A DNA stretch of 64,000 nt. Source: Picochlorum sp. 'celeri'. Taxonomy: Eukaryota > Chlorophyta > Trebouxiophyceae. Below are positions 1 through 64,000 of this stretch, one piece after another; positions within the stretch are counted from its first letter, which is position 1; every line of letters begins with the position of its first letter. Position numbers and translations under genes: made by a program. The DNA lies in assembly GCA_010909725.1 (NCBI GenBank), contig JAACMV010000019.1:682001-746000 (forward strand), read 5' to 3'. The notes under the pieces were generated by a model, which worked only from the letters and a program-made list of their open reading frames with translations, was not told where the DNA came from and made no database searches.

Positions 1-84
1 TTCAAACTTCCTGAGATGCTCGCCAAAAGAGCGGGCAATCCTTTGATGGAGTGCGATGAGCGCTGTGTTGGTTGTTTTAAATGA
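1..84 (+). CDS. possible 3' end of a gene cut by the window edge
   Basis: Frame 1 is open from the first base to a TGA at 82-84 and gives 27 residues ending ECDERCVGCFK. Nothing in it identifies a family. It may be the last exon of a gene that starts outside the window, or chance. It is followed by AT-rich sequence before the transposase gene. Confidence 0.25.
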   Translation, partial: FKLPEMLAKRAGNPLMECDERCVGCFK

Positions 85-139
85 ATAATTATATATTCAG
101 ATGATATCTTGATTAGCCAAGGGAGAATAGGACAAGGAG

Positions 140-3100
140 ATGCGATACCGGAACGAAGTTGGGGCCCTTCGGCAACGTTTCAACAGAGAACTCCAGGATA
201 ATGACGGGAAATGCCCCAAATGCCAGAAAAATCTATCCAATATGTCAGATAGAACTGTAATTAATCATGCGGATGGAAAATGTTTGAAGCGTTCGTTTGA
301 TGGGGCCATGGGAGACGAGGTTGACCCTGAAGAGTTTGAACCAGTCTTAGGTGCCGACAACAGCTTACAGACGATTCCTGTCAATCTACAGGATGAAAAT
401 CTACCTGAAAACGATATGGAAACGCAGTCAAATGGCATTGAGGATGAGGATGACCCGACGCCAGCCTTGGAGAGCTGGGAAGCAGATTTCCTGGATGCAT
501 CAAAAGAGGTCCAAACCAAGGGGCTGGTGAGGCAGACAGCCGCCCAAGTCAGAGAATACCTGAGAATGCCATTATACGGTACAACTGTTGGGAACATTGT
601 CCATCGAGTTTCCAGTGCGAAAATGAATCTGCAGGCGAAGAACGAAGTTTTGCAAATACTGAAATCTGCCTTACCACACAGCAAAAGAAGATTGATTCCA
701 AACTCCATGCACATCGTCAGAAGGGCCCTAAAAGTAAAGGATGTAGCATCTGTCGAAATACATCTGTGTTCATCATGTTGGGGACATGCGTGGAAGCCCT
801 GTAGACGAGAAGACTGGCCTCTCCATGGTAATGACTGCACATGCAATGAGTGCACATGCCCAGTATGTAGGAAAGGCAAAAGGTTCTCACAGGCACAGAA
901 TACATGGAGCCCATCGTATGTACGTCATTATTGGTGTTTCATAGCAAGTCATATCAAGTTACATGAATTCACATGTCTCGCAATTTTGTTGCACAGGTAT
1001 GTTACTACCTTGGCCTCGAGCACCAAATAAAAACCTTGTTTCAAATGGAAGACTTTCGAAAATCGCTATATAGTGACCATTCATATGATATAAAAGGTAG
1101 CTGGAGAAATTCATGGCACGCGAGATGGATCAATGGTCAAACTGGTGGTGCAGCAAATGAGTCAAACACCATTCCCATCCCAGATGCCCCAGGGGAAGCA
1201 TTTCAGCAACACAATAGCATTTACAGTATTCATTTCGATTGGGTACAGATTCGGACGAGCAAAAAGAAATCTCATAGTGTCGGGCTGATGATTTTAAGGA
1301 ATGATAGCGTGGAAGAGGAAGATTTAAACACTGATCGGTGGGCAATGCCAATTATGGTGATGCCTGGCCCAAAGGAGCCAGGGTCCCTGAAGATGCACTG
1401 GAAGATCCTTGGCGACGAATTCAGCCGCTATGAGAATAATGGCATTGCCATTCGCTTTATGGAGAACAATGAGGTCGTAGACATAGTTCACAAGCCCTTT
1501 ATAGCCCGATTCATTTGTGATGCAGCAGCACGTCCAAAAATCCTTTCCCACAGAGGAGCTATGGCAACCTGTCCTTGCCCATGGTGTGATTTCCGTAGTT
1601 CTGGCAATGGCAGAGTTTATGGATATTGTGATCCAGTTGAGTATAAAGCATATGATCTCGTGGAAATGTTGGCTTATGCTGGAACAGGCGAGTTCCAAAC
1701 TGAGAACACCAAGAGCATTCAAATCGGTGTGACAGACCCAGCGCAATACAAGCACGATGAAGCGACATTGCGACAAATTCATGACATTTTGGAAGAAGCT
1801 AATCAAAGACACCAAGACGGATCTTTGTCGAAATTGCGAGTGGCTCAAATTCAAAAGGAAACAGGATATTCGGACAAGAGTGACATCATCTGGAGGTCAG
1901 ACTTGAAAGCCATTCACCCCATTCATGCTGTACAGGTACCAATCTTTCATTGTTTAATTCTTGGGCTAGTTTCAGACTTCTTAAAACATATATTTGTTGA
2001 GCTGAATCCGGATAATCCTGCGTGGGAAATCCTCAAACCTGACCCAGAGGGTGTGAAGAAGATCAGATCAGCACCTGAGGGAATAACCATGAACTGTGAT
2101 CAGTCAGACAGGTGTATCAATACAGAATTGTGGAGCGGGTTCCTCATCAGCAGTTTGCTCACATTTTTGGAGGTGTACTCGTGTTATTTATTCAATGAGG
2201 AGGTGTGTGGATTCAAGACCCTGTCCACCACTGCTGCCCAAGCCTGGGGACTTCTCAGAAAAAGTGTCCTCTATTTCATCAGAGATGAGGAGACGATGTT
2301 CGATAACTGGGAAGAAAGTCGAATGAAGGCATTGTGCAATCTAGTAGAATATGCGAAAATGTGCCAGATGTATATGCCATCCCTGTGCACACAGAACCTG
2401 CATGTGGCAGTATGTAGGCTGGCAGAACAAGAACAGTATTGTGGCCGTCCAAACATATGTCATGACTTGTACATGGAACGAAATATCAGGGTAATTAAAG
2501 AATTTGAGAAGAGTTATCGGCACAATCACGAAAGATCGTTCGTCAAGCGTGTCCTGGAAAAATCAGTCACTCCGTGGTTATCAGAGCACATGCAGGATGC
2601 CTTGTCCCAGGATCCAAAACCTTCTGACAGTGCAACAGACTCGCCATCTAGCGAGGACATGACACATATGATGGGCAAAGGAACTACTTGTGAGTCTTCA
2701 CTGGAGGCAAGTACGCTGATTCATCATTGCGCGGAGGCTTGTGATCCAGATCAAATTGCAGTCACAGACGTGAGCAACTGGACCGTCTACAACCACACTT
2801 CGTGCTTGCTACATCGTTTCAACCGATACGAGATCGTAAAATCGATGGAATGCAATAAAGAAACTCAGAGATTTTCCAAAATTGTGGTGGTCATGTACGG
2901 CGGCGAGAGAAGGCTCGCTCTGGTGAGGAAATTGCTGAGGGTAGCACTCCATGGTGAGACTCTGGCAAGAAGTGCCCTGATTGACATCTTCCATCGCGCT
3001 CCGGCAATACACAGCGAATGCTTCGGAAGTGTATATCAGTATAGGAAGCATTTTGAAAATAATGCGCTTCTAGGGCCTTGTGATTTCATCCCAAAGGATT

Positions 3101-3267
3101 TTGAAGAGACAAGATGTGTGGTTGGTCTTGAACAGATTCTTACAAAAGTCTCCCTGTATGTGAGACAAGAAGACCGTGTTCAGGCACACGGGGGGGCTTC
3201 AGAAGGCTTCTATTGGGTATACTGTGCAACCTCCCGATCAAAATCGGGAAATAAGCCGAGAAGGTAA
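140..3267 (+). CDS. TNP2/CACTA-like transposase (Transposase_21 type), two exons
   Basis: Two open frames overlap near 973-1030. An intron of 77 bp (920-996, GTACGT..GCACAG, phase 0) joins them as exons 140-919 and 997-3267, giving about 1016 residues. An alternative donor at 863 (GTATGT) also keeps frame. The joined protein follows the order of TNP2-type transposases: an N-terminal Cys/His cluster (CPKCQKN near residue 25), a segment starting LIPNSMHIVRRAL, a second Cys-rich cluster ending CPVCRKGKRF, then YYLGLEHQIKTLFQ and a catalytic core containing HRGAMATCPCPWCDF and, later, HPIHAVQVPIFHCLILGL. A further conserved-looking block (CHDLYMERNIRVIKEFEKSY) follows. The family moves DNA by cut and paste. 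I saw no terminal inverted repeats or target duplications, so element ends are not defined. The frames are intact, suggesting recent activity or domestication. Confidence 0.65.
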
Positions 3268-3573
3268 GCAGCAGCACCCTTTTGCCCATACAGGCAGACT
3301 TGACTGGGGCAAGTCCCAAAGTTTGGCGTTTCCACGACTCACGCCGAAAGTCTAGGAATCGTCATGAATTAGTTTGTATTGTAATATTGAATAGATCCGC
3401 GCCATCAATGGCGCATTCCCACCATGACAGGGCAAGCTGCGAGCTAACGAAGAGGGCCCACGTGGGACATTGAAGAGAGTCCAAATTTCGGAATGTTTTT
3501 CCTGCATTATTTTTCATTCCCAGTCATTCAAATATACTCATATACAATATTTATGTGATATGAAGTGGCGCGA
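3268..3573. other. spacer between transposase and LINE remnant
   Basis: No convincing gene. The stretch probably contains the 3' part of the transposon and the breakpoint of the truncated retrotransposon. No terminal repeat was recognised. Confidence 0.3.
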
Positions 3574-3963
3574 TCAATTTATTAGGTGGCCTGCATTGAA
3601 TTTTCCCCTCGCCCATTGAATTTCGTGCGCCTGGTGAAGTGAGAGGATATGACTAGACCTGGAGTGGGAGAGCTTCCTGCATGAGAGAATGACCTTAGTT
3701 GAAAAGAGTGACTCTTTGATCCAGATGGCTACTCCTCCTTGTGGGCGTTTATTTTTCCGTTTGGCAGGGCCCCAGTACGTGCGCCAACCTTGAGACTGTA
3801 AGGTAGAATTGTATGTCTGCGTCATCCCTAGAGTCAAATGTGTTTCCTGTAGTAAGATGAGATCATATTGTGTAAAGATTTGCCTAAGCTGTAAGAATTT
3901 TTGTTTTGAGAGACCGTTGATATTTTGTGAGTAAATTCTAATTCCTGTAATTTGCTGCATCAT
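3574..3963 (-). pseudogene. truncated LINE ORF2 endonuclease domain
   Basis: From the ATG at 3963 the frame reads MMQQITGIRIYSQNINGLS, then YDLILLQETHL and GGVAIWIKESL. These match the first blocks of the LINE endonuclease/exonuclease/phosphatase fold: the Asn of the first strand, the catalytic Glu of QET, and the strand after it. The later Tyr, Asp-x-Asn, and Ser-Asp-His blocks are absent, because the frame ends after about 130 residues in unrelated sequence. It cannot be an active nuclease. The frame is also open upstream to 3993 through a TTG. Confidence 0.65.
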
Positions 3964-3998
3964 AGTAAATATTGTGAGAGGTAAGACTGGCAATTGTG

Positions 3999-5024
3999 TT
4001 ATCTATTGGCAGGTTGCGCAGGCTCCTTATGGGGCGTTGAGATGCTAGGTTGTCCCTTCGAGGCATCCGCAGGCACTTTAGCACGTATTTTCCGTTTTCT
4101 GGCTGCGACTGTGGTCCAAGGGCTTTCCTGAATAACATCTTGCATAGGGCATTCACCTGGGGCCTCCTCATACTGGGGTTTGTCAAACTCAGTATAGTGA
4201 CTCCGCATTAATGCTTGCCTGTATCTCGTCCCGTCATGAATCGCTTGAGCATAGGCACGTTTGGCATAATCTGTTGTCTGGCGTGATGGCATGCGTCCTT
4301 GTGGTTTCCACAGCAGGGTCAATTTGATTGGTTTGTCTCCAAACATGAACTCTTTTTGGGTAAAGGTTTCCACTTTGTCAACCTGGAGCAGCGCTGTATA
4401 ATTGGTGGAGTGGTACTGTCGATGTCCTTTCTGACGTCTTGTTGAGGAAACTTCAGTGACTGGGAGTTCCAATTGCTGTAAAGCCAGCATGGTGTCATCC
4501 TCATCCAAAGGTTCTCCATCTTCAGCTTCGGCATGGACAATGAACTCATGGGTGCGAACTCGATTCTTCCAAATGATTTGGACTTCCTTCGATTCCTGAA
4601 TGGTCCATTCTGGGACATCCAGGGTAAACGTATCACGCGGTGCCATCGCATCCATGACAGGCAAATAACGTTCCCTGACGCAGAACTCTGCAATGAGCAC
4701 TGCAGTATGGTACGACTTCTTCTCCTGTGATTTGGAGGCCGGCATCGCTTTCATGTAATACCTTGGATAGCGTTGCGTATACATCGCTTTCTGGTCTCCC
4801 AATGCTTCCAGTTGGTCATAGAGGTAGTCCTCGACCGCTTCACTGAAATGGTCACGGAGGTCCATCATGACAATATTGTGGTCGGGATGGGTGTCCCATA
4901 AGTGAACTGGATTGGGAACTTCAATTTGAACTTCAAAAGGAACAAATTTTCCGTTGGGTTTGGCTGGGTCCGTGGGTTCGAACGCGGCAACTTGTTGAAG
5001 AACATGCTCCGAAATCTGAATCAT
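3999..5024 (-). CDS. LINE ORF1-like protein
   Basis: An intact 341-residue frame lies directly upstream of the endonuclease fragment on the same strand; its TAA is 35 bases before the ORF2 ATG. This spacing and order are typical of a two-ORF LINE, where ORF1 encodes the RNA-binding protein of the particle. The sequence itself has no CCHC knuckles that I can see and is rich in acidic and aromatic residues, with a basic tail (RKRKIRAKVP near residue 310). Its assignment rests on position and not on a recognised domain. A host gene is possible but less likely. Confidence 0.5.
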   Translation of the reverse strand: MIQISEHVLQQVAAFEPTDPAKPNGKFVPFEVQIEVPNPVHLWDTHPDHNIVMMDLRDHFSEAVEDYLYDQLEALGDQKAMYTQRYPRYYMKAMPASKSQEKKSYHTAVLIAEFCVRERYLPVMDAMAPRDTFTLDVPEWTIQESKEVQIIWKNRVRTHEFIVHAEAEDGEPLDEDDTMLALQQLELPVTEVSSTRRQKGHRQYHSTNYTALLQVDKVETFTQKEFMFGDKPIKLTLLWKPQGRMPSRQTTDYAKRAYAQAIHDGTRYRQALMRSHYTEFDKPQYEEAPGECPMQDVIQESPWTTVAARKRKIRAKVPADASKGQPSISTPHKEPAQPANR

Positions 5025-5325
5025 CTTGATTGTCTCAGTGATTCGCCTTGGTTGGTTGGTTGATTTTTATATGATTTTATATTTTTTTTATATATGCATT
5101 ATAAAATGCAGCAATGTTGAGCTATTGTCTCGGTCTTGGCTGAGCAATGGGAATGCATTGTCTGTGGATGCAGAACCGCTCGTCGTACGCGACCCACCGA
5201 TGGTGGTCATGAATCTCCCATGGCCAACAATGGGAGGCTATGAATCTGTGTGGTCTTTAGAGACCTGATGAATACACAAAAAGGGAATTGGAGTTGCGAT
5301 TTTGTTCGTCGACAATATGCAATGC
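5025..5325. other. spacer upstream of LINE ORF1 and downstream of the adenylyl cyclase
   Basis: AT-rich near 5060-5105, no convincing coding sequence. It likely holds the LINE 5' end and the 3' UTR of the cyclase. A short repeat-like pair of CCCATGG/CCATTG-type words near 5215-5235 was seen but not interpreted. Confidence 0.25.
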
Positions 5326-8300
5326 TTACATGTCAGTATAATTCAGAGATGGTCGCGAGGTCATGATTGGGTGTGCTGCAGAGTCAAGAGAAAATACTGC
5401 ATTTGTTTGCTGCTGCGCAGAGGCTGCTAATTTGGCCACACGCGCTTTCACACCGCGAATTTTCGATATTCTTTTCTGAGACGTTGATCTGGAAGAAATA
5501 AAGCTGCAATATTTAGAGACATAGTCGATGCTTGAAGGGCCCCAAGGCCCTGACGATTCAAAAATGTAGGTGAGGACCTGCACAATGTATGTCCTTTCCT
5601 GTTCAATCTCATCAGCCACAGTCTTGCCTTGAGATGGAAGGAATGATGTGGTCATGCCTACCAGTTCAGGTATTGTTTCATATTGATCTTCGCCATCATC
5701 GATGATCACCCACTGTGGATTGCCGAGATTGGCCAAGCCTGTGATTGAGGATTGTTTTCTGTCTTCCTTATGCCGTCCCAAGGCAAGCATGGATGCCACC
5801 AACTTTGCCGGCTTGGGGAAGACTTTTGGATGCGAATTGTTTGCAATTTCTGTATAATTCCATGGCAAAGGGTCTCCGAGTAGTGTGATGGCTTTCAGGC
5901 AGTGGAGAGCAGCCTCTTCTGCATCAAAATATTCCTTCATCACCTTGCAGGCAGCAAGAGACCGTTCCCATGCTGCAATCCTCCACCGAGGGACAGGTTT
6001 GATCTCTGCGTGTACACTAGATTCGGTCAGAGATATGGCTAAACTGATAGCAGAGGTGAGGCTTTCTTCGGCGAGAGCGTAATTTCCCTTGTCCAATTGC
6101 ACACAGGCACAATCTTCAAATGCTGCAATGGCTCTTAGTGCCCTCCTCCATAAAATGCCTTCGCAAGCTCGACAAGATTCTCTCCAATACCACCCGATCA
6201 GATCAAATCGCAACTCTCCATCGTAATACATTTGCTCGAATACCATGGCAAGACGAGCTCTCAGATCTCTCTTTGTGGAGGTGGGAATCATGTCAAGATA
6301 TGACTGGCGAAGAACAGGGTTTTTAGTCTCCCAATATTTGGATCCATCGTCACCTTCATGCTTGATCAAGTATCCAACGTATTCCAGTACTTCCAGCGTA
6401 TGACGAACTTGTTCCTCTGTCAGATCTGTGCAGTATTTAATGAGAATTTGTTCGGGCACAACATTTCCCATGATCAAAAAATGCACGCCAACATATCTCC
6501 CTTCTGGAGTCATCAAATCGAATTGGGCTTGGGACCTCGACCACATCGGCGAAAAGGTCCGTATCTGGTACAAACGTAATGAAGACAGAGAGCCAACTGG
6601 CGTCTCATGTTCTGTTCGCTTCTGGTGATGCAGGTAGAGGAAAATACAGAGCAATTTCATGCAGTCTGGATGCCCAGCCAATACAGAATGTAAAAACTGG
6701 CCATCAATTCTCAACCCAGGAAATGCTTTAGCGATGAACTGACACACTTCAACCTCTGATAAATCTCGCATGACCAGGGTTGTTACTGAATCATCCAGAA
6801 CAATAGAAAAAAAGTCCTGTAACAGTGGAGACTGTATGCTTTCAATTGGCGCATTGTGCATGTAATAATTGAACCCAATAAATTCTTCGGCGGGTTCTTT
6901 TTCAGATGATGGGCTATCAGCATCCTCCATCCAATTCGTTCCATTCAGAAATATGAATTGGGACCATCTCAGAGAGAGTATGAAGAGCACAGGCAAGCCT
7001 CTGTGCAAGAGTTTTCTTGCCAGCCTCCAAATCACTGGAGGTGCAAGCTCAATATTATCGATAAACAGAATGAAAGACCCTTCTGACTCAACATAATTCT
7101 GTACAATGGTCATCAAAAATTCTGAAACAATGTCAATTTGCTCCATTGACTTCAATCCACTTAATGTTTTCTCATCAAATCTTCCTTGGGAAATAGCAAG
7201 ACTTAACAAAGCAGGTAGGTTTTCAATTGATTTGCTGTCATCTTGCATCTGCAATGATTCAAAGATCATGCTCTGAAATGCATCAATGTCTTCAGCATGC
7301 AGTTTTTCAAATTTGTTGAGTCCACCAGAAATCTTTGATGGTATTGATATGCCATTGATCATATCCTGAAAACTTTTCCAGATGCTTTCTTTCATACAGA
7401 GGGATTTGATTGTCAAATTTTCAACATCCTTGTACTGACCACTCTGAAAGATGTGATTGAATAGTGCTGTTTTCCCAACACCAGAAAACCCAGTAATATT
7501 GATGAATGAGCCGATTCCTTGGCGAAGCAGTTCAACATGGCTCAGAATCTTTTTAATATATGTGTCTCGTCCTGCATCATTGGACGATGAATCACGTGCA
7601 TCGGACATGGGCAGTTATCTCAACCATTTGCAAACCAAGAACGCACCGACAAATATAGCATCAAGCCTTTGAAGAAAATGTTTATAGGGTGTTTCAGATG
7701 TTGGATCATCCTCGGACAGCCTCTCTGCCACACCTTTCTCAACAGAAAACACATTCTTGTACTCCAGAAACCCTTTGATCGGTATAGAATGCAACGCTTG
7801 GAAATTAAATTCCCCTGATGAACACATGGACTGTGTTTCCTCATCACAAACGATGGAATAATCACTCTTTATGGCAAAAACCATGAGCCTTGCAGCCAAA
7901 TTGACCGTATCCCCAAAGACAGAATATTCACAGCGAAGATCTGAACCAATTGATGTGCACAGAACATAGCCGGTTGTAATGCCGACTTTTGCACGAAAAC
8001 CTTTGTTTTCCAAATCTTCAAGTATTTCAAAAGCCGATAGTACAGCAACTTCCGCAGGAGAATCTCTCGCATGTTTTGAGTGACCTGGAAGACCAAACCC
8101 TCCAATCAATGCAAAGCCTTTTTCATCATTTCTCATCTGCAACACTGCACTGCCATTCCTTGCCAGGTGCTTCTGAACAATTGTAAAGACATTTTGCACT
8201 GATTCTAATGTAGTAAACAAGTTCAGGGATGGAAATCCAAAAAAAAGAATGCTGCAGATCCTCGACCCAGTCATCCCAAGGCCACTTTGGTCATCACTCG

Positions 8301-10048
8301 TCATATTCTTGATAGGCGTTGGGATGTGTGCAACTAACGCATTCAATGCCTGTTGACAAGACTCCTCACTCATTTGCTCTAGAAAAGATTCCTCTTCATC
8401 TAAATCAGGATCTGAGAACATAGCAGATGTCGTCACCATTGAGCTTGGCCTAACAGCAAGAACATGCAGCATGCCTCTACGAGAAACATGCTTCCCAAAT
8501 ATCTTGCCATGTAATAAAGATGCCGTCCTCGGAGCTATCAACGTTTGATTGGGTCTAATAATTTGATCCATCTCAGCAAATTCCCTCATCGGCCCACTCG
8601 AAGAAGGCGTGCTGCCTTGTAGTGTTCCTTTATCCACCATGACCACCTCAGACACCGATTCCATCTTGTCCTGAAAGTTTCCTCCAACCCGGTAAAATTC
8701 GACATCGCCGCACGAAACCATACCCTGTGGACACATCCATTGAGATCTCATAAAGTTTTGTAGAAAAAAATAAAAAGGAAGGATGAAAAAGGCGACGCAC
8801 CTTCAAATACACGAGCTGATTAATGGAAGACAATTCTTCTTGCAACACATACTCCTCCCCTTTATACAACATCTCCAACACGCTGTCCTTCTTCTCCATT
8901 GGCTGCTGTGAGTGATACACACCACTCAATCGAGTGATAATCTCCAATGTTCTAGATTGGGCATCGCGCAGCACTTGGCCGACATACCTCAAATCCAAAC
9001 GAACTGGCCCATCACTGCCTTGCACTGCTTGATGTCCTTTTGGACTTTCCATCATCACATCAGGAAGCCACACACCCTTCCTGAGCGGTATATCCAGCTG
9101 ATCAAACCACAGACCCTTTCTCCCAAAAGCTTTCTGAATTCGCTCCAAACTATGCTGTACCCTTGACTCGATCCCATCGTCCCCATCACCATCCACTGAT
9201 GAGTCAGGTTCGCATGTCACAACCGCTTCAGCCTGTGCTTCCATCTCAAGGCGTTCATTCAGTTGAACACCGACCATTTCCTCCTCATCCACCATTTCAA
9301 CATTTCCATGGCGTGTAATTTTCACGCACCCTGCACGCACATTATTATTATTATTAGTCCATCACAAATGGACTCACAGCAATGTTGACAAAAACTTACC
9401 ATATTTCTGAATAATACTTTGAATACAATACACAGACCGATAACAGACATCTTCTTTCATTGTAGCAGATTTTTTCTCATCTTCCGTGGGTAAAAAAACA
9501 ACAATCATGGCATCTCCAGCAAAATGAAGCACATCACCTCCATAGAAAGCCACCATCTCCAGTACCTTGGCAAAGTACGAATTCATAAACCTGTGCAACA
9601 CATCTTCACCAAGCGTCCCAGCGCGACTAGCTTTCGTCGTCAGCGTCGTAAACCCAGTAACATCGATGATAGCTACCGCAGCAAAACTCTCCGCAGACAT
9701 TGGAGCTGTCTCAAAAGTATCCACTACAGTGGGCCTCCCTGCAGGCCCTCCGTTCCCACTCGCTGCATTCTCGTCAGCTCCAAAATCATCATTATTTTTC
9801 TTCTGTTTACTGTTTGTTTCTTCCTTACAATCATCTGTGGTGTTTCTGAGCTTAGGAAACAAAGCAAGCGAGCCTTCCATTCCCAAAATTGAACGCCGCA
9901 CAAATCTGGGCAGGTACTTGGCATAGTACGACCATAGATATATGCAATACTCCTTTGAATACTCAGAATCCACAGAAGAAAATCTCCCAGGCCCTCCAAG
10001 CCCTTTGCGGACACTTGGAGGAGATTCTGACGTATGTATTATAACCAT
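5326..10048 (-). CDS. soluble-type adenylyl cyclase (ADCY10-like), four exons
   Basis: Exons (minus) 9400-10048, 8801-9330, 7647-8724 and 5326-7571 join in frame to about 1500 residues; donors are GTAAGT, GTGCGT and GTGCGT. The start is the ATG at 10048 in the context ACCATGG; an upstream in-frame ATG at 10063 also exists. Domain order is that of soluble adenylyl cyclase: a first class III cyclase domain (AIIDVTGFTTLT with the metal Asp, GGDVLHFAGDAMIVVF with the second Asp), a second cyclase domain (EYSVFGDTVNLAARLM, keeping the Asn and Arg that contact substrate), then, across the last intron, FVGRDTYIKKI and a P-loop ITGFSGVGKTALF of a STAND/AAA NTPase, followed by a long helical region. 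The second cyclase domain lacks the metal Asp, as usual for C2. It makes cAMP in cytosol or flagella and is typically bicarbonate responsive. Human sAC is about 1600 residues, so this is near full length. Confidence 0.85.
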
Positions 10049-10456
10049 GGTCGGGTTACACACATTCTATTCCGAATTCGAACGAATAGAATCCATCACA
10101 GACCGATCGCATAGTATCGTATATTCATACTTTTGTTTTTACATAAAGGGTTTACCAACTGCATTGCATGGACAATGCATGATGGCTGTTAATAACAACA
10201 ACCATTTTTCCCTCTCTTTTTTTTATTGTTTGTATTACGGAATTCGACATGGTTGCTCTTGGAAAACCCATGACATTCGCCATAATTATTTCGCTATAAT
10301 TTCCAAGGTACACCATGAGTGGATTATACGCATAGAGGCGTCCAGCTGTAGTTGTTGAAGGAGTTGCATTCCGTTCTTTGGACACTAATTGATTTCCATA
10401 CCATCTACAGCAGTAGTATCACCACGTTTTTTGAATTTTGGGATTCACAAGTAGTT
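10049..10456. promoter_or_regulatory. divergent upstream region of the cyclase and COX11
   Basis: About 400 bases lie between the cyclase ATG (minus) and the COX11 ATG (plus). A 9-bp inverted repeat (arms 10064-10072 and 10084-10092, 11-base loop with CGAATTCG inside) sits 16 bases before the cyclase start. No TATA box is evident. Confidence 0.4.
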
Positions 10457-11218
10457 ATGTCTAGAAATTTACACAGCATAGCATCCCGATATGGGCGACT
10501 CTTGCTGAGCCAGAGCCAGCAGACTGAAGGTGGCCTCATAGGACTCTCTTTCCGTGGGTCTCGGAATAACAGCAGGAATGCGTACGATTGCTGTAGCTCT
10601 TTATCCTATAGCACAGCTCGTAATGCAGCAGCACAGCGGCAGAAGCGAGTGACAGAGCAAGGGTTGTACTTGGTGACTGTGGTGGTGGGTATGGTTGGCT
10701 TGACATATGCCTCTGTGCCTCTGTATAGAATGTTTTGCCAGGCGACAGGGTTTGGAGGGACTATCAAAGAAGGCAAGACTGTAGAAGAGAAGCTCAAAGC
10801 GAGGAAAGAAGGGGGAGATGAGGATGTCGAAAAGGCAGCAGCAGCAAGGGAACTAACAGTAACATTTAATGCAGATGTTGCGGATGGCTTGGAATGGAAA
10901 TTCGCTCCGACGCAGCGATCTGTGAAAATTCATCCAGGTCAGAGTACGCTTGCATTTTATACGGTGGAAAACCAGAGTGATAAAGCCATCACAGGGGTAT
11001 CAACATATAATGTCGCACCACAGCAGGTGGGCCAGTATTTCAATAAAGTACAGTGTTTTTGCTTTGAAGAACAGCGATTGCGACCAGGAGAAAAGCTGGA
11101 TATGCCCGTGTTTTTCTATATTGATCCAGAATATGCGACAGATACCCGTGTGGATCATATTAATAACATCACCCTGAGCTATACATTTTTCAAAGTGGGA
11201 GAGGATGATGACGAATGA
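10457..11218 (+). CDS. COX11: cytochrome c oxidase assembly protein COX11 (copper chaperone)
   Basis: The start chosen is the ATG at 10457, giving 253 residues; the frame is open further upstream only through a non-ATG codon. The N-terminus is rich in Ser, Arg and Ala without acidic residues, as in mitochondrial presequences. One membrane span (about residues 76-95, LVTVVVGMVGLTYASVPLY) is followed by PLYRMFCQATGFGG. The soluble domain carries the copper-binding CFCFEEQ near residue 200 and PVFFYIDPEY, both diagnostic of COX11. The protein delivers copper to the CuB site of cytochrome oxidase subunit 1 at the inner mitochondrial membrane. Single exon. Confidence 0.95.
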   Translation: MSRNLHSIASRYGRLLLSQSQQTEGGLIGLSFRGSRNNSRNAYDCCSSLSYSTARNAAAQRQKRVTEQGLYLVTVVVGMVGLTYASVPLYRMFCQATGFGGTIKEGKTVEEKLKARKEGGDEDVEKAAAARELTVTFNADVADGLEWKFAPTQRSVKIHPGQSTLAFYTVENQSDKAITGVSTYNVAPQQVGQYFNKVQCFCFEEQRLRPGEKLDMPVFFYIDPEYATDTRVDHINNITLSYTFFKVGEDDDE

Positions 11219-11235
11219 ATCAACATTACTTTGTA

Positions 11236-12160
11236 TTACCTAGAAATATATTGAACCACAGCAAAACCTACAGTCACAACTGCAGCAATGGCAAAAATAC
11301 CGACTCCAACGGATGCAACCTTTGACACCATGGATTCTTCTGCTCCCTCAGCATCACTTCCTTCCACATAGATTCTTGGTTCCAAACCATACACATTGTT
11401 GTTTTCTAAAGATGTATCAGAACCTCCCTTGGTCGTATTGTACCCTGCAGACCCGCCGGACAAAACTGATCCAGAGACATCCACAGAAATGGCATCCTGG
11501 GACAACTTGACTGGATAAATTTCCATCTTTCTGCATGTTGATGATGGTGTCAACGCCCTTAACACGGGATTATTTGGATACCATGACACAATGGACCCGT
11601 CCTTCAGTGAGAAGAGGGTACCAGTGCTTGGGCATTCAATGCAGTAGTCTTGAGTGAATTTGGCCCTGATGAATCCCTCACTGTATGCTCCTTCAGCAGG
11701 AGATCTGGATTCAATCGCATAAATCTGATTCCTATACCAGAAGAGTAATACACTCTTTCCCTCTACTCGAACCTCCTTGCGCACGCCCTTTGGCAAATCC
11801 TCTGGCCTCATCACTGGAATGAAGTTGTCAGTCTGAGCAGCAGTCTTACCAGAGCTTCCCTCCTCCTCTGCCCGGGTAAGACACATTCCTCCCCTGCGAT
11901 GGGCATCATTTCCTGCACAATACAAATATATCGTCACACATAGGTCATGTGTTGCATCATTCGATCCACAGACGTGTGTCTAGTGGAACCTGTCCCGAGC
12001 ACCACACGAGTCACGCACCTTTGACGATGCCAGCGATCCCCCTTCGACCTGCCTTGATACCATGAACTGGTGATTTCTGTCCACAAATGTGGGCAATAGA
12101 TGCCCTTGGAACCACGCGAGCGACTGGTGCGCTCGTGGGTGCAAGAACTAGACGGGACAT
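11236..12160 (-). CDS. PSB33: PSB33/LIL8-like plastid Rieske-fold protein
   Basis: Exons (minus) 12019-12160 and 11236-11912 join phase 1 through a GTGCGT..TGCAG intron, about 272 residues. Exon 1 is a plausible chloroplast transit peptide (MSRLVLAPTSAPVARVVPRA). The core QIYAIESRSPAEGAYSEGF and CIECPSTGTLFSLKDG, then WYPNNPVLRALTP, is the signature of plant PSB33. It has a Rieske fold but lacks the Cys-x-His and Cys-x2-His iron ligands, so it should not bind a 2Fe-2S cluster. A C-terminal membrane span (VGVGIFAIAAVVTVGFAVV) follows. In plants PSB33 stabilises photosystem II and light-harvesting antenna in thylakoids. The gene is convergent with COX11, stop to stop 17 bases apart. Confidence 0.85.
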
Positions 12161-12491
12161 GTCTCTGTACTCTGGTAAATGAAAAATGGGTGGAAGAGAA
12201 CGAGTCTCTGTGCACTAATAGTACAAAGTAGTGAAAAAAATACTCAATTGGCCCACCCAACGTGGACCTATGGCTCGTGTGCAGATCCAGTGTGAGGAGA
12301 TTGGGTAAGATCCCGTCAGTGGGCATGATCGATGGGAAGCCTTGAATCCTTCTAGCATTGGACCAAAAAACCGTTGACTTGCCATATGGCATGGGCGCTT
12401 CTCACATCTATAAGTCCTACACATACCCTGCTGCATCCAATTATTCCCTTTTTATACTTCTATAATCTAAAATAGCGTACATAGTAGTGCC
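12161..12491. promoter_or_regulatory. divergent upstream region of PSB33 and the coiled-coil gene
   Basis: Gene-free 331 bases between two divergent starts. Pyrimidine- and AT-rich stretches near 12440-12480 precede the plus-strand gene. No motif was recognised. Confidence 0.3.
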
Positions 12492-13163
12492 ATGGTGACT
12501 GAAAACCCCTCAGATGGACACAAAGGACCCTGTTCCGGTCAACTTGCAGAACGATGTGCAACCGTCACAAAGAATGACTTCTCTATTGGACTCGATGATA
12601 GGGAATATATTTCATGGAGAGAAGTAAAACATTTCATACAGGGGGTGGAAGAGGTGATCAAGGCCAAGGATCAGGTGGCTCGAGAGGCCCTGAACGAGAG
12701 CGAAACACTCAAGTGGATTCTCGAGGAGGAGAAGGAAAAATTCCGAGAATCTTTCGAGGAAATCGCCTTTCTGAATGCAGAAATAAAAAATCTAAGTATG
12801 GAAAAGTCAGAAACGTTGCAGAAAATGCAACAGGTTGATAGGGAAAATGCAAATTTGAAAGAGCAGCTTGTGATTGCTCAGTTGCAACTGGAACACATGT
12901 CTGCCAGTGCCTCTCCTTCCTGCAGCCCGTACCTAGGAGCAGGTACAGGGGGTGCAGATGAGCGTTCTTCTGATGAGAAACAGCGGTATTCGTCAGGTGT
13001 TGGTGTGGAGAAGAGGATTGCCCATCTCCAAAAGGGTGCTGCTGCGACAGTGTCCCCAACTGCTCTGTTTCATACTCCTGAACTTGTTCGGGACAGCCAA
13101 AAGCTGCAGACAGCCAATGATGAGAATCTGCATTATACCATCAATGCAAACAAGATTGATTGA
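12492..13163 (+). CDS. coiled-coil protein of unknown function
   Basis: A 223-residue single-exon frame starting at ATG 12492 (GCCATGG context). Residues about 42-135 are a heptad-rich, highly charged helix (VEEVIKAKDQVAREALNESE and ENANLKEQLVIAQLQLEH), predicted to form a coiled coil. The tail is Ser/Gly rich and unstructured. No membrane span, signal or catalytic motif. The last codons run into a (GATT)4 repeat at 13154-13169 that contains the stop region. I do not recognise the family. Confidence 0.6.
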   Translation: MVTENPSDGHKGPCSGQLAERCATVTKNDFSIGLDDREYISWREVKHFIQGVEEVIKAKDQVAREALNESETLKWILEEEKEKFRESFEEIAFLNAEIKNLSMEKSETLQKMQQVDRENANLKEQLVIAQLQLEHMSASASPSCSPYLGAGTGGADERSSDEKQRYSSGVGVEKRIAHLQKGAAATVSPTALFHTPELVRDSQKLQTANDENLHYTINANKID

Positions 13164-13457
13164 TTGATTGATTATAGCGTCTATGTCTCGGCATCTTTTT
13201 GTCGATTTATACCCGTATTCCAGAATCTGTACAGAGATCTCTACAGATATTTGTAGAGATCTAGTGTAAAGAAGGAGAAGGTGTCCTTCTGTCGTTGGTC
13301 CATGCAATGTCCAGAAACAAATCATTATTTGTATCAATATTTGGGTAAATAAGATTGAAAAAAAGAAAAGCAGCCTAGGCTGAACAGGCCCTCTGGTTCA
13401 CACGAAACCAAAGAAGAAAAAATCAGAGCAACTTTTTGATACACATCGAGTAGTATT

Positions 13458-15301
13458 ATGAGTGTCTCTCCCGGTGCCTTTCTGCTTCGCGTAGCTCGAG
13501 GTGGGAATTTTATGGTACAAACGTACGTGATCAATAGTTTCTATCGGCTTGTATGCTCTGTGCACTGACGCGGTGTGTTTTGAGTACAGGCACGGGATCC
13601 CATCCAAGCTTGTTCAGGATGCTATCACTGAGATTGTCGATGATTTTAACAATCATTCGAGGACGATTCGATCATCCACAGGGGTAAAATCTAGGTATGA
13701 ATCGAATAATTCATGCGAGAACGACTTGATTATTATATTGAGACATGAAAATTAATCAAATGTTGATTGCGACGTTGGATTTGCGATGCAGAGGGGATGA
13801 GGATGCATATAATGTATCATTAGGACAGAGGTATGCGTTGCAGAGCAAGTATTTGGTGACGTTTCGGTTGGTGGATAGCATCATGGTGTTTTATGTGTGT
13901 GAGCCACACACCAATCCAATTGTGAGTTTGCGGTATGTGGATGCTGCGACAAAGATTTTGGTTGGGGTGTGCAAGGGAGCTGAAATTTCGACCAAGAGAT
14001 TGTCGAAAAAGTATGCGACCTTGTATTTGTTGCTGGGGAGGATATTAGGGAGAGGGATTGGGTATTTGCCATCTGCATTTATTCATGCTCCTCCTACGAA
14101 TGAGAAGATGTTGTCGATGCCGGTGTCTGCATCTGATGCGAGTAGAAAGTTGAAGAAGATGGCAAAGACAAAGACGAAGAATTCGTTCGTCAAGACGAGT
14201 GAGGATGTGGAGGTGGTGCAGGGAGAAAAGGGTGATGGGGAGGAGGTGCTGCAAAAGGTCTGGGATGCGAGTGGGCACGCGGTGACGTCGACAGAGTTTG
14301 TGATACCAGCTGGGGCGCTTCCTGCTCCGCCTAGTCGAGTGATGGGTGCGAAGCGAAAGCCACCAGCACCGCCTGTACACAGTGTTTCAACGCATGCATT
14401 CTCTGGTGCGGCAACAGCTGATGAGGGTGATGACGATGAAACTGTTGTGGAGGAGTCGCATGATGAAAAGGAAGAATCTAATCTGCGGGAGGGTGTTGTA
14501 GAAGATACAGAGGCGACTGTGGCGCATGATATTCCCGTGTCTGACTTGCAAGAGGCACTTGTGATGGTTGAGGTGTGGGAAGGATCTGTGTCACATGGTG
14601 CCATCGAGTCTGCGTGCGTGCGGGGTGAAGTTCGTAGAGCACTAGCACCATACAATTTGGATAAAGCTGCCTTTCGGATTATTGAGTCTGAGTCGCTTGT
14701 CGTTGATAGTTGTTTGCACAGCGCATCTGTGCATAGGATGTATGCACAGAAGAATGTGGGAGAGTTTGGAGCTCGTTTATCCAGTACACCGATTGATACG
14801 TCATATTTGAAATATCAGCTTCCTAGTTCTGCTGTAGATCCACCTCTGCAGTGCAACATGCTTGTTGCTTTGCCAGAGGAGGAGAAGGGCCCTGCAAAGA
14901 GTATGTTGCTAGTCATCCCTTTTGCAGTGAATCCATCTCTGCCCAACGGACTAGTAGATGTGTCTGTTACTCTCAGTTTACCCCCAGAGTTGGATGGACT
15001 CGTGAAGACGTCTCACAAGGCCTCGTTTAGCCCACAGGAATCTCGAATTCAATGGTGCATTGACTCTATGGAAGCAGGAAGCACTGGTGCCATTCGAGCC
15101 ATTTTGAAATCATCCAAGGGCATTCAAAATCGCGATACTACTGTAGAGGATATCAGAGCAGAGGTATTATTCAGTGGATACCCAGGGAAATCGTACTCTG
15201 GGCTAGGATTTGAAGTAGGCTTTGAGGGTGATGAAGATGGCAAGCCATATTATGCTGGAAAGATCCGAACATTTGGACGTGTGTCTCTATCTGCAGCGTG
15301 A
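13458..15301 (+). CDS. medium (mu) adaptin-like protein, possible TSET TCUP subunit
   Basis: Exons 13458-13522, 13590-13694 and 13792-15301 join in frame (donors GTACGT and GTATGA) to 559 residues. The first about 140 residues look like a longin domain (GAFLLRVARGGNF, LVTFRLVDSIMVFYVCEP, LSKKYATLYLLLGRIL). A long acidic, low-complexity linker follows (about 150-290). The C-terminal 270 residues look like a mu-homology domain of beta sheets, ending YSGLGFEVGFEGDEDG. Longin plus MHD is the layout of medium adaptins. The sequence is not close to AP-1 to AP-4 mu or to delta-COP as I know them, so the divergent TSET subunit TCUP (TML in plants) or AP-5 mu are candidates. The assignment to one of these is inference. 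Confidence 0.5.
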
Positions 15302-15416
15302 TGAAAGCAATGGCCTCAGATCTAATTACTATTTATGATGGAATTTGTGTTGCTGTAAGAACTAGAAGAAACGATTTACGAGGTGACGAGTAGAAGCGTT
15401 ACTACTAGTACCAGAC

Positions 15417-16035
15417 ATGGGGAGGTCCTTGAGACGAATCAAACGCTCTCGGCCTAAAATCATTAAGCGGAAGAGCAAAACACGGTTCACTAAAAGCAAG
15501 ATACCCCATGAACTGAAGAAGGGCTCAGAAGCACTGGAGGATAAGTTGGGAGCAGAGTACGAAAATTGCCTCTGACATGCTCGCATGCAATGCCACTCAC
15601 ATTCTTCCTTTTTGTCTCCTGTACAGGCTCGAATGGGATGAAAGTAAACATTTGAAAGACAATTATGAAGAATCGGGTTTCGTGATGGATCCTAATGAGG
15701 GTCATGGGAGGAAAACCCGTGGGGGTATCAACCTTGAGACGGAGGTCAAGAGTGACGAGGACTTGGACGATGATTTGCGCGTGACGTTGGGTAAGCAGAG
15801 TCTTATCCATGGTCCAGCTGCTCCAAAAAGGCCTACAGATAGACAGAGAAGGGTGGTTGCAGAGTTACAAAAGGTCCACGGTGATGATGTGGCAGCAATG
15901 ATGATGGATCACAAGAGAAATAAAATGCAGTTGAGTGCAGGGGCACTCAAGGAATTGATTCGAGCGTGCGAGTATTGGGCACCAGGCAGCGGTGTAGATT
16001 TTAGAGTTCCAGTAAAAAGCTTATGGACAAAGTAA
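15417..16035 (+). CDS. NOP16: nucleolar protein 16 (ribosome biogenesis)
   Basis: Exons 15417-15556 and 15627-16035 (70-bp intron, GTACGA..TACAG, phase 2) give 182 residues. The N-terminus is strongly basic (RRIKRSRPKIIKRKSKTRF), fitting nucleolar targeting. Exon 2 has LEWDESKHLKDNYEESGFV and the C-terminal block GDDVAAMMMDHKRNKMQLS followed by LKELIRACEYW, the characteristic end of the Nop16 family. Length matches the family (about 180-230). Nop16 is an assembly factor of the 60S pre-ribosome. Antisense frames here are shadows. The gene is convergent with the DAHP synthase gene, 63 bases between stops. Confidence 0.8.
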
Positions 16036-16098
16036 ACGTTACATGTTGTATCTCATTTGTAATGAATGAATCAAAAGGACTGAGGAAGCCTGTTCTTT

Positions 16099-17765
16099 TT
16101 AGTCGTGTTTTCTTCTTTCCCTCAGGCGGGAGGCCACATAGAATGCCATCTCCAGGGCCTGCTCAGCATTTAAGCGTGGATCGCAGTGTGTGTGGTACCT
16201 TGAATCTAAGTCTGTCTCGGACACGGATGACCCGCCGCCAATGCACTCTGTGACATCATCACCAGTCATCTCAAGATGCACTCCTCCTGGGATGGATCCC
16301 ATCTCCTGATGCACATCGAAGAATGCTTCTACTTCCGCCCTCACATTATCATAGCGGCGTGTCTTATATCCGTTGCAACTTTCAGTGTTTCCGTGCATTG
16401 GGTCACACACCCAGGTGACAATCTGTCCAGCCTCCTGGACAGCTTGAATAAGCCTTGGGAAATTCTCCCTCAATTTGGCAGCACCCATTCGCACAATAAC
16501 AGCAAGCCTTCCTGGTGTATTTTCTGGGTTCAATGCTGCAATCAACGCGACCAATTCACTTGGATCCATCTTGTCTGATACCTTGACGCCAATTGGATTT
16601 CCAATACCCTTGAGGTACTCCACATGAGCATTATCTAACTGGCGTGTCCTCTCTCCACACCACAAAAAGTGACCAGAGCATCCATAGTACAGTCCAGTCG
16701 TAGAATCCACTCGAGTCAACGCGCCTTCGTAGTCCAAAAGAAGGCACTCGTGACTCACAAAGAATTCGGTTTCATTGAACAATGTTGACAACTCCTGAGC
16801 ACCGCAAGCTTTGACAAACACCAATGCCTCCTTCACACGTTTTGCAAGATCCAAGTACGCTTCTCCTTCATCGCTATTACTCATAAAGTCCAGGTTCCAA
16901 TCCGCCACTCTATCAAGAGCAGCATATCCTCCTGTAGAGAACCCACGCACCAAGTTCAATGTAGCTGCTGACTGGTGATACGCCTTGACCAGCCTTTGTG
17001 GATCTGGGACTCGAGCTTCAGGAGTGAACTCAGGTCCATTGATGATATCGCCTCTATATGATGGGAGTTCGACATCACCCTTCTTCTCCAAATCTGCAGA
17101 TCGAGGCTTGGCAAACTGCCCGGCAAGGCGACCAATCTTTACAACAGGCACACCCCCACCATACATCACCACCAGACTCATCTGAAGAATCAAACGGTAC
17201 AAGTCTCTTATTCTGTTGGCATTGAACTGATCGAACGACTCGGCGCAATCTCCACCCTGAACAATGAAAGCATCCCCTCTGGCAGCAGCCGCAAGTCTAT
17301 CCTGAAGAGTTCTGCACTCTCCAGCGAAAACCAACGGTGGCATAGAAGCAATTTCAGCAATACCCTTGTCTAATGCATCCTGCACACCATACATGTTGCT
17401 TGAATCGACGATATTTGAAAATCCTCCAACACCACTCACAAGAAGCGCCAACAGTCTTTGCAGGTAAATTACCCCAACATTGACACAATGAGCGGTATCC
17501 CCACACATACCTTGTCCGGATAATTTGGTTGCTGCAATGCGGTGAAGTTTTTCCATGAATCCACGCTCCACTCGGATAAATGCTCGGCTGAACTGGCAAA
17601 TGGCACCGAGTCCGACGGCTCCGCAACTGCTTTCAACAGAGCGTACGAACGCTTTTGCTGACGGCTTGTAGTTGCTTTTCTTGCATTGTGGATAGCATGC
17701 AGCCTCTCATTTCGCGTGATACCCGTGCTGCAGCCGCTGCGAATGCTGCTTGACAACAAAACCAT
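16099..17765 (-). CDS. plastid DAHP synthase, plant-type class II
   Basis: Exons (minus) 17511-17765 and 16099-17379 (131-bp intron, GTATGT..GTGCAG, phase 0) give 511 residues. The junction [13 protein letters not shown] restores the family sequence, while the open frame across the intron does not. An N-terminal 45 residues rich in Ser, Arg and Ala is a plausible plastid transit peptide. Family motifs: [93 protein letters not shown]. The Cys of GGDC, the His of PMHG and the Glu of HLEM are metal ligands. It catalyses erythrose 4-phosphate plus phosphoenolpyruvate to DAHP, the first step of the shikimate pathway. Confidence 0.95.
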
Positions 17766-18022
17766 GACGAAGTTTCCTCCACACTCTTCTCTCTAGTGTC
17801 AGAGAATATTCGTATTAAATTATACAGAAATTTAAATAAATGTAGCCCGTTGGAGTAAACCATGCACACAGACAAGGACAAAGTCAGATGGGTATCAGAA
17901 TATTTAATGTCCTTTTTAAGGAGAACATCACCCTGAGTTCAGGTTTCTAGTACCACAAACGTGCTCAAGATTCCCTCACAAGTGTCCATTAAGCCATTAC
18001 CAGTGAATTGAAACCCAGGTAT

Positions 18023-18792
18023 ATGCAGGAGAAGGCTGAATCACTGAAAACCGTCACGCTGGTACGCTCACATTCCTTGCATTCCCCTTTTTTAAACGGA
18101 TGAGTACTCATCATTCCCAGGATACCCATGATACGCATCGAACCATCCTTTGAAATGAAATACATATTGTTGCAGAAATGCTGGCAGGCTGAGGATGATG
18201 TGATCGATGCGCTCGGCACCCTTGCAGAGTGGCTTGGTCTTGTCCAAGAACCATTTCCTACACCATCGCAATACCAGTCGTTGCTGGACTCTATACGCGA
18301 TGATGAGGCTCTTGTAAAGGAAATTGAGGAGATCTATGGGTCAGAGTTGGAAAAGCGTCATGGTGATGATGCGTGTGCACGAGTCAAAGGGCCTCCTCGA
18401 GACTGCCTCAGCGATGCATCCATGGAAACCAGTGCTCAAGCGCTGCGGGTTTTAGAGACGTCCATGAAGTATATACACAAGCTTGTTGGAGAGATTCAAC
18501 AGTTGATTGGATCGCTGCAAGCTGATGAGATGGACGGATTGCGAGTGGAGGATGTGTCAATGATTGACTGTCTTTTGGAGAATGCACCCATCTTGGTATG
18601 TTTATGGATAGGATTGAACGGTTGTCACTCAAAATGTATTTTGATGCTTTATTTTTATTTTATTGTTTTTGGTGTCGAATACAGGATTCTCTTGTCAGCA
18701 AAGTCTCAACATCATTGCTGTCGCTGACCAAATCCGAGATGGATGGAGTGGTTGTGGCAGCAAGAATGCTCCATGTGGATGACTATGGCTGA
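18023..18792 (+). CDS. helical protein of unknown function, three exons
   Basis: Exons 18023-18061, 18176-18595 and 18685-18792 join in phase 0 (donors GTACGC and GTATGT; acceptors TTGCAG and TACAG) to 188 residues starting MQEKAESLKTVTL. The body is acidic and helical (CWQAEDDVIDALGTLAEWLG, LETSMKYIHKLVGEIQQLI). The last exon adds DSLVSKVSTSLLSLTKSEMDG. The first tiny exon is the least certain part; a longer upstream start is possible. No catalytic or targeting motif is visible. Two inferred introns that keep frame, and an open middle exon of 140 codons, support a real gene. Confidence 0.55.
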
Positions 18793-19198
18793 CCATGGCG
18801 ACTGGATGCACATGATATAAGCTATCTACTGTAGAGATCCATACGAGTGCTGTATGACCTGTGGTTGTTGTTGTTCTGCCCAAGAATGGAATGGAGCCTA
18901 GCTTTACAAAAAGATAGGGAGCAACTTCAAATGGTTCCTTTTGAAGGGATTCTGTCGGTTTTTTTTCCTTTGCCCCATACGAATTTAGTATTTGGAAAAT
19001 GAAAAGGATATTCTACTGCATACCACCCAGCAGTACTGCAGATGTCTATGCCTCATGCACTTCCTAATTTGATGTCCATGCACAAAGGTCCGATTTCGCT
19101 TTTCACGCATATGCAAAATCTATGTATACACAGTTTTATTATTTTTTTATTATTATATATAGTGAGTTCGTTAATACAAGTGTCCGTTAAGAATTCGG
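18793..19198. other. spacer, nothing recognised
   Basis: 406 bases with a T-run near 18958-18969 and an AT-rich stretch (19130-19165) just before the next gene. It probably includes the 3' UTR of the previous gene and the promoter of the next. No RNA gene seen. Confidence 0.3.
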
Positions 19199-22100
19199 AT
19201 GTTTCGAGATACGCCTGGTGGGGTAGTCTGCGGGGAAGAGGAGGGTGCCACGGGTCGACGGGATGCCAAGAGGCTCTGTCTCGAACTGGAGAAACAATTT
19301 GTTTCTATTTCTAAAAGTGGGAATGATGCGGAGAGGAAGGAGTGTACTGACACCATCAAGGTGCTCTGTGAGCGTTTGGTGAAAGCTCTGAGGGAGGGTG
19401 GGGATGCATCAAAACCGTGCGAGTGCCGAGCGGCGAGGTCTTCTGCTCCTGGAGATGTGCATACTTCCTATGAAAGCCATCATTGTCGGTCTTTCTACGT
19501 GGATATTCTACAAGTTCTCTCAGAGTCGTGTTTGCATGGCTACACAGAGTGCATGGAGGGTTTGCATGGGGGCACAGTGGATGCACGTGTGGCATGCTTG
19601 GATTCTATGTGGTCTGTCTATGGTGTTTTCTGTCGCGAAGGAAAGTCTGGACTGTGTCCTCATATCACATTTGGATGTCTGGTGTACTTGCTTCAGGTGT
19701 ATGACTGCTTTCCATTCGAGAGCCTTGATGGCCGCATCAGGGATCATCAAAGAATACTCTTGGATGAAATAGTCGAGGTACTCGCCCGTATGAATGATAT
19801 GAAACCAATTGATGAAGGAGATTTCCCCCCATTCTGGTTTGAATTTATGATTCGAGGGCATTTGATTGTTTCTAAGGAGTCAAAGAATGAGGTGAGTTGT
19901 CAAGCAATGGTAATTCATTATGATTTAAATGATAACTCGGGTGCTTCTCGACTATTCTGTGCAGTTAGTCGAAAATAATTGTATTTCAACAGCGAAACGT
20001 ATTCTTTCTGAATGTTATGATCATTTGATGCCGGATGAAAAGGTGAGAGCATGCTCTGTGGTGGCGCTGCACCATTACGAGAAAGCATGCAGTTTGGAGG
20101 AGTCTGGTGACTTCACCAGGTCATCTATTCGCCACTGTGATCAGTCAATCAAGCTGGTAGAAAATGTGATAGATCACGTTGAGGTGTTGGAGCACACCTA
20201 TGAGTTGATGACACTCATGTATCAGGTGAGGCTCCTCATGGCCAAGGCATTGCTGCGCTTGGGTGAGATGAAGAATGCATCTGCTGAGCTGTCTCGCATT
20301 CCACCTCTACAGGATGGTGAGGATCCGGTTCGAATCTTGATCGGTTTTGAGGTCTTATTCATGAAAGCCAGGATCTGTGTGAGGCTAAATGAGCCATTGA
20401 AATGCTTTGCATACCTTGGGAAAGATGTAGCTGAGGCAATAGGACTGCTGAAAGAGGGCTCGGATATCCTTGGAGAAATCACTCAGTCATTGGGTTGCTT
20501 GATGGGGGAAATCATGGTCGCATTTCCTTTGGTGAGAGATCAATGCATCCCTGAGTCATTCTCTAATTTGCTCAGAGTGACGCCCAATGTGGGTCTAGAT
20601 GCATTCATGGTCCTCATCAATATGCTGCAATCTGCCTCAGAGCCGTGTGATTTTGCTGTGCCACTATTCTTAGATATTATATCAGATGATAGGATAGTGA
20701 ATATGGTCGTAAATAAGAGGGATAATATGGATGTGTGTCGGAAGGCATTCCAGAAGGTTGCATATGAGCTGTTTTTGAAGGGCAAGATTGATGTTTGCAT
20801 TCTATTTCAACAAGCATGCCTTAGATATGGTCCCATTACCAAGAGACAGTGGTCATTGACTGTGTTGATGGGGTTGTATGTGTTCTCAAAGAACAAGTCC
20901 ATGGCAGAGCAATGTTTGGATCAGCTTGAGAAGGCATCCATGAGGCAGCCACTGGTCGTTCTGATGACGCTTGTCTTGATGTTTGAGCATCACGATGGAG
21001 ATATCACATCCTGTCAAATCAAAGATGTCATCATGGCACGTGTTTCAGCACACAATGGTATTCAATGGGGTATGGAGGATCTTCAAGCCATGGACGAGAT
21101 GGCAGCATTTTATAATAGTCCTGTGCAGCATCCATCAACGCTGCTTTGTCAGTCTCAAGAAATGCCTTATGATTCAATCATTGAGGGTAACGATCATGGG
21201 CCGCTTGATAGTCTCGATATTCTGGTGAGGTTCTTGGAAAAGGAAAAGGATCTGCCTGAAACGTTTGTCACAGATCTCAACAATATTGTGGACGCCGCCT
21301 TGCATGCTACGTCTGACGTCTCTTCCAAGCAAGTATGTTTAATGTTTGCCAAGATAATGCGGCTGGCTCAGGTGCTTCAAACAGCACAATGTGGCATGGA
21401 TGATTCATCATCCAAGAAAAGGGTACAAGTTATGGATGGTGCCTCCCAATGCCTGGCAGCATGTCTTTACATTCTAGAAAAGGCCCCATATGTTGTTCGA
21501 AACTTGGAAAAGGTCACGGAAATATTACGTCATGCACAATACCGAGCAATGACTATGCTAGCAAATGAGTATTTGGACATGGCATTCTTTTCTTCTCAAC
21601 AAAAAGAAGAAGCCATGTCCTTGCTCGATCAAACTATGGAGGCATTGAAGCCGTTTGACCATTCTGAAAATGCAGCACTGGCATTGCTCAAGTTTCGTCA
21701 GAGCATATTGATGGGAGAGACAACAAGTACCCTCAACGAGGCAAATATGCAATATTTGCAGAGTTTGTTGGGCGATGAGTGCAGTGCTCAATTCATCATG
21801 CATCACGTAGCCTCTCCTGGAATACCCATGGTGTGTATTCCACAGCTTGTACAATCTATGTGCCAGCAAACATATCAAGTTCCTTGTGACAACTGGAGAG
21901 ACATCCTTCAATTGTCATTCGAGCAACAAGACACATGTAGGACGTTTTCAATCATATCCAATATCCTACGTGTATCTGAGAGGGACGAACAATCAGCCCC
22001 TTTCGCATATATGGTCAAGCAGATGATCAGGAGACACCCAAATCTGCATGAGAGACTCACAGCCAAGCTCTCTCACGAAGCTCCTTGGACCTTTCGTGTC

Positions 22101-22331
22101 GTTGCTGCTGCACACCAGTCAAAGTCAGTGGAAGATAAGCACGAAAGTAAAAGAATCAAAATGGCCCATCCACCAGAGTATGGCAGTGTGAAAGAGGAAA
22201 GCAGACAAGTCTCCAAAGGCACCTCGGAAAGCCAGCCTGTCTCAAATCACTCCTCCTCATACTCTAGTCCTCACAAGGACACTGGAATCTTGGGCACATG
22301 GATACAGAAAGTTTTGCGTCGTCATGTATAA
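19199..22331 (+). CDS. large alpha-solenoid protein, possible ZIP4/SPO22-like meiotic factor
   Basis: Exons 19199-19891 and 19965-22331 (73-bp intron, GTGAGT..GTGCAG, phase 0) give 1019 residues. The protein is almost entirely helical with TPR-like stretches (YEKACSLEESGDFTRSSIRH, ALLRLGEMKNASAELSRIP, FMKARICVRLNEPLKCFAYL, EEAMSLLDQTMEALKPFD). The C-terminus is Ser/Lys rich and disordered. Length and pattern resemble TPR scaffolds such as the meiotic crossover protein ZIP4/SPO22 (about 940 residues in plants), but I see no residue pattern that proves this. No signal peptide or membrane span. Confidence 0.6.
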
Positions 22332-22451
22332 AAACTATGCAATCATTTTGTAACATAAAAGGATAAAATCGGATCCATCAAAAATGTTGCCTCAGCAAAA
22401 AAAATCGAAAACCGTCACCGCATTTTTTCTTGTTTCATCAATATATACATC

Positions 22452-24811
22452 TTATGCCTTCTTTGGTGTGTTCACTGGTTTGACTGGAGAAGAGGGAGTC
22501 TTGGTTGGAGCTGCCGTGCTTGCTTCTGTTGGCTTTGCAGCACCATTAGTTGCTGCAGGCTTTGCGGCACCGTTGCTGGTTGCCTTCTTGGCAGGAGCAG
22601 CCTTGGCCTTTGGTGGGGCTGGGGCTGGGCTCTTATCCACACTCATCACAGCTGCCTTCTTGGCGGCAGTCTTTTCCTCAGTTGGCATGACTGGGGCACG
22701 TGGCTTGATAGATGCTACAGTCTTGGCTGCTGGGGAAACTGGTGGGGTGCTTGTGCTTGTGCTCTTGGCAGCAGCCTTGGCAGCAGCAACATCAGCAGGC
22801 TTGGGTGATGGGGTAGGTGCGAAAGACTCTGGGCTCTCAATCTTCTGCACTGGAGTTGGAATGCTAGCCTTCACTGCCTCGGTCTCAGGAGCAGACTCTA
22901 CTCCATACTTGAGATTGGTCAAAATTGCTTCCCACTTCTTTGCTGGACCAGCCCAGGAAAGATCCTGGCTAATGCAAGCCTTTCTCATCTGCTCAAATGC
23001 TGGTGTTCCATAAACCTCAATAGCCCTCTTCATAGAAGAAGCAACAGCTTCAGCATCTTCGTCGAGAAGATCATCTGGATCCATAGCGCCCATCTGGAAC
23101 CCAGTGACACCCTCACTGACAGTATCAACCAATCCTCCAGTCGATGCAACCAATGGCACAGTTCCATAGCACATGGCGTGCAACTGGATCAAACCACATG
23201 GCTCGAAACGAGATGGGACGACCATGAAATCAGCACCTGCGTTAATCAAATGGGCAACCTGGGAGTTGAACTCCACAACACCTGCCGCAACACCTGGGAA
23301 GCGGGTCTTGAGACTCCTCACATCTTCCTCCAGGTCCTTCTTTCCTGTTCCCAAAATCACAACCTGAGCTCCAGCATCTCCGAGTTTATCAATAGCAGCA
23401 AGAAGAATATCGACACCCTTCTGTTCCTCAAGTCGTCCAATAAACCCAAACAATGGTGTAGATGGGGACACTGGGAGACCAGCCTCTCTCTGCAAAGATG
23501 CCTTGGCATATGCCTTTCCAGCATCCATTGTCTCCTCATTATACTTGAAAGACAAGAATTTATCAAGCGCTGGGTTCCAGTCAGCAACGTCCATGCCGTT
23601 CACAACACCCTCAATACCCTTGGCAGCAATCACCTCATTCAACTCCACACCAAGCTGTGGACCAGATGCCATCTCCTTGGCATAGGTTGGTGACACTGTC
23701 AACAACTTGTCGCACGCAGTGACACCAGCACGCAACCAGTTTGTCTTGGCAAATCTCTGCCCGACAGCACCTTCGTACATCTCACTGGCTGGGTTGGATT
23801 CATCAATCACCACTGGATATCCATCCTCGAATGAAAATCTTTCTCTGGATGACTCTGGAAGACCCAAATCACCAAACGTCTCTGGCCAGAAACGTCCCTG
23901 GAAAGCAATGTTGTGGATTGTGTATGCAACCTTGGCATCCATGAAGCGACCAGCTGGCTGCATCACATCCTTGATGTAGACTGGGATAAGGGCTGTGTGC
24001 CAGTCATTGGCAACAATGACGGAATCCTCTCCAGGCATGAATGGCAAGGCCGTGAAAGATTCAAGCGCAGCTTTGCAGAACAAGGCGAATCTCTTCTGGT
24101 TATCAACGTAATCGGCACCAGACTCTTTCCCGTAGAGTTTGCTTCCAGTCACCCCGTTGATCTTGGCCAAAAACCATGGGTGATCAACCCACACGCGGTG
24201 AACACCATCCTTGATGCTATGGAAGAACCTCACATCCTCACCATCCACATTCACAACCACGGAAGTATCCCAGGCATCAAAGTATTGATCATATCGTGGA
24301 GCAATGGAGAAGACGTTGTGACCTCTTTTGGCCAACTCAACTGGAAGACTGCCAGTAACATCACCAAGACCACCTGCATCAAAAATCCACCCAAGAATAT
24401 TAATATTATATTTATTAAAAACCAATAGACGGGAAATCGAGCTCAGAAATCGACCATCGCCCGATGTGCCAGATTGGTTGACCCAACCGAGCCATTCTGG
24501 CATACGGGAGCTCGCTGTACTCTCTTGGCAATGAACGCACCTGTCTTGGACCATGGAGACACCTCGGTGGCCACAAAAACAATATCCAAGAGCTTCTCAG
24601 CCTGTTCAGTCACACCAGGTGGGGCAACTGTTGGCGCAGGAGCTTCCACGGCAGCAGAGACAGAAACTGTACTCTTCCTCTGAGATGCTGATCTGGTCAC
24701 TCTAGAGGCATTCTTCAACACTTTGGAGGTACCAAAGTAATTGGAAGTGCGTCCGATGGCATTCTGTGTGCCAAAGGCAAAGGTTTTTGTTGTATTCTGG
24801 GCAGCAAGCAT
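22452..24811 (-). CDS. GBSS1: granule-bound starch synthase with long C-terminal tail
   Basis: Exons (minus) 24541-24811 and 22452-24373 (167-bp intron, GTGCGT..ATGCAG) give 730 residues. Residues 1-about 60 are a plastid transit peptide (MLAAQNTTKTFAFGTQNAIG). The GT5 catalytic region starts DIVFVATEVSPWSKTGGLGDV, with the ADP-glucose-binding KTGGL created by the splice. GBSS-like blocks follow: APRYDQYFDAWDTSVVV, VNGMDVADWNPALDKF, FIGRLEEQKGVDIL, SRFEPCGLIQLHAM, STGGLVDTV and QDLSWAGPAKKWE. The enzyme makes amylose in the starch granule from ADP-glucose. Beyond the family end lies a tail of about 145 residues rich in Ala, Pro, Lys, Thr and Ser. Green algal GBSS proteins can carry C-terminal extensions; this one is unusually low in complexity. 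Confidence 0.93.
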
Positions 24812-25284
24812 GTCAGCGACAGGAAAGAGAAAAGACTGGGACTATCGCTGCGATTTCTGAAATAACGCTGGGAAAATCTTCTAATCAAATAGAAAAATTG
24901 AGATATGAGAAGGTGGGGCGATTCAGGCCACTCAAGACCTCTTTGGAAGGCAATGCCAATCTGCCAGATTGAATCTGTCAATCAGGATGTATCTGACTGG
25001 ACAATCACTCACTCTTGATTGGGATGCTGCATCAGATGCGTGGAGGGAGTTCATCTAGAGCTACTAAATCCTTAAACACATATAATAAGAAAGGTAAATA
25101 CATCAACATGTAATAATAATGTCAGCGTGGCATAATAAGAATTCTCATTTAAAAAATATATAACGACAGACTTCTCAAACAAATAAACAGGTATTATGTG
25201 CTGATGGCGTCCACAACAATACTCATGTTCCAGTCCATTCATCACCATCATGTCTCGAGTTGAAGATAAAGAATACGGCCACCT
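24812..25284. other. spacer between two minus-strand genes
   Basis: Contains the starch synthase upstream region and the 3' UTR of the RRM gene. AT-rich around 25070-25190. No gene or structured RNA recognised. Confidence 0.3.
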
Positions 25285-26762
25285 TCATGAATCTGCAGAT
25301 CCAGATGGGCTTGTTGCCCGAGTTCTCCTTGAGGCGAATTTGACAACCATCGGTCGTGATCCTTCGCTATATGGGCGACCATTCATGTTCTGCGCGGCTA
25401 TTGTAGCCTGATCTCTATACTGGAATGTGACAAACCCACAGCCTCGTTGAGGCAGAATGCTGACGCGCTCCACAACACCAAAGCTGGAGAAGATACTCAT
25501 CAAGGCATCTTCTGTTGCATACAGAGGTAATTGACCTACAAAGAGCTTTCTCCTGTCCACGTGTTCTTGATACATGGTTGCTTCTGGGAGTGGCTGGTAA
25601 AATACCGGGTACATGGGTTGCTCGTATGGACCAACGTAAGCTGGATACAGCGGAATTGGCCAGTAAACTCCTCCAGGGTTTGCGTGCATCTCTCCCTGCG
25701 TCTGCATCTGCATCTGAGAGGTACTCGGAGACATTTTCGCCTTAGCATACTTGACAACGATTGCTTTATGGTGATGCTTGTCAGCCGAGGAAGACGAGAA
25801 CACGACCTTGCCATGACATTCAGCAATCGCCTTGTCGCTTGCAGCCCAAGAATCATACTCTATAAATGCACACAGGGGCATTCCTTTGCTGTTTTTATCA
25901 AACATGGACAGCTCAATGATATTTCCAAATCTTAAAAACTGATTCTGAAGGTCTGTTTGTGTGCAATCACGTGGAATTTGTCCTATGAACAGCCTGCGAG
26001 GACTGATTGCCTCATCACCAGAGCTTCTGGGGCGAGCATACCGAACACAAATAGGCGCGTCCTCCTCGCATTCTCCCCCTGACGAAGCATTATTAGTCGT
26101 ATTATTGTATTGTAGATACGCTTTCTCAGCTGCTGTCCAGTTCTCATATTTGACAATGGCAGTCCGGAACGACGTATTGGAATCACCATCATTGGAATCA
26201 CCATCATCACCATCATCATCACGGTTGCTCCAAGATGGCGAAGCCCCTCTGCTGCTCTTCGGGGTGGTCCCATCTCGGGACTGTGGTGAGACAAAGTATA
26301 TATCAGAAATGGTACCGAACCCTTCGAATTCATTCCGCAACCCCTCCTCGTCACTCATGGGATGGCCAGAGAGCGGGATACCTGTCACATAGATACTAGG
26401 CACAGCAGACACAGCCTGCACGTGTCAACGCACTCGTATGGTCAGTATGTCGAGTTCTATCCAATAAATATCATCCAACACATCTCCTAGATGACAGAAC
26501 CGCATCGAAGAATGGACAAAACAAACCCAATATTGGCCAATGTCAAGCGCGGACAGCCGCAAATTGTCCCGCGGCACCATGTTTTCAAATTCACACCCGA
26601 GATACAAGCAACCTCTATCAATCGTACCTCGTATTTCTTCAACTGTCTTATTGCTGCGTTCTGATCAACAAAACGCCACCCCTCTCCCATACCTCTTGGA
26701 ACTGAATATTGCGTATCTCCCATGACGAGATCGATTGGTTCAAGGCAGAACAGAGCATTCAT
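25285..26762 (-). CDS. three-RRM RNA-binding protein (CELF/Bruno-like layout)
   Basis: Exons (minus) 26628-26762 and 25285-26415 (GTACGA..GTGCAG, phase 0) give 421 residues. Three RNA recognition motifs: the first begins SIYVTGIPLS near residue 54 and is interrupted by an acidic Asp/Gly/Ser insertion (DDDGDDGDSNDGDSN), the second has RRLFIGQIPRDCTQTDL with RNP1 LCAFIEYDSW, the third has RKLFVGQLPLYATEDAL with RNP1 GCGFVTFQYRD. Two RRMs, a Met/Gln/Pro-rich spacer, then a last RRM is the arrangement in CELF/Bruno and plant FCA-type proteins, which act in splicing, 3' processing or translation. Exact orthology is not clear. Start: ATG at 26762, context ACCATGA. Confidence 0.8.
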
Positions 26763-27108
26763 GGTCCATGACACTGAAGTATATAGACAACAATTTTGAT
26801 GAATAATTTATTACAAGAATTTCAGTATATAGTGTCTCAGGACGACATCGTGGTGTTTATTCGCAGATGCCCGCGCTCGTTCTCGATGAAATGGGACGCG
26901 GGGTTTAACCACTCAAGTGCATATACTCCCATCCAAGAATCCCTTTGATGGGAATTCATGATATGTATATAAAATCACGCTCTACACTGCATCATGGGCC
27001 TCCTGGTCTACGTACGACATAGAGATCCACGTCCAAGGAAATAGTATCCATTAATTATAGACCTGGAGTAGTAGTATTGAATTTCTATGCTGATATCGAG
27101 CATTGAGG
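26763..27108. promoter_or_regulatory. divergent upstream region of the RRM gene and the plastid GTPase
   Basis: 346 bases between divergent starts. A TATA-like word TATATAAAA lies at 26966-26974, about 135 bases before the GTPase ATG. No other motif recognised. Confidence 0.4.
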
Positions 27109-28260
27109 ATGCAGACAGGTCTACATGCACACGCAGGCCTTGCATGTCGCATGTCGTGTGCTGATATTGCCCTTGTCTGTCATTCAGAGATGGTGAATAT
27201 CAATAACTTGAATATGAAACACATGTACAACACATGTCATAGATCTCGAATACATCAGAGCGGCAGGAATGTGGTCACTTGGGCAAAACGGCCCAATCGA
27301 GGGAAATCTTTACTACAGCGTACAGTGAGAGCTCCCGAGGATGACCCTCTCTTAAAAGAAATTGAACAAAAGATCAATCCAGTGGAGGCGGTGAGAATGG
27401 TGCAGTGGTATCCAGGGCATATTGCCAAGGCTGAGCAAGAGCTCAAGGAGCAGCTGCGAGCTGTGGATATGGTGCTCGAGGTGAGGGATGGGAGGATACC
27501 AATGTCAACGAGGCATCCATCGATTCCTAAATGGGTGGGGTCAAAGCCTCGGGTGATGATTCTGAATCGCCGCGATATGGTGAGCGATGATGAGGCAAAA
27601 GCATGGTCTGCATTCTTCAAGGAGAGGGGACATTCTGTGTCATGGACCAATGCAAACAAAGGAGATGGCGTGGCATCTGTAGTGAAACATGCATTGCAAG
27701 TGAGTGAAAAAATGAATGCGAAACGTACGAGTCGAGGGCTGCGTCCAAGGCCAGTGAGGGCGGTTGTTGTAGGGTTTCCCAATGTGGGCAAGTCTGCTCT
27801 CATCAATCGCTTGTTGGGTCGGAGGATGGCAGACAGTGCACCACGCCCTGGGGTCACCCGATCGCTTCGATGGATGCGAATAGGAGGAGAATTAGACTTA
27901 CTTGATGCACCTGGAATCATCCCCATGTCTCTGAAGAATCAGAACGCTGCCCAAAAGCTGGCAATGTGCAATGATATTGGAGAGGCATCATATGTTGCTT
28001 CCATGGTTGCTGCAGCACTGTTGGCAACATTTGATAGCTTGCCAGATGGCGATAGAATACTAAATAAAGTAGAGAAGAGGTATGGAATACCTATAGATGG
28101 GTGCACAGTGGAAGACTATGTGCTTGCTGTTGCAGAAAAGCACTTTAATGATGAGCCTGAACGTGCTGGACAGAGGCTGCTTCGAGATTTCAGATCATTA
28201 GAGTTTGGAAGACTGTGCCTCGAGTTGCCAGAGGATTTTGAGAAGAGCAAACATTGTTAG
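27109..28260 (+). CDS. circularly permuted ribosome-assembly GTPase, plastid DGP3/YlqF-type
   Basis: Start taken as ATG 27109 (383 residues); the frame is open a little further only through TTG. An N-terminal region of about 75 residues, Cys/His/Asn rich then basic, may target an organelle. The core starts WYPGHIAKAEQEL, the YlqF/RbgA/MTG1 signature, and the GTPase motifs come in permuted order: G4 as NRRD (about 153; the usual Lys is Arg), G1 GFPNVGKSALINRL (about 221), then G3 DAPG (about 265). LDAPGIIPMSL followed by AQKLAMCNDIGEASY resembles plant plastid DGP3 more than mitochondrial MTG1. The family acts in large-subunit ribosome assembly in bacteria and organelles. Single exon. Confidence 0.85.
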   Translation: MQTGLHAHAGLACRMSCADIALVCHSEMVNINNLNMKHMYNTCHRSRIHQSGRNVVTWAKRPNRGKSLLQRTVRAPEDDPLLKEIEQKINPVEAVRMVQWYPGHIAKAEQELKEQLRAVDMVLEVRDGRIPMSTRHPSIPKWVGSKPRVMILNRRDMVSDDEAKAWSAFFKERGHSVSWTNANKGDGVASVVKHALQVSEKMNAKRTSRGLRPRPVRAVVVGFPNVGKSALINRLLGRRMADSAPRPGVTRSLRWMRIGGELDLLDAPGIIPMSLKNQNAAQKLAMCNDIGEASYVASMVAAALLATFDSLPDGDRILNKVEKRYGIPIDGCTVEDYVLAVAEKHFNDEPERAGQRLLRDFRSLEFGRLCLELPEDFEKSKHC

Positions 28261-28596
28261 TAGTAGTAGTACCTTGTAAATGCGATTAGAGTAAACATGA
28301 TTCAATCATCCATGGTGCTCATGAGAATTCTGTGTTTTTGTCGAAATGAGTCCCTGTATTGATCTGGACTGGGCGTTCCGTATAAAGGGCTCTCGAACTA
28401 GGCGCTCTTTTTAATAATGATAGAGCACTTTATTGTAATAATAATATAACGAATAGGGAATCGAGGCTTGTCGTTTCCATCATCCGATAGGATACTGACT
28501 TGTCAAACTCGCTTTTTTTTTTCTTCATCTTCTTCTCAACAACAACAACAACGTCTCTGGTACTGATGGGCAGATAGATTGATCATTTAGTACATA
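28261..28596. other. spacer with simple repeats
   Basis: 336 bases between two plus-strand genes. Contains (GTA)4 near 28259-28271, a T-run at 28512-28521 and (CAA)5 near 28537-28551. A GC-rich word pair followed by TTTTT at about 28396-28411 was considered as a Pol III transcript end but not supported. Confidence 0.3.
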
Positions 28597-31088
28597 ATGG
28601 ATATCGGATGTAATTGCTTTGGGGTTGCGACGGCAGCTAAAGTTCCGGTCAAGCGGTACAATCTGCTTGTTCCTGCTGTGTTTCCAGTCACCGAGCCTAG
28701 TCCCACGAAAAAGCTTCCTGTTGGGGTAGAGAAGAATATTAAGAGATTATCAGATTATTTAGAGAGGAATGAACACCGTATACCAAAGGTATGTTGTTGG
28801 AAGAGGACGTTCTAGTGGTAGAAGAAGAGGTATTATTACTATTATTTCATGATGGTGTGCAGGTTTCTCGTCGACTGGGGAGAACATTGCATTCTGATTT
28901 ACGGAAGAGGAAGTTGGGATACGTACGGGTGGCTGTAGAAACATACCGTGTGCTTTTGCAAGCGTGTGATAATAGGTTTGCAAGGTTGTATGCCCAAGAT
29001 CTCCTGATTGCATTCCCAGTGCGTGCATGTCTATCGTGTGTATTTTTTAATAGGAGAAAGGGAGATTTTTGTTCTAACGTATTGTATCATATTGTGCAGA
29101 AGAAATCTGTCCGTTTTGGTATCTTGAATACACAAAGCCCTGCTCATGGGACCTCTCATTTGGAGAGTGTTGTTGGTGTTTTGCTGTCGGATAAGAGCAC
29201 GTTGGTGCAATCATGGGGAATCGAGCTTCTTTTGCATATGATTAAAATCCAAGATTCAGCAGAGTTTATCATAAAGTTGGATAATTTTGTACCGTTGGTG
29301 TGTCGATTGGCAGTGCCTACGTCTGCAGGCAGAGATGACGCCATGGCAGAGTCTGTGTCAGCTGTCGCTCTGCAATGTCTGTTGGAGCATTTACGACTGT
29401 GCTCTCGTATATCGTACGCGGCGAGACATATGGATATGATTACCACATCGGCTTTGAAAATCATTGATGCAGAGGGTGATGCTGCCATCACTGCATACCA
29501 GGCAAGCAAAGTGCTCAAGGATGATGTCAACTCCTTGGCCATGAGTAGGTTATCAATCGGTGCGAGAATAGGAGCATCGACTCCATGTCAGGCCGCCATA
29601 TTGATTTTCAAAGAGATTGGTGCGGTAACTCTGGATTCTGTTGAGAGTAGGAATGTAACCGAGTATTGGATTGACTTTATGGAGAAGAAACCTTCCAGAT
29701 GGTCTGGTGGTGCTGCTTTGGAAGTCGGTTTGGGTGTTTTGAGAGACTCATGTACATTGGATCATCAAGTGTATGCTCTGTCATGCTCGTTACTTCGTCA
29801 TTTGGCATCGTTGAAGGCAGATGCTGGAGAGGTGCAGAAAAAGGCACTATTGCATGTCACTCTCTCCCAGGCACAGGTCATCCGGAGCACTGATTCTGCA
29901 GCCCTTTTGTTACTTATGATACGAATCATGGGACCGATTTTCAGTGAGAAGGATATTGGGCGGGATACTGTGCAGTACACGATGCATCAAGCTGGTTGGA
30001 GATCAGCAGTCTATGATGCTGTGTGTACACTGGCTAAACAGACACACTCTCGCTGCCAGGTTGCATCTGTCATCGAAGCTGCATTAAGTCATATGGATAA
30101 TGAATCTGTGGGTACTCTGTGGCTCTGCGAGGCTGCTGGATCAACCTATTTGGATATACCAGTGGACAGTGCAGACGATTGCAATGTCACAGAGACCATG
30201 GTTACCTCCATGCAGTCGATATGCTCGCCACTCGATAGTAGTTCAGACACTATGAAAGTATCAATCATGAAATGCTTGGGCATACTCAGGCATACCTTCG
30301 AAGCGGCTCCTCCTAGTTCTTTGACCAGCACTCGCTGTGTTCGGGCACTCATGTCTTTTCTGTGGACCCTTTTGGGCAGCCCTTGTGCGACTCCAGGGAT
30401 ATTCGTGGCCTTGCAAAGTGTGTTTAGGGCGTTATCTGAAACAACGATGGGCAGTGAAGATGGCAGTATGACAATGGCAATGTTTTTGGCATCTTTGCAT
30501 GCATCCCTGGTGGGATACAAAAACAGTCAGGAGCATGAATTTTGCGGTACCAAAGATGTGCCTTCCAGCCAAGTGAATGCAGCTGCAGCAATATCTCATG
30601 CCATGTGGGAATGCCTGAAGAACGTGGTCACAAACCATGTCTCAAGTCAACTGGATGCTTTCAAACCCAGCATCAATTCGACAGGTCTACTCCACATCAA
30701 TGCCATAGGCATGGCTGTAGCAAACGAGGATATTGATGAATTTGCAAACTTTCCGAGACAGGCAGAGCCCTTGCAGTTTTCGTGCCCTGCTGATGACAAT
30801 CCCGATGCAATCATGCAAAAGATATTTGGTCATGCAAGCATCCAAGATGGACAGATGGGCTTTACAGAAGGCATCCTCATGCCATCCAGCTCCAAGACGC
30901 TATCAGTTTCTCTCCAATTGGTGAAAGATAGTTCTATGGAAGTCGCATATGAGCGACCACACAGCAGTGATGAAGAAATGGATGACAACCAACCCATTTC
31001 TTCCCCAGGCATGCCTCCACAGCAGAGCTCTGCAGAGATCTTCACCAGTGGAGAAGAGTTTCTACGCCGTCTTTCACACGTATTGTAA
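28597..31088 (+). CDS. EFR3: EFR3-like plasma membrane scaffold for PI 4-kinase
   Basis: Exons 28597-28788, 28863-29018 and 29100-31088 (74- and 81-bp introns, donors GTATGT and GTGCGT, both phase 0) give 778 residues. The N-terminus MDIGCNCFG followed by a basic patch and PVKRYNLLVPAVFP matches EFR3, where the Cys pair is palmitoylated and anchors the protein to the plasma membrane. RLSDYLERNEHRIPK, across the intron, then continues as an armadillo/HEAT-like solenoid (LESVVGVLLSDKSTLVQSWG). The C-terminal 150 residues are acidic and disordered. In yeast, animals and plants EFR3 recruits the PI4KIII-alpha complex (with TTC7 and FAM126). It is convergent to nothing near; a long gene-free stretch follows. 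Confidence 0.75.
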
Positions 31089-31130
31089 CATGTCTTCCTA
31101 CGAACAACAGGAACAGAACAACAGGAACAG

Positions 31131-31243
31131 AAGTGGCGCCGTGTTCCCCGAGAATTCCCAGAGAACACGTTGGACATGTGGTATTCCGACTTTCCTAAAA
31201 TGACAAACCCTCGTTCCCGCCAACGGCGGAGCCGGCGCCACTT
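31131..31243. repeat. short inverted-repeat element
   Basis: Arms AAGTGGCGCCG (31131-31141) and CGGCGCCACTT (31233-31243) are perfect inverted copies bounding 113 bases. This is the size and form of a miniature inverted-repeat element, but I see no clear target duplication. Confidence 0.4.
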
Positions 31244-31444
31244 TTCAAAAATGACCAGGGACAACCACCGGGACAACCGCCTAACAGCCTCTGTCGACCC
31301 CATCGAGGCACCATACGCCAAATATTCGCATCACATACATGAACACAGGATCTGTGACACCACTAGAGACGCATGGCCAACCATAATAGCCCATTCCCTA
31401 GGGCCAATAACTCACAGAGAGGCGGCCACGTCAGCCTTCTAGGT

Positions 31445-31464
31445 GGAGGCTTCTAGAAGCCTCC
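31445..31464. repeat. 20-base perfect palindrome
   Basis: GGAGGCTTCTAGAAGCCTCC with one more T-A pair outside (31444 and 31465). No spacer. Function unknown. Confidence 0.6.
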
Positions 31465-32006
31465 AACGCTGCATCGTGGCAAATGGTGGCAAAATGCCCA
31501 CGAAACGCCCGCGCTGAATTCCCCCAACTCGGTATTCGAGTACAGAATGTATCATTCGACCTTCCGGGGAAGCACGCCACATAGCTGCCCGCCATCTTCC
31601 TCACCAGCTTCGCCCCCCTGGAGCAAGGGCACGCACACGCCTGACGCGCGTTGGTGTGTGGGCCTGCGTAGACCTCTGCAGCAAAAGTGGACCCATGTGC
31701 CTTTGGCACTCTAGACGCCTGCTCCCATCCTCCCAACCCCCCCATGACTCTAGAAACAGGACGATAGATCAAGAAACTACCACGCCATGCCTCCTAGGGC
31801 AATCAACTCGCCATGACTGGGCCACAGGTGTGTCTCGAAAACGTGTCACATGACGCATCCGACTCAACCACGTCGCTGCATCTCGTACGTTGTCCAATGT
31901 CTCCCATCCACTCGTCGCATAAAAATAGTTCATAAATAGGTATAGTATATATCTTTTGATAGTATAAAAAGAATAAACAGGGTTGGTACCAGAAATACAG
32001 TTCGAC

Positions 32007-33777
32007 ATGCCCTTTGAAGCAGCACCGCTTTCGACGTGCGACGTTGACTCGTTGCCTATTCTCATACCTCAACATAGTATGGGCTGTGGGGTACGTTTTC
32101 CTTTTATAGTATTCATGGTTGTCATAGTATGTGTGTCATGAGTGCCTAGTTCTGACGGTGCTATGTTTGCAGTCGTCCGTTCCACCGCTTGGAGATGACC
32201 TGTACGCGGCATTAAACGATGCTTCTCTGACGGACGTTATGGAGAGTGATGTGTCTCAGATGCAAGATCTTTTGCCACTCCAACCATATGGATCCGTTGG
32301 GTTGCTTGAAATCGCCGATGAGTTTGAGGGTATCAACGGCCCCGGTCAGGGCTCCATCGAACGTGGCACGTGCTCCACCGCCGGGCCGTTGGTGCACGAT
32401 GGGAAGTTCGATGAACCCCAGATGGACCTCGGAGCGTCTGATTGTGCATGGTATGTGCTTGTATGCAGTCTTGTGCAGGGGTAGGGTGGAAAGGCGGAGG
32501 GTCTCCAGACGATTCTCTTGGAGAATATTATTCGCAGTACCATACAGTCATCGTTTGGTACTGCGAATAGTGCCCTTGTCCACCTTTCTTCGTGTCATAT
32601 CAATATACTCATCATATCTATGCATGTATGTTGTAGGAATGATCCTGGGGCTATGGATGCATTTGGAATGGGGGCATCATCCAGGATGAACAATTCCTCT
32701 GTTCTCATTCGCAGTTCCAACGACTTTGAGAATGGAGGGAATGAAAATGTGCATCCCATGGTGCCTGTCCAGACACAAAAGCCTTGGATGGACTCTGAGG
32801 AGGGGGACGACTCGCTTCGAATGTTGCCAAAGACGCCAATGGCTGGGACAGCTCATCCACTTGGGGAGAACTGGGATATGTTGGTGCAGTCGACCAAGGA
32901 TGGCAGTGATGACGATGGCAGTGCCTTGGATGATACTGCCAAGAAGAGCAAATCGCTGCGAGGAATGCGCCATGTTCCTTTGGCGGTGGCGTTGTTGAAT
33001 CTTCAATGCCTCCAAGCAGGAGCTGCTTTGTGCTATCAGGCATCATGGCAAGGGTGCCCAAGCGGAGCATGGTGCTCCATGTCTCCTGGTCACTTTGGAA
33101 TGTGTGATACCAGTGCAGTGGTGCCAGGACCGGGAGCATACTTGCCAGAAGAGCTGGAAGCGCTTGGAATCAGAACCGAGGATGGCTCATGGATGGACAT
33201 TCCCCTGCCAGAAGCTGCTGTGGCCCTGGCAGAGTCTGTCAAGGGCAAGTCTCTTGAGGAAGCTCGTGTGGCGCCTGTTGAGAACTCTCAGGGAGTCAAC
33301 AAACCAGCCGTCAGACAGAGCACCAGGCGCAGAATGCGGCGTAAAGTGGATGATGACGATGGGTACGATTTTGGATCCAGTGATGATGATTCAGTCAACC
33401 CCACTGGTCCAGAGAGTATGGAAATTCGTCAGAGTTCACGTCTCAGCCGTGCCTCGTCCAAGAAGCAGATTGCACCAGTGACGACACGCAGTAAAAGGGC
33501 AAGTGCACAGAGAAGTTATGTGAACATTGCAGCGCAGCAGCAGAAGAATAGGAGGGGTGGCAGAGTTCCAAGTCGAAGGGCACCTCAAGTCTGGATCAAG
33601 GGAGAGGTCAGGGATCCTCGCACTGGAATGATGATCTCGGATGTTCCACCAGGTGTGTTTTGTACTCAGTGCACAGCAACAACAACACCCGTGTGGAGAG
33701 CTGGCCCATTTGGACACAAGACTCTGTGCAATGCGTGTGGTGTCAGATGGATGAAGGTGGACCCAAAGAAAAAGTAG
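32007..33777 (+). CDS. GATA-type zinc finger transcription factor
   Basis: Exons 32007-32090, 32173-32450 and 32637-33777 (donors GTACGT and GTATGT) join to 500 residues. The C-terminus carries one GATA finger, [20 protein letters not shown] then [10 protein letters not shown], spaced C-x2-C-x18-C-x2-C, which is the plant spacing. Upstream are a Cys-containing block ([19 protein letters not shown], about residue 250), a Ser/Asp-rich acidic part and basic stretches ([12 protein letters not shown]) likely serving as nuclear signal. GATA factors bind (A/T)GATA(A/G) in promoters. Targets cannot be told from sequence. Confidence 0.88.
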
Positions 33778-34078
33778 AGCAGCTAGCATGGTGCGATGCG
33801 ATTGTTGCAATACACAATACTCATCGATCCGGTTTCTCTCTGTTCTTTGTCTTGTCCTGAAAAAAGGTGGATTCTATCGTCTCATAGAGGAGAGAGAAGA
33901 AGGAAGATTTATTTTTGTAGAAAACGGCGACAGAAAATCAAAAAAAAACTTGATCGTATATATATATTGAATATCCCAGATTCATTGTCCAATATTATTA
34001 TTATTATATCCTATAAATACTGTGGTGTTTGTTCAGCCAATGAAGAAACATGTAATTATCAGATTCCTCACATTACTA
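33778..34078. other. spacer between convergent genes
   Basis: 301 bases of 3' flank for the GATA gene and the polyprenol reductase gene, which end toward each other. AT-rich near 33950-34010. Nothing else recognised. Confidence 0.3.
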
Positions 34079-35104
34079 CTAGTACAAGAAAGGTATCAAA
34101 GCCTTGCGAGTCGCAGGATAGGTCTTGAAGTGCTCCTTGTACCACGCATGTGTCATCTTGGCCGCAAGAATCAAATTCACCACCACCCATAGACATGGAT
34201 ACCATCCTGAAAGGGTACCCTCTGTCCCTGTCAGTGCAAGCCCAACATACAGCACAATTTCTCCAAAGTAGTGTGGACATGAGACAAACTGAAATAAACC
34301 TCCACGTGGTATCACATATCGACGTGTATTTTTATTCTTTCCCAACGTCGACAGAATATAATGCGAGTGCGATTGAACAAGCTGCCCTAGAAGGCATATA
34401 ACAACACCCTGCATGACAGACATGTTATGAATACATTCACATCATGTACAGTCCGACATCATCATCCCTATGCAATCATCCATGGTTGAACAAACACATG
34501 CATAAACATCGTACCATGATCTCTCGCACGACAGAAGAATGCCGACAGGCTTGGTGTGCATACAGTGGATATGCATAGGTCATGGGCACCATGATGTAAT
34601 AACTCAACCCAAACACATACGCAAGCACATGCATACGCGCATCCTTTGGATACTTCATGATATACACGGTCTCTATCAAACGTCTGACGACGTGCACCTG
34701 GAACAATATTAGCGTACTGAAACACAGCAACGAGGAGAAATAGGCTGGTGTGGTTTTCTGCATCAACAAGAACAACACAACCGCATTCCACACAGACCCA
34801 ACAATATAAAAGTGCGAAAACCATTTCTGAGGCACAAAAGCATCACTCAAGACCCCTAGAGCCTGCGATGGGGCCTTATCTGTCAATTTTCCTCGGCACG
34901 CTGAAAGGATGACTGCATTCCTACACACAATGTCGCATGGAATGCGATGATTAGAAATGCTCTGAACAATCTCATACCAATTTTATATGCTCTTAAGACT
35001 CACCGAAACCAATCAATGCCCCAAATCGGCAACACAGCAAGACTTGCAGCTGAAATTGACAACCACCAGTACAGGTGAATGCCAACGTCGATAACAGTCT
35101 CCAT
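34079..35104 (-). CDS. polyprenol reductase (SRD5A3/DFG10-like)
   Basis: Exons (minus) 35004-35104, 34515-34920 and 34079-34408 (donors GTGAGT and GTACGA) give 278 residues with about six hydrophobic spans. The last exon carries the steroid 5-alpha-reductase domain signature: QSHSHYILSTLG, RGGLFQFVSCPHYFGEIVLY and a C-terminus YKEHFKTYPATRKALIPFLY, closest in layout to SRD5A3 and plant polyprenol reductases. The middle exon has RRLIETVYI and ARMHVLAYVFGLSYYIMVP, also family-like. The enzyme works in the ER membrane and reduces the alpha-isoprene unit of polyprenol to dolichol, needed for N-glycosylation and GPI synthesis. MPDU1 and PIG-P in this window act on the same dolichol-linked sugars. 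Confidence 0.85.
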
Positions 35105-35596
35105 GGATCTGATCGCACTGCTATCACATTATTATTGTGTAAATAATGTTTTTTTGTGACCATCGCATGCCATTGCGAGATCCTTGGTAGCAGACTGAGG
35201 GATTCGCCATGAAGCCATTGACTGCTGCTCAGGCCATCTTCCTTGGCAAGCAAGATGCAACCATTTTCTCTTCTTCTTCTTCTCGTCTCTTCTCTTCTAT
35301 AGGGATCTGTGTTCTTGTAGATCAATAGATAGAAGAGTAGTTGACTGGTAACAGCATGTGTAGACGCTGATTGCCAGTTGTTAAGGGACGTTTTCTTCCT
35401 TCAGTTTGCCACAAAAAAAAAAGACTCTGAGAATTCTTCAAAGGCGCTGCAAACCCACATGAGCTACATTCACCCCTGTATGCAATTGACGCTGCATTTC
35501 AAATCCTCAGTTATACTGTCAATATTGATGCAATATTTTATATGAATGCATGCCATTCTGTTCATTTTCTGAGCTTTTTTCGGTTTGTAGGACCTT
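35105..35596. promoter_or_regulatory. divergent upstream region of polyprenol reductase and MRS2-like genes
   Basis: 492 bases between divergent starts. A CTT/TCT-rich tract (35265-35300) and an A-run (35414-35423) are present. GGTTTGTAG just before the MRS2 ATG could be a 5' UTR intron acceptor. Confidence 0.35.
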
Positions 35597-37237
35597 ATGA
35601 GTGGCGACCCTACGGAACCTTTTCTTTCTGATATTGACGATGAGGGGCAGTCTCATGATGGTTCAAATACCCGTAGAAGGCGATATGGAGAGAGGTTTGC
35701 CCCTCCTTCGGTCATGGTGAGCGATGCCTTGTTTTCGGGTGAAGAAGCACGAGAGGTAGGGCAACGAGACCAGGGCAGCAGTCCTGTCACGGCATCGAAA
35801 AGGCAGCTTCATAGGCTGCGGAGGTCAAAGAGAAAGTCGAGTACAGTAGCTCCACGGGCACGGTGGGTTGAAAACGTCATGCTGTATGAACATACATGTG
35901 TGTTTTGGTTCATCTTGAGAGCATCTGTGTGCAGGAGGTTGGGATGGATTTGCTTGGATTCTGATGGAAGGAGGACGTATATGAATGCTGATAAGCGAGC
36001 TCTTATCGGTAAATTAAATCTTTCTATTCCCATTCGTGATATGCGATTGCTGGATCATAATTTGGGGAGTTGTGATTCCATTATTTTGGTGAGAGAGAAT
36101 GCAATTATTGCATCGTTGGAGCATGTGCGGGTCATCATCATGTGTGATAGGGTGATTCTTCCGCGGAATGAGATAGAGGGTAATCCTTTAACGGCGAGGT
36201 TTTTGGACTTGCTGGAGGAGGCTATTCATGAATGGTTGGATCACAAGGCTCGGGTTGCAGATCAGCTGGCACAGTCATCTCCTGAACGGGGAAATCAGGT
36301 GTTCCAGGTTGATGATTCATCGAGTCCAGAGCATCATGATGAAACGCTTTCGATGAGTGAAGATGTTCAACAAGAGTTTCAGCCGCTGCCCTTTGAGTTG
36401 ATTGTGCTAGAAGCAGCATTAAAGGAGGTGATATCCTCAATTTCTCTGCAGGCTTCTGACATTGAAGGCGTCATTATGCCAGCCATGGATGCGGTCGTAA
36501 AAGCAGTGAATCCGTCGAATTTGGAGCGAGTGCGAAAAGTTAAAACTCGGTTGCAGCGGACCACGGTGCGGTGTGAAGCTGTACGGGATGAATTGGAAAG
36601 GTTTTTACAGGATGATGAAGATATGGACAAGATGTGCTTGACAAGGAGAAAGGAAATTGAGGAGGAAGCGATACGAGTCACATCGCAACCAGATGTGGGT
36701 GCATTGAATGATGCAGGTGATGGTCTGCACCCTGCCATGAGTAGGAGTATGATATCATCCAGCCTGCGTCGGCCCTTTCTTGCACGCTCTAGCATGTCAC
36801 CACACCCATCTGTTGCTGCTCAAGCGCAGGGTGGTATTTCTAGTAGCCTTGCTCAAGAGGAGGATGCAGAGGCTGATGCTGAAGCGCATCTTGAGGTGGA
36901 AAATCTGCTGGAAAGTTATTTTATGCAAGTGGATGCCATGTATGACAAGCTCGTATCTGTTGGAGAGTACATCAAGGATACAGAGGAATACATCAATATT
37001 GAATTGGATTCTTCTAGAAATAGGTTGATCCGTATGGACATTATCCTCTCCGTTGCAACGTTTGCAATCATGCCGTTCAATTTGGTTGCAGGCATTTTGG
37101 GAGAGAACCTCATCATTCCAGAACAAATAACCAGCAGTGTATCACAATTTTTTGGCGTGAATATTTTTGCTGCAGTATGCTGTCTGCTAACATTCTACGG
37201 AATCATGCTGTATATGAAGCTGACGAAATTGATATAG
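35597..37237 (+). CDS. MRS2/CorA-type magnesium transporter with altered GMN motif
   Basis: A 546-residue single-exon frame. An N-terminal acidic/basic tail leads into the MRS2 core: RDMRLLDHNLGSCDSIILVR and AIIASLEHVRVIIMCDRVIL, then PFELIVLEAALKEVISSI and a long helical stalk, then RNRLIRMDIILSVATFAIMP leading to the first membrane span and a second span at the end. In MRS2 proteins the loop after the first span is Gly-Met-Asn and forms the Mg2+ entry. Here it reads GILGENL, so Met is Glu. The family works in mitochondria, plastids or vacuole; no clear targeting peptide is seen. It is about 100 residues longer than typical plant MRS2. Confidence 0.85.
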   Translation: MSGDPTEPFLSDIDDEGQSHDGSNTRRRRYGERFAPPSVMVSDALFSGEEAREVGQRDQGSSPVTASKRQLHRLRRSKRKSSTVAPRARWVENVMLYEHTCVFWFILRASVCRRLGWICLDSDGRRTYMNADKRALIGKLNLSIPIRDMRLLDHNLGSCDSIILVRENAIIASLEHVRVIIMCDRVILPRNEIEGNPLTARFLDLLEEAIHEWLDHKARVADQLAQSSPERGNQVFQVDDSSSPEHHDETLSMSEDVQQEFQPLPFELIVLEAALKEVISSISLQASDIEGVIMPAMDAVVKAVNPSNLERVRKVKTRLQRTTVRCEAVRDELERFLQDDEDMDKMCLTRRKEIEEEAIRVTSQPDVGALNDAGDGLHPAMSRSMISSSLRRPFLARSSMSPHPSVAAQAQGGISSSLAQEEDAEADAEAHLEVENLLESYFMQVDAMYDKLVSVGEYIKDTEEYINIELDSSRNRLIRMDIILSVATFAIMPFNLVAGILGENLIIPEQITSSVSQFFGVNIFAAVCCLLTFYGIMLYMKLTKLI

Positions 37238-37271
37238 AATAATAATGGTGTTGATGAGGTAAGAAGACAAA

Positions 37272-38818
37272 TCACCTGGTTTGTTGTTTTGGACGGATGG
37301 CAGATATGCCCGTGATCCCTCGTCCAACGACTAATGAATTCACTTCATAGGTCCCTTCGTATGAGTAATATGCTTCGCAATCACAGAATGCTTTGGCCAC
37401 CAAAAAGTCTGATAGGATCCCGTTCCCTCCAAGAATTTCTCGACCCAAGCTCACAACCTCCCTTCCCTGACGTGTGGTCCAGGCTTTTACGAGAGACGCT
37501 TGTTCATGTGTCATCACACCCTTTTCAGCAAGCTGTGTCACCCTCCACGCCATAAGCCACATGGCAGATGTTGTCGACAAGATCCGCTGCATCTTTTCCT
37601 GAATCAACTGAAATGCTGCTATTGGGGTTTCAAACTGAGATCTCTGTTTTGTATACCGAACACACCTGCAGAAAAAAATGTTTTGAGCATAATAATATTT
37701 CGTAATTCACTGAAAATGCAATGTGCATGCCTAAGATGCATCACGTACATGTCATACACACCCACTGCCAGGCCAACTGGCTGCCATGCAACCATGATTC
37801 TGCTCACTGCTAAAACCTACACAGAATCACACACACACCGCCATCGTTTCAAAATATATGCGAGAGTGTTTGGTATATAGTGTCAAGGGACCGACCCGTG
37901 TAGAATTCATACCTTGTTGACATCCTTGAAGGAATTCAAACCAGACAAACGATCACTCTCTGGAACAAAAGCATCAGTGAGCTCGATATCAGCATTTTGA
38001 ACACATCGAAGGGCAATTTTATTCTCAATCTTGGTCGTCTTGAGACCTGGATTTCCCCTTCTCACCAGAAAGGCATTGATATCCTTTGTATCTTCATTAC
38101 GGGCAAAGACAACAACAATATCAGCAAATGTTCCATTTCCGATCCATCGCTTCCTTCCATTCAAAACCCATCCACCAGACACTTTTCTTGCAGTTGATAA
38201 GAGATGAGACGCATCACTACCATGCGAAGGCTCTGTCAACGCCCAGCAGCCCACTTTTGCAAATGTTGCCATATCCGGCAATAACTCCCTCTTCTGCTCT
38301 TCGGAACCCAGCATCCCAATGGTCAATGCCGCTAGGAATGAATGCACCAAGAAAAATGTACTCATGCTTCCATCCACCCGAGCAAGCTCCACAACAGCCA
38401 TGGCACAGCTCAAAAGGCTCAATCCTTGGCAGCCATACTCTCTTGGTAAACAGCCTCCACCAATCCCAAGTTCTGCAAATTTACCAAGCAGTGGAAACGG
38501 AAACTCAGCCTTTTCCCAGTAGTCAGATATCACAGGAGCCACGTGCTCCTCTGAAAACCTCCTCACACGAGCAATAATCTCCTTCTCTTCCCTGCCGAGC
38601 AAGGATTCGTAATCTAACGCGTTGCTTGCTGATGTGGGAAACTTTTTCATCGAATCAGCGAATGAGAATTCTGGAGTTCGGAATAATGGCATGGACGATG
38701 TTGTATTCTGATGAAATTGGTCGCTTTCGGAGTTTTGCTCCCTTGAACTCGAATCGACACGTATGTGTCGATCGAGCACCGCAACTCTTCTGGTGTTTTT
38801 TTTACCCTCCATTGCCAT
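37272..38818 (-). CDS. ACX4: peroxisomal acyl-CoA oxidase, ACX4 type
   Basis: Exons (minus) 37913-38818, 37749-37816 and 37272-37665 join (donors GTATGA and GTACGT) to 455 residues. Strong match in layout to plant ACX4: YWEKAEFPFPLLGKF, CWALTEPSHGSDAS, KRWIGNGTFADIVVVFARN, NSFKDVNKVLAVSRIMVAWQ and REILGGNGILSDFLVAKAFC, with catalytic Glu in YEGTYEVN. ACX4 oxidises short-chain acyl-CoA in peroxisomal beta-oxidation, passing electrons to oxygen. The C-terminus (PKQQTR) is not a PTS1 signal. Instead residues 11-19, RVAVLDRHI, fit the PTS2 consensus (R-[LIV]-x5-[HQ]-[LIAF]). ACX4 belongs to the acyl-CoA dehydrogenase-like fold, and a mitochondrial dehydrogenase is the alternative, but similarity to ACX4 is much closer. 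Confidence 0.9.
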
Positions 38819-39173
38819 TAAATTGATTTAAAATTGATACCTGATCTAATCTATGCAAGGGTTTTGTATGTCACGATTGCCATTTGCCACATTTACTACT
38901 TGCACTAGGCTAGTGTTCTGCAGACTAGATGAATATGAAATCAGTCAATGACTTGCAATTTTGCAATTGATAGTGATACTTCTTGTATTCTCAAGTCACT
39001 TCTACACATGAATAACTTTACAAACAGATATATAAGCAATATGAACAACGAAATGTATATATATGTACAGGAATACTTTGTCATGTTTGTATCAGAGACA
39101 AGGATGTGTGTGCCACAGCAACCATCTATGGTATATCACAAAGGCACAAGATCTTTGCCGACATTAATAGTTA
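38819..39173. other. spacer upstream of ACX4
   Basis: 355 bases between the ACX4 start and the end of the next minus-strand gene. AT rich, no gene or RNA recognised. Confidence 0.3.
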
Positions 39174-40154
39174 CTATCCTACATGCCGATGCTTGGAATT
39201 TATAATTGTCCGAATCTTCAGAATGGCCAAATTCCACATCTGGCTCTTCCTGAACCAGTTGACATGCCTCAGGTATGCCACAATCAGGGTAACCACAAAC
39301 ATCACCTTGAGCACAATGGTTTGCATTGTGCTCCCGTCATGGTCCATTGCGTTTCCAACTGGATTCGTGGTGAAGGAAAAATCGTCATCGTCTAAATCAA
39401 AAATGAGGGGATCGTACTCTATGCCATCCTCAGCAAAGCTCAGGCATCGTTCAACTTGTGCTGAAGTCCATTTTGGGAATGTACTGCACCTCTGCTTTAA
39501 TTCTGGGATGATTTTAGTATCCAAGATGTGTTGGAAATTCAGTTCTTCTTCTTCCTCTTCCTTTTTCTTCTTCTCTTCTTCCTCCTTTTTTCGGCGCTCC
39601 TCCTCTTCTCTCTTTTTCTTCTCCTCTTCTTCCTTCTGTCGGCGCTCCTCCTCTTCCTTTTTTTCCTTCTCCTCTTCCTCCCTCTTTTGTCTTTCCTCCT
39701 CTTCTTTCTTGTGGCGCTCTTCCTCTCCCAGTCGTCTTTGTAGTTCCTCCTCTACTCTTCTATTAATCTCCTCCTCTAGTCTTCTTTTTAATTCCTCCTG
39801 TCTTTTTCTTCTTGCTTCCACTTCCATATCCCTTTTCCGCCGCGCTTCCAGTTCCTGTTTATGCTTTTCTTCAACCTCTCTCATATGCCTCTCTTCCATC
39901 TCTCGATGCGCCTTTTCCGCCTCCTGTGCACGAAGTGCTTGCTCGATTTCTTGCCTTAGTTCTTCATCTTCGTCCATCTTCTTCTGCCTCGCTTCGAAAT
40001 CAGCCTGCTGCTGCAATACCCGTGTTGTTGTATCGGATATTTCAGTAACAGAAGCATTTGCTGACGTCAGTGAAGAATCATCAACCCCTATGACGGGTAT
40101 CGCGCTAGATGCCCAGAACAAGACACTTGTCAGGAGCAGTAGCCACCTCACCAT
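39174..40154 (-). CDS. secretory-pathway protein with long ER/K single alpha helix and membrane anchor
   Basis: A 326-residue frame from ATG 40154. Residues 1-20 (MVRWLLLLTSVLFWASSAIP) are a signal peptide. Residues about 50-205 are an uninterrupted run of Glu, Lys and Arg with Gln, of the i to i+4 pattern typical of stable single alpha helices (EERQKREEEEKEKKEEEERR). A short Cys-containing region follows (QRCSTFPKWTSAQVERCLSF), then an acidic patch and a membrane span (TIVLKVMFVVTLIVAYL) with a basic tail. This would be a type I membrane protein with a rigid lumenal or extracellular stalk of about 23 nm if fully helical at 0.15 nm per residue. I do not recognise the family. The opposite-strand frame rich in Ser and Phe is its shadow. 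Confidence 0.7.
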   Translation of the reverse strand: MVRWLLLLTSVLFWASSAIPVIGVDDSSLTSANASVTEISDTTTRVLQQQADFEARQKKMDEDEELRQEIEQALRAQEAEKAHREMEERHMREVEEKHKQELEARRKRDMEVEARRKRQEELKRRLEEEINRRVEEELQRRLGEEERHKKEEEERQKREEEEKEKKEEEERRQKEEEEKKKREEEERRKKEEEEKKKKEEEEEELNFQHILDTKIIPELKQRCSTFPKWTSAQVERCLSFAEDGIEYDPLIFDLDDDDFSFTTNPVGNAMDHDGSTMQTIVLKVMFVVTLIVAYLRHVNWFRKSQMWNLAILKIRTIINSKHRHVG

Positions 40155-41085
40155 TCCACCTCAAACTTTGGCTGCATCTATTCCTATCAATATAAAAGTA
40201 TTATTGTAGTAAAAAAACTGTACCCTGAGAAGTAGTAACCGTGTATAATTCCTGCTCGACCTACAGAGAGTTCAAAAGATAGCCCCGTGTTGTACGTCAC
40301 GTGTGCCTCGATTCACATGCGCATTGAACACAAGATTATATCTTTTGTACGCTATCAAAATTCATTTAAAAAATCCACTGAACTTTTTGGACACAAGGCG
40401 TGCAAAGATTCCATGACAAGGGATCTCAGCATTGTTGGCGCTTACGCCCCCTCTCTCCTAGGGCCACGATCCATGATGATGACGTACACCAGCTGGTTGC
40501 CTGCAGGCAAGCTTTAGCAGTAGTCTCTTACGCTGGACTTTGCTCTCGAAGGCTCTCTTGAGACACACATCTGTATAATAATCATTTCTTCGTGATGGCC
40601 AACCATGAGAGGCGCATCTGGAAGATCTAGTAGTAGCAGTTCTCTTCCATGTTTGTTGCTTGTCTCCAGATGATTTCCAAACAGATACGAAAGGCTGCAC
40701 ATTGCCAAAGATCTGGGAATGCACATTGACACACGCGTGTATTCTCACCCCATCAAGAAAATGCAGCAACGATGCGATGTGAAAAGAAATCTGCAACTTT
40801 GAAGAAGAAGGCAAACACAAACTTAGGGTGAGTGAGTGAGTGAGTATGGGTTCCCATCTAGCAAGGAATCTGACTGCCAATTAGTGCATCAAACGCCAAA
40901 GCAACCATTCTCATGGAGCATAGACATCTAGATGTGGTCCAGTATATGCTGATCAGACAGATCGGACAGATTCTTTCGATGCAAACGAGGGAGGCAGTCA
41001 GTCAATGCCTCTTCTTGTCCTACGAATAGTCGTCCAACAACACCAGCGTCCTTGATGCAATTATAGTGCGAAAATATATATCACC
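40155..41085. other. long spacer, no confident gene
   Basis: 931 bases between divergent genes. A 140-codon minus-strand frame (40458-40880) and a shorter minus-strand frame reading VGRLFVGQEEALTDCLPRLH (about 41035-40930) exist, but neither resembles a family or has good splice partners. A (GAGT)5 repeat lies at 40829-40848. One small unrecognised gene on the minus strand cannot be excluded. Confidence 0.3.
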
Positions 41086-42069
41086 ATGGTGGAAATAAGA
41101 ATAATTACACTGCTGTCTATAGCATTACAGCACGTATTGCGAGGACATGTGCCTCCAACTGATCTCGTCAAGAGCATAATCAGCGAGGTACGCACGTCTG
41201 ATCGATATGGACACGTTCCGTCAGTACAGTGCCATTAAATCATCACTTATGTATCTATAGGGGCTTGGATTAGGGATTGTGGCAGGATCATGCCTTGTCA
41301 AAGTGCCTCAAATTGTCAAACTTGTTTCTTCAAGCAGTGCTCAAGGACTCAATCCAACCTCGTTTGAAATAGAAACATTCTGTGCAACAGTGGCGGCAAC
41401 ATACGGTTTTGTTCACAAGCTTTCTTTCAATGCATTCGGAGAGAGTGTGGTACGTTGTGTGTAGTATATATATGTGATGGGCAGCGACCTGGTGTTGTTC
41501 AAAACGGTTGACTGACGTACAGTCACACATGTTTCGAGATGTCATCGCCATCATATTTCTGTAGGCTATTGGGCTGCAAAACATTGCACTATTATTCCTC
41601 ATCTATAAATATCAAAAGAGGTCACTCGGTAGAAGGGTGGTTGTTCTCGTAGGCCTCATGACCTGGCTTGCTGCTGCACAGGGAGGTCATCTCACAGCAG
41701 AACTGCTCAACAAGCTCTTTGACCTCAACTCCATCATCTTGTTGGTATCAAGGATACCACAGATTACTCAGAATTATAGATCAAAGAGTACAGGGCAGTT
41801 GAGTTTCATCACCTACTTGATGAACTTTTTGGGAACCATGGCACGAGTGTTCACCACACTTCAGGAACAGGGTGGGGCAGCCATGCTTCGCGGTGTCATC
41901 ATGTGTACGTGATTTTTTTTATTGTTGTGGTTTGAGTCATATAGAATAGAGTCGGTCCTGGTACTAACACACATGATTCCTTGCTTCCTTGTATGCAGCC
42001 ATGGTGATGAATGGCATTGTTGTCATGCAAATCATCATGTACAAGAATCCAAAGAAGAAAACACAGTGA
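41086..42069 (+). CDS. MPDU1: MPDU1-like mannose-P-dolichol utilization protein (PQ-loop)
   Basis: Four exons, 41086-41187, 41261-41449, 41565-41904 and 41999-42069 (donors GTACGC, GTACGT, GTACGT), give 233 residues. It has two PQ-loop repeats: GIVAGSCLVKVPQIVKLVSS followed by AQGLNPTSFEIE, and SRIPQITQNYRSKSTGQLSF, with about seven hydrophobic spans and a Lys-rich C-terminus (KNPKKKTQ) that could retain it in the ER. FLGTMARVFTTLQEQG is also typical of MPDU1. MPDU1 is needed for use of dolichol-phosphate mannose and glucose in the ER lumen. All three introns keep frame, and the joined sequence follows the family end to end. Confidence 0.9.
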
Positions 42070-42127
42070 TACGTCATTACACTAGATTTATATATACTTC
42101 AAAACATGCATACAAGAGAGACCCTGA

Positions 42128-42987
42128 TCAGCAACAGCTTGACTTTTGGTCTGCAATAGACTTGCCTTCCCCTGGCCGAATTGTACTTCCTGGCGCATTT
42201 GCCAATGCAGGCTCCTTTGCCATCCTGTTTTTAATCTCCCCAGCCATGGTCATAAAAGCCTCTTCGACATTCGTCGCATTCTTCGCAGACGTCTCGATAT
42301 ACGGAATTCCAATCTCCTCGGCAAATGCCTTTGCAGTCGCCTGATCAACAACCCTCTTATCCTCCAAATCACACTTGTTTCCCACCAACAACTTGTTCAC
42401 ATTTTCATTCGCATATCTATCAATCTCATTCAGCCACTGCTTCACATTATTAAAACTCTCCTGGTCAGTCACATCAAACGTGACAATAATGCCATGTGCC
42501 CCTCTGTAATAACTGGACGTGATGGTTCTAAATCGCTCCTGCCCAGCTGTATCCCAGATCTGCAATTTGATCACTTTAGAGTCCAATTCTACAGTGCGAA
42601 TCTTGAAATCCACCCCTATCGTTGAAATGTAACTCTCTGTGTAGGTGTCATCTGCAAACCGAAGCAGCAAACACGACTTCCCTACCCCTGAATCCCCAAT
42701 AAGTAACAGCTGCACAATCATTTAATTGTCATAGTACGTGCCATGGTAATAAAAACCCCACACATCCGCCCTTGCGGTCGGATCAGAATCCCAAACACAA
42801 ACAGTCGAGTGAAACACGTTTCATTCCTACTCTCTGCCCACACTATACCCCCATATGGTACACTTGGTTGCAAATACGGATTCTAAATTAAGATTCCTTG
42901 CCCTGCCAAGGCATGGAGAGGCTGACAGTAACACCAACGACAATGATCACGCACCTTGAACAGATAATCATACTCTGGGTTTGACAT
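42128..42987 (-). CDS. RAB1: Rab1/Ypt1 small GTPase
   Basis: Exons (minus) 42955-42987 and 42128-42709 (245-bp intron, GTGCGT..GTGCAG, phase 0) give 204 residues. The first exon encodes only [11 protein letters not shown], the usual Rab1 N-terminus. G motifs: [17 protein letters not shown], effector [31 protein letters not shown] and ETSAKN; the C-terminus SSCC is doubly prenylated. Rab1 controls ER to Golgi traffic. It is convergent with MPDU1 (58 bases apart) and divergent from Sec24, which acts in the same traffic step; co-regulation is only a guess. Confidence 0.97.
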
Positions 42988-43342
42988 TCTGTTGATTTCT
43001 TTACAGAGAAAACAATAGATGCATATACTATGAAATTTGTATGGAACAGAGTGATGGTTCCAAGACTGTATGAGGCGATTTCACCGACCGCGGGGAAATG
43101 TCCGTAAATAGATATATTATGGGACGCTGGTCTTACATCTCATGAGCATGGATGCCTCCTGATTGAGTACATTTATTTGGTTCGTATTGCTCTTGTAGTA
43201 CAGAGCACCCGAGTCTGGACCTGGTATGCTTGCAGAATTCTGCGTACCAACGGACTCTGCGGTAGTTGATTTCATTGTTCGTTGACTCGTTGACACGCGA
43301 ACTCGTTTTACGGCGTGGTTCATCGGTTTTTCTTATGTTTGA
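42988..43342. promoter_or_regulatory. divergent upstream region of RAB1 and SEC24
   Basis: 355 bases between divergent starts of two ER-to-Golgi genes. No TATA box or clear repeat recognised. The upstream 43130-43330 part could hold 5' UTR of SEC24. Confidence 0.35.
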
Positions 43343-46339
43343 ATGACTCAACAAGGATATATGCATAGCGGAGGGCAGCCTGCGGCTCCTTATCAGCAGC
43401 AACAGTTTGCAGGACCACCTGGTGCTGGTGTGACTCCTGGCGGAGGCGGTCAGGAGCAGCATGGGCTGCCTCCAATCAAGACAAGGGTTGGACCGCCTCC
43501 GTTTGGTGGAGTTCCTGGGCAGCAGAATGGTGGTGCCCACATGAATCCAGGGCAGAGTGCTCAGGGTCCAGGGAATAGGTTTGGAGGCAGTGCAGTGGGA
43601 CCGCAGGGGTATGGGGGTATTCATCCTGGGAGGCAGGGACAGGCAGCGCCACCATTTGGGCAGAGTGCAGCATCAGCAGCAGTGGGAAATACAATGCCGG
43701 CACAGGGTCCTCCTCCTCCTACTACTACAGGAATGGGGAGTACCATGCAGGTTCCTCCACCAATGGGAAATGCGTTTCGACCACAGCCAGCTCCGCCAAT
43801 TGGCAGTTCAGCACAGTTTCAACCACCACCACCACCACCAAGTGGAAATACAGCGCCGTTTCAACAACCACCACCACCAACTGGAAATGCAGCACAGCCA
43901 AGTATGAACAGCATGATTGCCCCTCCTCCATTTTCAGTGACATCTCCCAGTAAGCCAGCACCTACACAGCAGAGTAAAAGCATAGATCCGAATCAAATGC
44001 CTCGACCACCGAGTAAGATATTGCCGACACAAGTGTTTGAGACCATGAAGGATGGGATGCATAGTGTTCCTCCCAGTACAGAGGTGCCCATTGCCGTACG
44101 GGATACTGGCAATGCTGGGCCACGGTTTATGAGAAGCTCAATGAACTCAGTTCCTCAAGGAAATGATCTAGTCAAGTCATCTTCTGTGCCGTTTGTTGTT
44201 GCTGTTCAGCCTCTTGCATTACAAGGAAAAGGGGATTCTGCAATCCCCTTGATAGACAGCACATCAGATGGGCCCTTTCGATGCTCAAATTGCAATGCAT
44301 ATGCGTGTCCTTTCATGAAATTTAGTTCAAATGGCACAAAAATGACGTGCTGTTTCTGTGGGTCACAGACGCAAGTTCCATCAGAGCATGTTGGTCAGGT
44401 AGGAATGAATGGTAGAAGGGTTGATGCAGATGTCAAACCAGAATTCTCATTTGGTACTGTGGAACATATAGTAAGTGGAAAGTACCAGATTAGAGAGCCC
44501 ATGCTTCCTACGTATGTCTTTTTGATTGACTGTACGCTGGATTCTGTGGCCACAGGTGTCACAGCAACTGTGTGCTCTGCCCTGTCGTCGCTGATAGATT
44601 CTGTTGCCGGCAAAGAACGGGCTAGGATTGCAGTTGTGACATTTGACTCGTCCGTCCAATTTTATGATTTACACTCGGCGAGCGAGGATCCCAAAATGTT
44701 TGTGATGGGTGATGTCCAGGATCCATTTTGTCCTCTTGGTGCTAATGCCTTTGTTCCTTTGGAGGGACATTCAAATAAACTGAAGCAATTGCTGGCCCGG
44801 ATACCAGAACTTTATAAAGACACCAAGACCGCAGAGAGTGCTGGAGGGGCAGCAATCCAGTCATGCATTGACGCACTGCGTGTCGTTGGAGGTGGCAGGC
44901 TGGTGTCTTTCATCTGCTCCTTGCCACACAAAGGTGCATTGTCACTGAGACCTCGAGAGGCGGGAAAACCTCCATCTGAGAAGGATGCTTTGGATATCAT
45001 GACTCCTGTTGGGAATGGAAAGCAGTATTCAGATATTGCAAAGCAAGCTGCGCAGCATCAGGTTTCTATTGACGTGTTTGCATTGTCAAAGTCGTACATC
45101 GATCTTGCCACTATGTCGCTGTTATCATCAGGGACAAGTGGAAGCGTGTACCGGTATAGTCCATTCTCGTGCATTGCAGACTCTGCCAGGTTCTTTGATG
45201 ATCTCCGATGGAATTTAACTCGCCCAATAGGCTTTGAGGCGGTTGGAAGGATGCGTGTTTCTTCAGGCTTGGCAGTGGATGAGACATTGGGTTCGTTCCA
45301 TAGGGCTGGTCAAACAGATCTTCAGTTTCCAGCCATTACATCTGACTCAACTCTCTGCGTGAAGATTGTGCATGAAGAGCGTCTAAAAGAAGGTTCACAG
45401 GCATTTTTCCAGTTTGCAGTATTGTATTCCACGACTTTTGGACAGCGAAGAGTGAGAGTACACTCGTTGGCTCTGCCTGTGACTCGATCCCTTGGCTCTG
45501 TTTTCCGGGGTGCGGATTTGGAGGTTTATTTGAGTTACCTTGCTCGGAAAGTGTCCATGGGAATTCCAGGGAAGAGCCTTTCATTTAGCAAAGACATCAT
45601 TCACAAGTCTGCCATAGGAACTCTTTTAGCGTATAGAAAACATGTATGTTATTATGCATTGCCATAATTTGCCTCATCCAGTGACTGATTAATGATACTT
45701 GTGCAGTGTGCATCATCTTCATCGTCAGGGCAACTCATCTTGCCAGAATCATTGAAGCTTCTCCCACTCTTCTGTTTGGGTTTGATGAAATTACCATGTT
45801 TTAGAACAGACTCTCGAGCGGATGCACGGGCAGTGTGGATGTCGAGATTGTTATCACTGCCAATTGACCGCCTGCTCCCAGCTGTCCACCCACGATTTGT
45901 AAGAGTGCCAGTGGAACTTGCTGGCGAGAATGACGTCCCGATGCCTGAGCGCCTACCTCTTTCTGCCGAAAAGCTCTCCTCAGATAGCATCTACGTTCTG
46001 GAGAATGGATTCGATCTCTTTGTATTGGTAGGCCGGGATGTGGCTCCAAACACCATGGATGCAGTCCTCGGTACATCATCTCTCGAGGCCATTGATGCAT
46101 CCAGCTTTGCAGACTTCCCCAACCAGAATAATCCTTTATCAGATCTGACGAGACGCATGATTGCAAATATGAGAAGATTGCGACGGAGTTACATGCATAT
46201 GAGGTTTGTTGCCAAAGGCCACCCCCATGAGACGTTGTTCCAAACTGCCCTCATTGAAGATAGGCATTTGTTATCAGGAATGTCGTATGTTGAGTATTTG
46301 TGTTTCTTACATCGTCAGATTCAAAATAAAATGCCATGA
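43343..46339 (+). CDS. SEC24: COPII coat protein Sec24
   Basis: Exons 43343-45643 and 45707-46339 (63-bp intron, GTATGT..GTGCAG, phase 0) give 977 residues. The first about 280 residues are Pro/Gln/Gly rich and disordered, as in Sec24. Then the zinc finger CSNCNAYACPFMKF with CCFCGSQTQVP (about 313-345), the vWA-like trunk YVFLIDCTLDSVATG, the beta-sandwich and helical region, and the gelsolin-like C-terminus ending YLCFLHRQIQ. Sec24 selects cargo in COPII vesicles at ER exit sites. Size fits the family (about 900-1100). Confidence 0.95.
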
Positions 46340-46355
46340 AACCGTGTAAGAAGAA

Positions 46356-48068
46356 TCATTCCTCACCCTTTTGAGCCTGTTGTCTGCTCTGCATCTCCAT
46401 CAACAGCTGGGGCATGACCAAGTCTGGATCAAACCCTACAGCCTCTGCAATGATTGGCGCAATGGACATGTCAATTGACCCTGCAGAAAAGAAGACTGCC
46501 TTCCTGAATTCAAGCGATGTCGACTGCATCACAGATCTTCCAACCAGGTCCATTTCTGCAGAACCCACTGGAATGGGGAAATTCTGCAGTGCATGAATCA
46601 CCTTTGACAACGACCTAGATAAGAGAGGCTCATCTTGAGACCTAAATGCCGCTTCTGCGTCAATTAACGCATTTCTACACAAGGACGCAATTTCCGCATG
46701 CACAATGGTTATTGCCCTCTCCTGCGGCACTCCTAGATCACTCGCAATACCACTCACAAATCTCGCGGGCTCGTACCCTCCCAACGAGGAACTAGGGTTC
46801 GACAGAGAGTGTTTCACTGCCATACGCAACATGGAATCCCGTCCACTCTGGGTAGACGGCGTCACCGTGAGACCACCACCTTTATGACACGTCAACCGCA
46901 ACGACACAAGCTCTGAGAGTGAATAATCCAATCCAGACTCAATTTTCTGATTCTGTAGCTGTCTCACCAACGAGTTTGCTTGTTTCTGTAACTCTTCTCT
47001 TCTACTCGCACTCACATATGTCGCACCAGATGGAGGGGCATACCATAGGGGTGTTTTGTTTGCACTCTGCTGCTGTTCTTCAGCTACGTCATCCGAACCA
47101 TACCCAGGAAGCGCACCAACCTTGATATCATCCTCATCACCAGGTAAATCTTCCCACAACGGCCGAGGCTGATTTCTTCGCGACGACGAAGGCGAGTCCT
47201 CAATAAACACCATTTTCCCTCCAAGTGATCTATCTCGAACCCATCTCCCAGTCTTCTGGGTCCCCTGTCCCATTCCACCAAACGGAAACGTCCATCCAAA
47301 CTTATTTTTTAACACGACAAAAATACCAAGTCCCACCATACCCCATACCAGCAGCATACCAGCAGACACTGGAGAATCCCTCTGGCGAATAGCATGCCCA
47401 TAATACGCTGAAGGGGGAGGTCTTGCAGACACACCAACAGAATGCACTGCCCTTTTATGACCTTGATTTCCTCCAAATACATTGGACATGGCCTTTTTCA
47501 CATGTGCAACAAGAGCATCTTCAGACCGAGCCTCATTGATCTTCAACCGCAACTCCTCCTCTTCCTTTTGCTGTGCCAGTTTCTTCTCCCGCTCTCTCTG
47601 TCTCTTCTTTCTTCGATCATTCTTCAACAAAAGAGCATCAAGACTACTTTGAGATTTCATCCTACGGCTATGACGTCTCGGATACCATTCGTTGCCCCTT
47701 GCAGCTGGGACCCCAACTGTGCCTAGAGAGACGACAAACGCAACCCACCCAACTACCGCACTCTTTTGGCGTTGAGTCCCACTCTCATCCATCACGCTAT
47801 ACAATACATCCGAAGAATCAAAAGACGACTCAGGGTCGCCATCATCATGACTGCCACTGACACTCTGTACAGCCAACACAGACTTGCCTCTCCGAGCATT
47901 CTCACGTCTATCGCCCATGCACACCTCATTATGAAAACCTCTATCAGTATCTCTCACATATTTCCGAGCAAATATAGGACTCTTTGAGAATGGAAAACTA
48001 GATATTGACCGTTCGTTCGACAGGTGGGCCATCGACACATGCCGAATTGATTGTCGATGTACATCCAT
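46356..48068 (-). CDS. conserved membrane protein of unknown function, probably plastid
   Basis: Start taken as ATG 48068 (570 residues), because the frame further upstream is open only through a GTG. The N-terminus is basic and Ser rich, with no acidic residues until about residue 45, compatible with a plastid transit peptide. Two hydrophobic spans (VVGWVAFVVSLGTVGVPA and GMLLVWGMVGLGIFVVL) flank a charged helix (RRKKRQREREKKLAQQKEEE). The C-terminal half (YVSASRREELQKQANSLVRQ, SELVSLRLTCHKGGG, then a helical region) recalls plant plastid proteins of unknown function, but I cannot name one. Single exon. Convergent with Sec24, 16 bases apart. Confidence 0.65.
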   Translation of the reverse strand: MDVHRQSIRHVSMAHLSNERSISSFPFSKSPIFARKYVRDTDRGFHNEVCMGDRRENARRGKSVLAVQSVSGSHDDGDPESSFDSSDVLYSVMDESGTQRQKSAVVGWVAFVVSLGTVGVPAARGNEWYPRRHSRRMKSQSSLDALLLKNDRRKKRQREREKKLAQQKEEEELRLKINEARSEDALVAHVKKAMSNVFGGNQGHKRAVHSVGVSARPPPSAYYGHAIRQRDSPVSAGMLLVWGMVGLGIFVVLKNKFGWTFPFGGMGQGTQKTGRWVRDRSLGGKMVFIEDSPSSSRRNQPRPLWEDLPGDEDDIKVGALPGYGSDDVAEEQQQSANKTPLWYAPPSGATYVSASRREELQKQANSLVRQLQNQKIESGLDYSLSELVSLRLTCHKGGGLTVTPSTQSGRDSMLRMAVKHSLSNPSSSLGGYEPARFVSGIASDLGVPQERAITIVHAEIASLCRNALIDAEAAFRSQDEPLLSRSLSKVIHALQNFPIPVGSAEMDLVGRSVMQSTSLEFRKAVFFSAGSIDMSIAPIIAEAVGFDPDLVMPQLLMEMQSRQQAQKGEE

Positions 48069-48460
48069 AACGACGGAATCTTTAATTTTTAACAATTCGT
48101 AATTAAAATTGCCGTGCTGCAAGGGTACTCGACACCTACTTGAAATGGATTCCACGCACCGAGTCTTTAAAGATCTCTAGAGATCTCTCGAGAGACAGAG
48201 ATCTATCCAGATGGCATCGGGTGTTTTATTCTTCTCTCAATTCTCTCAAGTCACGCAAGCCTCGGCCTAATCATCCAGAATTCAAAAACACGTGTCATAT
48301 ATATACACCAATCCACGCTGAAAATTCAAAAAGAGGAGGATTAGCGTGTCAGAGTGGATTCGAATCTAAAACCTAGAGAGAGACCAACCATACTATCACA
48401 AAAAGCGAGTTTCTCATCATTTCTGTTGTATCAGGGTAATTTTTATTTACAATAATATTC
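48069..48460. promoter_or_regulatory. divergent upstream region
   Basis: 392 bases between a plastid-protein gene (minus) and a rhodanese gene (plus). Around 48170-48200 AGATCTCTAGAGATCTCTCGAGAG-like words form overlapping inverted repeats. A GGATTCGAATC word at 48356-48366 is palindromic, not a tRNA arm. Confidence 0.35.
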
Positions 48461-49282
48461 ATGATGCCCTTGACTCTAGGACGTTCTGCCACCACCCTTA
48501 CATCAAAGCCACTGGGTGGTGGTCCTGCTGCTCAGCTGCACCACCATCGTCATACAATCAGGCAACACACGACGATGAGACGTATTTCTCCTAACAAAGC
48601 ATTCTTGTTTGGAGGTCAAAAGGAAGATGAAGATGAGGAGTTGGAAAAGATGATGCAAGGGTTTGTCTTCGATCCATCCATGCAGCGATGGGTTCGAGCA
48701 CCCAACAAAAAGATTGATCGATCAATGTTGGTTGTCACGCCCAAGAGTGGCATGCCGTATACTGTCTGGCCAGTCATGTATACATATTTGGCGAGGAAAA
48801 AGTTGAAGACAATCAATCAGGATCAAGCTCTCGCAGAAATGAAAAAAGGTGCTCTTCTTTTGGATGTCCGCTTGGCAATGGATTTTGAAAATCAGCATGC
48901 ACAAGGGGCAGAGAATGTTCCCCTGTTTAGAATCACGGCTGGAAATTCTAGCTGGGATAATGTGAAGCGAGTGGTTATGGCGGGATTGAATATGAAGGCG
49001 ACTGAGAGAGATCCTGATTTTATTGAGAATGTGAATGCACTTGTGAAGAACAACAAGCGTAGAAAGATTATTGTCATGTGCAATATTGGGGGAACTCTGG
49101 ATACAGTGATCAAGGTTGCATCGACTGGGAAATTGACAAAGACGGATAAAGATCGATCGTTTGGAAGGGAGTCGAGATCCTTGAAAGCATGCTATGAACT
49201 GCTCCGTGCCGGATATAAAAATGTTGTGCATTTGGAAGGAGGACTCTCAGAATGGCGCTACAAAGGATATCCCCTTGATTGA
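48461..49282 (+). CDS. plastid rhodanese-like domain protein
   Basis: 273 residues from ATG 48461 (a second ATG follows directly). The first 45 residues are Thr/Ser/His rich with basic residues and look like a transit peptide. The rhodanese domain runs from about 125 to the end: GALLLDVRLAMDFENQHAQG, AENVPLFR, the active-site strand IIVMCNIGGTLD with Cys at the catalytic position, and YKNVVHLEGGLSEWRYKGYP. The loop CNIGG is not the canonical CxxGxR, so sulfur transfer activity may be lost or altered. Plants have several plastid single-domain rhodanese proteins of this type. Single exon. Confidence 0.85.
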   Translation: MMPLTLGRSATTLTSKPLGGGPAAQLHHHRHTIRQHTTMRRISPNKAFLFGGQKEDEDEELEKMMQGFVFDPSMQRWVRAPNKKIDRSMLVVTPKSGMPYTVWPVMYTYLARKKLKTINQDQALAEMKKGALLLDVRLAMDFENQHAQGAENVPLFRITAGNSSWDNVKRVVMAGLNMKATERDPDFIENVNALVKNNKRRKIIVMCNIGGTLDTVIKVASTGKLTKTDKDRSFGRESRSLKACYELLRAGYKNVVHLEGGLSEWRYKGYPLD

Positions 49283-49306
49283 TTCATTGTTACAGTATTA
49301 TTATTA

Positions 49307-50569
49307 TTAATGCATGTTTGATTGGATTGGAATTGGAATACTCTCTTTCGCCCATTGATATTTCATGGCACGAGCATGACTGACAGACTTGTGTTCAATG
49401 TACTCTCTCACAAACACATCATTACTAATCTCACGCCGCTTCCATCGTTCCACAAGCAACGACACTCTTCTATTTGACTCATCTATCGACATGTAAAGCT
49501 GTTGTATCAACGACTCGGGACCAAACCCTGCCCGTGCATTCTCCTGCCTCGCATGCTTTCGCCGAAACTCTGCCATCTTTTCATCATACTCTGACCGCTG
49601 AATCGCCACCTGCTGCTTGAGCGTTTTCACTTCGGCGGCCAAATCGGCATTCTTCCTCGCTATATCTATCACGCGCTGTCGTTTCTCTTCCGCTCGACCG
49701 AACTCTCCTAGGCCATCTCCCAGAATACGGTCAAACTCGGCCCGACTGGACAGAGCAGCCACAACAGCATCCTTACTCATGGACCGAACAAACGACTCCA
49801 CTCGATCAAACGGTATTTCTGGAACACCAGGAGAATCTGTTTCACGCAGTGCAGGATCTTTACCATCATCATCATCCAACGCGAGCCCACCAAGACCCAG
49901 GGAATAATCCTCTCCCTGTGCTCGCCGCACAGGACTCACTATTCGAGATCCACCCTGTTCCCTTTCTGTAGACGTCCCACTCTGTCCATAAAACGCAAAT
50001 CCCAACCGATCCATACTATTTCTAACAGAGTGCAATTCGAGCCTAGTATTCAATGCTCTATTCTCTTCTTCACGCTGCCGAAATGCCTTTTTCCTGGGAG
50101 ACTCCACACACCCAAGAGAAGCCCAAATATCAGACACAACAGTCACCAATCGTATATGAGGCTCCCCCCACGCAAACTCTATACGCTCTTCTTCTTTCTT
50201 GCCGTCCTCGGCTATTCTTTGTCGTCCTCGCCTCTCTCTGGGACTTGTTGTTCTCTCGGCAGAAGAAGAAGACAGAACAAACACGTCGGGTCTTCTTCTA
50301 GGAAACGAGGGCAACAATCTGACGATAATACTCCCTTCTCGTCCTGAATATATATTCGTTTCAAATGGAATTTCAATCGTCTCTATATCATTCGCGATAA
50401 GACGAGAGGAAATGTAAAACACGCGACCAAGTTCTTCAATTTGAGTATCACGACTGCATCACAAACGCCATTCTTGCATTACAGACCATCCATACCATGC
50501 AAATGTTAATAATAATCAGACGTACGGGTACAGTAGAGACGCGTGCGCTTTCAAAGGGGAGAATTGCAT
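49307..50569 (-). CDS. VPS37: ESCRT-I subunit VPS37 with N-terminal UEV-like domain
   Basis: Exons (minus) 50526-50569 and 49307-50453 (72-bp intron, GTACGT..ATGCAG, phase 2) give 396 residues; the first exon encodes only 14 codons (MQFSPLKAHASLLY). Residues 15-about 125 (RLLPSFPRRRPDVFVLS, then WGEPHIRLVTVVSDIWASLG) look like a UEV/RWD fold as in human VPS37A. The C-terminal Mod(r) domain covers about 240-380: RVESFVRSMSKDAVVAALSS, KNADLAAEVKTLKQQVA, AGFGPESLIQQLYMSIDESN and VFVREYIEHKSVSHARAMK, the VPS37 pattern. VPS37 is part of ESCRT-I, which sorts ubiquitinated membrane proteins into multivesicular bodies. The middle is disordered. Confidence 0.8.
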
Positions 50570-50706
50570 ATGATTTCTTTACAGCTCTCTTTTGTTTCTT
50601 CTTTCTTCACTCAGGAATAGAACTCATGAATGATATATATGGAGAGAGAGAAAAGAAAAGAAAAGATGCGCATTAAACAATTCAATTCAATTCACTTTCA
50701 TTCTGC

Positions 50707-51449
50707 TCACGACTGTCCTATAATTTCAGACAAGTCTTCATGGACCTTCTTCTTCTTCTTCTTCTTCTCAAGATGATACTTCTTCTCAGCTTCTACACAT
50801 CCATGCATCATCATTAGCAGCAATCATCGCCATTGAATACACAAAAAAAGTACAATCTGACACGTACCCAGGGGAGGCAATGATTCTTCCATCACCATTC
50901 TCACAATATCTGGTGGCAGCTCAACAAGAGGCAAGATGCCTTGATCAGAAGATGTATTGAAAAACAAGCATTCATTGGAATCTTGATGATTCCCACCAAT
51001 CTGTATGTCCTCGTGTTCTGCTCTGGCAGTCTTGATTTGAGACTCGAGCATTGAATTCACACTGCATAAGTAACAGTTGTACTACTCTTGAGACCACCGC
51101 ATCTTCAACACAGCAGCATACACACACACTCTCTCTCTCTCTCTATATATATGTGTGTGTGTGTGTCTTTTTGACAGGAATACTGTTAAATACCACAAGA
51201 AACCAATTAAAAAAAAAAATCCTCATGATTCACATACCACATATAGGCTAGGTGGATACAGATAACAGTAACACACAACCATGTAGGCAGAGCAATAGCC
51301 CAGTATTTACTCGGATAATACGTTATCCCATACCAATGAAGGATGAAATCAGGAGTGAATGCCCAGACAAGGAATACAACGTAGAATGTAGAGGAGGTGA
51401 TCCACCCAAGGAACCCATAGACTTCAACTGGCAAGACTGAGGGTGTCAT
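50707..51449 (-). CDS. PIGP: PIG-P, subunit of GPI N-acetylglucosaminyltransferase
   Basis: Exons (minus) 51238-51449, 50868-51061 and 50707-50792 (donors GTATGT and GTACGT) give 163 residues. The start is the first in-frame ATG (51449, context ACAATGA). PIG-P signature: VEVYGFLGWITSSTFYVVFL, a span, then YGITYYPSKYWAIALPTWL and a second span ending CIHLAYMCVNSM across the intron. The following GVLPLVELPPDIV-like segment (ILPLVELPPDIVRMVM) matches the conserved end of plant PIG-P. The last exon adds a lysine run from (AAG)7 and ends SEIIGQS. The protein belongs to the ER enzyme that starts GPI anchor synthesis. The intron before exon 2 holds a compound microsatellite. What looked like two small genes is one split gene. 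Confidence 0.85.
51119..51166. repeat. compound dinucleotide microsatellite in a PIG-P intron
   Basis: A run of CA, then CT, then AT, then GT dinucleotides. CA and GT blocks are complementary and could fold back. It lies inside the first intron (51062-51237). Confidence 0.8.
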
Positions 51450-51803
51450 TGTGGTTGTTGGTGTGCCTTGCCCTGCGTTGTCATTGACACTATGTTCCTC
51501 TTCTTCATCATAGATGACTAGACTGTCGTGAATATATGCAGGAGATGTATCAGTTGTATTCTGATTGTATTCGAGTAGGTATAATAACGAAGAAGAATGC
51601 CAAGCGATGGCTCCACATGTTGATTTCGATTTTTTATAGTCTTCAATCAAGGAAACAAATGAAGACAAGGTCGTCTTTTTTTCCTCATGCAATCAATGCC
51701 ATCTCCATCGACTGATGTACAAGAAATAAATACAAACCCTTTGTATGGAGAGGTCTCCGCGCTGGCAGAGATTGCATACACACAAGGCACAATTTGACAC
51801 AAC
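51450..51803. promoter_or_regulatory. divergent upstream region of PIG-P and the ARID gene
   Basis: 354 bases between divergent starts. The minus strand stays open in the PIG-P frame as far as 51692 but has no ATG, so this is probably 5' UTR. Confidence 0.35.
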
Positions 51804-52893
51804 ATGGACCGGGAAATGTCCATTTCTGATGCCGACAAGGACGCTGCGCTGACTCTTTTGAGTGCAAAAACTGTTGTTGTTGGGAAGAAAAAGAAAAAGA
51901 AGAAGAACGCTGTCCCTGATGCACTCCGTGCGGAGATTGCTGGTGATGCGGATGGGACATCCAGCGATGGGTCGTTAGCAGCTGGTCGAGGTGCGGGGAA
52001 GCGAGTTCCAAAGCCACCTCGGTGGCGTTCATATGAGATGTCAGAGGGTCCTCAGTCCTTGCGTCGTCCTGGAAGGCCGACGAAGAAGGAGAAGAATGTG
52101 GAATGGATTGAAAAGCATTTGGCTAAAATGTACGTCCTGTGAATGCATATACGAGTCGAGATATCTCATTCATAGAATATTACCCATCATCATCATCATT
52201 ATTATGATTGTTGTGTGTAGATCGATTGGGAAGAGACCGGGGGAGCCGTTGGAGAGCGATACAATCATGAATGATGGACAAGCTGGCATGTCTCAAGAGG
52301 CAGTGTCCTATCAAGAGGTTGTTGATGGATATGATGTGGTGAATGTGAACGCGTACAGCCAGCAAAGCTTGTATGAAATGGCGTTACTGACAGAAACAAG
52401 TAATAGTGTACCTCCCGTGTTGGAGAAGAGCGCGGGTGTGAAGAAGGGCAAGGTGTCTGCATTCACAGGATTGGATGCCCATAGGAAGCGGGAGCAGGAG
52501 GAGAAGAAAATGCAGAAAGCGGCAAAGAAGGCTAGCTCTATTGGTGGACAAATTGCAGATATGTCTCTTGAAGATAAAGAAAGATTAGTAGAGAAGATTG
52601 TTCGCGCGTGGAAGAGTGAAAATCATCGAGTCTGGGCCTTGGTGGGCAAGCTTAGCGTCCCCACAGTGAATAGAAGAGAAATCAATTATCTGCGGTTATT
52701 TTTGGTCGTACGGGATCATGGAGGGTATGATAAATCTGTTGAGGACAAGTCATGGTCCAATATAGCGAGACAGTTTCACATGGAAGAGTCGAATATAGGC
52801 AAGAATGGATCATCCTTGCGATTGCTGTACAAGCAGTTCATCCTGCCAATAGCTCATCTGTTGGACAAGCACGCCCCCGCCGCGGCGTCATAA
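51804..52893 (+). CDS. ARID-domain DNA-binding protein
   Basis: Exons 51804-52129 and 52221-52893 (91-bp intron, GTACGT..TGTAG, phase 2) give 332 residues. The N-terminal 110 residues are basic with Lys-run (GKKKKKKKN) and an AT-hook-like RRPGRPTKKEK. The C-terminal ARID covers about 240-325: KLSVPTVNRREINYLRLFLV, VRDHGGYDKSVEDKSWSNIA and SSLRLLYKQFILPIAHLLDK. ARID proteins bind AT-rich DNA and often belong to chromatin remodelling complexes. No second domain is visible. The partner complex is unknown. Confidence 0.8.
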
Positions 52894-53011
52894 TAATTAT
52901 TTCTGTATTTCATGGCTGGAAGTTTAGTGTGTAAAGATTGTCATTGTAGTCTCGCCTCTGTCAAAGAGGCAGAAGTGCGTGTATTTGAATTGAACATGTT
53001 CATCCGTGGGG

Positions 53012-54277
53012 ATGACGATCCGACACCTGGGTGTTGCATTGCAGGCTCATGCTGAGGCTACAGGGCATAGTAATTTTGAGGAGAGTGTGGAAAAGCTGAC
53101 TGTGAGGAAATGTGTGGAATGCGGCAAAGTGTGCCGGACGACGGTCGAGGAAGAATCCCACACCAGATTTACACAACACGCAACCTTTGAGGATCAGACG
53201 TGTGATGGGGTGGATACAGAGAAGGAAATGTCTCTTCTACGCCAAGAACAGCAGCAGCAGGAGGAGGAGGAGGATACGGACATGATGATGGTGGAGCCAG
53301 AGGTGAATCAGGAGTGGGTGGAGCAGTTGGTGGCCATGGGATTTTCAAAGAACAAGGCCATTCGATCGTTGTATTTCTCCCCAGATACTACTGGGGTGGA
53401 GGGGGCGTTGGAATGGATATCATCTCATGAGGATGATCCAAAGAATTCTGATGAGCCATTGCTGGTGCCTGCAAAGAAGGAGCAACCAAAGCTGACGCCA
53501 GAAGAGGCCAAGGCCAAGGCAGACGAGTTGCTTCGGAAGGCTAAAGCGAAACGAGAGGCAGAAGAAAGGGAGATGGAAAAGTTGAGAGAGGCAGAGAGGA
53601 TACGGAGTGGGAAGGAGTTGGCGGCAATGGCACGGAAGGAGGAGGAGCAGCGGTTGAAGAGGATGGCAGATGAGCGCAAGAGGGAGAAGGAGGAAGCTCT
53701 GCGGGCCAAGGAAAAGATTAAAAAGAAACTAGGTATGTATTTTGGTTTGATTTCGCAGAAAATAAAAAAGAACAACCATTGGAATTCATTTTACACGTGT
53801 ATTGCAGAGCAAGATCGGATGGAGCGAAGGGCAGCCATGGGCTTGCCCCCAGAGCTGACAGAGGAGGAAAAAGAGGAAGAGCGCCGCCGACTGGAACAAC
53901 GGGCGAAAGAAGAAGCCAAAGCAAAACTCCCAATCAAATCGAGGGAAAAGGCTGACGCGATGAGAAATCTTCTTGTTGCCATGAAAAAGGCACATGAGGA
54001 TTCCAGAGTTGGATTTGAAACGCTCAACAAACTCGTTGGCAATGTCGTTGCGCAACCGGACAATCCCAAATTCCGGACGATCAAATTAGAAAATCCAGCA
54101 ATCCAAAAGCGGGTTGGCAAGTTTCCAGAGGCCATCGAGTTTCTTCAAATCGCTGGGTTCCGTCTCCAGGACTCGGTGCTGACCATGGATGAAGGCGACA
54201 CGTGTCTCCCTACCCTGCAGAGTGCTTTAGAATCCCTGGACAGTGCCCTGAATAATCCATTCTTTGGTGCATTATAA
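53012..54277 (+). CDS. UBA- and PUB-domain protein, like plant At1g04850
   Basis: Exons 53012-53732 and 53808-54277 give 396 residues. The 75-bp intron (GTATGT..TTGCAG) is a multiple of three without stop, so the frame also reads through it. Order of parts: a half zinc finger (ALQAHAEATGHSNFEESVEK) lacking the expected upstream Cys pair, a full finger (KCVECGKVCRTTVEEESH with H), a UBA domain (EWVEQLVAMGFSKNKAIRSL), a long charged helix, and a C-terminal PUB domain (VGFETLNKLVGNVV, IEFLQIAGFRLQDSVLTM). The plant protein has the same order with both fingers complete. UBA binds ubiquitin and PUB binds p97/CDC48, so it is probably a ubiquitin-CDC48 adaptor. A first exon carrying the missing CxxC may exist upstream. 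Confidence 0.8.
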   Translation: MTIRHLGVALQAHAEATGHSNFEESVEKLTVRKCVECGKVCRTTVEEESHTRFTQHATFEDQTCDGVDTEKEMSLLRQEQQQQEEEEDTDMMMVEPEVNQEWVEQLVAMGFSKNKAIRSLYFSPDTTGVEGALEWISSHEDDPKNSDEPLLVPAKKEQPKLTPEEAKAKADELLRKAKAKREAEEREMEKLREAERIRSGKELAAMARKEEEQRLKRMADERKREKEEALRAKEKIKKKLGMYFGLISQKIKKNNHWNSFYTCIAEQDRMERRAAMGLPPELTEEEKEEERRRLEQRAKEEAKAKLPIKSREKADAMRNLLVAMKKAHEDSRVGFETLNKLVGNVVAQPDNPKFRTIKLENPAIQKRVGKFPEAIEFLQIAGFRLQDSVLTMDEGDTCLPTLQSALESLDSALNNPFFGAL

Positions 54278-54356
54278 AATTATACACAAATACCTATGGT
54301 ATGATTGTCTACAAGTAACGCATTCTTTTTCGCGATTCCATTGGTAGACCAACAGC

Positions 54357-55403
54357 ATGTTGCCGACAATTACGGCGTCATCCATCAAGTATCACAAATT
54401 TAGGAATGTAGAAGCGAAGAGAAAGCAACGTAATCCCACGCCATGGGCGCTGCTTGTCGTATTGGTAATAGCAAGTCTTGTTATGATCTATACCAGAGTG
54501 TCTAGTTTGAATTCTCCAGAATACAAGGAGCATGCTGTCCATTCAAAGTACTTGAACATGGCACCGTTGCAAACAGCGTCGATAGAAGAGCGGACTGGGT
54601 CGTGGAAATTGACACGGGAGGTGTATGACATGGCGTTCAATCATCCGAATGCACACGTATTGAGTGAGGACAATCCCAGGTTGATTCAGTTCCCATCGTT
54701 CCTGTCGGCGGAGGAGAGGACGCATTTGATTAATCTCGCAAAGCGTGATTTGCATCGGTCGCATGTCGTGTCATCAAATGTGTCAGAGCAGGTGAATGAC
54801 GCAAGGACGTCATACGGGTCCTGGCCAAAGCATGATGATTTCATGCAGATGCTGGAGGATCGGATCCATCGCCTCGTGGGCATACCGAACGAGTTTGGTG
54901 AGGGTATATATGTTTTAGATTACAAGCAAGGTCAGCAGTACAAGTCGCACGAAGATAATTGTGTGTCTCATAAAGGAGGAATACTCGATTCTGCCTGCCA
55001 GGACTTTTTGAAGAGAGCTGGTGGGCCACAATGTGGCCCAGGCCATGGAGGGGTCTCTTGCGGGGATCGAATAGCGACATTCATTCTGGTTCTGCAGGCC
55101 CCAGAAGAGGGAGGGCGTACCGTCTTTCCAGTGGCAGATATTTCCAATAAGAGAATGGCTGGCGTAAAACGCGTGTCAGGTGCAGACTGGTACTGTGATC
55201 AGGAGGAAATCCTTGGCGTGGCACCAAAATCTGGAGACGGTATTCTCTTCTGGGACTATAAACCGCTTGATCCCGGGGATACTGCAAAGCCTGAAGATGG
55301 TCAGGCAACGCCAGTCCCAGGAGCACAGCATAGTGGGTGCCCTGTCAAAAAGGGGGAAAAGTGGATTGCGACTCGATGGATACGAAGTAGTACATTCACC
55401 TAA
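54357..55403 (+). CDS. prolyl 4-hydroxylase, type II membrane protein
   Basis: 348 residues, single exon. Residues about 28-47 (PWALLVVLVIASLVMIYTRV) form a signal anchor. The catalytic 2-oxoglutarate/Fe(II) domain includes ARTSYGSWPKHDD, the iron ligands H-x-D in YKSHEDNC (about 198-200) and the distal His in PGAQHSGCPV (about 323), with KGEKWIATRWI carrying the 2-oxoglutarate-binding Lys. An insert with several Cys (DSACQDFLKRAGGPQCGPGH) is larger than in plant P4Hs. The family hydroxylates proline in hydroxyproline-rich cell wall and extracellular proteins in the ER/Golgi. Green algae use many such enzymes. Confidence 0.9.
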   Translation: MLPTITASSIKYHKFRNVEAKRKQRNPTPWALLVVLVIASLVMIYTRVSSLNSPEYKEHAVHSKYLNMAPLQTASIEERTGSWKLTREVYDMAFNHPNAHVLSEDNPRLIQFPSFLSAEERTHLINLAKRDLHRSHVVSSNVSEQVNDARTSYGSWPKHDDFMQMLEDRIHRLVGIPNEFGEGIYVLDYKQGQQYKSHEDNCVSHKGGILDSACQDFLKRAGGPQCGPGHGGVSCGDRIATFILVLQAPEEGGRTVFPVADISNKRMAGVKRVSGADWYCDQEEILGVAPKSGDGILFWDYKPLDPGDTAKPEDGQATPVPGAQHSGCPVKKGEKWIATRWIRSSTFT

Positions 55404-55505
55404 AATTAATAATCGTGACACACACATATACATAGGATGATGATTGATGTAACAAGACCAATATCAATTACATGGTGTAAAGTAGAATTGATACGGGAGA
55501 AGAAT

Positions 55506-55922
55506 TTAGAATGGGATTGGGCTCTTGCTCAAAGAGGCAGTGGCCAAAATATAAAAGGCAGCTGCGTGACCAAGAGCTCCCCATGCCATCACATCGACGA
55601 GAGAGAATCCAGCTGGATCATTGGTGTTTGTGAAAAAGGTAACTTCCTCGGCAAGGCGGTCACCAGCCTCCAAGTGGGTCACTCCATTCTGCTTTGGCAT
55701 TCCGGCCTTGGCCAAAGAGTTTCTGTGGAATGGCAAGAACACAAAGCGTCCCAAGGCAAGAGAGGCCATGGTGGCTCCTCCAACCACGAGGTTCACATCA
55801 GAGATGGCCTTGGTGGTGACCTTGCGGGCAGCCATTGGCTTGTAGCTGCTCATTCCTCCGACACGTCTAGTGTTGGTTGGGACCATAGAGGTCATTCTAG
55901 CGACTGGGGCAGTGGCAATCAT
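55506..55922 (-). CDS. PSAG: photosystem I subunit V (PsaG)
   Basis: 138 residues from ATG 55922. Upstream on the minus strand a GTTGCAG acceptor (about 55950) suggests a 5' UTR intron. Residues 1-about 45 (MIATAPVARMTSMVPTNTRR) are the transit peptide. The mature protein has two membrane spans; VVGGATMASLALGRFVFLPF and NGVTHLEAGDRLAEEVTFFT followed by NDPAGFSLVDVMAWGALGHA and AAFYILATAS match plant PsaG and distinguish it from PsaK. PsaG sits at the rim of photosystem I and binds the antenna. Confidence 0.93.
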   Translation of the reverse strand: MIATAPVARMTSMVPTNTRRVGGMSSYKPMAARKVTTKAISDVNLVVGGATMASLALGRFVFLPFHRNSLAKAGMPKQNGVTHLEAGDRLAEEVTFFTNTNDPAGFSLVDVMAWGALGHAAAFYILATASLSKSPIPF

Positions 55923-56180
55923 TGTTGTTGTCTTGGAATAATAATACACTGCAACAATGAACGAATTATTACAAGTCGTGAGAACACAATCGACACGCAG
56001 GGACACCATCAGAGTTGGCACACAACCTACCTTGGATGGAATTATATGAATTTGTTGTGGCGATGGACATGTCTACGGAATTTCGGGATGATGACTGAGA
56101 TTTGCACAGGCAAGAGATTGGATCGCGATTCGATGCGAATTACTATCGGTCAAACACATTGCCCAATGGGATATCATGTA

Positions 56181-57617
56181 TTACACGACGATTCGCCACA
56201 TGGCCTTGGCATCGCTGTACGAAAGGAAGAATGGATTCTGACAATTCAAGAGTTCTGTATTGTTGGCCAAGTTTCCAAAGTATTCTTTGAACTGAGCATC
56301 TGTTAGAGATGGATAAATCCATGGATATCCTCCCCGAGTAGCAGCTGTATGTTCACTCACCATGTTGTGAGCCAACCACCACCATTTCTCATGAGCTTCC
56401 TTTTCTGTAGTCATTGGCGGTATTCCGATTGTGTTTAGCACCTCTGCCCGCCAAAATCCCCTACAATCAGGGCATATAAAGCTCTGAGATAAAAACATGG
56501 CCAGTCCTTGCGATGCTGAGACTTGGTCTTGTGTCATGACATCATTCACATTGGCAATGAGAGAATGCACAGTGCTCCACACTCGAGGCGTCTGTATCAT
56601 GATGGACTGAGCTTGCGATGCTGTTTCATTCCATGCCTGTGTATAGGGAGGCCCCGTGAGCCTTGGATCCGGTATTGGGAGGGGAAACGTCGTGGAATCT
56701 CTGTACACATCCGGCCACAGTGTCTCTACAATTCCCTGAATGAGATCTCTCGAGCGATTCCCTTCAGCAGAATACCAAAAATTGGCTTCGGTTGCCACCA
56801 TATGTTCCTGGGGTATTTGCAACAAAATACCCTGAGCAGCATCCATGAGAACATCCTTGGGAAGGCCGGTTTCGTAATTCCCACCCACATTTTCTTCTGC
56901 ACCAACCTTGCACCAGCTTGTGCTATCCCACCAAGGCCCTATGAAGCACACATTTGGTGGTCTCCTCTTGACACATGTGTGAGGCGTCGGCTCTGCATCG
57001 CCAGTGCATATCAGATCTGGTCGACACAGCAACGGTCTGGTCATCAGCTTGCCCTTGTCTGCAGACACGGTATACAGAGGCCCGTATGGAGAAATACTCA
57101 GTTCCTCCCGACAGGATTCTTGCTCATTTCTATATGGAACACATCTACCTCTCATACTCGTCCAAGGCCCCCAACTTGTATTCCGAGAACACACGGTATC
57201 AAACCAATAGTCCATGCCATATTCTTTTGCCTGCGAGCACTGCAGCCCAGCACGCCCATTGGCACCAGGCGTTTGCCCTCCATTCCCCATGGCCCAAGGC
57301 CCCCACATTGTCTCTGTGTCAATCATGCACCATTCAGACGATGAGCAGACGGATGAGTCGAAAAAGCAATCCCGCACGGGAGGCATGGGGCATATCACTG
57401 ATGCACACCCCAGCTCTATGACATCACCCTGGTTGGCCAATGCCAGCGATGATTCATCCGAGACGTAGTACTCGAACGTCGTCTGTGCAATAGATTTACC
57501 ACCATTTACAAAACCAAAGCATTGCTGCGTCTGCGCTTGGCCTCTGGCCACAACAAGCACGGAGAGGAGCAACAGTCCAGCAACGGCACCCAACGCCGAT
57601 GCATTGTGTATGACCAT
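56181..57617 (-). CDS. secreted Cys-rich protein with Erv/ALR-like thiol oxidase domain
   Basis: 478 residues, single exon, ATG at 57617. Residues 1-29 (LGAVAGLLLLSVLVVARG core) form a signal peptide. The N-terminal about 240 residues are Cys rich and Trp rich (WCMIDTETMWGPWAM, DTVCSRNTSWGPWTSMRGRC), with several N-glycosylation sites. The C-terminal 130 residues recall Erv/ALR FAD sulfhydryl oxidases: FICPDCRGFW has the CxxC redox pair, and WWWLAHNMVSEH fits the W-x2-HN-x-V FAD-binding motif. Such domains make disulfides with oxygen as acceptor. The N-terminal half is not a thioredoxin domain as in QSOX, so the architecture is unusual. The domain call is from motif only. Confidence 0.6.
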   Translation of the reverse strand: MVIHNASALGAVAGLLLLSVLVVARGQAQTQQCFGFVNGGKSIAQTTFEYYVSDESSLALANQGDVIELGCASVICPMPPVRDCFFDSSVCSSSEWCMIDTETMWGPWAMGNGGQTPGANGRAGLQCSQAKEYGMDYWFDTVCSRNTSWGPWTSMRGRCVPYRNEQESCREELSISPYGPLYTVSADKGKLMTRPLLCRPDLICTGDAEPTPHTCVKRRPPNVCFIGPWWDSTSWCKVGAEENVGGNYETGLPKDVLMDAAQGILLQIPQEHMVATEANFWYSAEGNRSRDLIQGIVETLWPDVYRDSTTFPLPIPDPRLTGPPYTQAWNETASQAQSIMIQTPRVWSTVHSLIANVNDVMTQDQVSASQGLAMFLSQSFICPDCRGFWRAEVLNTIGIPPMTTEKEAHEKWWWLAHNMVSEHTAATRGGYPWIYPSLTDAQFKEYFGNLANNTELLNCQNPFFLSYSDAKAMWRIVV

Positions 57618-57938
57618 GCTCCTTGTATCAATTCGTAACTAATCTCTATAAAGAAAAAAACCAAAGAGCATGCAAAAAATCCTGGGGTTTTTCGCTCCGA
57701 GCGGATCATGGTGAGTATTACGAGACGCCCAATCAAATTGGTATTGAATCGATTCATCTCCAGGCGCGTTCCGGAGCGGATCCCATCGCGATGGAGATCC
57801 AATCGGATGGTACCCTCTCGTCCGACCGAAACATTCATTGAAAGAAAGCCTTGTCAACGTCCACCCAGAGGCCAGAACGAACTCAATTGTTGGCAGTGCG
57901 TTCGTTAATTCTTAGATTTAGTAGATATATATGTAATA
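57618..57938. promoter_or_regulatory. divergent upstream region of the Erv-like and CCCH genes
   Basis: 321 bases between divergent starts. Open frames exist on both strands but start mostly inside the region and resemble no family. No TATA box seen except TATATATG near 57926. Confidence 0.3.
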
Positions 57939-59016
57939 ATGGAAGAGGATGGAACCCAACAGCAGCACCACAGGGAGTCGCCTAATAGGCGAACTTCCGG
58001 GCAGCAGCAAGGTGGGGCACCCTACCCACAGATGGGATACATGCCTCATATGGTTACTCCGATGCATCCACAACACATGAGACATCCAGAAATGATGCAG
58101 GTACGGTTGTCATGGGGTGACACGCACGTGAACCACGTGGATTTTTGAGGTCATCGACCCCAATTCTCTTCGGCACGCGTGCGAGTTGCGTAGAAACGGG
58201 TTATATTGTGTTTAAATAATACTCTAAAGGCAATGGTGTCCCTCGGAGGGAATGGTAGATTCGCCCGTGGTTGGGTTGGGCTTACGTGTCAGAGGAGACT
58301 CTAACACGTTCATCTTTTTCTTGCAGCAACCAATGATGATGCCGCAGTTCCAGCCGTATGGTCCCGCTGCAATGGTAGCATATCCAGGGAATATGATGCC
58401 AGTTCCCATGCCAATGCCCCAGGCAACCATGATGGGTGGAATGCCACAGGCACAGATGGGGGTCCAGCCGCAAGGGAATGTGTTTTACAAGACAAGGATG
58501 TGTAATAAGTGGAGGAGTGGTTCGTGCCCATTCGGAGATAAGTGTACGTATGCACACGGGCAGCATGAATTGAGAAGGGTGTCCCCAGAATTGTTGGCGC
58601 AGGTGCAGGAAGATGCTCATCCTCAGCGACACGTGCAGGAGGACCCAGATCAGAAAACAAAGTCGCAAATGTATTATAAGACTAGACTCTGTATTAGATT
58701 CATGCAGAGTGGATATTGCGTGAAGGGTAATGCGTGCACGTTTGCACATGGATATGAAGATTTGAGACTGTTGGGTCAGGATAACAACAAGGTAGCAGAC
58801 ACACATGATGATAGCGATGATGACGAGCAGAATGACGAGTCACGTAGACGCGTGAATACGCAAGAACAAGCCCGTGCCCGCGCGATGAGTGCCGTTGCTG
58901 GAGTTGGACAGGCAGAGCAGGTGACCACAGATGCAGACATGAGACACGCAACCGCATCCTTGGAGGATGGACGTGCATTTAGAGAAAATCCGTATGCGGA
59001 TTCAGGTGGGGAATAA
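57939..59016 (+). CDS. tandem CCCH zinc finger RNA-binding protein (TIS11/TTP-like fingers)
   Basis: Exons 57939-58100 and 58327-59016 (226-bp intron, GTACGG..TTGCAG, phase 0) give 283 residues. The N-terminal about 115 residues are Met/Pro/Gln rich. Two fingers follow, each with the YKTR lead-in of the TTP family: YKTRMCNKWRSGSCPFGDKC (spacing C-x7-C-x5-C-x3-H) and YKTRLCIRFMQSGYCVKGNA with C and H (C-x8-C-x5-C-x3-H). The linker is about 40 residues, longer than the 18 of true TTP proteins, and the first finger has x7 and not x8. The tail is acidic then Ala/Arg rich. Likely binds mRNA and controls stability or translation. Confidence 0.88.
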
Positions 59017-59035
59017 TAATAATAATAGTAATATA

Positions 59036-59842
59036 TTATATCACGCCTTCAATTTTGAGTTGAACAATGCGCTCAGCGAGCTCTACAGCTTTTTCAGCAT
59101 GCCCCTTGATGGTACATTTCCTCTGATCCTCTGTCCCATCAACAAACTCTCCCTTTTTGCTCATCGACATTGTCACTCCCAACAAATCTTGAATACCAGT
59201 CATAACATGGCCATTTCTACCGATAACTGCCCCCGCCCGACTCTCTGGAACATTGAGATGCACCTCGTGCATTTCTCCACCATTGCCGGCAGGTGCATGA
59301 TGATGGTGGTGATTGGCAGACCCATAATTCACCACATCATCCATCAATGAGGCACTTTGAGGCGTCTCCAATAACGTGTTCAGTATGGCACCCACCGTCT
59401 GTGCGACAGAATCCGGATCAGAACTCTCAACCCATACCACCCGTTCATGCAGCCCAGGAACACCCACAGGAGGAGATCCCACCTTGACACTCACGGACTC
59501 ACCACCCTGTTCCGATAATGATTTAATCGTCGACCCATTCTTACCAATCAGCGCACCACACAGACGCATGTGCACCAGCAAACGAACCACAACCGCAGCA
59601 GAACCCTCCTCCTGCTGCAACTTGTCCAACACAGCTGTCAATCCCTTTACAATCTCACCCACATCCCCACTGATCAACACAACCCTATCTTTATTACCAA
59701 TCGCATCAGGATAAAATTCATTCGACCGGGATACGACCACTTTTGCCCCAGTATCCGCCTGTATCTCTGAAATGGTCCGTCCACCCTTTCCAATGATGCA
59801 CCCAACGCTAGCATTCGACACCAATATCTTGAGATTTACCAT
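59036..59842 (-). CDS. three-KH-domain RNA-binding protein (PCBP/NOVA-like)
   Basis: 268 residues from ATG 59842 (the frame is open upstream but a Lys/Phe-rich leader is unlikely). Three KH domains, each with a GxxG loop: SNASVGCIIGKGGRTISEIQ (about 8-27), MRLCGALIGKNGSTIKSL (about 92) and VPESRAGAVIGRNGHVMTGI (about 198). The arrangement KH-KH-spacer-KH, with a His-rich spacer (NHHHHHAP), matches poly(C)-binding and NOVA-type proteins and plant PEPPER. It binds RNA, probably C- or YCAY-rich sites, in nucleus or cytoplasm. The start is only 149 bases from the divergent PP4 start. Confidence 0.88.
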   Translation of the reverse strand: MVNLKILVSNASVGCIIGKGGRTISEIQADTGAKVVVSRSNEFYPDAIGNKDRVVLISGDVGEIVKGLTAVLDKLQQEEGSAAVVVRLLVHMRLCGALIGKNGSTIKSLSEQGGESVSVKVGSPPVGVPGLHERVVWVESSDPDSVAQTVGAILNTLLETPQSASLMDDVVNYGSANHHHHHAPAGNGGEMHEVHLNVPESRAGAVIGRNGHVMTGIQDLLGVTMSMSKKGEFVDGTEDQRKCTIKGHAEKAVELAERIVQLKIEGVI

Positions 59843-59991
59843 GATGATTAATTTTTTTTTCGTTTCGGAAGAGAAGAAGAAGAACAAGAAGTTCATCGCG
59901 GGTCGTGTCGTCCTTAAAAAAAGAAGAAAATGTGCGATTCATTAAAAATGCCCACCATTGCATACACGCTGCGTGGTAGAAATTCATAATA

Positions 59992-60921
59992 ATGGATCTA
60001 GATAACTGGATAGAGCGGCTGAAACGATGCGAATGCTTGAAGGAATTCGAAGTCAAACTCTTGTGTGATCGGGCCATTGAGATTTTGGTTGAAGAATCAA
60101 ATGTACAGCACGTTGATAGCCCTGTGACTATATGCGGAGACATTCATGGCCAATTTTATGATTTATGCGAATTATTCAAGGTAGGAGGGGACTGCCCGGG
60201 CACAAATTACTTATTTTTAGGCGACTTTGTGGACAGAGGGCTGTACAGCGTGGAAACCTTTCTGCTCTTATTGACCCTCAAAGTCCGGTATCCCGATCGC
60301 GTCACGTTGATTCGAGGAAACCACGAGAGTAGACAGATTACACAAGTGTATGGATTTTATGACGAATGCGTGAAAAAGTATAGCTCTGCGAGCGTGTGGC
60401 GATATTGCACAGAAGTGTTTGATTACCTGGCGCTGGCTGCCCTTGTCGATGGCAAGGTATTTTGTGTCCACGGCGGCTTGTCTCCGAGCGTGCAGTCGAT
60501 AGATCGAATACGATGGATTGATAGAAAGCAGGAAGTTCCTCATGAAGGCCCCATGTGTGATTTACTATGGTCTGACCCCGAGGAAGGGATTGAAAAGTGG
60601 GGACTGAGTCCGCGCGGGGCTGGCTACTTGTTTGGAGAAGAAATGACAAATGCCTTTTGCAACTACAATGGAATTGATCTGATTGCGCGCGCACATCAGC
60701 TCGTCATGGAAGGATATAAATCCATGTTTAATGATAGGCTGGTCACGGTGTGGTCTGCACCAAATTATTGCTATCGATGTGGGAATGTAGCTGCCATCTT
60801 GACTCTCGATGAGCACCTGGAGCGACGCTACAGCGTCTTCCATGCGGCAAGTCATCACCAGTATTTGATTCAACAACAACAAGGGCGACCAGCAACACTG
60901 TTTTCGGAATACTTTTTATGA
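59992..60921 (+). CDS. PPP4C: protein phosphatase 4 catalytic subunit
   Basis: 309 residues, single exon. All PPP motifs are intact: [46 protein letters not shown] and HGGLSPS, with metal ligands and the catalytic His. [19 protein letters not shown] and [12 protein letters not shown], and the [21 protein letters not shown] segment, fit PP4 (PPX in plants) more closely than PP2A or PP6. The C-terminus SEYFL ends in the Leu that is carboxymethylated in this family. PP4 acts in DNA damage, centrosome and splicing control with regulatory subunits R2/R3. Confidence 0.95.
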
Positions 60922-60940
60922 CTACTGTAATTATTACTCA

Positions 60941-61684
60941 ATGATGAAGAAAAAAAAAGAGGATGGTTCGGACATTATCGATTTTGGAGTGAACATTAAA
61001 ACGACAACCATTCGTTCTCGTGGCGAGAACAAACACAAGGAGAAGGCCCCTCTTGATATTGTATGTAATTGTTTATCATGTGGCAAAATATATGACTGCC
61101 GGGTGGACAGAAGGGTGGTGGAGAATGGGGGTGTGTGTACCTTTTGTAACAGTCTAGTCCCACGAATAGCACAAGAGCTCTTTTCAGACATGCCCATGCC
61201 AGTGAGCGACAGGCAAGATGAGGCGTATGAATTGAAGGATCGTTTGGTAGAGTATGATAGAGATTCAGCGTCGCGGACCAAAGTGATTGATGATCAGAAT
61301 GATTATTATGACATTCTTCAGGAGAATGCGTGGTTGTCTGATGAAGAGAGGCAGGAAATGGCATCCAGGATGCGAATGTTGGAAGCAGAGCAGGAGACAT
61401 CATCAACAATGATGGTCACGTTTGATGTGTTTGGTCGGCGGTCAGCGGCACCTTGCATTGTTGTTGTTCACGATGAAGAAGAGTCATCATCAGAGGTGCA
61501 GCAGTTGCTCAAGGTGGCACAGGATAGAGCAATGGAAGAACGACCGTATGGTGGTGGTCGCTCGGTCGTTGGGCCTGATGCTGCATTATGTAATGCAAAT
61601 TATGTAATGCAGGGAAGGAAGGGTCAGAATCAGTCGTTTGTGGAGGACTTTTTTCCCAAAACACTTCACATCGAATATAAATAG
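60941..61684 (+). CDS. TRIP4/ASC-1-type C2HC5 zinc finger protein without ASCH domain
   Basis: 247 residues; the start is 20 bases after the PP4 stop. The C2HC5 finger is VCNCLSCGKIYDC with GGVCTFCNSLV (about residues 41-70). Downstream, RTKVIDDQNDYYDI and NAWLSDEERQEMASRMRMLE are the second conserved block of TRIP4, followed by VTFDVFGRRSA. TRIP4 is a subunit of the ASC-1 complex, which takes apart collided ribosomes. Animal and plant TRIP4 carry a C-terminal ASCH domain; here the protein ends soon after the middle region (VEDFFPKTLHIEYK). Either this lineage lacks it or a further exon was missed. Confidence 0.75.
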   Translation: MMKKKKEDGSDIIDFGVNIKTTTIRSRGENKHKEKAPLDIVCNCLSCGKIYDCRVDRRVVENGGVCTFCNSLVPRIAQELFSDMPMPVSDRQDEAYELKDRLVEYDRDSASRTKVIDDQNDYYDILQENAWLSDEERQEMASRMRMLEAEQETSSTMMVTFDVFGRRSAAPCIVVVHDEEESSSEVQQLLKVAQDRAMEERPYGGGRSVVGPDAALCNANYVMQGRKGQNQSFVEDFFPKTLHIEYK

Positions 61685-62406
61685 AAGTAAAATAAAATCT
61701 CTCCTCGGTGATTGATGATGTTCTGAATCATAGATTTGAGAATGTCACAATTGTTGTTCGACGTTTTACCCCCGTAGCCATCCAAGGACCACAAAAAGGT
61801 CTTGTGTGCATTCTCTGCTGGCATGAGTTGGATTGCATGCATCAAACAAGAGCGGCACTTGGACGTATGCTCTTTGATCCTCCGGCTTCCTCCTGCTTGG
61901 TCTTGATTGGTTTTCCTTTTCGCATTGTAAATTCTGAGTAGTTGAGATCGGATCCCCCCGCGGCAGCTGCGGAAAGAGTTTCCACCAATCCTGTTTCTCT
62001 CACCAGTATCCAAAGTTGTTGGCCGATTGAGTGCGCACATGAGACACCCACTATTCCTGCATTTCTCGCTTTCCACATCTTTCCAATGCTTTTTAGTAGC
62101 CACGTTCCATTTTTGGCACTCTGGAAATGTGCATTGAGGATCCTGGCAACCTCGGATGTGATGCCCCAAGGCATTGAGCCTGTCACACTCTTGCAAGCCT
62201 AGTGGGCAATACTTTCCTCGACAAGGATCCGAGGCGCACATTGATACACGATGAAGAAGATGAAGCGTTTCTATGGTTTCAGTGCACTCTTTTATCTTGG
62301 CCCTCGGAGCATTACAGCTGGGCTGGAAACGTCCCTGCGATGGTACCTGGGCAAACACACGCTCATAATGGTTGGCAATCCCCTCATACTGTCGATTGAG
62401 CATCAT
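61666..62406 (-). CDS. TAZ zinc finger protein
   Basis: 246 residues from ATG 62406. A TAZ-like zinc domain covers about residues 45-125: a helix with LLHRVSMC, then ECDRLNALGHHIRGCQDPQC, FPECQKWNVATKKHWKDVES and KCRNSGCLMCAL, giving the HCCC clusters of TAZ1/TAZ2 of CBP/p300. The rest (Cys/Lys rich, KCRSCLMHAIQLM) has no known domain; there is no BTB or acetyltransferase domain. TAZ domains bind transcription factor activation domains. Its last 19 bases overlap the end of the TRIP4-like gene on the other strand. An upstream exon is possible. Confidence 0.65.
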   Translation of the reverse strand: MMLNRQYEGIANHYERVFAQVPSQGRFQPSCNAPRAKIKECTETIETLHLLHRVSMCASDPCRGKYCPLGLQECDRLNALGHHIRGCQDPQCTFPECQKWNVATKKHWKDVESEKCRNSGCLMCALNRPTTLDTGERNRIGGNSFRSCRGGIRSQLLRIYNAKRKTNQDQAGGSRRIKEHTSKCRSCLMHAIQLMPAENAHKTFLWSLDGYGGKTSNNNCDILKSMIQNIINHRGEILFYFYLYSM

Positions 62407-62755
62407 CGACAGTGGAGCGTGGCTAAAGCAGATTTCTTAATCACTTGATGCTAATAACATTGACTTATCCTCCTGGATGTGTGGGCATTAGGCGTTGAAA
62501 AGTCATAGGCAATGGGTGAGTTTCTCGTTCGTATCAGCAACACATTTGAGCCATTAGACCTCATTTGCTTCTATTTATTAAGAATGTATGGGGTTTGCAT
62601 CGATATCAGTGCGTCTTGCCCACACACAGTGTCCCGAAGACATTCGCACGAACTTTCAAACCCAAGAGCGAGTTGAACTTCCAGATCAGTCAATATCTAT
62701 TGCAAATCAACAGCTAATATTTGGTGATCCTACCAAAACACAGTGAATTGGTACT
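62407..62755. other. spacer, nothing recognised
   Basis: 349 bases between the TAZ gene start and a Gag-like frame. It probably contains the TAZ promoter. No repeat boundary was found. Confidence 0.3.
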
Positions 62756-63331
62756 ATGGCTAATACCAGGAGTAATCAAAGCAATTTGTCGAACCCGCGT
62801 CGCCGGGAAGTGACAGGAGGTCGTACGGCACCTCCAGGGGCAGAGGAAAACCGTGGCCAGCCGCCGCCGGTCTCGCCGCCGCAAGCCAATGGAGAGGTCC
62901 AAGGTAATTCGGGGCATGTTCAAAATGTCTCGGTGCCTCCGATCCGCTCGTGCAGTCCCATTGAGAGGTCCAAGCTGGGAAAAGGGCTCCCAGATCTGCC
63001 TCCAGATCCCAAAATGGATCCTTTGGGCGTTGCTTTGTGGACTCGTCGGAGCATTCGATGGTCTCAGGCTCTTCCTGTGAGTTGTGAAGACTTTGTTCAC
63101 ATGTTGCAACAAGCAAAAGCGTTCGTGCATGCGGACCGCGTCTTGACTTGGTTCAAAGACGCCCAGGAGGCCAACTCAGGCAACGAAGGTTGGGATGCCT
63201 GGGGCGAGACAGCCCGCAAGCTGATGGAATTCTTGAATGGGCATGGTTATCAAGGACGTCTTATGGTCAAGATGGCTGATATGAAGCAGGCGGATGACGA
63301 GGACATGGTGCTCTTCCTGGCTGGTTACTAG
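62756..63331 (+). CDS. orphan ORF, possibly Gag-like retroelement fragment
   Basis: 191 residues. The N-terminal half is Pro/Arg/Gly rich and disordered (GGRTAPPGAEENRGQPPPVS). The C-terminal half is helical with Trp and aromatic residues (VALWTRRSIRWSQAL, FVHMLQQAKAFVHADRVLTW, ARKLMEFLNGHGYQGRLM). A disordered basic head followed by a helical capsid-like region and an abrupt stop resemble the start of retrotransposon Gag proteins, but no zinc knuckle or pol sequence follows. A lineage-specific host gene is equally possible. Confidence 0.35.
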   Translation: MANTRSNQSNLSNPRRREVTGGRTAPPGAEENRGQPPPVSPPQANGEVQGNSGHVQNVSVPPIRSCSPIERSKLGKGLPDLPPDPKMDPLGVALWTRRSIRWSQALPVSCEDFVHMLQQAKAFVHADRVLTWFKDAQEANSGNEGWDAWGETARKLMEFLNGHGYQGRLMVKMADMKQADDEDMVLFLAGY

Positions 63332-63407
63332 AGTTGGCGGTGGTACAGTAATACCATGGAAGGCATGTCTGTATCGACTTGTGAAAGTAACATACAAAGC
63401 TGGAAGC

Positions 63408-63451
63408 AATAAGTGGTGTACTTCCTTCTGGAAGGAAGTACGCTACTTATT
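63408..63451. repeat. 44-base near-perfect hairpin
   Basis: Arms 63408-63428 and 63431-63451 with a 2-base loop. The inner 11 bp (GTACTTCCTTC with GAAGGAAGTAC) are perfect; the outer 10 pair with two G-U type positions. It lies 53 bases from the 5' half of the permuted tRNA (downstream in its transcription sense). Confidence 0.75.
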
Positions 63452-63503
63452 GGTGGAAGCCAACAGAGTCTTGCAAAAAGCTTCTCTTTCCTTAATAAAA
63501 TTC

Positions 63504-63640
63504 CCTGAACCATACGCCTTAACCTCTCGGCCACACGATCGCTTTGATGGGAAGCTTCTGTCGATTTCGAAACTCCGATTCTTTTTAGTATTTCATTATG
63601 ATCGTGACAGGGTTCGAACCTGCGCTCTTTCGAATATGGA
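63504..63640 (-). tRNA. circularly permuted tRNA-Leu (anticodon CAG)
   Basis: Read on the minus strand, the 3' half comes first (63640 down to 63599) and the 5' half second (63540 down to 63504), with a 58-base linker (63541-63598). Rejoined, all parts of a leucine tRNA are present: acceptor stem GATCGTG/CACGATC (7 perfect pairs), D arm GCC..GGC with GAGAGGTTAA loop, anticodon stem TATGG/CCATA, loop TTCAGGT with anticodon CAG, a class II variable arm (3 pairs, GAAA loop), T arm GCAGG/CCTGT with TTCGAAC loop, and discriminator A. CCA is not encoded. The halves join between positions 37 and 38, where eukaryotic introns lie. The flanks pair GGGAA/TTCCC, and T32 can pair with A at -3, leaving a 3-base bulge as splicing endonuclease requires. 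B box precedes A box. T-runs follow at about 63497-63500 and 63475-63479 as Pol III terminators. Confidence 0.88.
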
Positions 63641-64000
63641 TATTCTGGGAAATAGTACAAAAGCGGAATTCTTCCATTGTCAATAAGCCTCTGATCCTTA
63701 GCCAGGACCTCATAAGTGAGGTCTTATACGGAATTTCCTCCCTCCACAGTGCATTATATTCACTACAATAAATATATTATTAATTTGTGTTGCATTCTAC
63801 GTCTTCTGATATGATATTTAGCGAATATTGTGTAGTATACGCGGAGAACGAAGCCAATGTTTCTAGGCCCAAGTCATACGGTCGTTTCCATCCATTGATG
63901 TTGTTACGTCTTAAATCATCTAAATTAGAACAACCACTTACTCATGATGGTTGCCAAGGTATATAAGCATTGCGACGACAATAATAGTCAACGAAGATAT
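63641..64000. other. spacer upstream of the permuted tRNA (minus sense)
   Basis: 360 AT-rich bases with no clear gene. It includes a perfect 7-bp hairpin with TAAG loop at 63706-63723 (GACCTCA/TGAGGTC) and the 5' leader of the permuted tRNA transcript. Confidence 0.35.

Follow-up and report, generated by a model that had tools for sequence, protein, structure and literature searches.

The locus analysed here carries the two halves of a leucine tRNA in swapped order, and it raises the question of whether such a permuted arrangement in Picochlorum sp. 'celeri' is a functional gene and, if so, how far it stands alone in its genome. The window, which is the whole stretch of 64,000 nucleotides that was analysed, corresponds to positions 682001-746000 of contig 19 (C19), and the genome searched comprised 27,412,692 bases in 30 contigs. 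The original prediction placed the 3' half (63640-63599, 42 nt) ahead of the 5' half (63540-63504) on the minus strand, and these boundaries were exact to the base. In window coordinates, the locus consists of the following parts:

63666..63671, minus strand: GAATTC at -31 to -26, the word AAATTC with one mismatch
63641..63652, minus strand: leader TTTCCCAGAATA, whose GAA lies at -5 to -3
63599..63640, minus strand: 3' half, nt 38-73, upstream in the transcript, with 100% identical copies on C11, C22 and C2
63541..63598, minus strand: linker of 58 nt between nt 73 and nt 1, with no T4 run inside
63504..63540, minus strand: 5' half, nt 1-37, with the anticodon CAG
63475..63503, minus strand: trailer after nt 37, with a T5 run at its end (63479-63475) that is likely a Pol III terminator

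Rejoining the halves yielded a class II tRNA of 79 nt with an acceptor stem of 7 of 7 pairs (GATCGTG/CACGATC), an anticodon stem of 5 of 5 (TATGG/CCATA), a T stem (GCAGG/CCTGT) with one G-U pair, the T loop TTCGAAC and the discriminator A, all of which agreed with the original prediction. The 3-bp variable arm claimed along with them stood in part, since three pairs (one G-U) are possible but the minimum-energy fold forms two. Scoring of the rejoined halves with a tRNA model had been proposed as a check, and ARAGORN, given the halves between T pads, reported tRNA-Leu(cag) with a score of 120.6; its length of 81 bases includes a T-A pair added from the pads. The 3' CCA is not encoded, as TAA comes directly after the discriminator, and runs of T4 and T5 lie at +4 and +25 downstream of the 5' half. 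An origin of the pattern from tandem ordinary tRNAs was considered and rejected because the flanks that were read contain neither a 5' half ahead of the 3' half nor a second 3' half following the 5' half. As a separate observation, a near-perfect hairpin lies just downstream of this gene (63407-63452) and of a permuted Leu(AAG) gene discussed below (around 1690-1740 in its alleles L001 and L004), and the hairpin loop downstream of Leu(AAG) has opposite orientations in the two alleles.

ARAGORN called no tRNA in the 64-kb window, and Rfam gave no match at or near the locus, its two matches in the window (GibS and mir-1) being both far under their gathering scores; that both tools miss the gene is expected because its halves are in the wrong order. 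A covariance model of permuted tRNAs (R1) was built from 10 tRNAs of this genome, none of them for leucine, whose halves were swapped computationally. On the 64 kb, its sole match up to an E-value of 10 was the Leu(CAG) locus (38.5 bits, E 6.4e-11), which bears out the permuted structure. R1 also partly matches ordinary loci, with 30.8 bits at a tRNA-Asn locus, and is thus not fully specific; further permuted genes were therefore accepted only after a stem-by-stem check. A scan of viral contigs with the Leu(CAG) 5' half gave 0 matches, and a query of the genome DNA with 13 tRNA sequences gave 0 candidates, a result that carries no weight.

The splice geometry, which the original prediction regarded as kept, held up in a comparison across genes. 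In Leu(CAG) the junction is of the 37/38 type, with an hBH-type splice motif and a 3-nt bulge. The leader ends in CCCAGAATA. Its GAA forms pairs with nt 32-34 of the loop and its CCC with G36, G37 and base +1, the first of the trailer, and the bulge TA^T lies at the 3' cut site, before the anticodon stem. Over 14 permuted genes of this genome (the second copy of Arg(UCG) and second haplotypes being left out), leader and anticodon loop paired in one register: the 32:-3 pair was present in 13 of 14, Ser(GCU) being the gene without it, while the other seven offsets tested gave 5 to 10. Shuffling the leaders gave a count this high in 1 of 20000 trials, and exchanging leaders between genes did so in 6 of 20000. 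Across nt 32-35, 45 of 56 cells paired, against means of 23.2 in shuffles and 32.1 in swaps, and neither set reached 45 in 20000 trials, from which we infer that each leader is fitted to its own anticodon. These figures should be read with the register and the four-pair span having been picked after inspection of the pairs, and with the genes being not fully independent because paralogues are among them (three Leu, three Ala, two Thr). The 3'-half starts of Met(CAU) and Thr(CGU) were set by hand on account of their variable loops, and the R1 alignment agreed with them. Ordinary introns of the same genome, with Ser(CGA) and Ser(UGA) left out, showed the same register in 10 of 11 genes (34 of 44 cells). 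The folding energy of the 180-nt Leu(CAG) precursor was ordinary (z -0.41; 68 of 200 shuffles as good). Its minimum-energy fold formed stems for the acceptor, the T arm and the anticodon arm, placed the 3-nt bulge at the 3' cut site and had an alternative hairpin (TGGCC/GGTTA) replacing the usual D stem.

A run of at least four T starts within 36 nt downstream in all 14 permuted genes. Upstream, the word AAATTC occurred within 70 nt in 17 of the 35 tRNA genes compared, the expectation from the window being 0.97; it was picked out by visual inspection and from a ranking of all hexamers in these very sequences. It stood in 8 of 14 permuted and 9 of 21 ordinary genes (for example at L126, L079, L011 and L015), with Ser(CGA), Ser(UGA) and the second copy of Arg(UCG) left out. 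In the permuted genes it lies at -32 to -43 from the 3' half, and one gene has a second copy at -67. The exact word is absent from the 70 nt upstream of Leu(CAG), which has GAATTC instead. AAATTC is a possible shared Pol III upstream element, and we suggest that such an element could make the reversed order of the A and B boxes harmless. A B-block TFIIIC domain was found in the genome at 30.8 bits, by a search whose control also matches 4 prokaryotes; transcription free of TFIIIC, as argued for Cyanidioschyzon merolae, therefore cannot be claimed here.

Genes for candidate processing enzymes were also found. The tRNA-intron endonuclease family PF01974 is represented by two kinds of gene, on C7/C24 and C10/C16, and an RtcB ligase gene lies on C7/C24 (E 8e-160). 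PF09511, the T4-type RNA ligase family, gave no match in the genome, in a search whose control was silent too. The PF01974 kind on C10/C16 has extra copies at C9:1564, C12:1564, C26:1564, C21:81237 and C25:30222, three of which sit 1.6 kb from a contig end.

Whether the cell needs this gene depends on other readers of CUG. The tRNA loci of the genome fall into contig pairs (C8/C17, C6/C28, C3/C23, C14/C18, C11/C19, C7/C24, C5/C20, C27/C15, C10/C16, C4/C30 and C22/C2), and the assembly is therefore a phased diploid, in accordance with the published description of P. celeri (27.43 Mbp in 2 x 15 scaffolds, 46% G+C; PMC7225527). A starch synthase encoded in the window (22452-24596, minus strand) matches a Picochlorum oklahomense transcriptome protein (taxid 249345) with 99% identity across 90% of its length, a match on which a Cyanidiophyceae source was rejected. 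The rejoined tRNA sequence gave 8 matches in the genome DNA, all of them to halves and all at four permuted places. Two of these are Leu(CAG) itself and its C11 partner; the other two, on C22 and C2, belong to a second locus, also permuted, that reads Leu(AAG). An ordinary Leu(CAG) gene, the search for which had been proposed with the original prediction, was found neither among these DNA matches nor among the 33 of 34 matches to RF00005 that were read. The remaining one, on C30, is the partner copy of Gly(UCC) on C4. With 63 of its 866 candidates scored, RF00005 gave at least 34 matches to ordinary tRNAs, so that a divergent ordinary copy is possible. In 10 stop-to-stop open reading frames of the window with Pfam matches, CTG accounts for 77 of 355 leucine codons, a frequency at which a CUG reader is required.

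Leu(CAG) proved to be one of many. By plain T-arm motifs across the genome, followed by reading of the places, each haploid set was found to have at least 15 permuted genes, covering 14 anticodons, and at least 23 ordinary ones, the permuted genes making up 15 of the 38 identified (39%); these tallies are lower bounds. The permuted genes, all with the junction at 37/38 (15 of 15), are the following:

Leucine: Leu(CAG), Leu(AAG), Leu(UAA)
Alanine: Ala(AGC), Ala(CGC), Ala(UGC)
Threonine: Thr(AGU), Thr(CGU)
Arginine: Arg(UCU), and Arg(UCG) twice on C8, as nearly identical copies at L094 (C8:59353, plus strand) and L097 (C8:537665, minus strand)
Others: Gly(GCC), Cys(GCA), Ser(GCU), Met(CAU)

They lie, for example, at L126 (C15:892142), L104, L068, L138, L066, L102 and L124, and further at L079, L094, L145, L162 and L165. 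Both R1 and our detector look for 37/38 only, and other junction types may therefore be missed. Linkers range from 11 to 128 nt, the latter in both Arg(UCG) copies. The only anticodon common to the permuted and ordinary lists is CAU. Since the ordinary CAU gene has a GGG/CCC anticodon stem, as initiator tRNAs do, the permuted one probably encodes the elongator tRNA-Met.

For the motif GGTTCRANYCC the survey covered 97 of 187 places (100 listed), of which 83 were read for the survey, 12 lay in known loci (one of them on C16) and 2 were allele copies on C16. For AGTTCRANYCT, 28 of 166 places (100 listed) were covered, 27 read for the survey and 1 in a known locus, and for GGATCRAWACC 14 of 90 places were read; for CGTTCRANYCG and TGTTCRANYCA the numbers read were 0 of 105 and 0 of 404. 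The ordinary genes for Ser(CGA) and Ser(UGA) were identified from ARAGORN calls and sequence reading only, and the anticodons of L033, L037, L100 and L129 were taken from our own detector in place of ARAGORN. Two ARAGORN calls were dropped, Val at L054, where no T-arm motif stands at the call, and Cys at L066, a misreading of the permuted Gly locus. The Phe call at L052 was changed to Ser(UGA) because the sequence resembles Ser(CGA) of L101; read this way, its anticodon stem has 4 of 5 pairs. A truncated T-arm-like piece, GAGGTCCCGGGTTCAAA, was seen directly before nt 1 of L013 (tRNA-Asn) and L029 (tRNA-Phe).

The two haplotype copies of Leu(CAG) are identical over 3042 nt; the stretch may therefore be unphased, and the copies were not counted as independent. 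The alleles of Leu(AAG) have 8 differences in linker and flanks (4 of 48 positions in the linker) and 0 of 79 in the mature tRNA. The mature part of Met(CAU) differs between alleles at 1 of 76 positions, and the Ala(CGC) alleles L104 (C10) and L169 (C16) differ at 8 of 72, mostly in the D arm. The Lys(UUU) alleles L021 (C3) and L024 (C23) showed T-stem changes on both sides of pairs.

Considering all these results, the locus is very probably a functional nuclear type II (37/38) permuted tRNA-Leu(CAG) gene, one of at least 15 in the Picochlorum haploid set, as judged from sequence. This is the best explanation because the rejoined tRNA is canonical, the locus is the sole R1 match, the junction pairs and does so in the register of ordinary introns, and further because of the T runs, the constancy of the mature Leu(AAG) tRNA between alleles, the enzyme genes and the failure to find an ordinary copy. 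The identical haplotypes, the z of -0.41, the missing exact AAATTC, the mature allele differences of Met(CAU) and Ala(CGC) and the paralogues in the junction test weigh against it. Following the circular-RNA maturation pathway described for red and green algae (PMC3978253), Pol III would produce one RNA of leader, 3' half, linker, 5' half and trailer; the tRNA-splicing endonuclease would cut after nt 37 and before nt 38, and RtcB would ligate nt 37 to nt 38 and so close an RNA circle, from which RNase P and RNase Z would excise the 58-nt linker. With CCA added, the mature Leu(CAG) tRNA would read CUG.

Three other readings were weighed. The locus might be a decayed or silent relic, its halves derived from a tandem tRNA duplication and its stems kept by chance, and partial tRNA-like pieces do exist in this genome, such as the T-arm-like piece abutting nt 1 of tRNA-Asn and tRNA-Phe. 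We consider this very unlikely, as the stems of Leu(CAG) are intact, leader and anticodon loop fit each other in the splice register, the alleles of the sister Leu(AAG) have 0 of 79 differences in the tRNA against 4 of 48 in the linker, and the matches read include no ordinary Leu(CAG). Even less credence is due to the idea that the locus mainly makes a stable circular RNA or a tRNA fragment in place of a decoding tRNA: the known pathway does predict a circular intermediate (PMC3978253), but the cloverleaf is preserved, leucine is often encoded by CTG (77 of 355 codons) and the matches read include no other gene for Leu(CAG). Least probable of all, to the point of being nearly negligible, is an assembly error or a chance juxtaposition of half-like sequences. 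The identical haplotype copies may be one collapsed stretch, which speaks for an error; however, the same junction is common to 15 permuted genes (several of them paralogues), and the alleles of Leu(AAG), Met(CAU) and Ala(CGC) differ yet are permuted in both haplotypes, while the R1 E-value of 6.4e-11 argues against chance. A functional permuted gene thus remains our preferred reading.

The relation between the two Leu genes bears on how permuted genes spread. Leu(CAG) and Leu(AAG) have 0 of 42 differences in their 3' halves and 3 of 37 in their 5' halves, and their linkers, with 5 substitutions and 2 gaps, are the best-matching of 91 gene pairs. Among the same 91 pairs, their flanks rank 43rd (40 nt upstream) and 28th (60 nt downstream). 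When the Leu pair was aligned locally, 0 of 1000 shuffles did as well as the linkers, 348 of 1000 as well as the 70 nt upstream and 1 of 1000 as well as the 90 nt downstream, and CTTTTTGCAA occurs in the downstream flank of both genes. RNA-mediated copying is one origin model for permuted genes (PMC3978253), and copying of circular RNA into DNA would leave such a pattern, with halves and linker alike and the 70 nt upstream at chance level; the weak similarity downstream, around a T run, counts against it. The reading that permutation is a major tRNA gene architecture in Picochlorum and that permuted genes multiply as units, through circular RNA copied into DNA, is accordingly one we hold to be unlikely. 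The simplest cause of the likeness would be gene conversion or the divergence of old flanks. In Ala(CGC) and Ala(UGC) the downstream flanks are alike as well, with 6 substitutions and 2 gaps over 62 aligned columns; this pair therefore arose when the DNA of an already permuted gene was duplicated.

The original prediction named Cyanidioschyzon and prasinophytes as the algae with permuted tRNA genes, which is correct as far as it goes, but the list is incomplete, as the trebouxiophyte Auxenochlorella is missing from it (PMC12636532). For C. merolae, a permuted Leu(CAG) of type II has been listed before (Soma 2007, PMC3978253 Table 1). It resembles that of Picochlorum in being the same isoacceptor with a 37/38 junction, a linker and no intron, whereas C. 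merolae is a red alga, its Leu(CAG) linker has 9 nt in place of 58, and it also has types I, III and IV, in contrast to the 15 genes found here, which are type II (PMC3978253). Ostreococcus and Micromonas (Maruyama 2010) have, like Picochlorum, green nuclear permuted genes, nearly all type II with hBH motifs, but 3 to 6 per genome compared with at least 15 (PMC3978253). Auxenochlorella UTEX 250-A is, like Picochlorum, a trebouxiophyte with a diploid streamlined genome and permuted tRNA genes, and its tRNA set from tRNAscan-SE is described as incomplete (PMC12636532). The longest permuted linker in the 2014 review is 74 nt, against 128 in Arg(UCG) here (PMC3978253). Among the titles and abstracts returned by a literature search, none reported permuted tRNAs of Picochlorum, and in the accessible text of the Picochlorum SENEW3 paper the tRNAs come from tRNAscan-SE and the word 'permuted' does not appear.

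Taken alone, the Leu(CAG) gene is one more member of a rare class that was already known, and the surprising part is the genome-wide scale. The 2014 review counted 34 permuted genes in seven organisms, with a maximum of 11 in C. merolae (PMC3978253), and the set of at least 15 in Picochlorum exceeds this largest one. P. celeri has been described as Cas9-editable, and the 14 leader-anticodon pairs in one alga could provide a test bed for splice recognition and for the origin and spread of permuted genes.
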